Part shown: positions 1 through 53,246 of the stretch, piece by piece
Layout of the letters: the number at the start of each line of letters is the position of its first letter
How positions within the stretch are numbered: position 1 is the first letter of the stretch
Assembly (NCBI GenBank): GCA_017445425.1
Contig: JAFSUF010000051.1
Span: forward strand, 1 to 53,246
Reading direction: 5' to 3'
DNA length: 53,246 nt
From: Bacteroidales bacterium
GTDB lineage: Bacteria; Bacteroidota; Bacteroidia; Bacteroidales; UBA932
Made by a program: the position numbers and the translations under genes
The notes under the pieces: model-generated
What the model was told of the DNA's origin: nothing
Databases searched by the model: none
Seen by the model: the letters and a program-made list of their open reading frames with translations, nothing else

Positions 1-133
1 CGTGACCAAAGTCACAGTTTACTCCGGTGCCAACTACGCCATAGGGCCAGGCATTAACGGCTCCTGTGGCACTGTGAACATCGGCGGCAAATCTGGCGGC
101 GTCGCCGGCGCCCCTTACATCTATCAGCCTTAA
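1..133 (+). CDS. Glycine-rich repeat surface protein, C-terminal fragment
   Basis: This is the last 43 or so residues of an open frame that enters from the left edge and stops at a TAA at 131-133. The residues include YAIGPGINGSCG and VNIGGKSGGV. This is the spacing of glycine and short beta-strand residues found in right-handed beta-helix repeats of large Bacteroidales surface proteins, where units of the form GIGxGxxGxCGxIxIxGG recur. The fragment ends in APYIYQP with no sorting domain visible. The family call is inferred from repeat style only, and the start and the rest of the protein lie outside the window. Confidence 0.55.
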   Translation, partial: VTKVTVYSGANYAIGPGINGSCGTVNIGGKSGGVAGAPYIYQP

Positions 134-488
134 ACTGAGTTTTATGTCCTCGGGGGAATTTGTTGCCTGAGAGGTTGACGCCGCCGATGACGTCATCATC
201 GAAAGAGTCCAGGGCGAATCGTGGCTCTATACTTTTTGTGGGTGTGCAAGTTTCCAAGTGAGACATTTTTTTGTGATGTCAACAAAGCGTCCACGCCAAA
301 CGGGGTATGCGTATACATATCAGAGTATGCAAATCGTATGGGATGGCAATTTGAACCCAAATTGAAAAATAGTAAACTCTCTGATTTTTAGCAACTTATC
401 TCGACAAATCGTGCTTTTCCTCTTCGATCCCTCCGCGTTCCCTCACTCACCGCAGCAACGATTGTATATCAAGGGGTTACAGGGTTTA

Positions 489-533
489 CGCACAAACTTA
501 CGCACAAGAAAGCGAAGTTTGTGCGTTTTTTTT
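489..533 (+). terminator. Rho-independent terminator
   Basis: A perfect 11-bp inverted repeat (489-499 with 515-525, arm CGCACAAACTT) encloses a 15-nt loop and runs straight into eight T residues (526-533). It points rightwards, so it could end transcripts from the repeat-protein gene. The left arm is part of a tandem TTACGCACAA repeat (486-495 and 498-507). Confidence 0.75.
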
Positions 534-709
534 ATTGTACGCTACCGAGGGGGGCTGAGTTATACCAAACTCTGGGCGGGGTGATACACCCAGAGTACTC
601 ACCAAAACAGAAGTTTTAAGCGTGGAGGTTGTCCTGATATTTCTTCCACATTCGTCGGGTTTTTCTTCCAATAAATTGCCGAAAATTTTTTCGACATTCA
701 TCGGTTTTT

Positions 710-717
710 TATATTTG
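710..717 (+). promoter_or_regulatory. Promoter -7 element for the AAA/DUF4143 gene
   Basis: TATATTTG matches TAnnTTTG exactly and ends only 7 nt before the ATG at 725. The transcript would therefore have almost no 5' leader. No clear -33 TTTG is seen, only a T-rich stretch at 686-691. Confidence 0.6.
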
Positions 718-724
718 TATCGAA

Positions 725-2044
725 ATGAGTGAGATAAAAACATACAAACCAAGAATCGCCGACACCGTCCTTGCCCGCAAACTTGCAAGTAAAGGAGCTG
801 TTCTCATTGAAGGCCCCAAGTGGTGCGGCAAGACAACAACAGCAGAACAGCAGGCCAAAAGTGTCGTCTATATGGACGACCCTGCTAACGTCAAAGAAAA
901 CCTTCTCAAGGCCGAACTGGCCCCACAGGAACTCCTACAGGGAGAAACCCCGCGCCTACTTGACGAATGGCAAATCGCCCCTCAACTATGGGACACCATC
1001 CGTTTCGAGGCAGACCACCGCAAAGGAAACGGCCACTTCATTCTTACCGGCTCCTCAGTTCCGGTAGATGAAGAGCAGGAAGACGAACAGCAGCAGGAAG
1101 AAAGCAAGATAATGCGCCATTCCGGAACCGGCCGGTTCGGCTGGGTAAAGATGCGCCCCATGGCCCTCTATGAATCCGGTGAATCAAACGGTGCCATTTC
1201 CATGAAGGAACTATTCAGCGCCCCAGAGAAGATTTACGCCAAGAGCACGCTATCCCGTGAAGATCTTGCTTATGTCCTCTGCCGTGGCGGATGGCCCGGA
1301 GCGCTCGACCTGGAGAAAGAAATCGCCCTGGATCAGGCGTTCGACTACGTTGAATCCGTTGCAAAGAAAGACATGAACCGCGTCGTGGACAAGGTCCGCC
1401 GCAGCCCGGAGCGCGTCCGCCAGCTCATGCGGTCCTACGCCCGCAACGTGGCTTCCCAGGCCCCATACGAGACCATTGCTGCCGATATGCAGGCAAACGA
1501 ACCCAAGGGAATGGACGCCGAGACCGTGTCAGCCTACATTGAAGCCCTCCGCAGGCTCTTCGTCATTGAAGAGGCCAAGGCCTGGAACCCCAATCTCCGT
1601 TCCAAGACCGCCATCAGGACCACCAATACCAGGTACTATTCCGACCCTTCCATTGGCACCGCCTGTCTGGGAATTGGCCCCGGAGACCTCCTGTCCGACT
1701 TCAACACGTTCGGACTCCACTTCGAAGGGATGGCCGTCCGCGACCTCAGAACCTATGCCTCTGCGCAGCTCGGCGAGGTCTACCACTATCGTGATTCAGA
1801 AGGCCTCGAATGCGACGCCATCGTGCACTTGCGTGACGGCAGTTATGGACTAGTGGAGATTAAGATTGGCGGCGAGAGCCTGATTAACGAAGGTGCCGAT
1901 GCCTTGATCAAGCTTCGCAATAAAATCGACACCACCAAGATGAAGAAACCCTCTTTCCTGATGGTACTCATTGGAATCGGTGAGATTGCCTACCGTCGGG
2001 ACGATGGCGTGTACGTGGTCCCGATTGGCTGCTTGAAAGATTAA
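725..2044 (+). CDS. AAA family ATPase with C-terminal DUF4143
   Basis: This 439-residue protein belongs to the widespread AAA_14/DUF4143 family. Walker A is GPKWCGKTT (residues 30-38) and Walker B is LLDE (78-81), followed by the DEWQ and FILTGSS segments typical of the family. The C-terminal third (about 225-400) carries the DUF4143 region with the IVHLRDGSYGLVEIKIG nuclease-like strand. Length is normal for the family. Members are common, often solitary and horizontally mobile; a cellular role is not established, and a toxin-antitoxin or defence role is sometimes guessed. The gene stands alone between non-coding stretches with its own promoter. The start at 725 is chosen because members begin close before the GAVLIEGPKW segment. 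An acidic insert (EEQEDEQQQEE, about residues 117-127) follows the sensor segment. Confidence 0.85.
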   Translation: MSEIKTYKPRIADTVLARKLASKGAVLIEGPKWCGKTTTAEQQAKSVVYMDDPANVKENLLKAELAPQELLQGETPRLLDEWQIAPQLWDTIRFEADHRKGNGHFILTGSSVPVDEEQEDEQQQEESKIMRHSGTGRFGWVKMRPMALYESGESNGAISMKELFSAPEKIYAKSTLSREDLAYVLCRGGWPGALDLEKEIALDQAFDYVESVAKKDMNRVVDKVRRSPERVRQLMRSYARNVASQAPYETIAADMQANEPKGMDAETVSAYIEALRRLFVIEEAKAWNPNLRSKTAIRTTNTRYYSDPSIGTACLGIGPGDLLSDFNTFGLHFEGMAVRDLRTYASAQLGEVYHYRDSEGLECDAIVHLRDGSYGLVEIKIGGESLINEGADALIKLRNKIDTTKMKKPSFLMVLIGIGEIAYRRDDGVYVVPIGCLKD

Positions 2045-2146
2045 TCATTTACCATCGGGGGCATGTACTGTCATATCCGGGAAAGGAAGTTTTGGGTTGA
2101 GAGGTAGCTCAAAGGTACCTCAAAGAGTAAATGAAGGGAATAAGAT

Positions 2147-2170
2147 GAGGGGCGGCGGTAGCCGCCTCTC
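2147..2170 (+). other. Strong GC-rich hairpin after the ATPase gene
   Basis: GAGGGGCGGC pairs with GCCGCCTCTC around a GGTA tetraloop, with one G-T wobble. It sits about 100 nt after the ATPase stop codon and could end or protect that transcript. The first T tract (five T) comes only some 14 nt later, so a classical terminator is not certain. Confidence 0.4.
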
Positions 2171-2481
2171 ACTGCTTCTGAGTTTTTGCTGCAGGTCCCC
2201 GGCTCGCGCGGGTGACGGAGGGTCGAAGACATGACAACGCTGATGCGTAGACCAGTTATCAGACCTTGTTTATTTACGGACTGCGATACGCAGGCTGTAA
2301 ATGAATAAGGCCCATCATGACGGTGGCGTCCCCGCCGTTGGTCGCAATTTCGTCAACCATCAGTCCGGCGGGGCGAAGCCCTGCCGGGGTGGACACTCTT
2401 TAGTATTGCCGTTTCATTCGGGTAAACTGCCGGATTGTTAAATACCTGGAGCCCGGAGCAAGGCTTGGGACGGAGTTTGCT

Positions 2482-2489
2482 TATCTTTG
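2482..2489 (+). promoter_or_regulatory. Promoter -7 element for the surface-locus operon
   Basis: TATCTTTG matches TAnnTTTG. It lies 53 nt before the ATG at 2543, leaving an AT-rich leader of about 45 nt. A TTG at 2465-2467 is too close to be a normal -33 element. Confidence 0.55.
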
Positions 2490-2542
2490 TAATAAGCGAT
2501 ACTGCTATGAATGAAATAATAATCAAATAAATAGTCCGTCTT

Positions 2543-5383
2543 ATGCGAAAAGTAACACTCATCCTCCTACCCCTGGCCATTCTGATGTTTGGCAGTTGCA
2601 TCCATGATGACATCCTCATCACGGACGAAGCATTTGACAGTGGTGACACTTCTCTCTCCGACCCGGAATTGAGCTGGAGCGCATCCTCCTGCGAGGCGAC
2701 CATCGGCAGCGACTCAAACGACTTCCCGACGCTCGTGAATTCCAAAGGGGTGAGCGTCACTTACACCTCTTCCGACACGGCGGTTGCGACCATAGACGAA
2801 GACGGGAGCATCACTCTCGTCTCTGCCGGAACCACATCCATCATGGCCTCTTCTGCCGCAACGGACAAATATTCCGCCTCAAGCGCCTCCTACGCACTAA
2901 CGGTTTACAAAGGCGACGGAATATCCTGGAGTGCGACCAACTGCACCGTCACCTATGGCGAAGAAAGCACCTATTCCTTCCCCAGCCTCAACAACCCGGG
3001 CGCCCAGGATATCAAATACTCCTCCAGCAATGAGAGCGTGGCCACCATCTCCAATGACGGAACCGTCACCATAGTCGGGGAGGGCGACGCCACCATTACG
3101 GCGACCGCCACGGAGAACGACGCCTACGAAAGCGCCAGCGTGTCATATACGCTCACCGTGGAGGGCACCCTGGAGAAGGCGGGCATCAGTTGGAGCGCCG
3201 ACAGCTACACTGCCACCCTGGCCTCCGAGAACAATGAGTTCCCCACCCTCGCCAACCCCAACGGCCTGACAGTTAACTACAGCTCATCCAATACCGATGT
3301 AGCCACCGTGAACGACAGCGGCGAAGTGACACCTGTGGCGGCGGGCACCGTCTCCATCATTGCCACCACCGAAGCTGACGAGCAGTACGCCGCCGGCAGC
3401 GCTTCCTATACATTGAAGGTGGTCAAGCACGACGTCACAATCAGCTGGAGCGCCGCCTCCTGCTCCCAGATACTGGAAGAGGAAGATACCGGCACTTACC
3501 CCACCCTCACGGTGGAGCCTTCTGCCATCAGCGGCAGCGTGAGCTACGAGAGCTCCAGCACGTCAGTGGCCACCATCTCCCAGAGCGGGAGCATAACTCT
3601 GGCCGGGACCGGTTCCACTACCATATCGGCCGTGTTCGAAGGGAACGATTATTATAAGGCGGCCTCGGCGACATACACCCTGAACGTGAAGTCCAATGCC
3701 GACACCGGAGCCGGGACCTATACATACGACTCCAGCGGCGATACCTCTTCTGATGACGACATCTCCAACACCACCTTCGGCCGCATGATTACGGTGACCT
3801 ACTCCAGCAGCGGCGCCACCGTAACGGGCTACACCTCCGACTTTGACGTCACGGTGAGCTCCAACCAGGTGACCATCACCAACAACGGTACGGAGAACGT
3901 GGTTTACTACCTCACCGGCAGCGCTTCCAACGGCTTCTTCAAACTCTACAGTTCCAAGAAGCAGGCCCTGCACCTGAATAACCTGAGCCTTACCAATACC
4001 AGCGGCGCCGCCATCAATAACCAGAGCGGCAAGCGCACCTTTGTATATGTAGAAGGCTCCAACACCCTGGCCGATGGCAGCTCCGCAGCTTACTCCACCA
4101 GCAGCAGCGAGGATATGAAAGCCGTATTCTTCTCTGAAGGGCAACTCATCTTCTCCGGCAGCGGCTCGCTCAAGGTAACGGCCAACAACAGCCAGGAGAA
4201 GTCCTGCATCGCCTCCGACGACTATGTCCGCATCATGGACAGTCCCTCCATCACGGTTTCCACCGGCAGCAGCGCCGGCCACGGCATCCGCGGCAAGGAG
4301 TACGTACAGCTTTCCAGCGGCACCACCTCCATCACCTCGGCTGCAGCCAAGAAAAAAGGCATCACATCAGAAGACTACGTGCTTGTGGAAGGCGGCTCGC
4401 ACACCATCAAGGTGACCGGAAAGGTGGCCTACGATTCTGAAGACAGCGAGTATAAGGGCACCGCGGGCATCAAGGCGGACAACTACTTTGGCATGACGGG
4501 AGGCACCGTCACCATCACAAATTCCGGCGCCGGCGGAAAGGGCATCCGCGCCGGCAGTGATGACTATGACGATACAGGAAAAATTTCTGACAGTTACATC
4601 AGCGGCGGCACGCTCTCCATCACCACCACCGGAAGCGAGTCCAACGACGTATCCTGCAAGGGCATCAAGATCGGCTGGGCCACCAAGAGCGGCAACAGGG
4701 TGACGGCCTACGCCGGCAACCTGAATATCAGCGGCGGTAGCGTCATAGTAAACTCGTCCAAGAGCGAGGGCATTGAGGCCAAGGGCAACATCGTCATCAG
4801 CGGTAGCGCACAGGTATATGTGACCTCCAGCGGCGACGATGCCATCAACAGCCAGGCAGAGTTTGACGTAACCGGCGGATATGTATATGCCTATTCCAGC
4901 GCCAACGACGCCATGGACGCCAACCACGACATGAAGATTTCCGGAGGCTACGTATTCGCCATCACCACCAAGGGCAGCCCCGAAGTGGCACTGGACGCCA
5001 ACACGGAAGAGAGCTACAAACTCTACATCACGGGCGGCACAGTGGTAGCTTACGGCGGCCTTGAAAGCGGTTATTCCTCCTCAAACACCGTTTACAGCAT
5101 GAGCTGCACGGCAGGCAGCTGGAACGCCCTGCATAACGGCAGCTCCTACATAGCAGCCTTCAAGGCGCCCAGCGGCATATCCAGCGTCGCGGTTTGCGCC
5201 CCTTCGCTTAGCAAAGGCTATACCGGAGTGAGCGTGGGCAGCACAACCTATGCTAACGGCACATGGGCGACCTCATCCATCTCCGGCGGGACGGCGGTAT
5301 CCCTAAGCACCTATTCCGGAAATGGCGGAACTCCCGGCGGCGGCGGTGGCTGGAACCCCGGAGGTGGTGGAGGAAGACATTGA
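2543..5383 (+). CDS. Surface lipoprotein with Ig-like repeats and Cthe_2159-type carbohydrate-binding beta-helix
   Basis: The 946-residue product starts with a lipoprotein signal (LILLPLAILMFGSC, Cys about residue 19). Four Ig-like (Big_2/bacterial Ig) repeats of about 80 residues follow at roughly 43-125, 128-207, 215-293 and 299-381. Each opens with SWSA and closes with SYxLxV. Residues about 405-870 match the layout of the Cthe_2159 carbohydrate-binding domain, a right-handed beta-helix that binds acidic sugars with calcium; ISGGxxxI and GIRAGSDD turns are visible. The C terminus is a glycine-rich tail (GGGGGWNPGGGGGRH). It is probably lipid-anchored and exposed at the cell surface. It is the first gene of a five-gene operon with VTC and DUF4956 genes, a known gene neighbourhood for this domain. 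The family assignment is firm; the ligand is unknown. Confidence 0.82.
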   Translation: MRKVTLILLPLAILMFGSCIHDDILITDEAFDSGDTSLSDPELSWSASSCEATIGSDSNDFPTLVNSKGVSVTYTSSDTAVATIDEDGSITLVSAGTTSIMASSAATDKYSASSASYALTVYKGDGISWSATNCTVTYGEESTYSFPSLNNPGAQDIKYSSSNESVATISNDGTVTIVGEGDATITATATENDAYESASVSYTLTVEGTLEKAGISWSADSYTATLASENNEFPTLANPNGLTVNYSSSNTDVATVNDSGEVTPVAAGTVSIIATTEADEQYAAGSASYTLKVVKHDVTISWSAASCSQILEEEDTGTYPTLTVEPSAISGSVSYESSSTSVATISQSGSITLAGTGSTTISAVFEGNDYYKAASATYTLNVKSNADTGAGTYTYDSSGDTSSDDDISNTTFGRMITVTYSSSGATVTGYTSDFDVTVSSNQVTITNNGTENVVYYLTGSASNGFFKLYSSKKQALHLNNLSLTNTSGAAINNQSGKRTFVYVEGSNTLADGSSAAYSTSSSEDMKAVFFSEGQLIFSGSGSLKVTANNSQEKSCIASDDYVRIMDSPSITVSTGSSAGHGIRGKEYVQLSSGTTSITSAAAKKKGITSEDYVLVEGGSHTIKVTGKVAYDSEDSEYKGTAGIKADNYFGMTGGTVTITNSGAGGKGIRAGSDDYDDTGKISDSYISGGTLSITTTGSESNDVSCKGIKIGWATKSGNRVTAYAGNLNISGGSVIVNSSKSEGIEAKGNIVISGSAQVYVTSSGDDAINSQAEFDVTGGYVYAYSSANDAMDANHDMKISGGYVFAITTKGSPEVALDANTEESYKLYITGGTVVAYGGLESGYSSSNTVYSMSCTAGSWNALHNGSSYIAAFKAPSGISSVAVCAPSLSKGYTGVSVGSTTYANGTWATSSISGGTAVSLSTYSGNGGTPGGGGGWNPGGGGGRH

Positions 5384-5412
5384 GGAAACTAATCTGCAAA
5401 TAACAGAAAGCC

Positions 5413-5835
5413 ATGAAAAGAATTGCAATACTAATATCTCTCCTTATGATGGTTCCGGCCGTGAGCGTATTCGCCCAGAGCGAGGAAGCGAGCGCCAAAA
5501 TCAACAAGAAGAATCTGGTGGTGAAGGAGTGGAATACCAACGCGAAAGGCGCCGCAAAGACGCTGGACCACATGACCACCTACTCTTCCGACGGCAAGAA
5601 AGTTGAAGAGATTGAATACGACAGCGCCGGAAAGCAGAAGTGGCGCAAGCGCTACGAATGGGGCGGGAACGGCAAAATGGCCCGCGAGCTGGTGTACGAC
5701 GAACGTAACCGGCTGGTGAACTACAAGAAGTTCGAATACAACGAATTCGGCAAGAAGAAGGTGCAATATACCTACGACGCCAAAGGGAAACTGCTCTCAT
5801 CTAAGATATTCGAATACATCACGGCCGATGAATGA
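5413..5835 (+). CDS. Small secreted protein of unknown function
   Basis: The product has 140 residues and a clear signal peptide (MKRIAILISLLMMVPAVSVFAQ, cleavage after AFAQ-type site). The mature part has about four short degenerate repeats of the form E-Y-D/N-x-x-G-K-x-K, for example IEYDSAGKQKWRKRYEW and YTYDAKGKLLSSKIFEY. These resemble the beta-hairpin repeats of RHS/YwqK-like proteins. I do not recognise a named family. It lies 29 nt after the lipoprotein gene and overlaps the VTC gene by 8 bp, so it is almost certainly made with them and works in the envelope. Confidence 0.7.
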   Translation: MKRIAILISLLMMVPAVSVFAQSEEASAKINKKNLVVKEWNTNAKGAAKTLDHMTTYSSDGKKVEEIEYDSAGKQKWRKRYEWGGNGKMARELVYDERNRLVNYKKFEYNEFGKKKVQYTYDAKGKLLSSKIFEYITADE

Positions 5836-6625
5836 CACCCTTCATACAGCCATTGAGGCAGCGGCGGCCGGCATTCCGGCCATCACCCTGGAAGAGATGG
5901 ACGGGGTCAAACTGCTCAACCGCATCGACTCCAAGTATCTGACCAACGAAGCCACCCTGCTTGAGGTTCTTGCAGACGCCAGGGCTGCGGGCTACCGCGC
6001 CCTGGAGGCAGATGGGGCGAAGGTCAGTCCGTACAATTCCATATATTATGATACGCCGGAGCTGGGCATGTTCCTTGCCCATCACAACCGCAGGCTGGTC
6101 AGGCAGAAGGTACGTACCAGAATGTATGTGAATTCGGGAGAGTCATTCCTGGAGATAAAGCGCAAGAACAACCACGGCCGCACCAAGAAAAAACGCATGG
6201 GCATCGCCTCCGGCGAGTTGATGGATTTTTCCTCGAACGCCGCTGCCTGTGAATATCTGGCGGGACATTCCTGGTTTACCATAGAGGATATCCAGCCGGT
6301 GCTGTCCACCTCATTCAGACGCATCACGCTGGTGAATCCTGCCAAGACCGAACGCCTGACGATAGATACCTCACTGATGTTCACAAACTACCGGACCGGG
6401 AAGAAGGCTTCGCTTGAGGATGCGGTTATCATTGAACTCAAACAAGACGGCCATGCAGCCAGCCAGATGAAGGGAATCCTGCTGAACCGCCGGGTAAAGC
6501 CGGTGCGTGTGAGCAAATACTGCATTGCTGTCACCCTTACTGACCCTGATGTAAAGAGCGGACGCTTCAAACTGAAAGTACGCACGATTGAAAAGACAAT
6601 TAATAAAAAAATCACCACAATATGA
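5828..6625 (+). CDS. VTC-domain protein, polyphosphate polymerase-like
   Basis: This is a 265-residue VTC domain protein. VTC domains form a tunnel lined with Arg and Lys; in yeast Vtc4 they polymerise ATP phosphate into polyphosphate. Basic and acidic motifs of the family are visible: NRIDSKYL (about 36-43), SIYYDTPE, VRQKVRTRMY and SFLEIKRKNNHGRTKKKR. There is no transmembrane segment, so it is cytoplasmic and probably docked to the DUF4956 protein encoded next. The start overlaps the preceding gene by 8 bp, and the stop overlaps the DUF4956 start (ATGA, 6622-6625). Bacterial members of this type have no firmly known product, so polyphosphate synthesis is inferred from the family. Confidence 0.85.
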   Translation: MNDTLHTAIEAAAAGIPAITLEEMDGVKLLNRIDSKYLTNEATLLEVLADARAAGYRALEADGAKVSPYNSIYYDTPELGMFLAHHNRRLVRQKVRTRMYVNSGESFLEIKRKNNHGRTKKKRMGIASGELMDFSSNAAACEYLAGHSWFTIEDIQPVLSTSFRRITLVNPAKTERLTIDTSLMFTNYRTGKKASLEDAVIIELKQDGHAASQMKGILLNRRVKPVRVSKYCIAVTLTDPDVKSGRFKLKVRTIEKTINKKITTI

Positions 6626-7389
6626 TTACAGCCCAAGATTTCGGCGACTATACGCTTGCCGATGACGCCATCATGGACGTCCAGACAATAACAGACGCGA
6701 TGATGACCACCACACAGTCCATCACGGAACTGGCCATCCGTTTCTTCCTCAACCTCGCGGTATGCTGGATTCTGGTACAGTTCTTCTATTACCGCAAGAG
6801 CCACCGGCGCGACTATTACTTCACCTTCATGGTCTTCTCTTCCGCAATGCTCATGCTCCTCTACATAATGGGGAACGTGGAGGTCGGCGTGGGCCTTACC
6901 CTTGGACTCTTCGCCATCTTCGGGGTCATCCGCTATCGTACGGAGACGGTGCCCATACGGGAGATGACATATCTGTTCGTCATAATCGCCCTGGCGGCCA
7001 TGAACGGCCTGGCGCCAGTTTACCGGCTGGTGGGGGCCACATCTTCCAATCCTCACTATGACCTCTCCTTGGGTACGGTTGGCATAATGGTTTTGTCCAA
7101 CGCCCTTGTCGTCTGCCTGATCTGGGTGCTGGAGAACGGCCGGCTGCTTAAGCACACATCTACAAAACTGGTGCTCTACGACCGCATCGACCTAATCGTT
7201 CCCGAGAAGCGGGAAGAACTCATCGCCGACCTTGAGAAACGCATAGGCATAAAGGTAATCAATCTGGAAGTGGGACATGTGGACTTCCTCAAAGACGCTG
7301 CCTTTATCAAGGTTTACTATAATCTGGACAAGGGGCAGAGCGGCTCCATCGATACCCTGACAAAAGCTAAGAACTTCGTAGAACAGTAG
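6622..7389 (+). CDS. DUF4956 integral membrane protein
   Basis: The 255-residue protein has about five hydrophobic segments between residues 32 and 170, including FFLNLAVCWILVQFF, LTLGLFAIFGVIRYR and MVLSNALVVCLIWVLE. The FGVIRYRTE segment between helices is characteristic of DUF4956. A soluble C-terminal domain of about 80 residues (YDRIDLIVPEKREELIADLE onward) follows. DUF4956 proteins are found next to VTC proteins in many phyla and probably form the membrane part of the same machine. The gene is translationally coupled to the VTC gene. Function beyond that association is unknown. Confidence 0.85.
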   Translation: MITAQDFGDYTLADDAIMDVQTITDAMMTTTQSITELAIRFFLNLAVCWILVQFFYYRKSHRRDYYFTFMVFSSAMLMLLYIMGNVEVGVGLTLGLFAIFGVIRYRTETVPIREMTYLFVIIALAAMNGLAPVYRLVGATSSNPHYDLSLGTVGIMVLSNALVVCLIWVLENGRLLKHTSTKLVLYDRIDLIVPEKREELIADLEKRIGIKVINLEVGHVDFLKDAAFIKVYYNLDKGQSGSIDTLTKAKNFVEQ

Positions 7390-7393
7390 CCTT

Positions 7394-8182
7394 ATGAAAA
7401 AATTAATCACACTTATCATAGCCCTCATCCCCGTCATTGGCTTTGCCCAGGGCACAGTCAATGACCTGGAAACAGACTTGGGCGGCCGCGTGGGCGTATC
7501 CGTGAACAAGAAAATCGTCAAGGGGCTCCATATCGTGGCCGACGGCGAAATCCGCCTCAGCGATAATTTCTCCTCCCTGGGACGCTACCAGGCAGGCCTT
7601 GGCATCACCTACAAGGTGAGCCCGATCATCAAAGTGGGTGCCGGTTATCAGTTCATAGAAAAGTTGAATTCCTCTTCCGAGTGGAAGCCGCGCCACCGCT
7701 TTTATGCAGATGCCAGTGCTACCCTGAAGGCCGGCGACTGGAGGTTCTCCCTTAAGGAGCGGCTCCAGCTAACCCACCGCAACGTGAACAACGTTTACCA
7801 GAACAATCCCAATTCCCTGATGCTTAAAAGCCGCGTCAAGGTATCATACAAAGGCTTTTCCAGAGTAACTCCCTATGGATATGTGGAGGTCAGGAACGTG
7901 TTTAACGACCCCTCCTGCTCTGCCACCTGGAGCACGGCGAGCCTGGCATACGCCGATTATTCGTTCCGGGGCTACACGGATACATACGTAAACCGCGTCC
8001 GCGGCTCGCTGGGCGCAGAGTGGAAACTGAGCAAGCATCATGCCCTTGACTTCTATCTGCTCACCGATTATTGTTACGACAAGGAGATAGACACCAACTC
8101 TGACGGAACCGCCCTTAAATCCCTGACATACGACCAGGCTTTCAAAACTGCATTTTGCATAGGGTATCAGTTCAGTTTCTGA
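7394..8182 (+). CDS. DUF2490 family outer-membrane beta-barrel protein
   Basis: The product has 262 residues with a signal peptide (MKKLITLIIALIPVIGFAQG). The rest alternates short amphipathic strands rich in aromatic residues and ends in YQFSF, a typical outer-membrane barrel C terminus with terminal Phe. The pattern LGRYQAGLGITYKVSPIIKVG fits DUF2490, which in Bacteroidetes is a predicted outer-membrane protein. It starts 4 nt after the DUF4956 gene and is the last gene of the operon. It could export or anchor the product of the VTC/DUF4956 pair; that is inference. Confidence 0.75.
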   Translation: MKKLITLIIALIPVIGFAQGTVNDLETDLGGRVGVSVNKKIVKGLHIVADGEIRLSDNFSSLGRYQAGLGITYKVSPIIKVGAGYQFIEKLNSSSEWKPRHRFYADASATLKAGDWRFSLKERLQLTHRNVNNVYQNNPNSLMLKSRVKVSYKGFSRVTPYGYVEVRNVFNDPSCSATWSTASLAYADYSFRGYTDTYVNRVRGSLGAEWKLSKHHALDFYLLTDYCYDKEIDTNSDGTALKSLTYDQAFKTAFCIGYQFSF

Positions 8183-8192
8183 CGAAAAAGCA

Positions 8193-8200
8193 TATTTTTG
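8193..8200 (+). promoter_or_regulatory. Promoter -7 element for the LytS/LytTR pair
   Basis: TATTTTTG matches TAnnTTTG and lies 17 nt before the ATG at 8218, leaving a leader of about 12 nt. The two-component genes can thus be transcribed apart from the surface operon. Confidence 0.55.
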
Positions 8201-8217
8201 CATAAACTGCCTGGGCG

Positions 8218-9279
8218 ATGGACCATTTTTTAAGAAAAAAGCTGAAACTGTACGGCCTCTTCTGGGGGGCCGTAATGGTTGTCCCCTCCCTCCCCCTGCT
8301 ATGGGGTTCATTGGGGATTACAGGCCATTTCTCCTCGTTTGAGGAGATTGCTTCGCTCTGGCTTTCCATCCTCCCCATCCTGATTCTGTTTCTGGTTCAC
8401 AATTTCCTGATGCTGCCTCTCATCAAGCGGAACAAGACCTTGTATTTCATTGCAGTGATGGCCCTTATCGCGTTATTCGGCATTTACTGCTTTACGCTGG
8501 CAGACAAGCCGCCGGGGATGCACGACAAGATGCCGCCGACGGCATTTGACCCGCCAAGCCACCGGCCGGCCCGTCCGGCAGCGCTGATGCTGGGATTCGG
8601 AGTGCTGGCCTTAATCGCCAATTATGGCGCCGACGCCATCGTAGAGAACGAGCGGAAGGAGCAGGAACGCAGACTTCTGGAGATCGACAACCTCAGGTTG
8701 CAACTGGAAGCGCTCAGGTATCAGATCAACCCGCACTTCTTCCTCAATACGCTCAACAACATCCAGGCCCTGATCCTGATTGACCCGGACAAGGCGGCGG
8801 AGAGTATCGGAATATTCTCAAAAATGATGCAGATGATACTGCGCAACGGGAACGCCCCCCTGATCCCGCTCTCCGACGAGGTATGTTTCATTGACTACCT
8901 GGTGGCGCTGATGCGTCTGCGCTATACAGACAATGTCACACTGGAGACCCGACTGCCCGGGCAGACCGGCAATGCCGTCGTCCAGCCCATGATTCTGACT
9001 ACCTTTGTTGAGAATGCCTTTAAGCACGGAATCAGCTATAAGCACCCCTCGTCTGTCCGCGTCCAGATAGAACTTGCAGACGGGAAGATACATTTCCTTT
9101 GCGAAAACACGCTCCAGGCAGAGTCGCTCACGCAGGGATTCGGGATTGGCCTTGAGAACGCCCGCAAACGGCTCGCGATGCTTTACGGGGAGCGGTACCA
9201 GCTCAGCGCCAGATCCTCCGGAGAACTCTTCAGAGTGGAATTGACCATTCCGGACCAGATAGACATTTGTGAAGCATGA
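8218..9279 (+). CDS. LytS/YehU-type sensor histidine kinase
   Basis: The 353-residue kinase has four hydrophobic segments in its first 140 residues, with no large periplasmic domain. A short coiled-coil linker (ENERKEQERRLLEIDNLRLQ) leads to a His_kinase (PF06580) domain. The phospho-acceptor His is about residue 173 in NPHFFLNTLNNIQ. The ATP-binding N-box is FVENAFKHG (about 262-270), followed by the G-box GIGLENARKRL. It signals to the LytTR regulator, whose start overlaps its stop (ATGA, 9276-9279). The signal is not evident; the lack of an outer sensor domain suggests a membrane-borne or intramembrane signal. Confidence 0.9.
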   Translation: MDHFLRKKLKLYGLFWGAVMVVPSLPLLWGSLGITGHFSSFEEIASLWLSILPILILFLVHNFLMLPLIKRNKTLYFIAVMALIALFGIYCFTLADKPPGMHDKMPPTAFDPPSHRPARPAALMLGFGVLALIANYGADAIVENERKEQERRLLEIDNLRLQLEALRYQINPHFFLNTLNNIQALILIDPDKAAESIGIFSKMMQMILRNGNAPLIPLSDEVCFIDYLVALMRLRYTDNVTLETRLPGQTGNAVVQPMILTTFVENAFKHGISYKHPSSVRVQIELADGKIHFLCENTLQAESLTQGFGIGLENARKRLAMLYGERYQLSARSSGELFRVELTIPDQIDICEA

Positions 9280-9968
9280 TCCGCGCCATCACCATAGACG
9301 ACGAGCCCCTGGCTCTCAAGCTGCTGGAGGTGTATATCAGCAGGATTGACGACTTGCATCTGGTTGCCTCCTGCCCCGGCGTCGATGCTGCGAGGCCTTT
9401 TGTCAGGGATGCCGATGTCATTTTTGTTGATATCAACATGCCGGACATGAACGGGATGGAGTTTGTACGGAGTCTGGAGGACCCGCCGCTGATAGTGTTC
9501 ACCACGGCCTACGCAGAGCACGCCGTGGAGGGGTTCCGGGTGAATGCCGTAGATTATCTGGTAAAACCCTTTGCCTTTGAAGATTTCAAGGAAGCCGTGG
9601 ACCGGGTGCGACATATGCTGGAGCTTAAAGCCAGACCGGAAGGCATCCCTGAGCAGGAGAAAGTCATCTTTTTCCAGGTGGGACACCAGAGAAGAAGGGT
9701 CTGCACGGCTGATATTATGTACGTAGAGAGCATGGGGGCATACTTAATGGTACATATTGCCGGAGAGGACCCCCTGATTGTCCTGGGTAATTTCAAAAGC
9801 ATTCTGGATGCCGATCCCGAGCGGTTTTTCCGCATCCACAAGTCTTATGTCATCAATTTGGAACAGATACGCCAGAGTGGCCGCTCTTCTGTCACATTGA
9901 TTGACGGCACGGTACTTTCTGTAGGTGAATCCTATCGGAAAGCTTTCAGGGAGTGTCTCCGTCAGTGA
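9276..9968 (+). CDS. LytTR-family response regulator
   Basis: The product has 230 residues. The receiver domain has the acidic pair Asp8/Asp9, the phospho-acceptor Asp52 in VDINMPDMNG and Lys97 in YLVKPF. A LytTR DNA-binding domain fills residues about 130-230, with the conserved YVESMGAYLMVHI and FFRIHKSYVINL strands. LytTR regulators bind pairs of short direct repeats. Its position directly after the VTC/DUF4956 operon makes that operon a likely target. The 3' end overlaps the convergent phosphatase gene by 7 bp. Confidence 0.9.
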   Translation: MIRAITIDDEPLALKLLEVYISRIDDLHLVASCPGVDAARPFVRDADVIFVDINMPDMNGMEFVRSLEDPPLIVFTTAYAEHAVEGFRVNAVDYLVKPFAFEDFKEAVDRVRHMLELKARPEGIPEQEKVIFFQVGHQRRRVCTADIMYVESMGAYLMVHIAGEDPLIVLGNFKSILDADPERFFRIHKSYVINLEQIRQSGRSSVTLIDGTVLSVGESYRKAFRECLRQ

Positions 9969-10693
9969 TTGCTGATCCGGCGGAATTCTTCCCGCGCTGC
10001 AGCCATTTGACGCTGGAACTCTTCTGATGACTGCAGATAAGCATAACCTATACTGGCCACGGGGCGGCTGGCATCCACGTCGCTCTGCCAGTGGCATCCG
10101 GAGATGACGCGACTCTCGCCAGAAAGCCATGCGCGGCGGAACACCGACTCGGCACAAGCCGGATTTATCTGCGCCATAAGCAGGGCGCAAGCCCATGCGC
10201 GGATGGTGTGCCCGGACGGATATGACCCTTCTGTGGCCAGCCACTCATCGTCCTGCGGGAAGATGGAGGGCTCATTGAAGTATGCGAAAGGGCGGATGCG
10301 GAAATAGTGCGCCTTGGGCCTGAAACGTATATCCTCGATGGTTCTAGTCCCTCTGGTAAGCACTTCATATATGGCCGGGGTACCTTCTTTAGATATCGTA
10401 ATACCAAAGTGCTCTCCAAGAATGGCCAGAGTAGTATCCATGTCCCAGACCGCATCCCTGACGGCCATCTCCAGGCGGGCAGTGTCCTTGCGCTGCTGTT
10501 TGCCCCACATATAGCGGAGGATATCGTGATCGAAGTCGGTGCTGGGATCTGCGGGCGGAGCGGGGACGCACTTAACTACGTCCGGCATGCACTCCTGAGA
10601 TATATACGGCACCTGTGGTTCCTGCGCAAACGCGCTGAACGGTAAGCATAGCAACAGAAAAGCCAGAAGCAAACGGTTAGAATCGGTCTTCAT
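9962..10693 (-). CDS. Secreted PAP2-family acid phosphatase (class A type)
   Basis: The 243-residue protein has a signal peptide (LLLAFLLLCLPFSAFAQ). All three PAP2 phosphatase motifs are present: K-x6-RP at 127-135 (KAHYFRIRP), PSGHT at 159-163 and SR-x5-H-x3-D at 194-205 (SRVISGCHWQSD). Length and order match class A non-specific acid phosphatases of the periplasm (PhoN/PhoC group), with phosphohistidine formed on His201. It removes phosphate from monoesters, perhaps also from polyphosphate. It runs against the regulator gene with a 7-bp overlap of 3' ends, so the two transcripts are antisense there. Confidence 0.9.
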   Translation of the reverse strand: MKTDSNRLLLAFLLLCLPFSAFAQEPQVPYISQECMPDVVKCVPAPPADPSTDFDHDILRYMWGKQQRKDTARLEMAVRDAVWDMDTTLAILGEHFGITISKEGTPAIYEVLTRGTRTIEDIRFRPKAHYFRIRPFAYFNEPSIFPQDDEWLATEGSYPSGHTIRAWACALLMAQINPACAESVFRRAWLSGESRVISGCHWQSDVDASRPVASIGYAYLQSSEEFQRQMAAAREEFRRISNH

Positions 10694-10813
10694 TTTATTT
10701 AATCACTTGTTTTAAGGATGGCTACATTTACGCGGCTCACCTGATCGGCCGCGACTTCCCTTCCCTGCTCAAACCTTCAATGTATATTGCCGCCAACTGA
10801 TACCCCCAAAGGA

Positions 10814-11374
10814 TCAAATCTCTTTCGGGTGGAGTTTACGATATAATTTCAGGCTGCTTATCAGGGAGTTGATCTGACTCCTGGGGATGTGCGTCGACCT
10901 GACATAACCCTCACGCTCCACGCTGAAGGCAAGCATTTTGGTCAGCAGCACTTTCTGGTAGGTCACAGTAACTTTCTCAAGATTTTCGTTAGGGAAAGCA
11001 AAAGCAAGGCAGCCTTCTGTCTCGATGCTCCCGCCCTTGGGCCCTTTGAACAAAGACTGCAGTTCTTTCAGGGAATCCATAGACTCTGCAAGGGTATCGC
11101 CAATGGGAATGAAAAGCTCAAAGAGTGGATCGACATTGAATTGGATGATGTCATCACCAATCCCCAGATGCCCTACCGAGAGGTAGTAATGGTTCTCACC
11201 GTCTATCGGAATATTGAAAACCCCCATGTCCTCCCGGGCACTCATCATGCTGTCGTCATCTCCTTCCTGAATGGAAACCGTTACCACTTCAAGTCTCTGC
11301 TGAAACTTGGATTCTTGTGCAACAGCAAAATATGAACAAACAAGGCATACAAGAATTAAGAGATACTTTTTCAT
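10814..11374 (-). CDS. Exported protein of unknown function
   Basis: The product has 186 residues and a signal peptide (MKKYLLILVCLVCSYFAVAQ). The mature part has mixed alpha/beta character without cysteine pairs or recognisable catalytic motifs; the C terminus is helical and basic. I do not recognise a family. It is transcribed from its own promoter (11454-11461) that faces the M15 dipeptidase promoter. A gap of 120 bases with nothing notable separates its stop from the phosphatase start. Confidence 0.65.
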   Translation of the reverse strand: MKKYLLILVCLVCSYFAVAQESKFQQRLEVVTVSIQEGDDDSMMSAREDMGVFNIPIDGENHYYLSVGHLGIGDDIIQFNVDPLFELFIPIGDTLAESMDSLKELQSLFKGPKGGSIETEGCLAFAFPNENLEKVTVTYQKVLLTKMLAFSVEREGYVRSTHIPRSQINSLISSLKLYRKLHPKEI

Positions 11375-11453
11375 GGAAGTGAGTTGTTTGATTAATTATA
11401 ATAAACCGATAATAATGGCCGTGTTATCCGTATACTGATTAGGTTTACATATG

Positions 11454-11461
11454 CAAAAATA
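11454..11461 (-). promoter_or_regulatory. Promoter -7 element for the 10814-11374 gene
   Basis: On the minus strand the sequence reads TATTTTTG, matching TAnnTTTG, 80 nt before the ATG at 11374. It lies only 23 nt from the divergent plus-strand element. Confidence 0.45.
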
Positions 11462-11484
11462 ATACAAAATATGACGTTTTTAAG

Positions 11485-11492
11485 TATATTTG
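11485..11492 (+). promoter_or_regulatory. Promoter -7 element for the M15 dipeptidase gene
   Basis: TATATTTG matches TAnnTTTG and lies 18 nt before the ATG at 11511. This argues for 11511 as the true start rather than the in-frame TTG at 11490. Confidence 0.6.
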
Positions 11493-11510
11493 ATTCATAA
11501 TAATGAATGT

Positions 11511-12215
11511 ATGAAAGCTACCAGAAACGTTTCTATCAGCATCATCGCCTTGATGCTATGCATGTTAAGCACAGGTTCCTGCAAGAAGCCCGTCAATCCC
11601 GTGGAGGACTCAAGCGGCTTTGTCCCCATCACCGATGTAGTTCCGGATGCCCTCCTGGAGATACGTTATTACAGCACATATAACTTTGTAGGCGAGCGCA
11701 TTGACGGATATCTGGCACCAACCGCATGGCTTACCAGGCCGGCGGCAGACAGCCTCAAGGCGGTCAGCGATGACGTGATGAAGCTTGGCTACAGGCTCAA
11801 GATTTACGATGCCTACAGGCCCCAGTGCGCAGTGGACCATTTTGTACGCTGGGCCGCGAACGTACCGGACACTCTGATGAAGCGCTATTTCTACCCTGAC
11901 GTGGACAAGAGCCGCCTGTTTGAGTTGGAGTACATAATGGAGAAATCTGGCCATACACGCGGGTCAACAGTAGATCTGACCCTCTTTGACATGAATACGG
12001 AGAAAGAGGTCGACATGGGCGGTACATTCGACTGGTTCGGGGAAGAGAGCCATCCGGATTACCGTGGCATCACGGATGAGCAGTTTGCCAACCGCATGAT
12101 TCTGCGCGACGCAATGGTCCGTCACGGCTTCAAGACGCTGGACAGCGAATGGTGGCACTTCACCCTGAAAGACGAGCCCTACCCCGATACCTACTTCACC
12201 TTCCCAGTCCAATAA
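11511..12215 (+). CDS. D-alanyl-D-alanine dipeptidase, M15 family (VanX/DdpX-like) lipoprotein
   Basis: The 234-residue product carries a lipoprotein signal (LMLCMLSTGSC). It has the M15D layout: an N-terminal YNFVGERIDGY segment, the catalytic Arg in IYDAYRPQ, the zinc ligands in SGHTRGSTVDLTL (His and Asp), and EWWHF with the catalytic Glu and third ligand His. Such enzymes split D-Ala-D-Ala released from peptidoglycan; in this lipid-anchored periplasmic setting a role in cell-wall recycling is more likely than vancomycin resistance, since no vanH/vanA partner is nearby. The start is set after the promoter at 11485. The DUF3089 gene follows after 17 nt. Confidence 0.9.
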   Translation: MKATRNVSISIIALMLCMLSTGSCKKPVNPVEDSSGFVPITDVVPDALLEIRYYSTYNFVGERIDGYLAPTAWLTRPAADSLKAVSDDVMKLGYRLKIYDAYRPQCAVDHFVRWAANVPDTLMKRYFYPDVDKSRLFELEYIMEKSGHTRGSTVDLTLFDMNTEKEVDMGGTFDWFGEESHPDYRGITDEQFANRMILRDAMVRHGFKTLDSEWWHFTLKDEPYPDTYFTFPVQ

Positions 12216-12232
12216 TCCTATAAGCATAATAT

Positions 12233-13171
12233 ATGGATAGGGCCCCGTATGCACTGTTAATGCTATGCATCCTGATTGCATGTAATAAAGAGGTTATACC
12301 AGAGCCCCCGGACTACGCCAGGGAGGCCATGTGGATAACAGAGGACATGGATACTGCTGGAACAGGGGCCGACATATTCTACGTGGTTTCTACCTGGGAG
12401 AAAGACTGGGCCGACGGCAAGGGAAACACCATCCATTATGCCGATGTTTGGAATCCAGGACATTGCGGGCGCATGGCGATAGAAATGAACAAAGCCGCAG
12501 CATACATGGCTCCAGGCAACCGCTATTGGGCACCCTACTATCGCCACGCAACCATTGAGACATTCCTGACCCGGGACGAGGAAATAATCCAGGAACGCAC
12601 GAGATTGGCAATGAAGGATGTCTGTGATGCCTTTGACTTTTTCTTGAAGCAGCACGAACCCGGGCGGCCACTGATAATCGCCGGATTCAGCCAGGGCGGT
12701 ATGGCGGTGGTGGAACTGCTCAAGCACATGGACGACACCACCTACAGCCAGCTGGCGGCCGCGTATGTACTCGGATACAAAGTCACAGACGAAGACCTTG
12801 CCACCTGCAGCCATATAAAGCCGGCCCAAGGGGCAGATGATATCGGCGTAACCATCTGCTACAACACCGTTAAGGATGTGAAATACGTCAATCCTGTCGT
12901 TGCGTCCACCAGCATCGCAATAAACCCCGTGAACTGGGTCACAGATGCAACCCCCGCAGTACTTCACGACACCATAACCGTTACCCTCTCACCCGAATAC
13001 CACGTCCTGGTGGTAGAAGGCTATGACGGAGCCGAATATCCCCCCTTCGCCGATTTCATCAACGTAGGCGACATCCACAGCTGCGAGCCATGGCTCTACA
13101 GCGAATACCTGCAGGAAAACATGGCCCTTCGTGCCAAAACATGGCGCGCTGAGCAGAGTTTAGCAGACTGA
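12233..13171 (+). CDS. DUF3089-type alpha/beta hydrolase lipoprotein
   Basis: The product has 312 residues and a short lipoprotein signal (ALLMLCILIAC). The DUF3089 pattern is visible: FYVVSTWEKDW near the N terminus, then AYMAPGNRYWAPYYRHA, and the nucleophile elbow GFSQGG (Ser at about 158). A GDIHSCEPW segment near the C terminus probably holds the catalytic His. This family is predicted to hydrolyse esters in the envelope; no substrate is known. It forms a two-gene operon with the M15 dipeptidase. Confidence 0.8.
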   Translation: MDRAPYALLMLCILIACNKEVIPEPPDYAREAMWITEDMDTAGTGADIFYVVSTWEKDWADGKGNTIHYADVWNPGHCGRMAIEMNKAAAYMAPGNRYWAPYYRHATIETFLTRDEEIIQERTRLAMKDVCDAFDFFLKQHEPGRPLIIAGFSQGGMAVVELLKHMDDTTYSQLAAAYVLGYKVTDEDLATCSHIKPAQGADDIGVTICYNTVKDVKYVNPVVASTSIAINPVNWVTDATPAVLHDTITVTLSPEYHVLVVEGYDGAEYPPFADFINVGDIHSCEPWLYSEYLQENMALRAKTWRAEQSLAD

Positions 13172-13293
13172 CTATGGCTTGAGATAGACGCTCCGGCCCT
13201 TCTCATATATGCTTCCGACCCGGAAGTTGGTCTCAGGGCGGGCTCTGACCGAATATCATCTCAATATCGATTCGGTTTAGAATGATTTTGTGG
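13172..13293. other. Convergent intergenic region with short hairpins
   Basis: These 122 bases separate two convergent genes. A 6-bp hairpin with a 3-nt loop (CTTCCG/CGGAAG, 13212-13226) and a 7-bp inverted repeat (ACCGAAT 13248-13254 with ATTCGGT 13270-13276) are present. Neither has a clear T run, so a two-way terminator is only possible. Confidence 0.35.
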
Positions 13294-15354
13294 CTAATTA
13301 TCGGCATGTGCGATATTGAGGGCCGCTGTTGCAGCATCTAACAGGGGCTGCGTTGATACTTCGCTGCCAACGGCGTTCCGCATCCAGTTTTGCGGGGTAA
13401 GGCGGCCGGCGGGGTAAATGCGCTCAATCTCTGCCGCCACAGATTTCCCCTTGAGCTGTTGTTCCAGCTGGAACTCAATTATGTGCCCGTACGGGTAGTT
13501 TGCCAGATACAGCGGAACGTCAATCATGTGGCTGTATATGGCCAGGATGGGGGAATCCTCCTCCCCGAGATACTGTGCGTAATACTTATTCCATACTTCT
13601 TGTGAAGTCTTGATAACCTGCTCTTTAAGTTGCGCAGCAGTAGCTTCCGGATGGTCGTAGAGCCAACGCCAGCTGTACATATCCACAAGGGCCACACCCA
13701 TTATTTCGTAGCAGCTCCAGAAGATATCAAGCGTAAACATCGCGTCGCCCGCGGGGTCATCGTTTTTATAGCCGAGGAAGTCGAGGTCGCGCACCTGGAA
13801 CACAAACGCGAGCGCCTCGGTGAAGGCGGTATTGGGCACACCCTTCATAATGTAATGATCAACATCGTGAAGGGTGATGGTCTGCTCTACATTGTGGCCA
13901 AACTCGTGCACCGCGATATTGTAACCCTTATAGTCCATTCCGTCCTTGCCGATACGGGTCCGCAGGCGCGCGTTGTCGCATTTCATGGCCGATTCCCAGG
14001 CGTGACCTGCGCCCCGGGACGGATCTACTGTAATGTGGGAACATATAAAATCATTTTTCGCCTGGCTGAAACCCAGCTGATTCAGGATCAGCGGCATGCC
14101 TTTGGTCGCAAACGCCTCAGGGTCTGGATAGAGCCGGCGCGTCTGCGCAGAGAGGTCGTCTTCATTAAGCGTGCTGCGGCTCTTGAAACCATCGTACCAG
14201 ATATCGAACGGCTCCAGTTTGCGCCCCATGCGCTGCTCGATGAGCTTGGCCACCTCTCCCGCTTGAGGTGAACTGCAGAAGGAATCGAACAGTTTCTCAA
14301 TCTCGTCAAAGCTGACCTCCATATCCGATTCAAAAGCGCGGGCGATGGCGGTGGGATAACGCGGATTATAGCGGTCCAGCTGCCGCATGGCGTGGAAATT
14401 ATCCAGGAAATACTGGTACCGTGTATCCGGCTCAGGCTCTGCATTGACCTCCTTACCGTCTTTGGCAACAGCGTTGGAATACGGGTTCCAGTCATATTCC
14501 GGATTATTGATAACACACTGGGGAATACTTTGGTCTATGATGCGGCGCATCACCTGATAAATCATCCGTTGTTTTGTCAGACCCTCTTCCCCATCATTGT
14601 AGTGGGTCTTGAGCTCATCGCGCAGGCCCCAGTGGCTGATAAGGGAGATGCCAGGGAAGATGTGCACGCCATTATCGTCCAGCAGATGCCCCATCTGAAT
14701 GTTGTAGTTGGCGATGTAGTTGTCGGCGGCAGAAAGTTGCGCCGATAACGCCTGAAGGCAATCTGCAGGGACACGGGCCGTGAAAACGTCGCCCAAACGG
14801 GCATAAGCCCACTCCTGACGGCTCCAATCCTTACCGAGGGTATTCTTCTCTTCCAGCGTGTAGAAAGGGAAGTTCAGCACCACGATGAAGGCGATTTTCT
14901 GGTCAAACATATCGTCGTTAAAGTGGGCGGAAGGGCTGTAAGCGCCAAACAGTTCGTCCAGGGAGGTAGGTTCGGGCCCGTCCACATGGATAGGCAGGTT
15001 CAAATCCACCGTCATCTTGTTGAAACAGCCCCACAGGCTCTCAAAGTCCTGCTCCAATTGCGCAGCCATGCGTGCCCGCTCGCCGGGGTCGGCAACAAAG
15101 TTCTCCGCGCAGAAGGCTTCAAATTCAGCCGGGGTTCCGTCTGCCTCGGTCCAAAGGGCCGCCGCCTGCTCCACTCCACGCCCGGCGCGGTCTGCAACGC
15201 CGCTGATGCCTGCATACTTGTCACATAACTCCTTCACCGTTTTGTCAACGCACTGCTTGTCAATATTATTCATAACGGTCTCATCGTTTTTATTACATCC
15301 GCCAATAATCCCAACCACGGCAGCTGCCAGCAAAAAAGTCGTTATTCTTTTCAT
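13294..15354 (-). CDS. HExxH zinc metallopeptidase-like lipoprotein
   Basis: The product has 686 residues when started at 15354 (MKRITTFLLAAAVVGIIGGC), which gives a clean lipoprotein signal. An upstream in-frame ATG at 15372 lies at or before the expected transcription start and is less likely. A gluzincin-type zinc site is clear: VHEFGHNVEQ at about residues 482-490, and a downstream ALAF-type helix (TEALAFVF, about 28 residues later) offers the third-ligand Glu. The long helical N-terminal half and the site near the C-terminal third resemble the M3/M2-like superfamily. The exact family is not certain. It is probably an outer periplasmic or surface peptidase. It diverges from the prolyl oligopeptidase gene. 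Confidence 0.72.
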   Translation of the reverse strand: MKRITTFLLAAAVVGIIGGCNKNDETVMNNIDKQCVDKTVKELCDKYAGISGVADRAGRGVEQAAALWTEADGTPAEFEAFCAENFVADPGERARMAAQLEQDFESLWGCFNKMTVDLNLPIHVDGPEPTSLDELFGAYSPSAHFNDDMFDQKIAFIVVLNFPFYTLEEKNTLGKDWSRQEWAYARLGDVFTARVPADCLQALSAQLSAADNYIANYNIQMGHLLDDNGVHIFPGISLISHWGLRDELKTHYNDGEEGLTKQRMIYQVMRRIIDQSIPQCVINNPEYDWNPYSNAVAKDGKEVNAEPEPDTRYQYFLDNFHAMRQLDRYNPRYPTAIARAFESDMEVSFDEIEKLFDSFCSSPQAGEVAKLIEQRMGRKLEPFDIWYDGFKSRSTLNEDDLSAQTRRLYPDPEAFATKGMPLILNQLGFSQAKNDFICSHITVDPSRGAGHAWESAMKCDNARLRTRIGKDGMDYKGYNIAVHEFGHNVEQTITLHDVDHYIMKGVPNTAFTEALAFVFQVRDLDFLGYKNDDPAGDAMFTLDIFWSCYEIMGVALVDMYSWRWLYDHPEATAAQLKEQVIKTSQEVWNKYYAQYLGEEDSPILAIYSHMIDVPLYLANYPYGHIIEFQLEQQLKGKSVAAEIERIYPAGRLTPQNWMRNAVGSEVSTQPLLDAATAALNIAHADN

Positions 15355-15373
15355 ATTATACACCAGTTTCACA

Positions 15374-15381
15374 CAAATTTA
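15374..15381 (-). promoter_or_regulatory. Promoter -7 element for the HExxH lipoprotein gene
   Basis: On the minus strand it reads TAAATTTG, matching TAnnTTTG. It lies 19 nt from the ATG at 15354 and directly next to the alternative ATG at 15372, which supports the later start. Confidence 0.55.
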
Positions 15382-15401
15382 AAAATAAATCTTCTTTTTA
15401 T

Positions 15402-15409
15402 TACCTTTG
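15402..15409 (+). promoter_or_regulatory. Promoter -7 element for the prolyl oligopeptidase gene
   Basis: TACCTTTG matches TAnnTTTG. It leaves a leader of about 20-30 nt before the start codons at 15436 and 15448. Confidence 0.5.
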
Positions 15410-15447
15410 GCGGGATTGCGCTATCTTGCGCATCAATGTTGGTTTTT

Positions 15448-17553
15448 ATGAAACGACTGATACTTTCTACAATGGCAGCAATAGCCACCACTGCTATGTC
15501 CGCACAGGGACTTCAATACCCCAAAGCCGCCAAAGACGGCACTGTAGATGATTATTTTGGAGAAAAGGTAGCTGACCCCTACCGCTGGATGGAAGATGAC
15601 CGGAGCGAGCAGACTGCCGCCTGGGTACAGGCAGAGAACGAGGTAACGGACGCTTACCTGAAAAAGATCCCCTTCCGCGCAAAGCTTCTCAAGCGCCTCA
15701 CGGAGGTGGCTAATTACGAAAAGATGTCGGCACCTGCCAAACACAACGGAAAGTGGTATTTCTATAAGAACGACGGCCTCCAGAACCAGAGCGTGCTTTA
15801 TGTAATGGACACTCTTGGCGGCGAGCCGCACGTATTCCTCGACCCCAATAAACTGAGCGATGACGGCACAGTTGCCTTGAAAGGGGTCTATTTCTCAAAC
15901 AACGGCAAATGGGCCGCATACAGCATATCGCGCAGCGGAAGCGACTGGGAAGAGCTGTTTGTGATTGACCTGGCCACAGGCCGGCTCACAGATGACCATA
16001 TAGAATGGGCAAAGTTCACAGGGGCCGCCTGGCGGGGCGACGGTTTCTACTACAGCGCCTACGACGCTCCTGAGGGGGGACATGAATTCTCCAACGTGAA
16101 CTCCGGGCACAAGATATACTATCACCAGATAGGCACCCCGCAGAGCGAAGACCGGCTCTTCTATCAAAACGCCGCATACCCCATGCGTTTCTACATCTGC
16201 GGCGTGAACGAGGCCGAGACCTTGATGTACCTGTTTGAAGAGGGTGCCGGAGCCGGCAACAACCTGTATGTCCGCGACCTTAGCAATCCCGACTCGCAGT
16301 TCATCCAGTTGACTACGGACATGGATTTCCAGTATAGCCCCATATATGACGACGGCAACCGGATCTGGATTTTCACCAACCATAAAGCACCCAAGGGGCG
16401 TATTGTCACCGCCGATATCCGCCGGCCAGGGATAGACAACTGGCAGGAACTGATTCCTGAGCAGGAGAATGTACTATCCTCGGCAGAGGTCATCAACCAA
16501 AATCTTATCCTCACCTATCAGAAGGATGCCTCCGACCACGCATACCTCTATACTCTGGATGGCGGGCTGAGACATGAAATACAGCTGCCCACCGTTGGCA
16601 GCGTGAACTTCTCCGGGAACGAGAAGGAGCCAGAGTGTTTCTACACCTTCACCTCATTCACTGTCCCCGGCACCATATTCAGCTACGATTTGGATAAAGG
16701 CCAGAGCACCCTCTACGCCACCCCCAAGGTTAAATTCCGCCAGGATGACTACACTTCTGAGCAGGTGTTCTTCCTGAGCAAGGACGGCACCCGGATCCCC
16801 ATGTTCCTGACATACAAAAAGGGGCTTAAGAAGAGTGGCAAGAATCCGGTTTACCTTTATGGGTATGGCGGATTCAACATATCCCTCAGGCCCGGCTTCT
16901 CCGCCTCCCGGATTCCATTTCTGGAAAATGGCGGAATATATGCCCAGGTAACCCTGCGTGGCGGCAGCGAATATGGTGAGGAGTGGCATCTGGCCGGCAC
17001 AAAGATGCAAAAGCAGAATGTTTTCGACGATTTCATAGGGGCGGCCGAATGGCTTATCCGCGAGGGATATACATGCAAAGAGAGGCTGGCAATCGTGGGC
17101 GGTTCCAACGGCGGCCTGCTGGTGGGGGCATGTATGACTCAGCGGCCGGATTTATTTGGAGTAGCCATCCCCCAGGTGGGCGTGATGGATATGCTCCGCT
17201 ATCATAAATTCACCATCGGCTGGAACTGGGCCAGCGACTATGGCACCAGCGAGGATTCTAAAGAGATGTTTGAATACCTGCGCGGCTACTCTCCGCTGCA
17301 CAACCTCAAACCCGGCACCGCCTACCCCGCCACCCTCGTAACCACCGCCGACCATGATGACCGTGTGGTACCTGCCCACTCTTTCAAGTTTGCAGCGACC
17401 CTGCAGGAGTGCCAGCGCGGCGATGCCCCGGTGCTGATACGCATCGATACCAAGGCGGGCCATGGAGGGGGCAAACCCCTTGCCAAGGTTCTGGAGGAGC
17501 AGGCCGACATCTATGGCTTCATATTATACAACATGGGTATAAGATTCAAATAG
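15448..17553 (+). CDS. Prolyl oligopeptidase (S9A family), exported
   Basis: The 701-residue enzyme has a signal peptide (LILSTMAAIATTAMSAQG). The start at 15448 is preferred over 15436 because it gives the shorter, typical signal. The propeller begins at DPYRWMEDDRSEQTAAW, a hallmark of S9A. The catalytic domain has Ser about 553 in GGSNGGLL, Asp about 637 in DHDDRVVPAHS and His about 672 in KAGHGGG. The RGGSEYGEEWH segment is also typical. It cleaves after proline in small peptides, here in the periplasm. It appears to be a single gene; the next operon has its own promoter 10 nt after the stop. Confidence 0.93.
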   Translation: MKRLILSTMAAIATTAMSAQGLQYPKAAKDGTVDDYFGEKVADPYRWMEDDRSEQTAAWVQAENEVTDAYLKKIPFRAKLLKRLTEVANYEKMSAPAKHNGKWYFYKNDGLQNQSVLYVMDTLGGEPHVFLDPNKLSDDGTVALKGVYFSNNGKWAAYSISRSGSDWEELFVIDLATGRLTDDHIEWAKFTGAAWRGDGFYYSAYDAPEGGHEFSNVNSGHKIYYHQIGTPQSEDRLFYQNAAYPMRFYICGVNEAETLMYLFEEGAGAGNNLYVRDLSNPDSQFIQLTTDMDFQYSPIYDDGNRIWIFTNHKAPKGRIVTADIRRPGIDNWQELIPEQENVLSSAEVINQNLILTYQKDASDHAYLYTLDGGLRHEIQLPTVGSVNFSGNEKEPECFYTFTSFTVPGTIFSYDLDKGQSTLYATPKVKFRQDDYTSEQVFFLSKDGTRIPMFLTYKKGLKKSGKNPVYLYGYGGFNISLRPGFSASRIPFLENGGIYAQVTLRGGSEYGEEWHLAGTKMQKQNVFDDFIGAAEWLIREGYTCKERLAIVGGSNGGLLVGACMTQRPDLFGVAIPQVGVMDMLRYHKFTIGWNWASDYGTSEDSKEMFEYLRGYSPLHNLKPGTAYPATLVTTADHDDRVVPAHSFKFAATLQECQRGDAPVLIRIDTKAGHGGGKPLAKVLEEQADIYGFILYNMGIRFK

Positions 17554-17562
17554 AATATTTTG

Positions 17563-17570
17563 TACATTTG
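17563..17570 (+). promoter_or_regulatory. Promoter -7 element for the PqqD cassette
   Basis: TACATTTG matches TAnnTTTG and ends 11 nt before the ATG at 17582, so the leader is only about 5 nt. This places the five-gene cassette under its own promoter. Confidence 0.6.
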
Positions 17571-17581
17571 CGTTTCATTGT

Positions 17582-18448
17582 ATGGCTGACCTCAGAACAT
17601 ATCGCGTAGCGGACTTCTTTTTTACCACAGAAGGCATCACAAACGAGCCGGCTAACCTGCAACCTTTCAGGGTGCAGGAGGCAGCCGGCGACATATTATT
17701 CTCTCTTGAAGTGGTTTCAAAATTGCCACAGGCTGCGCGCACTCTGCTTTACAAAACCCCTGATGAACCGGGTTTTCCGGTAATCGCCATTTTCACCACA
17801 GAAGACGGAGATTACCGCATAGAGACACAACCCCTTCCAGGCCGGCCTGTTGCAGGCGAAATGCAGGTAGATCCCGATTTTACCCGCGCCAGGCTGGAAC
17901 TCAAGTCCTCGCAGGACCGCTTTGCGATTGACAACTCCCTGATGTTCCTTTTCGCTTTCTCCTCAGCCTGCAAGAATACGCTGGAGATGCACTCCTCCGT
18001 AATCGTGAATGACGGCAAAGGCTACATGTTCCTGGGCAAGAGCGGCACCGGCAAGAGCACACACACCCGCTTGTGGCTTAACCATATACCCGGCAGCGTC
18101 CTGCTCAACGACGATAACCCTGTTGTCCGCATCGGAGATGATGGCACAGCCCGTGTGTACGGCAGCCCCTGGAGCGGCAAGGCCCCTTGCTATAAGGCTA
18201 TGGACGCCCCCGTCGGTGCAATAGTACAGCTGAGCCAGGCGCCGCATAACAGCATCAGCAAGCTTAACCCTATCCAGGCCTACGCAACGCTCATGGGGTC
18301 CTCATCGTCATTCCGCCCGCTCAGGAAACTTGCCGACGGCTGGCACAGCACCATGGAGACCCTCGCCTCCGGCACTCCGTTCTATCATCTTGAGTGCCTG
18401 CCAGATGAGGCTGCCGCCCAACTTTCATTCAAGACAATCCATGGATAA
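17582..18448 (+). CDS. HPr kinase-like P-loop protein (lasso-type kinase homologue)
   Basis: The product has 288 residues. The C-terminal half resembles HPr kinase/PEP carboxykinase folds: a His at MHSSV (about 137), Walker A GKSGTGKST (152-160), and the acidic pair LLNDDNPVV (177-178). SPWSGK and NPIQAYATLM segments follow. The N-terminal 110 residues are unassigned. In lasso-peptide clusters of the paeninodin type a homologous kinase phosphorylates the C-terminal Ser of the precursor. Here the gene opens a cassette with S26-like peptidase, PqqD and nucleotidyltransferase genes; kinase activity on a peptide or other carrier is inferred from that. HPr itself is an unlikely target. Confidence 0.75.
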   Translation: MADLRTYRVADFFFTTEGITNEPANLQPFRVQEAAGDILFSLEVVSKLPQAARTLLYKTPDEPGFPVIAIFTTEDGDYRIETQPLPGRPVAGEMQVDPDFTRARLELKSSQDRFAIDNSLMFLFAFSSACKNTLEMHSSVIVNDGKGYMFLGKSGTGKSTHTRLWLNHIPGSVLLNDDNPVVRIGDDGTARVYGSPWSGKAPCYKAMDAPVGAIVQLSQAPHNSISKLNPIQAYATLMGSSSSFRPLRKLADGWHSTMETLASGTPFYHLECLPDEAAAQLSFKTIHG

Positions 18449-18878
18449 AAAGGTCATCCCCAACGATATAATGCTGGCAGAGGTAGGAACCCTGCTGGAA
18501 GAAGGGCGTGACGTGAAGCTTACACCGCTGGGGAACAGTATGCTGCCATTCATTGTCGGAGGCAAAGACAGCGTAACACTTCGCAAACTGCCGGAAATAA
18601 AGATTGGAGACATTGTGCTGGCGCACCTGGCCGACACGCGCTACGTGTTGCACCGGGTGGTCGCGATAGACGGCGACAGACTCACCCTGATGGGGGACGG
18701 CAACCTGGTAGGCACAGAACCGTGCAAAAAGAGCGACATACTTGGCACGATAATCACCATAAACGGCCACAAGCCCGCAAAGGGGGTTATCTGGGGCAGA
18801 CTCAAACCCGCCAGAAGATACTTACTTGTATTTTACAGACACTTCAGACGATTAAAACGATTATTATATGAGAATTAA
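18441..18878 (+). CDS. S24/S26-like peptidase of the Ser-His (S26B) type
   Basis: The product has 145 residues from ATG 18441, which overlaps the kinase gene by 8 bp; longer in-frame starts lie deep inside that gene and are rejected. The Ser nucleophile is about residue 33 in LGNSMLPFI. Where bacterial LepB has Lys, this protein has His about 71 in VLHRVV, followed by GDGN (Asp about 86). That is the pattern of SipW/Sec11 (S26B) signal peptidases. No N-terminal membrane helix is present, so it is soluble or docked through its basic C terminus (RRYLLVFYRHFRRLKR). It may trim a leader peptide in the cytoplasm; inferred from context. Confidence 0.78.
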   Translation: MDKKVIPNDIMLAEVGTLLEEGRDVKLTPLGNSMLPFIVGGKDSVTLRKLPEIKIGDIVLAHLADTRYVLHRVVAIDGDRLTLMGDGNLVGTEPCKKSDILGTIITINGHKPAKGVIWGRLKPARRYLLVFYRHFRRLKRLLYEN

Positions 18879-19134
18879 AGAAGGATTCACTCTTCGCACC
18901 CTCTGCGGAAACCACATAGTAGTAGGCGAAGGCCTCACCCTGGTCAACTTTGACAAAATGCTCTCTCTCAACGAATCTGCCGCCTACCTTTGGGAGCAGG
19001 TTATCGGACGGGATTTCACGGAAGATGATCTCACCAATCTTTTAACCGAAAGGTATGAGGTCAGTGAAGAGCAGGCCCGCGAGGATGTCCGGAAAATGGT
19101 AGATATATGGCAGGAGAACGGCATGCTCGAATAA
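18868..19134 (+). CDS. PqqD-family protein (RiPP recognition element)
   Basis: This is an 88-residue PqqD-like protein. It begins FTLRTLCGNHIVVGEG, the beta-strand region, followed by LSLNESAAYLWEQV, which is the winged-helix core that in RiPP systems grips the leader peptide. The C-terminal helices follow (DDLTNLLTERYEV). It overlaps the peptidase gene by 11 bp and the nucleotidyltransferase gene by 28 bp. A paralogue of about half identical residues lies at 47423-47692 beside polysaccharide export genes. In lasso clusters a stand-alone PqqD (B1) brings the precursor to the B2 protease; neither precursor nor B2 is seen here. Confidence 0.85.
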   Translation: MRIKEGFTLRTLCGNHIVVGEGLTLVNFDKMLSLNESAAYLWEQVIGRDFTEDDLTNLLTERYEVSEEQAREDVRKMVDIWQENGMLE

Positions 19135-20237
19135 CCTCCGCCCAGGAGGAGTACCTGAGTCTGTTGCGTTCTGCCCTCTGGGGCACGCCGGCCATCCTCC
19201 CCATGGACCTTGACGGTGTACGGAAGACAGCCAGAACGCAGCGGACCCGGCCGATGATTATTTCTGCCCTGTTCAGTGCCGGGTGGCAGTGCGACAGCCC
19301 GCAGCCGATGGAGCTGGTGCACAAGACTGCCGCCACCCACATCCAGCTTAACCGCTGCATAGCCAAAGTGGTATCAGCACTTCGCGACGGCGGCGTGGAG
19401 CCTGTATTGCTCAAGGGGCAAGGCGTAGCCCGGAACTACCTTCAGCCTCTTCTCAGGGAGTGCGGCGACATTGACCTGTACGTAGGCCCCGATCAGTACG
19501 AAAGAGCCTGCGGGATAATAAACGGGATGGCCACCGGAGATGAGATTGCGCAAGCCCGAAGCTCAACCCTCCACTATGAAATCTTTCTGGGCAAGATGCT
19601 TATCGAGCTCCATCGGGTGAGCGACAAGATGAACGGCAAAAAAGCAGACGAGTTCTATCAGGCCCTTGCAGACGATGGTCTCAGCAACAACCTTGCACCG
19701 GTTGATATCGATGGAGTAACGGTAAACACCCCCTCCGACAACTTCAATGCATTCTATATCTTTTGCCACATGCAGCGCCACTTCCTGCTTGGAGGCATTG
19801 GATTGCGGCAGATGTGCGACTGGATACGTTTTCTTCACACCCGCGCCGGCAAGATTGATGACGCCTATCTTGAGAGAGCATTGGATACATTGCAACTGCG
19901 TAACGTATGGAAGATGTTCGCCTCGATTGCCGTTGACTATCTGGGACTGCCCGCAAATGAGATGCCTCTTTATCAGCCAGGCTTGAAAGAAGATGCCTCA
20001 GATGTGCTGGGCACTATCTTAATGGAGGGCAATTTTGGTCATTTCCGGTCTTTATCGGAAACCGATCGCCCCGATAATTATTTTGCAAGCAAGACGTACT
20101 CCATCAAAATCAAATTGGAACGATATCGTCTGCTCCTTAGCCTGTATCCGGGCAAGAAACGTTTCCTCAGAAAAAAAATCCGGAAATTTTACTGTGCAGG
20201 AGCAGTACAGGTAATTAAAGAAATATTCCATAAATGA
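19107..20237 (+). CDS. NTP_transf_5 nucleotidyltransferase-family protein
   Basis: The product has 376 residues. It shows the NTP_transf_5 (PF14907) motifs: PVLLKGQGVARNYL (about 99-112) and the metal-binding Asp pair in ECGDIDLYVG (Asp121, Asp123). Proteins of this family appear in lasso-peptide and related clusters. The ATG at 19107 overlaps the PqqD gene by 28 bp; no other ATG occurs before residue 33, which would cut conserved sequence, so the overlap is accepted. The last bases overlap the ABC transporter start (ATGA). It may add a nucleotide or sugar-nucleotide group to the substrate; not established. Confidence 0.8.
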   Translation: MAGERHARITSAQEEYLSLLRSALWGTPAILPMDLDGVRKTARTQRTRPMIISALFSAGWQCDSPQPMELVHKTAATHIQLNRCIAKVVSALRDGGVEPVLLKGQGVARNYLQPLLRECGDIDLYVGPDQYERACGIINGMATGDEIAQARSSTLHYEIFLGKMLIELHRVSDKMNGKKADEFYQALADDGLSNNLAPVDIDGVTVNTPSDNFNAFYIFCHMQRHFLLGGIGLRQMCDWIRFLHTRAGKIDDAYLERALDTLQLRNVWKMFASIAVDYLGLPANEMPLYQPGLKEDASDVLGTILMEGNFGHFRSLSETDRPDNYFASKTYSIKIKLERYRLLLSLYPGKKRFLRKKIRKFYCAGAVQVIKEIFHK

Positions 20238-21853
20238 GAAGTTTTGCCTCATGCATGAAGACCCTCTGGGCCATGTCTAAACCTGTCCGCTGGCGTTTGT
20301 GGATCAAAGTGGCGGCAGGCATTATCCGCATTGCGGCATCTCTGGGCTTCATAGCTGCCAGCAAACACCTTGTGGACATCGCCACCAAAGTGAGCGGCGC
20401 CTCTTTGAATCATGGCATAGCCATATTCATCGGAATACTCGTATTGCAACTGGCCCTCACAATTTTCAACAACTGGTGGGATGCCTGGTGCAAGGTCAAA
20501 TCGCAGAACATTCTCAGAAAAGAACTCTTCGGTCACGTTCTCAGCAGCCGGTGGTCCGGCCGTGAACGCTTCCTCTCCGGCGACACCGTCAACCGTCTGG
20601 AAGAGGATATCAGGGTCACCTCCGACCTGCTGACAGATAATATTCCAAATCTGCTCATAACCTCACTTCAGCTGATTGCCTCATCGGCTTATATGCTCAC
20701 GCTGGCCCCCAATCTGCTCTGGGTTCTGCTTATTCTCATGGCCGCGGCAGTTATAGGCTCCAAGATGTTCTTCCGCCAGTTGCGCGAGATAATGGCCCGC
20801 ATCCGAAACCGCGACAGTGAACTCCAGCAGCTTATGCAGGAGAGCCTGCAGCATCGCGTATTAGTCCTGACCCTGACAAAGGTAGAACGGGTGCTTGAAA
20901 AATTCGGCTGGATTCAGGCCGACGTGGAGAGCGAGACCCGTAAGAGACTCAATTACAATGCTATAGCCCGCGGTTTTATGCTGTTCGGATTCCAGGCGGG
21001 CCACGCTGTAGCCTTCCTATGGGGAATCTTCGGCATCTCTGCCGGCACTGTTACATACGGTATGATGACCGCATTCCTGCAGCTTGTTGGCCGCGTCCAG
21101 GGCCCGATTGCCTCCCTCAGCGGCCAGGTTCCTGCATTCATCCGCGCCCTGACCTCTATCGAGCGGCTGATGGATCTGGCAGAACTGGAAGAAGAGCCCC
21201 GGGGGGAAAACATTCACCTTCCCGGCGCACCTGAGGTCGTGGTTACCAACCTTACTTACGCCTATCCCGGCGCAGCCAGACCTGTGCTGAAGGATTTCTC
21301 ATGCAGGTTTGAAGGGGGTACGTTCTCAGTCATCTGCGGCCCTACAGGCATCGGCAAGAGCACTCTCATCAATCTGATATTAGGCCTATTAGAGCCCACC
21401 AAGGGGAGCGTAACAGTTGCCGGGCGACCGGCAGGCAGCGCCATCCGCTGCAACTTTATGTATGTGCCACAGGGAAATTCGCTGCTCAGCGGCACTATCC
21501 GCAGCAATCTGCTGATGGCGGCGCCGGAAGCTACAGAAGACCAGATTCAGGAGGTTCTCTCTCTGGCCATGTGTAATTTTGTCAACGACCTCCACGACGG
21601 TCTGGAGACCAGATGCGGAGAGATCGGAAGCGGTCTGAGCGAAGGTCAGGCGCAGCGTCTCGCCGTTGCCCGCGCCCTGCTCCACCCCGGCGGAGTCCTG
21701 ATTCTGGACGAATCGACCTCTGCGCTGGACGCCGCCACAGAATCGGCCCTGCTTAAAAACCTCCACGAACGCTACCACGGGGAGAAGACAATTATCTTTA
21801 TCTCCCACCGTGAGGCTGCCGTCAGATTTGCCGACTCCATTATATCGCTTTAG
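20234..21853 (+). CDS. ABC exporter, fused membrane and ATPase domains
   Basis: This 539-residue type I half-transporter has about six membrane helices in residues 20-300 and a nucleotide-binding domain from about 325. Walker A is GPTGIGKST, the signature is LSEGQ (LSGGQ variant) in GLSEGQAQRLAVARALL, Walker B is VLILDESTSALD, and the H-loop is ISHRE. There is no N-terminal C39 peptidase domain, so any leader would be cut by another enzyme, for which the S26-like protein in the same cassette is a candidate. It is translationally coupled to the nucleotidyltransferase gene. The cargo is unknown; a modified peptide or lipid-linked compound is likely. Confidence 0.88.
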   Translation: MRSFASCMKTLWAMSKPVRWRLWIKVAAGIIRIAASLGFIAASKHLVDIATKVSGASLNHGIAIFIGILVLQLALTIFNNWWDAWCKVKSQNILRKELFGHVLSSRWSGRERFLSGDTVNRLEEDIRVTSDLLTDNIPNLLITSLQLIASSAYMLTLAPNLLWVLLILMAAAVIGSKMFFRQLREIMARIRNRDSELQQLMQESLQHRVLVLTLTKVERVLEKFGWIQADVESETRKRLNYNAIARGFMLFGFQAGHAVAFLWGIFGISAGTVTYGMMTAFLQLVGRVQGPIASLSGQVPAFIRALTSIERLMDLAELEEEPRGENIHLPGAPEVVVTNLTYAYPGAARPVLKDFSCRFEGGTFSVICGPTGIGKSTLINLILGLLEPTKGSVTVAGRPAGSAIRCNFMYVPQGNSLLSGTIRSNLLMAAPEATEDQIQEVLSLAMCNFVNDLHDGLETRCGEIGSGLSEGQAQRLAVARALLHPGGVLILDESTSALDAATESALLKNLHERYHGEKTIIFISHREAAVRFADSIISL

Positions 21854-21866
21854 ACTACTGAGCATT

Positions 21867-23195
21867 ATGAAACTAAGACATACTATGTATGCCGTAGCGC
21901 TAGCCTCAGTCGGGTTGGCTGCTCTCACCATCTCTCCTGCTATTATAGCTCAGGAGAAAGCCCCTGAAAACCATCTGATTGCCGACATTCAGATGTTCAA
22001 CCGCGGAGAGAACCGCGACGGCGGACTGCCTGATGCGGAGGACGTTAATTCAGACAGGGCCGCCTTTATCTTTGGCCGCGCTAGGATGTCCATTGCCTAC
22101 CAGAGACCCGGACTGGAGGTGCGTACATCCTTCCAGCATCAGGGGATATGGGGCCAGGCCGGCAAGGGCTCCTTCAGCATACACGAAGCCTGGGCAAAAC
22201 TCAACACCCGCAGCGGATTGTTCTTACAGGTAGGGCGAATGGTGCTGGCCTACGATGACGAGCGTATCCTGGGGCCCAACGACTGGTCTATGGCCGGCAT
22301 CACCCACGATGTACTCAAGGGTGGATACGAGGGCCACGGCCACAAGGTCCATACGATATGGGCATACAATCAGAATGCAGAAAACACTATTACCGGCAGC
22401 ACATACTATGCAGACGGCGCCCTTCCGTATAAGACAATGCAAATGCTCTGGTATCATTATGACCTGCCGGTCGCACCGCTTGGCGTATCACTGCTGGGGC
22501 TCAATATCGGAATGCAGGCCGGCTTCCCGGGAGAAGACGAACATGTCGCCTGGCAGCAGGTTGTGGGGGGATATTTCAAGTTCCATCCAGACAGATGGTC
22601 TGTGGAAGGGTCTTACTACAAACAAATGGGCATCAACGAAAATAATGTTCGCCTGGATGCCTGGATGGCCAGCTTCAAGGCTAAATTCACCCCGGCTCCA
22701 GTATGGACCTTCTACGCGGGTTACGACTTCCTCAGCGGCGACGAAACGTTTGCCGTACCCAAGCCCGGAAGCATAGGCCTCACCCACCACGAAGTACTGC
22801 GTGGTTTCAATCCAATTTACGGTTCGCACCACAAGTTTTACGGAGCGATGGACTTCTTCTATGTAAGTACATACGTGAACGGTTTCACTCCGGGCCTGCA
22901 GAATGCGTTTGCTGGCACCACCATCAAACCGATACCCAATCTTTCCGCAGATTTCTCTTACCACTACCTTGCAATCGCCGCAAAGCTTCAGAATATCGGC
23001 CCTACACTCGGGCACGAGTTTGAGATGGAGGCATCCTGGCAATTTACAAAATATGCGTCTGTGTCCTGCGGAGTATCCTATATGTTCGGCACAGAGAATA
23101 TGCAACGGCTCAAGCGCGCATCGCAAGACGGTCGCCTGTTCTGGTCCTGGCTGTCACTGGCGCTGACACCAAGGATTCTTAACCACAGCTGGTAA
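21867..23195 (+). CDS. Outer-membrane porin-like beta-barrel protein
   Basis: The product has 442 residues from ATG 21867, which yields a signal peptide (YAVALASVGLAALTISPAIIAQ). An upstream in-frame ATG at 21810 lies inside the ABC gene and gives no signal. The mature protein is a run of amphipathic strands such as LFLQVGRMVLAYDDERILG, YKTMQMLWYHYDLPV and VWTFYAGYDFLSGDE. The DDERILG and SGDE segments recall the alginate-export/porin superfamily. It starts 13 nt after the ABC exporter, so it may be the outer-membrane exit or uptake pore of the same system. Confidence 0.72.
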   Translation: MKLRHTMYAVALASVGLAALTISPAIIAQEKAPENHLIADIQMFNRGENRDGGLPDAEDVNSDRAAFIFGRARMSIAYQRPGLEVRTSFQHQGIWGQAGKGSFSIHEAWAKLNTRSGLFLQVGRMVLAYDDERILGPNDWSMAGITHDVLKGGYEGHGHKVHTIWAYNQNAENTITGSTYYADGALPYKTMQMLWYHYDLPVAPLGVSLLGLNIGMQAGFPGEDEHVAWQQVVGGYFKFHPDRWSVEGSYYKQMGINENNVRLDAWMASFKAKFTPAPVWTFYAGYDFLSGDETFAVPKPGSIGLTHHEVLRGFNPIYGSHHKFYGAMDFFYVSTYVNGFTPGLQNAFAGTTIKPIPNLSADFSYHYLAIAAKLQNIGPTLGHEFEMEASWQFTKYASVSCGVSYMFGTENMQRLKRASQDGRLFWSWLSLALTPRILNHSW

Positions 23196-23210
23196 CCATT
23201 ATCACATATT

Positions 23211-25298
23211 ATGACGAAGATCAGCAGCCGCACCGCGCGCTTACTCATAATTGTCATCGCCGCCCTTATGGTGGAGGCGATTTCCGTGGCCCAATACCAG
23301 CAGATGCGCAACTTGGTTGACAATGAACTTACGGTTCGTGCCCGGTTGGTCACAAACTCCATCTCAAGGAGTGCCCGCCATACACTGGAGCTCACAGAAG
23401 CCACTATGCGGGAGAATATGTGGGATATCCGCCGCAACCTCAACAACCCTGATTGCACATTTAACGCAATAGTGCGCCTTATAGATGACAACCCCAATGT
23501 GGTCGGGGGATGTATGGCATTCATCCCGGACTACTATCCATCCAAAGGGAGGCTTTTCGAGCCATACGTATATAAGAAAGGTGACGGTTATGTAATTGAG
23601 CAGATAGCCGATATCGAACACGATTACACAAACAATGACGCATTCAATAAGGTGCTCGAGACAAAGACTGCGGTATGGTCCGACCCCTATTCTTATGAAA
23701 ACAGCTCCGTGCTGCGGCTTACTACATATTCCTGTCCCGTCACCGACCACGACGGGAATATCGTTGCAGTATGCGGTCTGGACATAGACCTGTCCCGCCT
23801 TGGAGAAATAATCAACGACCATCAGCACTACCCCTCCTCTTTCTGCGTCCTGATGACACAGGAGGGCAAACTTGTGGCTACTCCCCCGGAAGGGCGCGTC
23901 CCTTTAAAGACAGTGAAAAAGACTATGGCTTGCCTGGGCGACAAATCCATAAAGATCAACGGGAGAACCGTTATCGTACCCGTTTCACAGATGAAAGAGC
24001 CCCCCTACTGGCGCATCGCGCAGGTTTATTATAAAGAAGACCTGTACAAACCGCTGCTAAAAATCCGGCTCTGGCACGTGCTTATGATCCTGGCAGGCGT
24101 GCTCATATTGGCATTTATGATAAACCGATACGCCCGGGGTGAGAAAAAGCTTCAAGACGCCAATATGGCACAAGCCAGGATAAGCAGCGAACTGTCCATC
24201 GCAAGCAATATCCAGACGTCTATGCTCCCCAAGTCATTTCCGCCCGGAGTATTTGGCACTCTGGAGCCTGCCCGCGAGGTCGGGGGAGATATAATTGACA
24301 GTTTCGAGAGGGACGGCAAACTTTTCTTCTGCATAGGTGACGTGAGCGGCAAGGGCGTTCCGTCCGCTATGGTAATGTCAGTAATACACGGCCTTTTCAG
24401 AATGATCGCAGATCATTCTGAAAGCCCCTCTTTTATCCTGGACGCCTTGAACAAGGAGGGATGCCGGGCTAACGACTCCAATATGTTTGTCACTTTCTTT
24501 CTGGGGATAATCGACCTTGCCACCGGACAGATGCTTTATTGCAATGCCGGGCACGACAAACCGATGATAATCACCTGCGATGTCGCACCGCTTAATGTCA
24601 AGCCCAACCTTCCCCTCGGCATCTTCCCGGATACTGTTTATGAAGACCAGACCTGCAACCTCGCTCCCGGCACCGACATTTTCCTCTACACCGACGGTCT
24701 TACCGAGGCCAGGAATATCAGGCGAGAGCAGTTTGGCAAGAAGCGGGTAATGGAGGTCCTTGAAAGATGCCGCCAGAACGACCTCTCACAGAATCAATTA
24801 GTAGAGACGATGCGGCGTGAGGTGAATGCTTTTGTGGATGGCGCCCCCCAGAGCGATGACCTCGCAATGATAGCTATCCGGTACAGCCGGAGAATGAATC
24901 TCACCTTGAAGAACGATGTCAAAGAGATTGCACGCCTGGGTGACTTTATCAAGAGTTTCCTTTCAAGGCTTCATCTAGAGCCCAAAACTGCCGCCAACAT
25001 CCGGCTTGCCTTAGAGGAGATAGTGGTCAATGCCGTAAGTTATGCCTATCCTGAAGGCACTGAAGGCGAAATTACGGTCGAAGCCTCCTCTGACTGCAGC
25101 AAGGCGGTCTTCACGGTAACCGACAACGGGCAGCCCTTTGACCCCACAAAAGTCGAATCCGCCGACATTTCAGTCGATATTGAGAATCGGCCCATAGGAG
25201 GGCTTGGCCTCTTACTTGCCAGAAAAATCATGGACTCGATTGAGTATCAGCGCAACGGAAGCAGAAATGTATTAACTTTGTCAAAAAATATATTATGA
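23211..25298 (+). CDS. Cache-sensor SpoIIE (PP2C) phosphatase fused to an RsbW-like kinase domain
   Basis: The 695-residue protein has two membrane helices (about 9-28 and 285-303) that flank a periplasmic double-Cache-like sensor domain. A PP2C/SpoIIE phosphatase domain follows at about 345-560, with the metal-binding EVGGDIIDSF and CIGDVSGKGVPSAMVM motifs. Residues about 565-690 form a HATPase_c_2 domain like RsbW/SpoIIAB, with RLALEEIVVNAVSYAY (N-box) and IGGLGLLLARKIMD (G-box). So one chain holds both the likely kinase and the phosphatase for a STAS protein, which is encoded next with a 4-bp overlap (ATGA). SypE of Vibrio fischeri has a comparable combination. It starts 15 nt after the porin gene. 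Confidence 0.88.
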   Translation: MTKISSRTARLLIIVIAALMVEAISVAQYQQMRNLVDNELTVRARLVTNSISRSARHTLELTEATMRENMWDIRRNLNNPDCTFNAIVRLIDDNPNVVGGCMAFIPDYYPSKGRLFEPYVYKKGDGYVIEQIADIEHDYTNNDAFNKVLETKTAVWSDPYSYENSSVLRLTTYSCPVTDHDGNIVAVCGLDIDLSRLGEIINDHQHYPSSFCVLMTQEGKLVATPPEGRVPLKTVKKTMACLGDKSIKINGRTVIVPVSQMKEPPYWRIAQVYYKEDLYKPLLKIRLWHVLMILAGVLILAFMINRYARGEKKLQDANMAQARISSELSIASNIQTSMLPKSFPPGVFGTLEPAREVGGDIIDSFERDGKLFFCIGDVSGKGVPSAMVMSVIHGLFRMIADHSESPSFILDALNKEGCRANDSNMFVTFFLGIIDLATGQMLYCNAGHDKPMIITCDVAPLNVKPNLPLGIFPDTVYEDQTCNLAPGTDIFLYTDGLTEARNIRREQFGKKRVMEVLERCRQNDLSQNQLVETMRREVNAFVDGAPQSDDLAMIAIRYSRRMNLTLKNDVKEIARLGDFIKSFLSRLHLEPKTAANIRLALEEIVVNAVSYAYPEGTEGEITVEASSDCSKAVFTVTDNGQPFDPTKVESADISVDIENRPIGGLGLLLARKIMDSIEYQRNGSRNVLTLSKNIL

Positions 25299-25597
25299 AA
25301 ACAAGCATTCAGGTCCTTGACGACAAAATCATAGCCACCCTCGCAGGCGAACTTGACACGGCCGCCGCACAAGAGACGGAACAGGCCCTGCAGCCCTTGC
25401 TTGAAAGCGAGGGGAAAGATATCGTCATAGATTGTACCGATCTGGAGTACATTGCCTCCAGCGGCCTTCGCATCCTCCTCGGCATCCTCAAGAAAGCCAA
25501 GACCGTGGGGAACCGCGTGGTGATGAAAAACACTAACGATGTTATCCGCGATGTGCTTGATATGACCGGGCTGACCAGCATCTTCGAATTCGAATAA
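25295..25597 (+). CDS. STAS-domain anti-sigma factor antagonist
   Basis: This 100-residue single STAS domain protein has the usual IVIDCTDLEYIASSGLRILLG segment, in which one of the two Ser residues (about 56-57) is the site phosphorylated by an RsbW-like kinase. Its neighbour encodes both opposing enzymes. When unphosphorylated such a protein binds and blocks or frees a partner. No sigma factor gene lies nearby, so the partner is unknown. It is the last gene before a strong terminator. Confidence 0.9.
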   Translation: MKTSIQVLDDKIIATLAGELDTAAAQETEQALQPLLESEGKDIVIDCTDLEYIASSGLRILLGILKKAKTVGNRVVMKNTNDVIRDVLDMTGLTSIFEFE

Positions 25598-25628
25598 TCC
25601 AAGTATTCAGAATAACCTTTTTCAAATT

Positions 25629-25670
25629 CCAGCCGCCTCCGCACCGGATGGCGGCTGGTTTATTTATTTT
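25629..25670 (+). terminator. Rho-independent terminator
   Basis: A perfect 9-bp stem (CCAGCCGCC at 25629-25637 with GGCGGCTGG at 25650-25658) has a 12-nt loop. It is followed by a T-rich run. It closes the operon ending with the STAS gene. Confidence 0.85.
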
Positions 25671-25673
25671 TAC

Positions 25674-25681
25674 TATCTTTA
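25674..25681 (+). promoter_or_regulatory. Possible promoter -7 element for the GH97 gene
   Basis: TATCTTTA differs from TAnnTTTG only at the last base. It lies 28 nt before the ATG at 25710 and directly after the terminator. Confidence 0.4.
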
Positions 25682-25709
25682 TAATCCCGATGATCATTAC
25701 AGAAAGAAT

Positions 25710-27671
25710 ATGAAAAGAATACTGATTACTCTCGCGGCAATTGTCACCGCACTATCCTCTCAGGCAAAAGATTACAACGTTGTTTCTCCTGACGGACGCA
25801 TCTCGCTGGACGTCCGCACTTCACCTGAGCTCTCCTGGAGTGTATCCAAAGACGGGAAACAGCTGATTGTCCCGTCGCGAATCGCCCTTACGCTTGCAGA
25901 CGGTACCGTATATGGAGGTAAGGCATCTTTCCGTAAAAGCATAAAAAGCAGTGGCAACGGTGATTATGATGCACCATATTACAAACGCAGCAAAGTTCAC
26001 GACGAATATAACCAGCTGACTCTGGTGGCAAAAGATTTCGACGTAATATTCCGCTCCTGCAACGACGGCGTAGCATACCGCTTCGTGACAAAGAAAGGGG
26101 TAGTGATAACAGACGAGACTGCTGAGTTCAACTTCCCCGACAACCCTTCAGCCTGGATTCCCTACGTCAGGGACGGAGGTTCTTTTGAGAATCAGTTCTT
26201 CAACTCATTCGAAAATATCTACACACACACTACCCTCTCTCAGTGGAATCCGGAAAAGATGGCTTTCCTGCCCGTTACGGTCGAGTCCACCGCCGGTCCA
26301 CGTATCAGCATCACAGAATCCGACTTGCTTAACTATCCCGGTATGTACCTTAACGGCGACGGCGACTCAGCCAGCCTCAAGGCTATGTTTGCCGGGTATC
26401 CCAAGACTATCGAACAGGGCGGCCACAATATGCTGCAGGGGGTCATAACCTCCCGTGAACCTTATATCTACAAGGGAGAAAAGGGGGAGAAACTCCCTTG
26501 GAGAGTCGTGGTTATAGCAGACTCAGACAAGCAACTGGCCGACAACGACCTTGTCTGGCGTCTGGCGAAACCTGCCGAGGGCGACTTCTCGTGGGTTAAG
26601 CCCGGCAAGGTCGCGTGGGACTGGTGGAACGACTGGAACCTCAAAGGGGTAGATTTCAAATCGGGCGTCAACAACGACACCTACAAATATTATATCGATT
26701 TTGCTGCCGACCATGGCATCGAGTATGTAATTTTGGACGAGGGATGGGCTGTGAACCTGCAGGCCGACCTGATGCAGGTAGTGCCCGAGATTGACCTCCC
26801 CATGTTGAGCCAGTACGCCCTCAGCAAAGGGGTCGCTCTGGTGCTTTGGGCAGGATACTGGGCCTTTAACCGCGATATGGAAGGTGTATGCAAACATTAT
26901 AGCGAGATGGGCATAGCGGGCTGGAAGATAGACTTTATGAACCGTGACGACCAGCCTATGGTGGCCTTCTACGAGCAGGCTGCCCGCACTGCTGCAAAGT
27001 ATCACCAGTTTGTAGATTTCCACGGCGCTTTCAAGCCGGCCGGGCTGACTCGCACATGGCCCAATGTCCTTAACTTTGAGGGTGTCAACGGCCTGGAACA
27101 GCTTAAATGGATGGGACCTGAATACGACCAGGTAACCTACGATGTCACTATTCCTTTCACCCGTCTGGTGGCAGGCCCCTGCGACTACACTCAGGGAGCC
27201 ATGCGCAATGCCATTAAAGTCAACTACTACCCGTGCGACAACGAACCTATGAGCCAGGGCACCCGCTGCCGTCAGCTGGCAGAATATGTCATTTTTGACG
27301 CCCCCTTCACTATGCTTTGCGACTCCCCTACCAACTACGAAGCCGAACAGGAGTGCACCCGCTTTATCGCCTCCATTCCCACAGTATGGGACGAGACCAT
27401 CGCCCTGGACGGCAAGATTGGCGAGTTCATTGTGATGGCCCGCCGGAGCGGCAGCAAGTGGTATCTGGCCGCGATGAACAACTGGGATGAGCGTGACGTC
27501 ACCTTCCGCCTCCCGTTCAAAGCAACCGACGGCACCAGGGCCACCCTCTGGCGCGACGGCGTGAATGCCCACCGCAACGGACAGGATTATATGGCTGAGA
27601 GCGTCGAGGTCAATAATGGAGAAATCACCGTTCACCTCGCCCCGGGCGGAGGCTGCGTAGTTGTATTCTGA
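25710..27671 (+). CDS. Glycoside hydrolase family 97
   Basis: The 653-residue protein has a signal peptide (LITLAAIVTALSSQAKDYNV) and the GH97 layout: N-terminal beta-sandwich (about 22-290), a (beta/alpha)8 barrel with VAWDWWNDWNL and VILDEGWAV, and a C-terminal beta domain. GH97 members are either inverting alpha-glucosidases (SusB type) or retaining alpha-galactosidases with an Asp nucleophile. Here WKIDFMNRDDQ carries an Asp at the nucleophile strand, and a Glu follows in LNFEGVNG, which favours the retaining alpha-galactosidase-like group. It acts on alpha-galactosides or alpha-glucosides in the periplasm. No SusC/SusD genes lie nearby. The tricorn-like gene follows after 27 nt. Confidence 0.92.
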   Translation: MKRILITLAAIVTALSSQAKDYNVVSPDGRISLDVRTSPELSWSVSKDGKQLIVPSRIALTLADGTVYGGKASFRKSIKSSGNGDYDAPYYKRSKVHDEYNQLTLVAKDFDVIFRSCNDGVAYRFVTKKGVVITDETAEFNFPDNPSAWIPYVRDGGSFENQFFNSFENIYTHTTLSQWNPEKMAFLPVTVESTAGPRISITESDLLNYPGMYLNGDGDSASLKAMFAGYPKTIEQGGHNMLQGVITSREPYIYKGEKGEKLPWRVVVIADSDKQLADNDLVWRLAKPAEGDFSWVKPGKVAWDWWNDWNLKGVDFKSGVNNDTYKYYIDFAADHGIEYVILDEGWAVNLQADLMQVVPEIDLPMLSQYALSKGVALVLWAGYWAFNRDMEGVCKHYSEMGIAGWKIDFMNRDDQPMVAFYEQAARTAAKYHQFVDFHGAFKPAGLTRTWPNVLNFEGVNGLEQLKWMGPEYDQVTYDVTIPFTRLVAGPCDYTQGAMRNAIKVNYYPCDNEPMSQGTRCRQLAEYVIFDAPFTMLCDSPTNYEAEQECTRFIASIPTVWDETIALDGKIGEFIVMARRSGSKWYLAAMNNWDERDVTFRLPFKATDGTRATLWRDGVNAHRNGQDYMAESVEVNNGEITVHLAPGGGCVVVF

Positions 27672-27698
27672 CAACATGATTAATATAAAACAAAAGAT

Positions 27699-30600
27699 AT
27701 GAAAAGGTTATTATTTGCATTGGCGGCATTGACGGTTACACTGGCCGCATCTGCCAAAGAAGATGAGGCTCGGCTGCTCCGCTTCCCCGCCACCAATGGC
27801 AGCGAGATTGTGTTCACATATGCAGGCGACCTCTGGAGCGTACCGGTTTCCGGGGGGATGGCCCGCAGGCTTACCTCCCACATAGGTTATGAGGGGTTCG
27901 CGCACTACTCTCCCGACGGAAAAACCATAGCTTTCACCGCAGAATATGACGGCAACCGTGAGGTTTACAGAATGCCGGCAGAGGGTGGCGCACCGGTACG
28001 TCTCACCTGGACAGCCACCAACTCTCGCGACGAGATGGGCGACCGCATGGGGCCCAACAACATGGTGATGGCCTGGAGTCCGGACGGAAAGGAGATAGTT
28101 TTCCGCAACCGCATCAGCGACGGTTTCTCCGGCAAACTCTGGACCGTTTCGCCGGAGGGCGGGATGCCAACCGAGGTCTCCCTGCCGGAGGGTGGATGGT
28201 GCAGCTTCTCACCCGACGGGAAGAAGCTTGCATACAACCGTGTGATGCGCGAATTCCGCACCTGGAAGTATTATCGCGGCGGTATGGCCGACGATGTATG
28301 GATATGGGACCTCAAAGCCGGCAAGGTTGAGAACGTCACTAATAACATCGCACAGGATATCTTCCCCATGTGGATTGGCGACGAGATTTATTTCGCCTCC
28401 GACCGGGACATGATAATGAACATCTTTGTTTACGACACCAAGTCCAAAACTACGGAGAAGGTGACTTCTTTTGACCTCTACGATGTCAAATTCCCCTCTA
28501 CCGACGGCAAGACCATAGTGTTTGAGAACGGAGGTTATATATATCGCCTTGACCCGGCAACCCGCAAATATGAACAGGTGCACATAAACCTGGCGGGCGA
28601 TGACATCTACGGCCGCAGCGAGCACCGCAACGTAGCCGGCGACCTCACTGCCGCATCGCTTTCTCCCTCCGGCGAGAGGATTGCAGTGACTGCACGCGGC
28701 GAGGTCTTCGACGTCCCGGCAGCAAGGGGCGTGACCCGCAACCTTACCCGCAGCTCCGACTCCAACGACCGCGAGGCCGACTGGAGCCCCGACGGGAAGT
28801 GGATTGCCTGGATAGGCGACGCCACCGGCGAGACCGAGGTCTACCTGTACGATGTGGAGAAGGGTGGCGACGCAAAACAGCTCACCAGCGGCAACGACAC
28901 TTATATCCGCACGCTTCAGTGGAGTCCGGACAGCAAAAAGCTCCTCTACACCGACCGTGAGAACCGCATCGTGGAGGTTTCTGTGCCCGACGGCAAGAAA
29001 ACTATAATCCTCACCAATCCAGAAGCAGAATTCTACAGGGTGGAATACTCCCCGGACGGCAAATGGCTCACATATACCCGTCCCGCAAAAAATGAGATGG
29101 ATGTGGTGTATGTTTACAATCTCGAATCAAAGAAAGAGTATCCCGTAACCGAGAGGTGGTACAACTCAGGTTCGCCCACCTTCTCTGCCGATGGCAAGTA
29201 TCTGGTTTTCACAGCCGACCGCGATATTCATCCGCAGTATGGCCGCGTGGAGTGGAACTACATACTCGGTAAAATGAGCGGCATCTACATGACGATGCTT
29301 GCTGCCGACACCCCCTCTCCCCTCCTTCCCAAAGACGGAATGCCGTCGGTAGGCGGAGACCGTCCCGGCCCCGGAGGCCCGTTCGGCCCCAGACCTGGAG
29401 GTGAAGAGACTATGGACAGTAAGGGTCCTAAGAAATCTGACAAGAAACCTGACGTAAAGGGCAAGGGCAACGACGCTCCAGAAGAGAAGGATAGCGGGAA
29501 AGATGTTGTCGTAAAGATAGATCCTGAAGGTCTTTCACTGCGCACCGTAAAAGTTCCTGTCGGGGGCGAGATCGGCTGGGGCGGACTATACTGCGACGGC
29601 AATAAAATCTGGTACTCTGCAGGCCGCAGCACCCACGTGTATGACTTTGCTTCCGGCAAGGACGAGGAGTGCGCTGACGGGACCGTGATATATCGCAGGG
29701 GCGACAAAAAGGCCATCATATTCAAAGGAATCAGCGACTTCTCAATAGCAGATTTCGGGCCCAAGATGTCCGGAGGCGACAAACCCGATCTGGGTGGCCT
29801 GGTTACCGACATCGACTACACCAAAGAGTGGGCGCAGATTTACGATGAAGTATGGCGGGCCTTCCGCGACGGCTATTACCTGAAGAATATGCATGGCCGC
29901 AACTGGCAGAAAATCAAAGAGAAATATGCAGTGCTGCTACCTTATGCAAAGACCCGTCTGGATTTGAACTACATAATCGGTGAGATGATATCCGAGGTGG
30001 CCTCGGGTCACGCATACGTCACCGTGGGCGATTACCCCAAGCCGGAGCGGATAGAGATGGGTATGCTGGGGGCCGAGTTCTCCCGCGACAAGAGCGGTTA
30101 TTTCCGTATAGAGAAGATTCTGCAGGGGGCACCATACGAAGAGAAGCTCCGCTCACCGCTCACAGAACCGGGTATGGGCATCAGCAAGGGTCAGTATATC
30201 ACAGCAATAGACGGCGTGCCCACCAATACTGTAGCAAACATATACCAGCTACTGGTTGGCAAGGCCGGTCAACTCACGGAGCTCACCATTTCTGACAAAG
30301 CTGCCGCTGGCGGCAAGAAGGTGGTTGTGAAACCAATTTCTGACGAGTACCCCCTCTATCATTATGAGTGGGTCCAGAAGAATATAGCAACCTGCGACAA
30401 ACTCTCCGGCGGCAAGATAGGATACATCTACATCCCCGATATGGGTCCCGAGGGACTTTCTGAATTTGCACGCTACTATTATCCCCAGCTGGACAAGGAG
30501 GCCCTTATAATTGACGACCGCTCCAACGGCGGAGGAAACGTCTCCCCCATGATTATCGAGCGCCTGCAGCGGGAGGTCTACCGGATGACGATGCGACGCG

Positions 30601-31040
30601 GCTCCACCCTGACCGGCACGGTGCCGGATGCGACCCATACCGGTCCCAAGGTATTGCTGATAGACAAGTATTCCGCCTCAGACGGCGACCTCTTCCCCTG
30701 GAGTTTCAAAGCCAACAATCTCGGCACTGTAGTAGGAACCCGCACTTGGGGCGGTATAGTCGGCATCACCAGCTCCCTGCCCTACGTGGATGGCACCGAC
30801 GTCCGCGTCCCGTTCTTCACCAACTACGACGCCAAGACCGGGCAGTGGATAGTTGAGAACCACGGCGTGGACCCCGACATTTTGATTGACAACGACCCCG
30901 TCAAGGAGTTTGCCGGCGAGGACCAGCAACTGCTGAAAGCGATAGAGGTGGCTCTTGAACAGCTCAAGGAGCGCAAGCCTCTCCCCGGCGTGCCGGCACC
31001 CCGTACATTCCCTGATTTGGGTCTGCCCCAGATAGAGTAA
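27699..31040 (+). CDS. Tricorn-like S41 peptidase, exported
   Basis: The 1113-residue protein has a signal peptide (LLFALAALTVTLAASAK). It has two beta-propellers with SPDGK blades (about 25-560), a basic Gly/Pro-rich insert (about 545-600, for example RPGPGGPFGPRPGG), a PDZ-like domain (about 790-870) and the S41 core. Tricorn catalytic segments are visible: the His in ASGHAYVTVGD, DDRSNGGGN, and the nucleophile Ser in YSASDGDLFPW. The archaeal tricorn is a cytoplasmic giant protease; Bacteroidetes homologues like this one are exported and probably process peptides in the periplasm. Only 4 nt separate its stop from glpA, so the glp genes may share its transcript. Confidence 0.92.
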   Translation: MKRLLFALAALTVTLAASAKEDEARLLRFPATNGSEIVFTYAGDLWSVPVSGGMARRLTSHIGYEGFAHYSPDGKTIAFTAEYDGNREVYRMPAEGGAPVRLTWTATNSRDEMGDRMGPNNMVMAWSPDGKEIVFRNRISDGFSGKLWTVSPEGGMPTEVSLPEGGWCSFSPDGKKLAYNRVMREFRTWKYYRGGMADDVWIWDLKAGKVENVTNNIAQDIFPMWIGDEIYFASDRDMIMNIFVYDTKSKTTEKVTSFDLYDVKFPSTDGKTIVFENGGYIYRLDPATRKYEQVHINLAGDDIYGRSEHRNVAGDLTAASLSPSGERIAVTARGEVFDVPAARGVTRNLTRSSDSNDREADWSPDGKWIAWIGDATGETEVYLYDVEKGGDAKQLTSGNDTYIRTLQWSPDSKKLLYTDRENRIVEVSVPDGKKTIILTNPEAEFYRVEYSPDGKWLTYTRPAKNEMDVVYVYNLESKKEYPVTERWYNSGSPTFSADGKYLVFTADRDIHPQYGRVEWNYILGKMSGIYMTMLAADTPSPLLPKDGMPSVGGDRPGPGGPFGPRPGGEETMDSKGPKKSDKKPDVKGKGNDAPEEKDSGKDVVVKIDPEGLSLRTVKVPVGGEIGWGGLYCDGNKIWYSAGRSTHVYDFASGKDEECADGTVIYRRGDKKAIIFKGISDFSIADFGPKMSGGDKPDLGGLVTDIDYTKEWAQIYDEVWRAFRDGYYLKNMHGRNWQKIKEKYAVLLPYAKTRLDLNYIIGEMISEVASGHAYVTVGDYPKPERIEMGMLGAEFSRDKSGYFRIEKILQGAPYEEKLRSPLTEPGMGISKGQYITAIDGVPTNTVANIYQLLVGKAGQLTELTISDKAAAGGKKVVVKPISDEYPLYHYEWVQKNIATCDKLSGGKIGYIYIPDMGPEGLSEFARYYYPQLDKEALIIDDRSNGGGNVSPMIIERLQREVYRMTMRRGSTLTGTVPDATHTGPKVLLIDKYSASDGDLFPWSFKANNLGTVVGTRTWGGIVGITSSLPYVDGTDVRVPFFTNYDAKTGQWIVENHGVDPDILIDNDPVKEFAGEDQQLLKAIEVALEQLKERKPLPGVPAPRTFPDLGLPQIE

Positions 31041-31044
31041 TAAC

Positions 31045-32640
31045 ATGAGCAATAACGAATTTGACGTAATAATCATAGGCGGCGGCATCACTGGCGCCGG
31101 CACCCAGCGCGACTGCGCCATGCGCGGCCTCAAGACGCTGCTCATAGAGCGGAGCGACATCGCCACAGGCGCCACCGGCCGCAACCACGGCCTGCTTCAC
31201 TCAGGTGCCCGCTATGCCGTAAACGACCCCGAGTCGGCTCAGGAGTGCATCAAGGAGAATATGATCCTGCGACGCATCGCCTCGCACTGCGTGGACCCAA
31301 CCGACGGCCTGTTCATCTCCCTCCCGGAAGATGACTTGTCTTATCAGCAGACTTTTGTGGATGCATGCCGCAGGGCCGGCATCAGCGCTGAGGTCATAGA
31401 CCCGGAGCTGGCCAAACGCCTGGAGCCCTCGGTCAATCCGGAACTTACCGGTGCGGTACGGGTGCCCGACGGCAGCGTTGACCCCTTCCGCCTTTGCGCC
31501 GCAAATATGCTGGACGCCAAGCTTCACGGCGGTCAGGTGCGGCTCCAAACTACCGTTACTGGCTTTATCCGCGAAGGAGACACAATCCGGGGAGTGCATA
31601 CCCGCAATCTCGTCACCGGGCAGGAGCAGGACTACTACGCCTCGGTAACGGTCAATGCAGGCGGCATCTGGGGGCACGACATCGCCGCCCTGGCGGGAGT
31701 AACGGTCGGTATGTTCCCGGCAAAGGGGGCGCTCCTGGTGTTCGCCCACCGGGTCAACAACTTAGTAATCAACCGTTGCCGCAAGCCATCCAATGCCGAT
31801 ATCCTGGTACCGGGCGACACTGTCTGCATAATCGGCACCACCTCAACCAGGATCCCTTTCGAAGAGTGCGACTGTGTGGCCGTCACTCCCGACGAGGTCA
31901 ACCTTCTCATCACAGAAGGGGCCAAGATGGCCCCGTCGCTCTCCGCCACCCGCATCCTGCGCGCATACGCAGGTGTGCGGCCTCTGGTCAGCTCTGACGA
32001 TGACCCTACCGGCCGCAACATATCGAGAGGAATTGTCTGCCTGGACCACGAAGAACGCGACGGACTAAAAGGCTTTATCACCATTACCGGCGGCAAATTG
32101 ATGACATACCGGTTGATGGCAGAGATTGCCACCGATGCCGTCTGCCGCAAACTGAATATCGATAAATCGTGCGAGACAGCCACCACTCCGCTCCCCGGCA
32201 GCGAAGAGGGTTCTTACGAGGCAGTCGCACGCAAGATTTGGGAAAAACCTTCGATGGCCCAGAAAGCTGCTGCTGCCCGAATGGGAAGCCGTGCAACACG
32301 CATCCAGACACGAAACACCTTGGACCAGGCACTTATCTGCGAGTGTGAGGAGGTATCTGTGGCCGAGGTAGAGAACGCCATAGAGCGACTCGACGCCTCT
32401 ACCCTCACCGACCTCAGGCGCCGTACAAGGATAGGGATGGGGACATGCCAGGGTGAATTCTGCGCCTGCCGCGCCGCCGGCCTGCTTGCAAAGGCCCACG
32501 ACTGCATTGAAAAAGAGCGTGCCGACCTGGCCGACTTCCTGCAGGAGCGCTGGAAAGGCAACTTCCCCATCGGCTGGGGCGACACCCTGCGTGAGGCGGA
32601 ATACACCCAATGGGTTTATAAACACGTACTAGGAATATAA
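31045..32640 (+). CDS. glpA: Anaerobic glycerol-3-phosphate dehydrogenase subunit A
   Basis: The 531-residue FAD protein oxidises sn-glycerol 3-phosphate to dihydroxyacetone phosphate. The FAD-binding IIGGGITGAGTQRDCAMRG is at the N terminus, and the ATGATGRNHGLLHSGARY substrate-side motif follows. The C-terminal BFD-like domain keeps four cysteines for a [2Fe-2S] cluster (CECEEVSVAEV and GTCQGEFCACR). Length and order match GlpA (about 540). It is followed by glpB after 4 nt and then by glpC and glpT. No promoter is visible in the 4-nt gap before it. Confidence 0.95.
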   Translation: MSNNEFDVIIIGGGITGAGTQRDCAMRGLKTLLIERSDIATGATGRNHGLLHSGARYAVNDPESAQECIKENMILRRIASHCVDPTDGLFISLPEDDLSYQQTFVDACRRAGISAEVIDPELAKRLEPSVNPELTGAVRVPDGSVDPFRLCAANMLDAKLHGGQVRLQTTVTGFIREGDTIRGVHTRNLVTGQEQDYYASVTVNAGGIWGHDIAALAGVTVGMFPAKGALLVFAHRVNNLVINRCRKPSNADILVPGDTVCIIGTTSTRIPFEECDCVAVTPDEVNLLITEGAKMAPSLSATRILRAYAGVRPLVSSDDDPTGRNISRGIVCLDHEERDGLKGFITITGGKLMTYRLMAEIATDAVCRKLNIDKSCETATTPLPGSEEGSYEAVARKIWEKPSMAQKAAAARMGSRATRIQTRNTLDQALICECEEVSVAEVENAIERLDASTLTDLRRRTRIGMGTCQGEFCACRAAGLLAKAHDCIEKERADLADFLQERWKGNFPIGWGDTLREAEYTQWVYKHVLGI

Positions 32641-32644
32641 TCCA

Positions 32645-33778
32645 ATGAAATTCAATACGGTAATAATAGGCGGCGGACTCGCCGGCCTGGTTGCGGGAAT
32701 AAGCCTTCAGAAAGCTGGCAACAGCACAGCCATAATCAGCACCGGGCAGAACGCCCTGCACTTTTTCTCAGGCAGTTTTGAATCTATGGAGGAGGCGCCC
32801 CAGCGCGTCACCGACCTCTTTAACAAGGCCGGTATCGACCTGCATTACACACCCGGTGTGCGATTGATGCCGATGGGCACATTTAAGAAATCCGCTTTGT
32901 CGCTGGAGGATATCAGCCTCTTCCCAGAACCTGCAATCGGCCATAAAGCGCTGATTGTAAGCCTCACCGGTTATCACGATTTCTTCTGCGACTTCCTTTC
33001 AGAGGGGTTGGAGAAACAGGGGATGCAGTGCCGCATAAAACTTCTCAATCTGCCGGAACTGGAACAGATAGAAAAGAGTCCCAGCGAGATGCGTTCTGTG
33101 CAGATTGCGCGCACTATGGACCGTATCTGGGAGAATGTGGTGCGGGAGATCCGCATCCTGCTGCGGGACGAGGATACCGTAATATTGCCGCAGGTTTTCG
33201 GGCTCAAGGATGCCTCTGTGCTGAGCCGGATCCGCCAAGGCATTCCAGCACAAGTGGTCTTTACAGGTACCCTGCCCCCTTCTGTGCCGGGAGTCCGCAC
33301 CCAGATGCTGCTCAAGCAACACTATGAACTGCTCGGAGGCACCTATTTGATGGGCGACGAAGCCACCGGAGCACATGTTTACGACGGGATAGTGCACAGT
33401 GTTGTTACACATAACCTTGGCAACCATTTTCTGGAGGCCGACAATTTTATCCTCTCCACCGGGGCATTTTTCTCCAAAGGCCTCAGGTCCAATCCGTTCG
33501 AGATTTCTGAGCCGGTATTCGGGCTGGACGTGGAGCAGGCACCCGACCGCAGCGACTGGTACAATCCGGAGTTTATGCGCGAACAGCCTTATATGAAATA
33601 CGGCGTAGCCACCGACGCCAGCCTGCGCGCTCTCAAGGATGGCAAACCGCTGCAGAACCTCTTTGTCGCCGGATCCATACTTGGCGAAACCCGGCCCGAA
33701 CTTGGTACAGGCGGCGGCCTGGCGCTGCGCAGTGCATTGGCCGCTGCAGACGCAATCCTAAATACTACAGCAGAATGA
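32645..33778 (+). CDS. glpB: Anaerobic glycerol-3-phosphate dehydrogenase subunit B
   Basis: The product has 377 residues with an N-terminal dinucleotide-binding motif (VIIGGGLAGLVAGISLQKAG). A C-terminal flavin segment (NLFVAGSILGETRPELGTGGGLALRSALAAADAI, seen in parts) closes the fold. GlpB works with GlpA and the membrane-bound GlpC in passing electrons to quinone. It is somewhat shorter than the 419-residue E. coli protein. It overlaps glpC by 4 bp (ATGA, 33775-33778). Confidence 0.93.
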   Translation: MKFNTVIIGGGLAGLVAGISLQKAGNSTAIISTGQNALHFFSGSFESMEEAPQRVTDLFNKAGIDLHYTPGVRLMPMGTFKKSALSLEDISLFPEPAIGHKALIVSLTGYHDFFCDFLSEGLEKQGMQCRIKLLNLPELEQIEKSPSEMRSVQIARTMDRIWENVVREIRILLRDEDTVILPQVFGLKDASVLSRIRQGIPAQVVFTGTLPPSVPGVRTQMLLKQHYELLGGTYLMGDEATGAHVYDGIVHSVVTHNLGNHFLEADNFILSTGAFFSKGLRSNPFEISEPVFGLDVEQAPDRSDWYNPEFMREQPYMKYGVATDASLRALKDGKPLQNLFVAGSILGETRPELGTGGGLALRSALAAADAILNTTAE

Positions 33779-34998
33779 AACTTCAAGAATATACCCTCAG
33801 CACACACAACTTTGAAGAGTGTATGAAGTGTACCGTGTGCACTGCCTATTGTCCGGTGCTGCAGGTAAATCCGCTCTACCCTGGTCCCAAACAGGCCGGC
33901 CCCGACGGCGAACGGCTGCGCCTCAAGGATCCTTTCTTTTTCAACAACGCCCTCAAATACTGCCTCAACTGCAAGCGGTGCGAGGTATCGTGTCCGTCTG
34001 GTGTCCAAGTCGCCGACCTGATTCAGGCCGCACGCATCAAATACGACAAGTCCCCTATAAAGTGGCGCGACCGGATGCTGGCATCAACCGATTTTATGGG
34101 ACATCTGGCACGACCTGTCGCCCCCATAGCAAATGCTGTCACGGGCCTTGGCGTAACCAAGACAATGATGGACGCGATGTTCAAGATAGACCATCGCCGC
34201 ACTTTCCCAAAATACAGCGGGCGCGGTTTTGAGTCCTGGATGGGCCGTCACGAGAAGGAGCAGGCAGCATTCGCCGAGCAGGTGGCGTATTTCCACGGAT
34301 GTTACGTCAACTACAATTATCCCCGTCTGGGCAAAGATCTGGTAAAGGTGCTGAATGCCCTGGGAGTTGGCGTACAGCTTCTGGAGAAAGAGAAGTGCTG
34401 CGGTGTGGCTATGATAAACAACAGGATGAAGACAGAGGCGACCAGAAACGCCGTTCACAATGTCAAAGCCCTCTCAAAGACGGTGGACAAGGGGCTGATG
34501 GTGCTCACGACCTCGTCAACCTGCACCCTTACCCTGCGCAACGAGTACCCGGCTCTGCTGGGAGTGGACAACTCCGGAGTGCGCGACTTTATTATGATGG
34601 CCAGCAGGTTCATATTCGAACGGCTGGAGAAGGGCGCTACACTTCACTTCAAACCAGACTACCACAGGAAGGTCGCCTACCACACCCCCTGCCATATGGA
34701 GAAACTCGGCTGGGGTGTATTCTCCGAGAAACTGCTGCGGATGATTCCCGGGCTGGAGTTCACCAAGCTCGATTCTGCCTGCTGCGGCATAGCCGGCACC
34801 TACGGCTTCAAGCGGGAGAATTACGAGGCCTCCCAGGCCATAGGTGAGCCGCTATTCGCACAGATACGCACCATCAACCCCGATGTGGTAGCCTGCGACT
34901 GCGAGACCTGCAAATGGCAGATAGAGATGTCCACCGGCTACAGCGTCATGAATCCCATATCGATTCTGGCAGAAGCCATTGAAACGAATAAAGATTAG
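33775..34998 (+). CDS. glpC: Anaerobic glycerol-3-phosphate dehydrogenase subunit C
   Basis: The 407-residue iron-sulfur subunit has two [4Fe-4S] ferredoxin motifs near the N terminus (CMKCTVCTAYCPV and CLNCKRCEVSCPSG). Two CCG domains follow (EKEKCCGVAM and DSACCGIAGTYGFK), typical of heterodisulfide-reductase-like subunits. It anchors the GlpAB dimer at the inner membrane and hands electrons to menaquinone. The family length is kept. glpT starts 2 nt after its stop. Confidence 0.95.
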   Translation: MKLQEYTLSTHNFEECMKCTVCTAYCPVLQVNPLYPGPKQAGPDGERLRLKDPFFFNNALKYCLNCKRCEVSCPSGVQVADLIQAARIKYDKSPIKWRDRMLASTDFMGHLARPVAPIANAVTGLGVTKTMMDAMFKIDHRRTFPKYSGRGFESWMGRHEKEQAAFAEQVAYFHGCYVNYNYPRLGKDLVKVLNALGVGVQLLEKEKCCGVAMINNRMKTEATRNAVHNVKALSKTVDKGLMVLTTSSTCTLTLRNEYPALLGVDNSGVRDFIMMASRFIFERLEKGATLHFKPDYHRKVAYHTPCHMEKLGWGVFSEKLLRMIPGLEFTKLDSACCGIAGTYGFKRENYEASQAIGEPLFAQIRTINPDVVACDCETCKWQIEMSTGYSVMNPISILAEAIETNKD

Positions 34999-35000
34999 TT

Positions 35001-36380
35001 ATGCTCAAATTCCTCAAACAACCCGCATACAAACCGGCCGAAACCGGCCCGGAGGCCGATGCAAAGTATAAACGGCTCCGCCTACAAGTATTCCTTGGGG
35101 CATTTATAGGTTATGCCGGATTCTATCTGGTGCGCAAAAACCTCTCAATGGCCATCCCGGCAATGGCACCGCTCGGTTTCGAGAAGACAGAATTGGGGTT
35201 CGTGCTGGGTCTCAACGCCGCTGCGTACGCCCTCTCCAAATTCCTGATGGGCAGTGTTTCCGACCGCTCCAACGCCCGGGTATTCCTGCCTTTGGGCCTG
35301 GTGCTCACAGCGATATCCATGTGCTTCATGATAGTCCCCATCCGGTGGATTGGAGCGGAACACAAGACCATGGCCATAGTTGTGATGGGCGTACTCAACG
35401 CTTTGGTCGGATGGTTCAACGGCATGGGGTGGCCTCCCTGCGGCCGCGTAATGACACACTGGTTCTCTCCGGGTGAGCGAGGCACCATGATGAGTATCTG
35501 GAACTGTGCCCACAACGTGGGCGGCGCACTGGTCGGCCCGATGGCGACCTACGGTGCAGCATGGTTCGGCAGCTGGTTCTACGGCGCCCACGAAGAACTA
35601 TACTTCCTGATAGGCACATTCGCATTCCCTGCGGCGGTGGCGCTGTTCATAGCCCTGCTGGCATACATTCTGCTGCGGGACACTCCGCAGTCCTGCGGAC
35701 TCCCTTCTGTAGAGGCATGGCGGGGCGACTACCCCAAGAACTACTCAGAAAAGCACGAAACCACCCTCACCACAAAGGAGATACTCTTCAACCACGTGCT
35801 CAACAACAAGTTTCTCTGGTTCATAGCCCTTTCCAACGCGTTCGTGTATATGGTACGCTACGGCTGCCTTGACTGGGCCCCGACCATACTCACAGAGAAA
35901 GGCATCGACCTTAAGAGAGCCGGCTGGGCCTATTTCGCCTACGAGTTCGCCGCCATCCCCGGCACCCTGCTCTGCGGATGGCTCTCCGACAAACTTTTCC
36001 ACGGCAAGCGGGCCCTCCCCACCATGATTTTCATGGCGCTAGTGCTGGTTTTCGTTGCGCTCTACTGGGCCTTCATCGATAATCTCACCGTGGTGATTAT
36101 CAGCTTGATAGGCATCGGATTCTTCATCTACGGCCCGGTGATGCTGATAGGCGTACAGGCCCTTGACCTGGCGCCCAAGAACGCCGCAGGTACCGCCGCC
36201 GGCCTCACCGGATTCTTCGGCTACTTCCTGGGCACCTTCATCCTCGCCAACACAGTTATCGGCCTGGTGGCCCAACACGCCGGCTGGGGCTGGACCTTTG
36301 CAATGCTCTTAGCCGCCTGCCTGCTAGCCATCTTCTTTATGGGCCTGACCCTGAAAGAAGAACGCAAACCGGCAGAATAA
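35001..36380 (+). CDS. glpT: Glycerol-3-phosphate transporter (MFS, OPA family)
   Basis: The 459-residue protein has 12 predicted membrane helices and the GlpT/UhpT signature: an N-terminal FYLVRKNLSMAIPAM segment with the substrate-binding Arg, then KFLMGSVSDRSNAR. Its length equals that of GlpT (about 450). It exchanges external glycerol 3-phosphate for inner phosphate. As last gene of the glpABC-T unit it completes uptake and oxidation of glycerol 3-phosphate. Its stop lies only 4 nt from the stop of the convergent porin gene. Confidence 0.93.
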   Translation: MLKFLKQPAYKPAETGPEADAKYKRLRLQVFLGAFIGYAGFYLVRKNLSMAIPAMAPLGFEKTELGFVLGLNAAAYALSKFLMGSVSDRSNARVFLPLGLVLTAISMCFMIVPIRWIGAEHKTMAIVVMGVLNALVGWFNGMGWPPCGRVMTHWFSPGERGTMMSIWNCAHNVGGALVGPMATYGAAWFGSWFYGAHEELYFLIGTFAFPAAVALFIALLAYILLRDTPQSCGLPSVEAWRGDYPKNYSEKHETTLTTKEILFNHVLNNKFLWFIALSNAFVYMVRYGCLDWAPTILTEKGIDLKRAGWAYFAYEFAAIPGTLLCGWLSDKLFHGKRALPTMIFMALVLVFVALYWAFIDNLTVVIISLIGIGFFIYGPVMLIGVQALDLAPKNAAGTAAGLTGFFGYFLGTFILANTVIGLVAQHAGWGWTFAMLLAACLLAIFFMGLTLKEERKPAE

Positions 36381-36384
36381 ACAG

Positions 36385-37389
36385 CTAGAACTTCACAGAA
36401 GCCATAGCCTGGATAGTGTTCTGGCCCAGTGTGATGGAGCGGATGCAGTTTAGCTGCAGGCGCAGATGGATCCAGGGCCACCAGTCGAGGCCGGCCATAC
36501 AGAGCGTGCTGGTGGCACCGGTGTAGTTGATGGTATCGTACCTCAACACCGGCCTGAGCCTCTGCCCGCCCGGCAGATCGAACCAATAACCAGCAACGAC
36601 ATAAAAGCCGTCCGAAAAGGTCGTTTTGCCTGCACTCTCAATATCGGCACGGACATATTCGCTACGGACAGTGAGGTCGTCGCTCTTGTATTCGCCGCCA
36701 AAGGATATGCGCCTGTTGGCCGCATTTGCATTGACACCGTCATTATAAGAGCCGGCAATAGCGGAGGCGGAAAGCACCAGGTCCCTGATACCCGGCCGCA
36801 CGTCAATGCGGGCAATCACATCCTTGCGCATGTTATCGTCCTTGCGGTTGATGCCCGATCCGTTGAATAGTCCTATATTGTAGCTGAGCAGCGGGAAGGG
36901 CCTCTCCCCAATCTCAAACAGCCCCCCATATATCATAATGCCAATGTCGCGGCCGTTGTTGCGGTTGCCCGGCAGCGGGTCGTTATAACCGGAGAGGCGG
37001 TTGATGACCTGGGCATAATCGATGCACTCTTTCTTAAGGAGGTGATATTGGCTTTCAAGGGTAAAAGGGGTCTTGTACTGACCGACCTGCACGTTGAAGC
37101 CCTTGTGGAACTTGCACTTCAGGACCGCATCCAGCACCTTAACCTGCCCCGCGAACTCCGTCTGGAGCCGGAACTCCAGCTTATCCGATATAAACCCCTT
37201 CAAATCTATCCTCGCATTTCTGATAAAGAAGGTATTGGTCTCAGAGGGCGTATATGTAAACTGGTTGTTTATAAACCCCTCCGCAGACCAATACCAAGGA
37301 ATCCTGGGGCAACTTTCCTGTGCATCTGCCTGATGCCGGCCACCTATCAACAATAAGACAAAGATTGCAATATACTCTACCCTTTTCAT
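36385..37389 (-). CDS. Porin O/P family outer-membrane protein
   Basis: The product has 334 residues with a signal peptide (IAIFVLLLIGGRHQADAQ). The phosphate-selective porin O/P pattern is visible: FFIRNARIDLKGFISDKLEFRLQ in parts, VQVGQYKTPFTLE, and a C-terminal strand ending in Phe (ASVKF). The gene starts 3 nt after the DASS transporter stop, so both belong to one operon under the cobalamin riboswitch. It probably passes anions, perhaps dicarboxylates, across the outer membrane. The O/P name does not prove phosphate specificity. Confidence 0.85.
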   Translation of the reverse strand: MKRVEYIAIFVLLLIGGRHQADAQESCPRIPWYWSAEGFINNQFTYTPSETNTFFIRNARIDLKGFISDKLEFRLQTEFAGQVKVLDAVLKCKFHKGFNVQVGQYKTPFTLESQYHLLKKECIDYAQVINRLSGYNDPLPGNRNNGRDIGIMIYGGLFEIGERPFPLLSYNIGLFNGSGINRKDDNMRKDVIARIDVRPGIRDLVLSASAIAGSYNDGVNANAANRRISFGGEYKSDDLTVRSEYVRADIESAGKTTFSDGFYVVAGYWFDLPGGQRLRPVLRYDTINYTGATSTLCMAGLDWWPWIHLRLQLNCIRSITLGQNTIQAMASVKF

Positions 37390-37392
37390 TCT

Positions 37393-38910
37393 TTATATTA
37401 ATCCTGATTTACCTGCAAATATCAGCATAGTATAACCAAGAACCAAACCAATCGCTCCCATAATGATTCCCACCTTTATCATATCTTTCTGCTCTATATA
37501 GCCGGTGGCGTGGGCCAGCGCATTGGGAGGCGTGGAGATTGGGAGAATCATAGCCAGCGACGATCCCAGGGCTACACCGATAAGCATTGTGGAGACACCG
37601 CCGTAGGGCGCCAGATGAGACGCTGCCGACATTCCGGCGAGAGCCAGGATAGGGAGCAGCAGGTTTGCGGTGGCAGTGTGCGAGATAAAGTTTGCAAGCA
37701 GGTAACAAACCAGCCCTGAGCCGACAATCATCAGCACCGGCGGCCACTGGTTGAACGGTATCGACTCTACAAGATGCTTTGCCAGGCCGGAATCCTGCAG
37801 CGCCACACCAAGGGCAAAACCGCCCGCCACCATCCACAGCACAGACCAGTTGATTTCAGAGAGGTCGTAGCGGTTCACGATACCCGTGACGCAGAAAACG
37901 CCCACCGGCAGCATCGCCACCACATTGGCATCGACGCCTGTCCACTGGTCGGTCATCCACAGCAACACCGTCAGCGCAAAAGTCACATATACGGTTATCT
38001 CCTGCCAGCGCTCGAGCTTCTGCTCGTGCTCCTGCTCTATCTTGAGTTCTATCTTCTTCCGGGTGAACGGGAAAATCCCCTTGAGCACAAACCACGATAT
38101 GAACAGCAGCACTATCGTAAAAGGCAGCATAAGCATCATCCAGTCCCCGAAAGTGATGCCGAGGTTCATCCCCTCCGGATCATTCAAGAACTTGAGGGCA
38201 ATCGCATTGGGCGGGGTGCCGATAGGGGTCGCGATACCGCCCAGGTTCGCCCCTACCGGGATTGCCATCGCCAGCGCCATCTTGCCGCGCCCGTTGGCCG
38301 GCAGAGAACGCAGCACCGGCGCCAGGAAGGTGAGCATCATTGCCGCGGTGGCGGTGTTAGAAAGAAACATAGAGAACAAGCCCGTCACCAGGATGAATCC
38401 CAGCAGCACATTCTCCGACCTGGTACCGAACGGTTTGAGCAGAATCTTGGCCAGTTTGATGTCCAGTCCCGACTTGGTCGCCGCCAGTGCCAGCATAAAG
38501 CCGCCGATAAAGAGCATTATGATAGGGTCCGCAAAGCAGGCCATAATCTTGCGGCTGGAGATGAGCGTACCAAACAGCGGATTATCCTTATGGACCACAA
38601 AGCTCAGACTGTTGTCGCTGGTTACGAACAGCAGGATGACCACGATAGCCACCGACGTGCTCCACGAGGGGATACCCTCGGTTATCCACATAATGGCCGC
38701 AAAGAAAAACAGCGCTACCACACGCTTTTCAACAATAGTCAGCCCGTCAATCCCAAAGGCGGAGAGCGGCAGGCAAAGGACAACGACTCCCGCCAGAATA
38801 CCAAGGATGATTCTGGCGAAGGTGCACGCAAAAGGACTCGATTTTTTACGTTCCTTCTTTTTTTGACTCTGGTTCTGTACCAGGTCAAAACCCAAAAAAG
38901 ATTTTAACAT
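37393..38910 (-). CDS. DASS (SLC13-type) sodium/anion symporter, probably for dicarboxylates
   Basis: The product has 505 residues from ATG 38910; longer in-frame reading runs back through the riboswitch and is rejected. The basic N terminus (QSQKKKERKK) is followed by about 11-12 membrane helices. Family motifs are clear: FLSNTATAAMM and FISHTATANLL (the two SNT-type hairpin motifs that bind sodium and carboxylate), together with GTPPNAIALKF and STPPNALAHATG. Members carry succinate, malate, fumarate or related anions. Its long leader contains a cobalamin riboswitch, so expression should drop when B12 is plentiful. It is followed by a porin gene. Confidence 0.9.
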   Translation of the reverse strand: MLKSFLGFDLVQNQSQKKKERKKSSPFACTFARIILGILAGVVVLCLPLSAFGIDGLTIVEKRVVALFFFAAIMWITEGIPSWSTSVAIVVILLFVTSDNSLSFVVHKDNPLFGTLISSRKIMACFADPIIMLFIGGFMLALAATKSGLDIKLAKILLKPFGTRSENVLLGFILVTGLFSMFLSNTATAAMMLTFLAPVLRSLPANGRGKMALAMAIPVGANLGGIATPIGTPPNAIALKFLNDPEGMNLGITFGDWMMLMLPFTIVLLFISWFVLKGIFPFTRKKIELKIEQEHEQKLERWQEITVYVTFALTVLLWMTDQWTGVDANVVAMLPVGVFCVTGIVNRYDLSEINWSVLWMVAGGFALGVALQDSGLAKHLVESIPFNQWPPVLMIVGSGLVCYLLANFISHTATANLLLPILALAGMSAASHLAPYGGVSTMLIGVALGSSLAMILPISTPPNALAHATGYIEQKDMIKVGIIMGAIGLVLGYTMLIFAGKSGLI

Positions 38911-38920
38911 AGATTTCCAT
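38885..38920 (-). other. Short overlapping reading frame at the transporter start
   Basis: An ATG at 38920 opens an 11-codon frame (MEIYVKIFFGF) that ends at 38885, out of frame with the transporter and overlapping its start at 38910. It may be chance, or ribosomes using it could lower transporter translation. Confidence 0.25.
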
Positions 38921-38956
38921 ATTACCTGCCCATCCCACGGGGCAGCGATAACACAT

Positions 38957-39150
38957 AAACCGGGGCAGGTCTTCTGGCTTATCTCCCGGGTTCGGAGCCT
39001 TCCCGGCCAGCTGAGGCCAGTGGCGTTTGATACAGCCGGCGAAATGCGGCTGCACATCCGAATCCGGATACCTGAGAAATACAGCAGCGGGACTGTCCGG
39101 GATTCTCACCCGTGTTCCCTTTTAAATCTGAATCAACAGATACCTCGATT
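38957..39150 (-). promoter_or_regulatory. Cobalamin (B12) riboswitch
   Basis: Read on the minus strand, the conserved cobalamin-aptamer blocks occur in order. They are AAAAGGGAA (39123-39115), GGGTGAGAATCCC (near 39112-39099), CAGTCCCGC (39095-39087), GCCACTGG (39024-39017), GGGAAGGC (39004-38997) and the 3' B12-box partner GCCAGAAGACCTGCC (38978-38964). The spacing fits the family. It ends some 45 nt before the DASS transporter ATG at 38910. Binding of adenosyl- or methylcobalamin would normally shut the gene off. It is the only riboswitch I see in the window. Confidence 0.95.
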
Positions 39151-39157
39151 CCGGGCG

Positions 39158-39165
39158 CAAAAGTA
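39158..39165 (-). promoter_or_regulatory. Promoter -7 element for the riboswitch transcript
   Basis: On the minus strand it reads TACTTTTG (TAnnTTTG). Transcription would begin near 39151, just at the 5' edge of the riboswitch. A minus-strand TTTG at 39192-39189 is a possible -33 element, though its 23-nt spacing is long. Confidence 0.6.
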
Positions 39166-39188
39166 TGTATTTTTTGCTACCGATGTAC

Positions 39189-39218
39189 CAAAAAAGCCCA
39201 CCGTTTTAACGATGGGCC
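39189..39218 (-). terminator. Rho-independent terminator after glpF
   Basis: On the minus strand GCCCATCG pairs with CGGTGGGC (39217-39210 with 39203-39196, one wobble) around TTAAAA and is followed by six T. It ends the glpK-glpF transcript 23 nt after the glpF stop and insulates the riboswitch promoter. Confidence 0.85.
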
Positions 39219-39240
39219 TTTATCATTATAGATGGCAAGA

Positions 39241-39978
39241 TTAATATACCAGAAGGAACAGGCCTGCGGCGATAGCGCAGCCGACCATTGGGCCGAGGAC
39301 GGGAATCCAGCTGTACCACCAGCCGGAGTCGCGCTTGCCCTTAATGGGGAGCACGGCGTGTGCACAGCGGGGGCTCAGGTCGCGGGCGGGATTGAGGGCA
39401 TAACCGGTGGTACCACCGAGCGACATACCTATGGCCATAATCAGGCAGGTGACGGGCCATGATCCTAAGGAGCCTGTACCGAGTGCGACACCGCCCATAG
39501 AGAATGCATTGCCGGCAGTGCCGAGCGCCAGAATCACAAATACCAGCACACAGGTCGCAATCACCTCGCAGAGGAAGTTGCGCCAAGTGTTCTTGATGGC
39601 GGGCATGGTACAGAAAGTACCCAGAATAGTATCGGGCTGGTCGGCAGTGGCATTGTAATGGTCTTTGTAGAATATCCAAACCAGCACTGCCCCGATAAAG
39701 CCGCCCAGCATCTGGGCGATGATGTAACCCAGAACCAGCGCCCACTCAAACTTACCTGCGATGGCGAGGCCGACAGTGACGGCGGGATTAAGGTGCGCAC
39801 CTGAAACCGGGCCGGCGATGAGCACGCCCATCATCACGGCGAGCCCCCAGCCAAGGGCGATGACTACCCACCCTGCCCCTTTGGCCTTGGAGAAATTGAG
39901 CGAAGTGGCGGCACACACGCCGTCGCCGAAAAGAACCAGCACCAGCGTGCCTATGAATTCGAAAAGATACTGTGTCAT
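39241..39978 (-). CDS. glpF: Glycerol facilitator / aquaglyceroporin (MIP family)
   Basis: The 245-residue protein has six membrane helices and both NPA half-helix motifs: GAHLNPAVTVG and GYALNPARDLSPR. The Asp after the second NPAR (NPARD) is the mark of glycerol channels as opposed to pure water channels. It lets glycerol diffuse through the inner membrane to be trapped by GlpK, whose gene lies 55 nt upstream in the same direction. The terminator at 39189-39218 closes the unit. Confidence 0.93.
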   Translation of the reverse strand: MTQYLFEFIGTLVLVLFGDGVCAATSLNFSKAKGAGWVVIALGWGLAVMMGVLIAGPVSGAHLNPAVTVGLAIAGKFEWALVLGYIIAQMLGGFIGAVLVWIFYKDHYNATADQPDTILGTFCTMPAIKNTWRNFLCEVIATCVLVFVILALGTAGNAFSMGGVALGTGSLGSWPVTCLIMAIGMSLGGTTGYALNPARDLSPRCAHAVLPIKGKRDSGWWYSWIPVLGPMVGCAIAAGLFLLVY

Positions 39979-40033
39979 ATTGATACTATTTGTTGTTAGA
40001 TTCCTCGACTACACCCGGAATGACATAAAGTAT

Positions 40034-41521
40034 TTACTTACTTGAGACTGTACGGGAAATGGCATCAGCCCAGCCGGCCTTTGCAACAGAGACATCCGCA
40101 CCTGAAGGGGTAAACATACGTTCTGCCTTCCATTGCTGCTTTATCTCATCCAGCGAGCTCCAATAACCCACAGCAAGGCCTGCAAGGTAGCATGCACCCA
40201 TAGCAGTAGTCTCCGTAACCTCGGGACGGATCACATCTGTCCCCAGGATATCGCTCTGGAACTGCATCATAAGGTTGTTGCGCGAGGCGCCGCCGTCCAC
40301 CTTGAGATTTGCAAGGCGCACGCCCGCATCGCGCTCCATGGCAGATACGATATCCATAGTCTGGAAGGCGATGCCCTCCAGCGCTGCACGGGCGATGTGT
40401 GCCGCAGTAGTGCCGCGGGTTATACCACAGATAACGCCATGGGCATACTGGTCCCAATAGGGGGCGCCCATGCCGGTAAGTGCCGGCACAAAATAAACGC
40501 CGCCGTTGTCGGGAACCGAGGAGGCGAGAGCCTCGATATCAGAAGACGAGCGGATTATGCCCAGACCGTCGCGCAGCCACTGTACCACGCTGCCTCCCAC
40601 GAAGATAGAACCTTCCAGGGCATAATTGACCGTATCCCCTATTTTCCATGCAACGGTGGTAAGCAGATTATTCTTAGACAGGATTGGCTTGCAGCCGGTA
40701 TTCATCAGCAGGAAACAGCCGGTACCATAGGTATTCTTCACAGAGCCCGGTTCTATGCACATCTGCCCGAAAAGGGCCGCCTGCTGGTCTCCGGCAATGC
40801 CGGCGATGGGCACTTCGTGCGCAAAGATGGTGGTCTTGGTGTAGCCGTAAACCTCTGAAGACGAGCATACGCGGGGCATCATGGATACAGGCACGCCAAG
40901 CAATTCCAGCAACTCTTTATCCCATTCCAATGTATTGATATTGAACAGCATGGTGCGCGAAGCGTTGGAGACATCGGTCACATGGACCTCGCCGCGGGTC
41001 AGCTGCCATACCAGCCAGCTGTCCACGGTACCGAAACGCAGTTTGCCGGCCTCCGCCTTCCCGCGCGCACCGGGGACATTGTCCAATATCCACTTGATTT
41101 TGGTACCGGAGAAGTATGCGTCTATTATCAGGCCTGTCTTTTCCCGAATCTTATCCACCAGCCCCTGCGCCTTGAGCAAGTCGCAGAACTCAGAGGTGCG
41201 GCGGTCCTGCCAGACTATGGCCTTGCATATAGGAACTCCAGTTTCTGCATCCCATACTATGGTGGTCTCCCTCTGGTTTGTAATGCCGATGGCGGCGATA
41301 TCCAGGCCGTTGATACCAATCTTGGAGATAGCTTCTGCAATTACTGCAGCCTCCGACGCCCATATCTCCATGGGGTCGTGCTCCACCCATCCCGGCTGCG
41401 GGAAATACTGGGTGAACTCTTGCTGCGCAGTGGAACAAATCCGGCCGTCGTGGTCGAAAACAATGGCTCTGGAGGAGCTGGTGCCTTGATCCAGAGCCAA
41501 AATGTATTTACTGTTATTCAT
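40034..41521 (-). CDS. glpK: Glycerol kinase
   Basis: The 495-residue protein phosphorylates glycerol to glycerol 3-phosphate with ATP. The start at 41521 ([19 protein letters not shown]) is the usual GlpK beginning; an ATG 105 nt upstream lies in the hydrolase gene. FGGY-family segments are all present: [51 protein letters not shown] and the C-terminal [18 protein letters not shown]. It follows the alpha/beta hydrolase gene after 7 nt, so it may be read from a promoter far upstream at 43821. Confidence 0.96.
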
Positions 41522-41528
41522 TGATTTG

Positions 41529-42494
41529 CTACTTATACTCCAGATAGGGAACAATGCGCAGGAAATCCGATACACGCGCCTTGTATTCTTCAGGATGTTT
41601 CTGGAAAGAATTCGCATGGACGGCACCGGGAGCTACCCAATACTCTTTATATCCCTGCTTTTTCGCTTTGTAATTGATCCATAGGTGCTCGATTGGGACA
41701 AAGTCATCTGCATCACCGTGGATAAAGAGCACCGGTATGGTACATTTCTCAAGCTGTTTAGCTGCCGATGCCTCCCAAAAGCCCCATCCATAACGTTTCT
41801 TTGTAACCATAGATGCGCTCTGGAGCACATCCGCCGGTATGAAGGCGAAATTCTGCTTGCGGTTGTTGTTGAACTGCTTCACTACAGAAGAATAGCCGCA
41901 GTCCGCCACCACGCAGCGCACAGACTCCGGCAGAGGGTCGCCGCTTGTCATCATAACCGTGGCCGCCCCCATCGAAACGCCATGGAGCACCATGAAATCA
42001 TCATGGAATACATTGTGAGCGACCTCAATCCATTTCTCCACGTCGTAGCGGTCGTACCATCCCATCTGGATATGGTCGCCCTCGGAATATCCGTGATACT
42101 GCAAATCGGGGAAGAGCACGTTATAGTTCAAATCATCGCGGTACATCCGCACCAGATAGAGGAACACGAAATGGTTGTCGCCATAGCCGTGCACGACGAT
42201 GGCGGTTCCCTTTGCGCTTGCAGGGTCCTTGGCCGGAACAAAGCATGCGTGGACCTTGAAGTTGCGGTAGCCAACGATGGTGGTATCCCTCAGGATTCCC
42301 TCTGCCTTGAGATTGTCGTACCACATGGTACTGCCGGGGAGCAGGGAATCGGCTTTATGACGGGTGCGCTCGATATCGTCGACACCGTGGGGATTGGGAG
42401 TGAGAGCGTAAGTGCTCATGTACTTGCCCGCAAGGCACCCGGTAAGGCAGAGTGCCGCCGCCACAAGTGCGGCAAAAGATAAGAGCCTTTTCAT
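41529..42494 (-). CDS. Alpha/beta hydrolase lipoprotein
   Basis: The product has 321 residues with a lipoprotein signal ([11 protein letters not shown]). The fold's landmarks are seen: [10 protein letters not shown] (oxyanion region), [16 protein letters not shown], the nucleophile elbow HGVSMGAAT, the acid in [10 protein letters not shown] and the catalytic His in GAVHANSF. It resembles the S9/BD-FAE-like 'alpha/beta hydrolase' lipoproteins common in Bacteroidetes; esterase or peptidase activity cannot be told apart. It lies 1 nt after the outer-membrane barrel gene and 7 nt before glpK. Confidence 0.85.
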
Positions 42495-42495
42495 A

Positions 42496-43791
42496 TCAGA
42501 AGATATAATTCAGACCTACGTTGATGCCCAGGCCGGCGCCGTCGTTGTTCTTCCAACCCATCTGCATACCGTCATAGAACGCCTTGCCAAACTCAAAGTT
42601 GATATTGAAGTTCTGATTCATAATCACATGAAGGCCTATACCGGCACTCATGTGCAGCTTTTCTTTATTGCCGGTATAATATGTAGCCAGCTTTTCCAGC
42701 TGCTCTTGACGATATGGCTGCACTACCATACCCATATCAAAGAACGGGTTGGTTGCCAGGGTCCAGTTCTGGTTGATCCAGCGGAATTTGGCAAAACTCC
42801 AGCGCAGCTCTGTATTCATCCAGGCATAACCGTTGCCCTGGAGACGATTGTTAACGGTACCACGGAGGGTGCAGGTAGAACCAAGCCCCTCTGTGTTGAT
42901 CTGCTTCATGTTGATGGCCTGAATGGACTGCAGCATGTAGAAAGGTGCGTTACCTGCAATCAGACCCTGATATGCAAGATGTCCGCCAAATACCAGACGG
43001 CCCGGCACCAGGGTAAAGAACTGTTTGAAGTGAGCCGCAAGTTTCAGATAGCTGTTATCGTGATGGGAGATGATGTCGGGAGAACCAAATACGTAAAGTT
43101 CAAAGTTTGTACCCCGCTGAGGGTTGTTCTCGTGGTCACGGGTGTCGAATACGACTCCCAGTTTACCTTCCAGATGCTGGCCGCCGTTCTTTTCAGCCTC
43201 GGGGATGATGTCATTCTCTACATAGAGGTCATACAGGGAATGGTCACTTGCATAATCGAGGTCCTTGTTCTCTGCATGGCCGGTGGTGATATTCCAATAT
43301 GTCAGACCGCCGGCCCAGCCCCAGTTGCTGTCGCCGAACGCTCCCTGGAAGCAGGTCTGGACACGGAAGATATTACGCTTCATCAGATAGAAACCTGCGC
43401 CGTCCACGATGCCGTCAAGGGCGGAGTCATAGAGAGAAGAGGCGCCGTTGAAGCCGTAAAAGTTGGTGGTCTTGTTGCCGAACCACGATACTGCCGCCGA
43501 TACACGCAGGCCGGGAATCAGATATTTGCTGTCAAAGAAACTATGTAAGACAGTATTGCCTTTTGAATAGCGTGAAACCTCCACATTTGCCTTCCAGACA
43601 TATTCCGGATATGTGGTTCCGTCCCCATACCAAAAAATGTCAGACAATACACCGTAATGCCATCCTAAATCCGATGAATAGCCGATTGCCGGCAGCGGGC
43701 CAAAATTCAGCCCGGTTTTCTTGATTTCTTCCTGTGCGTAGGCAGAAAAGGCCAAAGCCAGGAACAGTGTTGCGATTAAAAATTTTTTCAT
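42496..43791 (-). CDS. BamA/TamA-type (surface antigen) outer-membrane beta-barrel protein
   Basis: The 431-residue protein has a signal peptide (FLIATLFLALAFSAYAQ). The rest is a strand-rich barrel with the features of the bacterial surface antigen (BamA/Omp85 C-terminal) family: VVFDTRDHENNPQRGTNFELY-like start of a late strand, LVFGGHLAYQGLIAGNAPFY, and TLRGTVNNRLQGNGYAWMNTELRW, the last similar to the conserved loop 6 (RG). There are no POTRA domains at the N terminus, so it is a barrel-only member. Function is unknown. Its start codon lies in an 11-bp inverted repeat. Confidence 0.75.
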   Translation of the reverse strand: MKKFLIATLFLALAFSAYAQEEIKKTGLNFGPLPAIGYSSDLGWHYGVLSDIFWYGDGTTYPEYVWKANVEVSRYSKGNTVLHSFFDSKYLIPGLRVSAAVSWFGNKTTNFYGFNGASSLYDSALDGIVDGAGFYLMKRNIFRVQTCFQGAFGDSNWGWAGGLTYWNITTGHAENKDLDYASDHSLYDLYVENDIIPEAEKNGGQHLEGKLGVVFDTRDHENNPQRGTNFELYVFGSPDIISHHDNSYLKLAAHFKQFFTLVPGRLVFGGHLAYQGLIAGNAPFYMLQSIQAINMKQINTEGLGSTCTLRGTVNNRLQGNGYAWMNTELRWSFAKFRWINQNWTLATNPFFDMGMVVQPYRQEQLEKLATYYTGNKEKLHMSAGIGLHVIMNQNFNINFEFGKAFYDGMQMGWKNNDGAGLGINVGLNYIF

Positions 43792-43824
43792 TTGTATAGA
43801 GTTATATTTGTTTCTCTATACAAA
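43791..43824. promoter_or_regulatory. Perfect 11-bp inverted repeat over promoter and start codon
   Basis: TTTGTATAGAG (43791-43801) and CTCTATACAAA (43814-43824) form a perfect palindrome with a 12-nt centre. One arm touches the start codon of the barrel gene, the other overlaps its -7 element. This is the layout of an operator. Confidence 0.5.
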
Positions 43825-43828
43825 TCTA
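43821..43828 (-). promoter_or_regulatory. Promoter -7 element for the barrel-hydrolase(-glpKF) unit
   Basis: On the minus strand it reads TAGATTTG (TAnnTTTG), 30 nt before the ATG at 43791. The next plausible end of the transcript is the terminator after glpF. Confidence 0.55.
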
Positions 43829-43849
43829 CAAAAAAACTTTAAATCTGCA

Positions 43850-44980
43850 TTATTCCATCCGCTCCTTGATATCTTTTTTAACCTTGAGATAGTAGTCTTT
43901 TCCCAGACCATACCAGCCGCAGGCCAGCAGGCCGCCGACAAATGCCCACGATAATACCTTGCGTTTGCGGCTGTTCATGGGCTGCTGCGGAAGAACAGCC
44001 GGCTGAATAACTGCATACGCAGGCTTCTCCTCCTGAATCTTGGCCCTTGCCTGTTCACGCTGCTGCGCCACCGATGCGTAGATCTGCCCCGCCAGGTTTG
44101 CCTCTGCACGCAGGCGGTCTTTTTCAGCCACAGCACTCTGCATGATGACGCTGCGGTCATAATCTACGGAGGCGGCGTAGGCAGCCTGAGCTTTTTCCAT
44201 ATCCGCGTGAGCCTCGTCGGCAACAAGCACATAATACTCATAATCTGCAATTGCCTTTCTGGTACGGTATTCTGTCACATAATCCTGCAGTCTGGAGCAG
44301 ACTGTATCTGCCAGCTGCTTTGCCATCATCGGGTCATCGAAGACTACCCTGATAGTGGTCACACAAGTATTTTTATCCACATTCACGGTGATACGACGCC
44401 CCAGGGCCTTTACAACCGCTGCCGCACTCTTAGGGAGTTCTGTGGGGTCAACCACACCCGTGTAGGGCCTGTCGTACGACCTCTTCTTTATAAGCGGTTT
44501 TATCAGGGAATACAGGGAGAAACGGCGTTTTCTCATACCGTCCAGACCCGTCATGTGCTTATATACGGTGGTTTTCACAGGAAACTTTCCCTCCAGTTTA
44601 CCCTTGTCCGATACATAAGACGTAAGGGGGACGTCCAGCAGGGCCGCCAGGAAAGGGGTGCTGGAGCAGATATCCGGGAATATCGTTACATCCATTGCAT
44701 CGGTAGAGCCCATCGCCTGCAAATTGGCCATACGGCGCATCATGCTCAGGCTGCTCAGGCCGCCTGAGCTCTGTGACTGATGTTCTGGGGCGAGGGTGAT
44801 TGACACGCTCCAGAGACGTGACATCCTTAATGCCGACACTACGCCCAACGAAGCGAAGATTACAACAATCAGAAGTATCTGTTTCCAATGTTTGAGCAGC
44901 CTGACCAGGATATCCATCAAGTCTATGCCCTCCTCGTCCACCTGCGGTGCAGGCGCTGGGGTGTTCTTTAACTCTTCCAT
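43850..44980 (-). CDS. Wzz-family chain-length determinant protein
   Basis: The 376-residue inner-membrane protein has helices at about 33-50 (ILLIVVIFASLGVVSAL) and 345-360 (LSWAFVGGLLACGWYGL). Between them lies a periplasmic domain with a long coiled coil (about 225-320, EAHADMEKAQAAYAAS) and a Pro-rich VIQPAVLPQQP before the second helix, as in Wzz proteins. There is no cytoplasmic tyrosine-kinase domain. It sets the length of, or helps export, a polysaccharide together with the Wza-like protein whose gene ends 6 nt before it. Confidence 0.88.
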   Translation of the reverse strand: MEELKNTPAPAPQVDEEGIDLMDILVRLLKHWKQILLIVVIFASLGVVSALRMSRLWSVSITLAPEHQSQSSGGLSSLSMMRRMANLQAMGSTDAMDVTIFPDICSSTPFLAALLDVPLTSYVSDKGKLEGKFPVKTTVYKHMTGLDGMRKRRFSLYSLIKPLIKKRSYDRPYTGVVDPTELPKSAAAVVKALGRRITVNVDKNTCVTTIRVVFDDPMMAKQLADTVCSRLQDYVTEYRTRKAIADYEYYVLVADEAHADMEKAQAAYAASVDYDRSVIMQSAVAEKDRLRAEANLAGQIYASVAQQREQARAKIQEEKPAYAVIQPAVLPQQPMNSRKRKVLSWAFVGGLLACGWYGLGKDYYLKVKKDIKERME

Positions 44981-44986
44981 AGCCGC

Positions 44987-47392
44987 TTATTTCTTAAGGG
45001 AGGATAAAAGGGTCACGATAAGAGCGCCCAGCGATGCGGCAGATGAGCTGACTGACATCAGGGCCGCATAGTTGAACTCCTTCTTCTCACCCTTAACTTT
45101 CTCCGGAACATATATCTCAGAACCAGGATATATCTTGGTGTTAGGCCGCAGGCGCTTTGCACGTCCGCCCATGTAAACCACATAGGCATTGGAACGGTTT
45201 GCGTTATGACTGTAGCCGCCGGCCGCCTCTATATAATCTTTAGCACGGAAAGAACTGTCGTAGTTGACAGCTGTCTGGAACTTGACCGCTCCGTTGATAC
45301 GGACCACATTGCTCCGCACCGGAATCTCCAGCACGTCACCCTCACGCAGCACCACATCAGCATCTCCGCCGGGTTGCAAAAGCGCCTTTTCCAGATCTAT
45401 GCTTACGGAGAATGTCAGATTGGTGGTCGCCTCAAGATCTTTCTGAGATTCGTCAATATTTTCCTCTCCTTGAATAATCTCCACCATCTCTTTGGCCACA
45501 CGGCGTTCCTCTTCAGTTGATGTACGTATCAGCCGTGCTCCGGGAGCATAGGCAAAGTCTGTCAGACCGCCGGCCTTCCTAATCAGGTCGGAAACACGCT
45601 CTTCGCGGGAGGTCAGGGGGTAAACGCCCGGGAAGTTCACCTCTCCGTTCACGGTAAAGTGCCTCTGCACGTTATACGACGGGCTCTGGCGCACCACGAC
45701 CTCGTCGTAGGGCTCAAGAACAAAATGGCGGTCACCGTTCTCCACAAGACCATCCTTAAGCGAGAATGTGTACATGTGACCAATCTCACTGGTTGCGTGC
45801 AGTCCGTCGGCATCTTTCTTGCGGCGGGTGACATCCACACGGGAGGTGGAAGCACCGGGGCGGAGGCCTCCGGCAATTATTATGAGGTCTTCTATCGTGG
45901 TATTCATTGAGAACGGATATGTTCCGGGGTTGTTGACCATACCGGATATACTTACCGTGCTGCGGGCAATCAGGTCCTGACTGTCAGAGATGTATATTTC
46001 ATCGTTGTTCTTGAGGACAAAGTCTTCTGCCTTACCCTCAATGATAGATGCGAGGTTTACCGACACCACCTCGCGGGTCATATCTGGATATTCACGATGT
46101 ATCACCACCCTGCCTGTAAAAGACTCCGGCAGAGTCCCTCCCGCCTTCTCGACAAGACCCTTGACGGTCTTTACTACATCGAGTTCATAGGTACCCGGAA
46201 AGAATACCGCTCCGTGTATGGAGACACGGTTGCTGAAACGTGACTGAAGGTCGCCGACTGTAACCCTATCCCCGTTCTGCAGCACAAATGACGCAAAATC
46301 TGAAGAATCCACAGTCCGGATTTCAAAATCTCTGTCGTTCTGACGGTAAACTGTCACTGCAGATGTATTTGCACTGTGGGAAAACCCGCCTGCAAACTCA
46401 ATCAGGTCTGACATGGTCTCGCCCGGCTTCAGCTCAAAGTGCATCGCGCGCTTGACCGCACCCTCTACCTTTACCATATTGACGAAGGGTGACACCAGAA
46501 CGACATCGCCCTCTTCCAGCATTATATCGCTTTCAAGCGATCCGCGCTGCAGGAAATCGTAAACATCTATTACACCTGCCACCTTGTCGCCGCGGACCAC
46601 CTTTATGCTACGCACGGTACCGGGATCCACCACGCCGCCGGCACAATAGAGCGCGTGCATTGCAGTAGAGAAAGATGACAGACGGTATGTCCCGGCCTGA
46701 GCCACGTCGCCTACCACATTCACCTGTATGGAACGTATCTGCCCCAGGCTGAGGCGCATGTCGGTATCAGAACGTGTATTGAGACCGCTGTATATTTTTG
46801 CAAGGCGCTTCTTAAGGTAATCGTTTGCCTCCTCTATTGTCATTCCGCTCAGATACAGGGGGCCGAGGACATCCACATTGATGCTCCCTTCCGGGGAGAT
46901 AACGCTGCGGATAGTGGTCTGGTTGCGACCGAATACATCTATTATGACTTCATCGCCCGGCCCGAGCCTGTAGTTGCGAGGAGTAGCAAGGTTCTCGCTG
47001 GGGGCAAAATTGAGGTTCTTGTTGCGGAAAATATTGCGTCCATATACCATGCTGGTATCGTTATACTCAAAGGTGACACCTTTGTCCTCAAGTTTTTCGT
47101 CACCGTTCACGGTATGGGCCCGGCCAGGCTCTATAATCACCTGATTCTGAGAAGGTGTGACATCAGCAGGATTGCGCCCCTGATATAGGGAGAATACCTT
47201 GATCGCCTGCGTCTTGGTAACGCCTCGGGTGGTAAGTTCATCCATAAGGGTACTTTTATCTTTACCCAATGCAATACCCTGCTCCACATAACTCATAATC
47301 TGGTCGTCGGTCATCTGTGACTGGGCAATCGCAGAGGTGACAGACATTGTGAAGCACAATGCAGGCAAAACCCATTTTAACAATCTGGACAT
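44987..47392 (-). CDS. Wza-like polysaccharide export protein with several SLBB domains
   Basis: The product has 801 residues from ATG 47392, which gives the signal peptide LLKWVLPALCFTMSVTSAIAQ; the longer frame to 47422 is rejected. The Poly_export domain starts at YRLGPGDEVIIDVFGRN (about 140), and repeated SLBB domains follow (for example VRINGAVKFQTAVNYD and HFTVNGEVNFPGVYPLT). A C-terminal hydrophobic segment (ASLGALIVTLLSSLKK) ends it. It forms the outer-membrane and periplasmic channel for capsule or exopolysaccharide. It is read after a PqqD gene and before a Wzz gene; no glycosyltransferases lie in the window. Confidence 0.9.
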   Translation of the reverse strand: MSRLLKWVLPALCFTMSVTSAIAQSQMTDDQIMSYVEQGIALGKDKSTLMDELTTRGVTKTQAIKVFSLYQGRNPADVTPSQNQVIIEPGRAHTVNGDEKLEDKGVTFEYNDTSMVYGRNIFRNKNLNFAPSENLATPRNYRLGPGDEVIIDVFGRNQTTIRSVISPEGSINVDVLGPLYLSGMTIEEANDYLKKRLAKIYSGLNTRSDTDMRLSLGQIRSIQVNVVGDVAQAGTYRLSSFSTAMHALYCAGGVVDPGTVRSIKVVRGDKVAGVIDVYDFLQRGSLESDIMLEEGDVVLVSPFVNMVKVEGAVKRAMHFELKPGETMSDLIEFAGGFSHSANTSAVTVYRQNDRDFEIRTVDSSDFASFVLQNGDRVTVGDLQSRFSNRVSIHGAVFFPGTYELDVVKTVKGLVEKAGGTLPESFTGRVVIHREYPDMTREVVSVNLASIIEGKAEDFVLKNNDEIYISDSQDLIARSTVSISGMVNNPGTYPFSMNTTIEDLIIIAGGLRPGASTSRVDVTRRKKDADGLHATSEIGHMYTFSLKDGLVENGDRHFVLEPYDEVVVRQSPSYNVQRHFTVNGEVNFPGVYPLTSREERVSDLIRKAGGLTDFAYAPGARLIRTSTEEERRVAKEMVEIIQGEENIDESQKDLEATTNLTFSVSIDLEKALLQPGGDADVVLREGDVLEIPVRSNVVRINGAVKFQTAVNYDSSFRAKDYIEAAGGYSHNANRSNAYVVYMGGRAKRLRPNTKIYPGSEIYVPEKVKGEKKEFNYAALMSVSSSAASLGALIVTLLSSLKK

Positions 47393-47422
47393 ATTATTTG
47401 CTATTTTTCTTTGCACGGTCAA

Positions 47423-47692
47423 TTACGGCAGCAGGACCCCCTGCTCTATCCATGTCCTGGCTATTTTTTCTGAATCTGAGATGGCCAACCCGCGATCTAC
47501 CCCATATTTTTGCACAATCAGGTCCGCAAGGTCCTCTGTGGAGAAGTCTTTTCCCTGAACGCTCTCCCACAGATACGCCGCAGTGGCGTTGAGCGAGAGC
47601 AGGCTATTGAAATTCACCTGCGCAAGCCCTTCACCCACAACCACATGCCCCCCGAGCATCGACCTCAATACAAAACCATCCTTTATCCTCAT
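47423..47692 (-). CDS. PqqD-family protein, second copy
   Basis: This 89-residue protein is a close paralogue of the one at 18868-19134: both begin MRIK-G-F-LR, share HVVVGEG or HIVVGEG and have LSLN--AAYLWE at the same positions; about half the residues agree by eye. It has the PqqD winged-helix fold that binds peptides in RiPP systems. Here it lies 30 nt before a Wza-like gene, with no modifying enzyme beside it. It may serve the same unknown substrate as the cassette at 17.6-21.9 kb, or may have been recruited to polysaccharide export. Confidence 0.83.
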   Translation of the reverse strand: MRIKDGFVLRSMLGGHVVVGEGLAQVNFNSLLSLNATAAYLWESVQGKDFSTEDLADLIVQKYGVDRGLAISDSEKIARTWIEQGVLLP

Positions 47693-47711
47693 CTTAAGCC
47701 ATATTTAGCCG

Positions 47712-47719
47712 CAAATATA
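47712..47719 (-). promoter_or_regulatory. Promoter -7 element for the PqqD-Wza-Wzz operon
   Basis: On the minus strand it reads TATATTTG (TAnnTTTG), 20 nt before the ATG at 47692. The leader is about 13 nt. Confidence 0.6.
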
Positions 47720-47740
47720 AATAATTTCCAGAGACAAGCC

Positions 47741-49456
47741 TTAAGGTTTAAGGGTCTCCTCTTCTTCAAGTTTGGTGTATGCCACCTTGCCTACCAGGGT
47801 CGTTGGGAGCGACTCGCGTACCTCTATCTCGGACGGCATCGCGTACCTGGCAATATTCTTACTGCAATGGGCCTTAATCTCTTCAATGAGTTCCGGAGTG
47901 TTGGCGTAGCCGTCTCGAAGAACAATGAAAGCTTTGACTCTCTGCATCTTATAATGGTCGCGGACCCCTATCACACAACTGCGTTGCACAGCCGGGTGCC
48001 CCTCAAGTATATTCTCTATCTGCGAAGGATATACATTATAACCGCTGGTGATAATCATCCTCTTGATACGCTGGCTAAAGTAGATAAAGCCTTCTGAGTC
48101 CATCTTGCCAAGGTCTCCGGTATGCAGCCATACATGGCCGTCAGCGTGCTTGCGCAGAGTATCGGCATTCTCCTGCTCGTGGTTGATATAACCCAGCATC
48201 ATTGAAGGGCCGGTAAGGCAGATTTCGCCCTCTTCGCCGTACGGCACCTCTTCGCAAGTGGCGGGCTTGCATATCATATAGTAGGTATCTGGATATGGGA
48301 TGCCGATGCTCCCCTCCTTCTCCTTGTTGTAGGGGGTCAGACAGCTGGCGGTTACGCACTCCGTGGTTCCGTAACCCTCCCGTACGCGCACACCGGCATT
48401 ATGGTCCGCCAAAAACTGGTCAAACTTCTTTTTAAGTTCTATAGTAAGCGAGTCGCCGCCGGAGAAGACACCACGCAGGCAGCTCAAGTCGGCTCCGTCC
48501 AGATATTTGTTGCGGGTTATGGCCTCAAACAAGGTAGGCACACCGGCAATGATGTTAGGCCGGGTTTTCTTGATGAGGTTAGCATAGCTCTTCACATTGA
48601 AGCGGGGCACCAGGATGGAGGTTCCACCCACGACCATCATGGTGTGGATGCATACCCCTAAGCCAAAGCCGTGGAATACCGGCATCGCCGCCAGCATCTT
48701 TGCGTGGCGGGTCTCAAAATTGGCCATGGCGCCGGTCTGCTGGCCGAGGGCGTTGAAGTTAAGGTCGGAGAGCATGATGCCCTTGGTGGTACCGGTCGTA
48801 CCGCCAGAGAAGAGAACCACCGCCTCTGTGCGGAAATCCTTCTTCGCCACATAGCCGTCTTTGACAGCTTTCGCCCCCTTTAGCAGGTCTTTCCAGAGCA
48901 TCACATTGTCCTCCGTGCAGATCTTGGGAAACTTGCGCTCGGTGAGCAGCTTCTGCCCTACCGACAGCGGGAAGGGCAACTCTTCTGAGACGCGGGCGAT
49001 TATGAGCTTGGATATCGGAATGAGTTTCCCCACCTCCATGAACTTGGCATAGAACTGGTCCAGAGTGACCGCAATATCGCACGCAGCCTCTTTCATATAG
49101 AAGGCTATCTCTGCCTCCGCCGAGAGCGGATGCACCATCGAAGCCACGGCGCCGATGCGGTTCAGGCCATATAGGCAGTAGATTGCCTGCGGCACATTGG
49201 GCAGGCACACCAGCACCCGCTGCCCGGCACGCACGCCAACGGCATAAAAGGCACGCGCCACCAGATCGATGTTCTCCGCCAGCGATTTGTAGGATATCTT
49301 GCGGCCCATAAATGACAGTGCCGGGAAATCTCCCTCGCGGGAAGCGGTCCCGAGCACCACTTCTGACATGGTTTTCTCTGAGTAATCAAGGTTGGCTGGG
49401 ACCTCCCCATAGCTCTCGAGCCATGGAGTGGATACGTTGTCTAACTTGTATTTCAT
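47741..49456 (-). CDS. Long-chain acyl-CoA synthetase-like AMP-binding enzyme
   Basis: The 571-residue ANL-superfamily enzyme activates an acid with ATP to an acyl-AMP and then a thioester. The P-loop is LFSGGTTGTTKGIM, the A5 motif is GYGTTECVTAS, and the hinge region is LHTGDLGKMDSEGFIYFSQRIKRMIITSGYNVYPS (seen in parts), ending with the catalytic Lys in GKVAYTKLEE. The acid is not evident. It is encoded 8 nt after an E2-like acyltransferase gene, so the two may act in sequence, with the acyl group passed on from CoA. Confidence 0.9.
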   Translation of the reverse strand: MKYKLDNVSTPWLESYGEVPANLDYSEKTMSEVVLGTASREGDFPALSFMGRKISYKSLAENIDLVARAFYAVGVRAGQRVLVCLPNVPQAIYCLYGLNRIGAVASMVHPLSAEAEIAFYMKEAACDIAVTLDQFYAKFMEVGKLIPISKLIIARVSEELPFPLSVGQKLLTERKFPKICTEDNVMLWKDLLKGAKAVKDGYVAKKDFRTEAVVLFSGGTTGTTKGIMLSDLNFNALGQQTGAMANFETRHAKMLAAMPVFHGFGLGVCIHTMMVVGGTSILVPRFNVKSYANLIKKTRPNIIAGVPTLFEAITRNKYLDGADLSCLRGVFSGGDSLTIELKKKFDQFLADHNAGVRVREGYGTTECVTASCLTPYNKEKEGSIGIPYPDTYYMICKPATCEEVPYGEEGEICLTGPSMMLGYINHEQENADTLRKHADGHVWLHTGDLGKMDSEGFIYFSQRIKRMIITSGYNVYPSQIENILEGHPAVQRSCVIGVRDHYKMQRVKAFIVLRDGYANTPELIEEIKAHCSKNIARYAMPSEIEVRESLPTTLVGKVAYTKLEEEETLKP

Positions 49457-49464
49457 CGTTAAGG

Positions 49465-50361
49465 TTATTTGTCTATTTCAACCGGAGCAGCCGCATCCAA
49501 ATCGAGCAGCTCGGGGTGTGCGAACAGATGCCGCATTATCTTGAGCGAAAGGGCAAAATAATAGCCGTCGGCTATACGCTCGTCAACAGTCATTCCCAAT
49601 TCTATGGTATTGCGAAGGTCATAGGTGCCGTCTTCGTGCCAGAAAGGGCGGAGCTTCTTCTCACTGATCACCATAAATAACGAGACCGTGCCCCAGTCGT
49701 AAAGGTGGTGGTAGTTTGCCTTCATCTTGATGCTGCCCAGGTTGGATATGAATGCACTGGCATAGCACGGATCATCCTTGGCCAGGAACTTTGGATAGTG
49801 GCCATAATACTCAAGTTTGCGCAATATCCAGCTTAAAAGGCGCCAGGCCGGACGCGGGAGAACCGAGAGGAAGTCCATGGCACTGTCAACACCCACTGCC
49901 TTGTCTTCTTTGCGCACCTTGTGGACAATCTTTTGCAGATAGGTATGCAACTGCTCCAGTGGCGAACCTCCTTCCGGATCCAGCACAAACTTGGCCAGCG
50001 CCTCCTGGGCATCGTCTTTGAACTGACGCTTGACGACGAATGCCAGCTGTATCTGCTTACGCTCGTAAAAATGGCCGCCGGATATGAAATAGTTCATCTT
50101 GGGGCGCAGCAATATCGTCTTTGCCACTACGGCGGCGATAACCTGGAACCAGGTGTACTTGAATTCAGGATTGCCTGCGTTTTTCTTCTCGAGATACTTA
50201 TCCACTTCGGTCAGATCTACCACTTCTCCCATCACGGCTTCGTTCTGGGTCCTTGTGCCCATTATATAGGGCAAAAGGATATGCATCGAATCAAGTCCCT
50301 TCAGATAGTACCCGTCATATCGGTCCCGCCAGTTTTTCTTGCGGGGTTGCGCATCTTTCAT
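49465..50361 (-). CDS. E2/CAT-like acyltransferase with altered active site
   Basis: The 298-residue protein resembles the catalytic domain of 2-oxoacid dehydrogenase E2 and chloramphenicol acetyltransferase: KYTWFQVIAAVVAKTILLRP, MNYFISGGHFYERKQIQLAFVV and AFISNLGSIKMKANYHHLYDWGT are the expected strands in order. The catalytic HRxxDG motif is changed: TVDERIADGYY (about 258-268) has Glu261 where the catalytic His should be. No lipoyl domain is present. So it is either a divergent acyltransferase or a non-catalytic relative. It is the first gene of an operon with the acyl-CoA synthetase. Confidence 0.75.
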   Translation of the reverse strand: MKDAQPRKKNWRDRYDGYYLKGLDSMHILLPYIMGTRTQNEAVMGEVVDLTEVDKYLEKKNAGNPEFKYTWFQVIAAVVAKTILLRPKMNYFISGGHFYERKQIQLAFVVKRQFKDDAQEALAKFVLDPEGGSPLEQLHTYLQKIVHKVRKEDKAVGVDSAMDFLSVLPRPAWRLLSWILRKLEYYGHYPKFLAKDDPCYASAFISNLGSIKMKANYHHLYDWGTVSLFMVISEKKLRPFWHEDGTYDLRNTIELGMTVDERIADGYYFALSLKIMRHLFAHPELLDLDAAAPVEIDK

Positions 50362-50388
50362 CAGTCAGATTAGTTAAGGTCGATTTTG

Positions 50389-50396
50389 TAAATGTA
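50389..50396 (-). promoter_or_regulatory. Possible promoter -7 element for the acyltransferase operon
   Basis: On the minus strand it reads TACATTTA, one base from TAnnTTTG, 28 nt before the ATG at 50361. Confidence 0.3.
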
Positions 50397-50460
50397 GTCA
50401 TTTCCAGTCATTTCTCCAAATCAGGCCTCTGATTACCCTACGGCAGGCAAAAACGGCAGT

Positions 50461-50488
50461 AAAAAAGGCGGCACATCGCTGCACCGCC
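50461..50488 (-). terminator. Rho-independent terminator after the purine permease gene
   Basis: On the minus strand GGCGGTGCA pairs with TGTGCCGCC (50488-50480 with 50475-50467, two wobbles) around a 4-nt loop and is followed by six T (50466-50461). It closes the purine operon 22 nt after its last stop codon. Confidence 0.85.
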
Positions 50489-50510
50489 CTTCAAGCTGAG
50501 AGTATATAGT

Positions 50511-51833
50511 TTATATGAAAATGTACCTCAACACAAAGAGTACCGCAAGTACCCACATGGTAACGGATATGTCTTTGAACTTGCCGCTGATGGCGTGGGT
50601 AATCACGTATGCGATCACACCGATAAGGATACCGTCGGAGATTGAGTATGCCAGAGGCATGAGGATGATGGTAAGGAATGCGGGGATGCTCTTTGCATAA
50701 TCTTCCCAGTGGATAACCTTTATAGAGTGCATCATCATGACACCCACGATTACCAGTGCCGGAGCGGTAGCGGCACCGGGGATTGCAAGGAATATCGGCG
50801 AGAAGAACAGGGCCAGTGCAAAGCAGCAGGCCACGGAGAATGCGGTAAGGCCGGTGCGACCGCCCTCACCCACGCCGGAAGCGCTCTCCACATAGGTGGT
50901 AGTGGTAGATGTACCAAGGCATGCGCCGCAAACCGTAGCCACGGCGTCGGACATGAACATCTTATCGAGGCCTTCGATATTCTCCTTCTCTCCGAGTTCG
51001 GTGCCCTGGCAAACGCCGATCAGCGTACCCATGGTATCGAACATATCGATAAAGAGGAACGTGAAGACAACGATCAGCATATCAAGGGTGAATACCTGAT
51101 TCCACTCGAACTTGCAGAAAATCGGGCTGACGCTGTCGGGCAGGGAAATCACTGCACTGGGGAGGGTTGTGATGGCAGCACCTGTTGCCGGGTCCTTGAT
51201 CACCAGACCCAGGGCCGCAGTGGCAATGATACCGATGAGGATGCCACCGCGAACCTTTGCCATAACCAGGCCGGCGGTGATACCCAGACCTATCAGGCCC
51301 AGAAGGGCTGGGCCGTGGGTGATGTCGCCAAGGCTCACCAGGGTGGCGTCGTTATTGACGATGATACCGGCATTCTGAAGGCCTATGAAGGCGATAAACA
51401 GGCCTATACCTGCGCCGATGGCTTTCTTGAGGGTACCGGGAATCGCGGTGAGCAGCCATGAACGGATCTTGGTGATTGTCATGATGATAAACAGAAGACC
51501 CTCGATAAGCACAGCGGTGAGTGCGAACTGCCAGCTGTAGCCCATTCCAAGGCATACTGTGTACACAAAGAAGGCGTTGAGGCCCATGCCGGGAGCAAGG
51601 CCGAAAGGCTTCTTTGCATAGAATGCCATCACCAGAGTACCGATAATGGCGGCAAATGCAGTAGCGGTAAAGACGCTGCCGGCCGGCATGCCGGGCAGTG
51701 CGGAGAAGATGCCGGGATTGACGGCAAGTATGTACGCCATAGTGAGGAAGGTAGTGATACCTGCCACTATCTCTGTGCGTACGTTGTGCTTTTTGACGTC
51801 AAAGCCAAACGCTTTTGCAATAAAAGGCTTCAT
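50511..51833 (-). CDS. NCS2-family purine permease (AzgA/PbuG-like)
   Basis: The 440-residue protein has about 12-14 membrane helices. It has the features of the AzgA-like branch: EIVAGITTFLTMAYILAVNP near the N terminus, PGMGLNAFFVYTVCLGMGYSW, and the DMFDTMGTLIGVCQGTEL segment followed by TTTYVESASGVGEGGRTG. This branch carries hypoxanthine, guanine or adenine with protons. Being in one operon with apt and a Tsx-like channel, adenine or hypoxanthine is the best guess. Its start lies 14 nt after the DUF5020-like gene. Confidence 0.92.
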   Translation of the reverse strand: MKPFIAKAFGFDVKKHNVRTEIVAGITTFLTMAYILAVNPGIFSALPGMPAGSVFTATAFAAIIGTLVMAFYAKKPFGLAPGMGLNAFFVYTVCLGMGYSWQFALTAVLIEGLLFIIMTITKIRSWLLTAIPGTLKKAIGAGIGLFIAFIGLQNAGIIVNNDATLVSLGDITHGPALLGLIGLGITAGLVMAKVRGGILIGIIATAALGLVIKDPATGAAITTLPSAVISLPDSVSPIFCKFEWNQVFTLDMLIVVFTFLFIDMFDTMGTLIGVCQGTELGEKENIEGLDKMFMSDAVATVCGACLGTSTTTTYVESASGVGEGGRTGLTAFSVACCFALALFFSPIFLAIPGAATAPALVIVGVMMMHSIKVIHWEDYAKSIPAFLTIILMPLAYSISDGILIGVIAYVITHAISGKFKDISVTMWVLAVLFVLRYIFI

Positions 51834-51847
51834 ATTGTCGTACTAAA

Positions 51848-52594
51848 TTAGAATACCCATTTGGCACCGGCGCACGGCTTCACATTGAATCCGCTCATGC
51901 CAGCAAAGTTGTAGCTGAGCTCAACCTCGCCGCCGATGTTGAAATTGTCGCAGCCGAACAGATGGCCTATATTATACCAGAGCTGAGGCTCGGAGAGGAA
52001 TACCACGTTTCCAAACTCTGTCCATACATCTGCAAAGCCGGAAAAGCGCACGCCGGTAAGGCCAAAGAGGTCCTGACAACCCCATACAGCGGTAAACTGG
52101 AGAGGTATCTTATTCTGATTGGACCTGGTCTCAGAGCCACCATACATAAAATATTTGTAGAGGAGCTTAAGGTTGAGCGTGTTCTTGAAATCTTTGGTGT
52201 GAAGGAAATAATCCACACCGGCAAGGAACGCGTTATTGACAGGGAAGCCGGAACCTGTCGCATATACGGGCGCATCTGCAGCCAGTCCAAAACCGCCGTT
52301 GTATTCCAATTGCAGTGACAGGGGTGCGAGCTTGCTGTTCTGCCAGAAGTTAAGGCAGCGGGCAATCTCGAAATAGGTGTTGTTAGGGGAGATAATCTTG
52401 TGACCGTCCTTGTTGTTGTAGTCGTAATCGATAAAGAAGAAGGTATTACCCCAGTTGTCCATGTGGAAACCTTCCAGAGTAGTGGTTACATGTCCCCTTC
52501 CAAAATCATAGAAGACCTGGAGGTTGGTCTGTGCATTGGCAGCGGTTGCCATTGCCAGCAGCGCAAAGGCTGCGATGAAGAATTTTTTTACCAT
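51848..52594 (-). CDS. DUF5020 / Tsx-like outer-membrane channel
   Basis: The 248-residue protein has a signal peptide (FFIAAFALLAMATAANAQ). The mature part is a small barrel with features of the nucleoside-specific channel Tsx superfamily: LQVFYDFGRGHVTTTLEGFHMDNWGNTFFFIDYDY at the start (in parts), and terminal strands ending in WVF. Bacteroidetes members carry the DUF5020 label. Its place between apt and a purine permease gene fits nucleoside or nucleobase uptake over the outer membrane. Confidence 0.78.
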   Translation of the reverse strand: MVKKFFIAAFALLAMATAANAQTNLQVFYDFGRGHVTTTLEGFHMDNWGNTFFFIDYDYNNKDGHKIISPNNTYFEIARCLNFWQNSKLAPLSLQLEYNGGFGLAADAPVYATGSGFPVNNAFLAGVDYFLHTKDFKNTLNLKLLYKYFMYGGSETRSNQNKIPLQFTAVWGCQDLFGLTGVRFSGFADVWTEFGNVVFLSEPQLWYNIGHLFGCDNFNIGGEVELSYNFAGMSGFNVKPCAGAKWVF

Positions 52595-52624
52595 AAGTTT
52601 AAGATTAGTATTGTTTGGTTATTG

Positions 52625-53161
52625 TCAATCTTTCTCTCCCAGTTGCAACAGGCTGGTAACCTCAACCCCGGAGGGTATCGGGCAGCTGCGCGGGATATCT
52701 GTAATGTCTATGATAAAATTGGCGTAAACAGCTTTGGGTTCAAACTTGCGCACCAGTCTGACAGCCGCCGAGGCGGTGCCTCCGGTGGCCAGGATATCAT
52801 CGTGTACCAGCACCACGTCACCCGGGTCAATGGAATCGGTATGCATCTCGATGGTATCCTTGCCATACTCCTTGACATAGGCCTCCGAAATGGTGGCAGC
52901 CGGCAGTTTACCCGGCTTGCGTACCGGCACGAAGCCGGCTCCCAGACGTGCGGCCACGGCGGCGGCCGCCACAAACCCGCGGGATTCGATACCCACGACC
53001 TTGGTGATACCCTTGTCTTTGTATAGTTCACATATACCGCCCACGATCTCTTTAAGGCAATCGCCACTCTTGAACAGTGTGGTGACGTCAAAGAACATTA
53101 TCCCCTTCATCGGGTAATCAGGGACAGTGCGCAAATGTTTAAGAAGAAGGGCCTTATTCAT
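52625..53161 (-). CDS. apt: Adenine phosphoribosyltransferase
   Basis: The 178-residue enzyme joins adenine and PRPP to give AMP. The PRPP-binding loop is VVLVHDDILATGGTASAAVRL (in parts, about 115-132). The N-terminal DYPMKGIMFFDVTTLFK and the FVPVRKPGKLPA hood are typical of Apt. Length is normal. Its ATG overlaps the stop of the preceding truncated gene by 8 bp, and the channel gene follows after 30 nt. Confidence 0.95.
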   Translation of the reverse strand: MNKALLLKHLRTVPDYPMKGIMFFDVTTLFKSGDCLKEIVGGICELYKDKGITKVVGIESRGFVAAAAVAARLGAGFVPVRKPGKLPAATISEAYVKEYGKDTIEMHTDSIDPGDVVLVHDDILATGGTASAAVRLVRKFEPKAVYANFIIDITDIPRSCPIPSGVEVTSLLQLGEKD

Positions 53162-53246
53162 CCTTCTCCAATCTGTTTACCTCAAAATCGACCGCCGTAT
53201 CGCCGGTAGCGTTCGCTCCGAACTCATAGTCCTTGCCGGGAAGGAC
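53154..53246 (-). CDS. Unidentified protein, C-terminal fragment
   Basis: The last 30 codons of a minus-strand gene enter from the right edge and end at TAA 53156-53154. The residues include FGANATGDTAVDFEVNRLEK. The frame overlaps apt by 8 bp, so the two are probably cotranscribed. The fragment is too short to name a family. Confidence 0.55.
   Translation of the reverse strand, partial: VLPGKDYEFGANATGDTAVDFEVNRLEKDE

Follow-up and report, generated by a model that had tools for sequence, protein, structure and literature searches.

The gene set most similar to the cassette analysed here is that of the linear polyphosphorylated peptides (LPP), which was published for Bacillota in May 2026 (Popov et al., PMC13381572). 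That article describes the class as restricted to Bacillota, assigns "most", not all, of its peptidase hits to Bacillota, gives the catalytic residues of the peptidase LppS as S29/H68/D93, and demonstrates experimentally that the RiPP recognition element (RRE) of the Bacillota counterpart binds the YxxP leader. This leader is what lasso and LPP adaptors bind. LPP clusters encode the same five functions as our cassette, namely the SpI-like peptidase LppS, the discrete RRE LppB, the HprK-like kinase LppK, the NTP transferase LppN and the MsbA-like exporter LppD; they also resemble it in having no cyclase, a YxxP leader, a peptidase with a catalytic Ser and His, and an acceptor Ser close to the start of the core (the Bacteroidales acceptor being a candidate).

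The paeninodin-type lasso peptide clusters have in common with the cassette an HprK-like kinase with a His-Lys-Asp-Asp residue set, a PqqD-type B1 protein, a nucleotidyltransferase, an ABC exporter and an aromatic-xxP leader, whereas the cassette has an S26B-type peptidase, no linked macrolactam cyclase and no B2 cysteine protease. HprK-related proteins also occur in two kinds of cassette in NCBIfam, SynChlorMet (ScmC/ScmD) and HPr-rel-A, both of which contain PqqD relatives (ScmD being one); the proteins of our window, that is, of the whole 53,246-nucleotide stretch of Bacteroidales DNA that was analysed, score far under the cut-offs of these models. Among open-licence PMC articles, preprints excluded, we recognised no earlier description of such a layout in Bacteroidota.

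Gene content and motifs of the cassette

The five genes, which overlap in turn by 8, 11, 28 and 4 bp, and their putative promoter element are as follows:

17563..17571, + strand: putative -7 promoter box of the Bacteroidales type, TACATTTGC, 10 bp upstream of the first start codon
17582..18448, + strand: HprK/PadeK/LppK-like kinase, from conserved motif residues (ScmC and HprK_rel_A matches below cut-off)
18441..18878, + strand: S26B-type (archaeal-type signal peptidase-like) leader peptidase with Ser33/His71, from its motif (ATG at 18441)
18868..19134, + strand: PqqD-family discrete RRE (PF05402, 2.8e-17)
19107..20237, + strand: NTP_transf_5 nucleotidyltransferase, a putative tailoring enzyme similar to LppN/PsmN (PF14907, 4e-33)
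20234..21853, + strand: MsbA-like ABC exporter (ABC_membrane and ABC_tran both above the Pfam cut-off)

The box TACATTTGC was named from the Bacteroidales -7 consensus, and boxes of this type number 21 in the window compared with 9.9 expected. The domain search matched no peptidase domain in the ABC exporter.

The S24/S26 and kinase domains gave Pfam matches below cut-off only. Residues H137, K158, D177 and D178 of the kinase are unchanged in all 11 kinases aligned, and we read them as the His-Lys-Asp-Asp set reported for lasso kinases (PMC9266682). In the peptidase, the SMxP motif (with S33) and H71 are invariant in 9/9 members of a closer set and likewise in 9/9 members of a wider one, to which a Bacillota plasmid contributes; the Asp at D99 is not conserved across this wider set. 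The initial annotation had named the kinase and the S26B-type peptidase on the basis of motifs, and these motifs hold. The best solved-structure match of the PqqD protein was TfuB1, a lasso B1 protein, and querying the PDB for an LPP RRE of known structure gave TfuB1, TbiB1 and one unrelated chain.

As regards the features of LPP clusters, the window contains an S26 peptidase with Ser and His, a discrete RRE, a kinase with His-Lys-Asp-Asp, an NTP transferase and an MsbA-like exporter, and neither a cyclase nor a B2 protease lies in the cassette; a precursor ORF inside the cluster was not found. The cassette differs from LPP clusters in its Bacteroidota host, in several dispersed precursor candidates in place of a cis precursor, in the frequent pairing of the precursors with lipoprotein genes, in a leader without the full HQxIxFET motif, and in the position of the conserved Ser/Thr peak, which is at Y+19/20 in Bacteroidales versus Y+18 in LPP by our own count from the published motif. 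A run with a precursor in cis was seen in a Bacillota host, on Butyrivibrio fibrisolvens pNP243 (NZ_CP146964.1), where the kinase, PqqD, an S24/S26 peptidase, two ABC genes and a 57-aa peptide (MKKAYVKPEL...) lie together; this kinase is 30% identical to that of the window over 158 residues, and the PqqD protein 22%.

Conservation of the gene set across genomes

The cassette had initially been regarded as an orphan, a description that does not apply. In the 80 named Bacteroidia loci found by way of the kinase, which are the best of a longer list and include some duplicates of contigs already sampled (L200 and L201 match the contigs of L040 and L052 in length), S26 was present anywhere in the locus in 80, PqqD in 76, ABC in 62 and NTP_transf_5 in 14, the last figure being a lower bound obtained with a local profile. 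Within 6 kb of the kinase, among the named loci flanked by 5 kb or more of sequence in both directions, the corresponding figures were 56/56 for S26, 54/56 for PqqD, 43/56 for ABC and 9/56 for NTP_transf_5. The comparison of neighbourhoods revealed a strongly conserved linkage, and the outcome of no conserved linkage did not occur. The five overlapping genes of the initial annotation were found as described, and their order recurs in other genomes, a recurrence that is more than chance. NTP_transf_5, kinase, S26 and PqqD occur together in Segatella baroniae B14, a cultured organism. Many of the Bacteroidales carriers come from rumen or gut, as their sequence records are titled.

A porin-like gene at 21867-23195 was considered as cargo and rejected, as its Alginate_exp match is below cut-off and it is present in only three sources, including the window.

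YxxP peptides and their association with kinase and lipoprotein genes

The initial annotation had supposed that a precursor might be encoded elsewhere, and this is probably so: no small ORF in the window reached an E value below 8 against the precursor profile, a second peptide profile had no match on the window contig, and six candidate peptides were found on six other contigs of the same genome (the leader profile is short, and five of the six matches have E values of 1e-4 to 0.04). All five of these candidates for which downstream sequence is available precede a lipoprotein gene, with lipoprotein signals judged by eye and, for C59, also by rule. In distant loci, a YxxP ORF of 52-74 aa was located upstream of the kinase in 7 of the 12 examined. 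A YxxP regular expression proved useless, giving 234 real matches compared with 271, 283 and 291 in shuffled sequences, and profiles were therefore used; the profile of the YxxP ORF picked up dispersed relatives.

Among 63 aligned peptides, a set that retains near-duplicates and doubtful peptides (L150), YxxP is present in all 63 (the selection script demanded [YF]xxP), a Ser/Thr lies at Y+19 to Y+22 in 60, and the core is net acidic in 57. The Bacillota motif YxxPxVLxHQxIxFETxxS is matched in part: the hydrophobic spacing and the Ser/Thr are kept, HQ and FET are not general, and the Ser/Thr sits 1-4 residues further along. Since a Ser is also frequent at Y+15 (19/63), and given this partial match and shift, the acceptor residue is regarded as a candidate only. 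No known family was matched above cut-off by 10 peptides in NCBIfam or by 8 in Pfam. These "MKKxYxxPxxEv" small proteins reach up to 18 matches per genome at E<=0.1. The genomes chosen for this count were 15 of the 18 genus members with the kinase, 6 of the 8 without it, 6 kinase-negative genomes of the wider family and 9 in which named loci lie; S. baroniae B14 has three matches at this limit, one containing an internal stop. At E<1e-2, the cassette has a peptide in its vicinity in only 11 of the best 80 named loci.

The suggested search for a conserved, co-occurring short ORF with a shared leader yielded the YxxP family, which tracks the kinase across genera. At E<=1e-3, a peptide was detected in 37/58 kinase-positive and 7/335 kinase-negative genomes (n=393), and in 23/44 versus 7/335 once the 14 genomes from which training peptides had been taken were set aside (p 7e-19, a value which, like all p values here, is inflated by shared ancestry). 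At the genus level the figures were 29/42 kinase-positive versus 4/165 other genera, and 17/30 versus 4/165 without the 12 training genera. In 60 relatives, at E<=0.01, peptides occurred in 19/24 kinase-positive versus 1/36 kinase-negative genomes, and in 10/15 versus 1/36 without training genomes; weak kinase hits in G037, G038 and G051 were scored as negative. The two samples partly share genomes. The kinase limit of 1e-10 was fixed before the 393-genome scan and applied afterwards to the 60 relatives, the peptide limits of 1e-3 and 0.01 were picked after inspecting the match lists, and the 393-genome scan scored at most six kinase candidates per genome, so that some kinases may be overlooked. 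Ten of the 58 kinase-positive genomes had no peptide even at E<=0.1. Conversely, one or two peptides were found in kinase-negative genomes in which PqqD is also missing (G021, 99% complete, G018, G008 and G012), and in the order sample four of the seven kinase-negative genomes with peptides were without PqqD (G158, G200, G326 and G333).

The close downstream gene encodes a lipoprotein for 33 of 50 peptides compared with 92 of 1056 random small ORFs, counting as negative four downstream proteins (L128, L129, L130 and L201) that the rule missed even though a lipobox-like Cys can be seen in them. Of the 17 peptides without a downstream lipoprotein call, 9 precede the kinase itself. Cassette, peptide and lipoprotein are held by one locus in 7 of the best 80 named loci, for example L235 and L227. 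Fimbrillin-like lipoproteins were rejected as direct substrates and retained as partners only.

Proposed function and alternative explanations

We observed directly the gene set with its motifs and conserved linkage, a family of peptides that co-occurs with the kinase, and the pairing of these peptides with lipoprotein genes. Taking these together, we consider it likely that the cassette is a hub of the LPP type that matures and exports RiPPs, working in trans on peptide-lipoprotein pairs scattered over the genome. By analogy with homologues, the PqqD protein (RRE) would bind the YxxP leaders of short precursors encoded at several genome sites, the HprK-like kinase would phosphorylate a Ser/Thr at the core start, about 19-22 residues past the Tyr, the S26B-type peptidase, docked via PqqD, would remove the leader near the phosphorylated Ser/Thr, and the ABC protein would export the acidic linear product; NTP_transf_5 may put a further group (hexose or nucleotide) on the phosphate. 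Of the initial interpretation, the RiPP-like maturation and export set stands, while the orphan status falls, as does the idea of PqqD as a modified carrier, which was rejected as the adaptor role demonstrated in the Bacillota counterpart is simpler and sufficient (PMC13381572).

The substrate might instead be non-ribosomal or a polysaccharide, in capsule/EPS decoration or export, with the YxxP peptides merely co-distributed phylogenetically. Additional NTP_transf_5 copies do lie among genes of a size suggestive of glycosyltransferases (GT2 confirmed in L061), and LPP clusters of Bacillota are frequently located within capsule loci (PMC13381572); we nevertheless find this explanation unlikely, because peptide ORFs lie within the gene run in distant members and precede lipoproteins beside the cassette in the seven loci mentioned above, PqqD-family RREs are peptide binders according to the same article, and the association of kinase and peptide persists at the genus level. 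Still less probable is that the YxxP ORFs, rather than encoding secreted products, are regulatory leader ORFs of lipoprotein genes on which PqqD or the kinase acts as a signalling step: the leader residues and the Ser/Thr past the hydrophobic patch are kept at the amino-acid level, and in distant loci the peptide is followed by the kinase, S26 and often ABC, although most YxxP ORFs do precede, at a distance of 0-70 bp, a larger gene on the same strand, as regulatory upstream ORFs would.

That the cassette derives from a paeninodin-type lasso cluster by decay or splitting, with cyclase and B2 protease lost or located elsewhere, is highly improbable despite the shared kinase, PqqD, NTP_transf_5 and ABC functions and the weak similarity of the L116 peptide to the PadeA precursor family (E 0.042, below cut-off), since Transglut_core3 (B2) was missing from all 14 draft genomes searched (the window's own included, 13 with a kinase hit), in none of 11 genomes did an Asn_synthase match fall on the contig that carries the cassette, and the presence of S26 with the kinase in all of the best 80 loci indicates a stable rather than a decaying set. 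The identity as a lasso cluster was rejected accordingly, in agreement with the initial reading that the lasso protease is replaced by an S26B-type peptidase and that there is no cyclase; there was no sign of a lasso cyclase and protease merely lost here. A 652-aa neighbour in L061 was rejected as a cyclase, its GT2 domains marking it as a glycosyltransferase.

What is new in the LPP-type hub is the substrate side, i.e. dispersed YxxP peptides tied to the kinase and to lipoproteins. A RiPP class called restricted to Bacillota in 2026 is now extended to a wide range of Bacteroidales, the layout of one cluster with one precursor gives way to a hub with dispersed substrates, and uncharacterised small ORFs are tied to a maturation machine and surface lipoproteins. 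Tentatively, the cassette may be a central LPP-type workshop for peptides encoded genome-wide, each of them alongside a surface lipoprotein of its own; once exported in phosphorylated or glycosylated form, the peptide would be the dedicated partner of that lipoprotein, as its ligand, cap or tag. That the product would act jointly with the paired lipoprotein we purely infer. If true, this would give a function to the large "MKKxYxxPxxEv" small-protein family and would establish a trans-acting, many-substrate RiPP class beyond Bacillota. The lipoprotein partner provides a concrete lead by which the role of the phosphorylated peptides becomes testable.

The cassette in the window and its conservation

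The window is one entire contig (C18) of a draft genome of 1.83 Mb in 97 contigs. Five plus-strand genes, for a kinase (HprK/PadeK/LppK-like), an S26B-type peptidase (S26), a PqqD-type peptide-binding adaptor (RRE), an NTP_transf_5 protein (NTP5) and an ABC exporter, span positions 17582-21853, and their recomputed overlaps (8, 11, 28 and 4 bp) agree with the 4-28 bp of the initial annotation. PqqD, NTP_transf_5 and the ABC exporter score above the Pfam cut-offs; kinase and peptidase score below them and owe their names to motifs. Kinase residues H137, K158, D177 and D178 are invariant in 11/11 aligned kinases, as are the peptidase SMxP (with S33) and H71 in 9/9 aligned peptidases. A shared promoter had been proposed at 17563-17570, and a box is indeed present there:

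17563-17571, plus strand: -7 box, 10 bp ahead of the kinase start codon

Since this box is only 10 bp from the start codon and the upstream gene ends 28 bp before it, read-through from that gene into the cassette is possible as well. Boxes of this kind (TAnnTTTGY) occur at 21 sites in the window against 9.9 expected, twice as often as in shuffles; because some lie just 10-20 bp before start codons, very short leaders may, judging from the sequence, be normal in this genome.

Other loci of the genus (L040, L043, L045, L048 and L052) carry all five genes with their order unchanged, one set is split in two pieces (L068/L070) and one has NTP5 inverted (L049); beyond the genus, the five genes recur at L055, L057, L096, L100 and L102. 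Scanning the named GTDB genomes for the kinase gave at least 558 confirmed relatives. The analysis used the best 80 of them, which are all Bacteroidales or Bacteroidia by title; some of these loci are contigs also present in our other genome set. Local profiles detected S26 anywhere in the locus in 80/80, PqqD in 76/80, ABC in 62/80 and NTP5 in 14/80, the last being a lower bound. In the subset of 56 loci extending 5 kb or more on either side, the counts within 6 kb of the kinase were 56, 54, 43 and 9, respectively, and NTP5 is therefore regarded as an optional part. The lack of conserved linkage that the initial annotation had named as a refuting outcome was not observed.

NTP_transf_5 genes also occur away from the cassette (L033, L034, L036, L037, L041, L042, L046, L047 and L050), with up to six matches per genome (G025, cassette copies counted), and the sizes of their neighbours suggest polysaccharide clusters. 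A second, lone PqqD of the window (47423-47692, minus strand; own -7 box at 47719-47711) lies about 28 kb from the cassette, is 51% identical to the cassette PqqD and is flanked, by eye, by AMP-forming ligase-like and Wza-type export protein-like genes; genome G006, too, carries an additional PqqD, about 26 kb away from the cassette there. At L061 (9825-10295) and L063 (8939-9361), a PqqD-matching small protein with an 'ADPIHEV...EGW' motif in its C-terminal tail adjoins NTP5 and kinase relatives, and a GT2 glycosyltransferase comes next in L061; these loci perhaps represent another type of peptide-modifying cassette.

A candidate precursor peptide and its distribution

A conserved short ORF of the kind that the initial annotation proposed to search for was found: it lies ahead of the kinase in 7/12 distant loci inspected (L116-L119, L122, L126 and L127), behind PqqD where PqqD was called. 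The seven peptides share the pattern ..K.Y.kP..EvI.ID..ISLiM.S, followed by an acidic, Gly/Pro-rich tail; YxxP is the leader motif described as bound by lasso RREs (PMC12710340). A first profile, trained on 19 peptides including these seven, retrieved from 13,843 small ORFs the training peptides and five further members at E <1e-3, with the background at E >1. Among 63 aligned members, 41 have Glu at Y+6, 57 are net acidic from Y+19 onward, and 60 have Ser/Thr somewhere in Y+19..+22, against 7 to 43 of 63 in non-overlapping four-residue windows tested from Y+4 to Y+33, the highest value being due to Ser also being common at Y+15 (19/63).

In an order-wide sample of 393 genomes, with limits of E<=1e-10 for the kinase and E<=1e-3 for the peptide, the peptide is present in 37/58 kinase-positive versus 7/335 kinase-negative genomes, and in 23/44 versus 7/335 once the 14 genomes used as sources of training peptides are left out. 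By genus, the figures are 29/42 versus 4/165, or 17/30 versus 4/165 without the 12 training genera. A partly overlapping sample of 60 relatives (peptide E<=0.01) gave 19/24 versus 1/36, and 10/15 versus 1/36 without nine training genomes. Ten of the 58 kinase-positive genomes have no peptide at E<=0.1. The seven kinase-negative genomes in which the peptide was detected divide into three with PqqD, which a peptide adjoins in G269, and four without it; the counter-examples G021, G018, G008 and G012 carry 1-2 peptides each without kinase or PqqD. A second profile, trained on peptides from kinase-positive and kinase-negative groups alike, detected at E<=0.1 1-12 peptides (mean 5.5) per genome in the 15 of 18 kinase-positive genus members searched, versus 0-2 (mean 0.4) in 12 kinase-negative genomes of genus and family; nine genomes of named loci have 0-18.

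Dispersed candidates and their lipoprotein neighbours

The search for the leader motif in genome-wide small ORFs, also proposed initially, yielded six candidates on six contigs of the window's own genome and none on C18.

Candidate peptides of the second profile in the window's genome
C59:12964-13179, minus strand: candidate peptide
C96:21484-21618, minus strand: candidate peptide
C15:32221-32349, plus strand: candidate peptide; contig end shortly after
C30, about 8413-8547, minus strand: candidate peptide
C17, about 19209-19346, plus strand: candidate peptide
C25:569-712, plus strand: candidate peptide

Genomes G006 and G025, which carry a cassette of the window type, have peptides that share 57-62% identity with that of C59. 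The precursors of the window cassette are very probably encoded elsewhere, which had been raised initially as one possibility. For 5/5 candidates other than that of C15, the next same-strand gene bears a lipoprotein signal, read by eye.

A downstream partner (same-strand ORF of at least 100 aa, or open-ended, starting within 120 bp) exists for 50/63 members, and has a lipobox in 33/50, versus 92/1056 when small ORFs are drawn at random from the same loci and 63/973 for all genes; nine of the 17 partners without a lipobox are the kinase. The paired lipoproteins are diverse: among nine scanned with Pfam, one had Big_2 and one an InlB-type repeat above the cut-off, one had a fimbrillin-like match and two had others below it, and four had no match. 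The peptide was detected at E<1e-2 in 11/80 of the best named loci, and peptide and lipoprotein stand together beside the cassette in 7/80 (L227, L235, L238, L246, L249, L256 and L259), which joins the cassette-linked and lipoprotein-linked arrangements.

Comparison with known systems

A lasso cluster is very unlikely: the B2 protease is missing (Transglut_core3, 0/14 draft genomes searched, 13 of them with a kinase match), and Asn_synthase matches, although present, never share a contig with the cassette in the 11 genomes covered. This bears out the lack of both protease and cyclase reported initially. In lasso clusters, PsmN is described as adding hexoses to phospho-Ser, possibly via nucleotidylation (PMC9266682).

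The linear polyphosphorylated peptides (LPPs) of Bacillota are defined by the same five functions as those of the window cassette (Popov et al. 2026, PMC13381572). According to the same source, core Ser3 is polyphosphorylated in a kinase-dependent manner, the RRE likewise binds a YxxP leader, the leader (YxxPxVLxHQxIxFETxxS) is cut after Thr-1 by an SpI-like peptidase in an RRE-dependent way, and LPPs are restricted to Bacillota, the main text being without 'bacteroid'. The window holds a Bacteroidales LPP-type cassette. LPP clusters contain one to three precursors each (PMC13381572). In the window none was found, and the Bacteroidales peptides match the full LPP leader motif only in part; for these two reasons, the system is classed here as a variant that works like the LPP system and not as a plain member.

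A Bacillota relative is located on the Butyrivibrio fibrisolvens plasmid pNP243 (L298), where genes for the kinase, a YxxP peptide, PqqD and an S24/S26 peptidase follow one another; the 57-aa Cys/Pro-rich peptide (6621-6794) lies between kinase and PqqD, so that an LPP-type cluster is carried here by a plasmid of a rumen Bacillota species.

What is new here is the Bacteroidota range of LPP-type cassettes, the dispersal of their substrates and the pairing of these substrates with lipoproteins.
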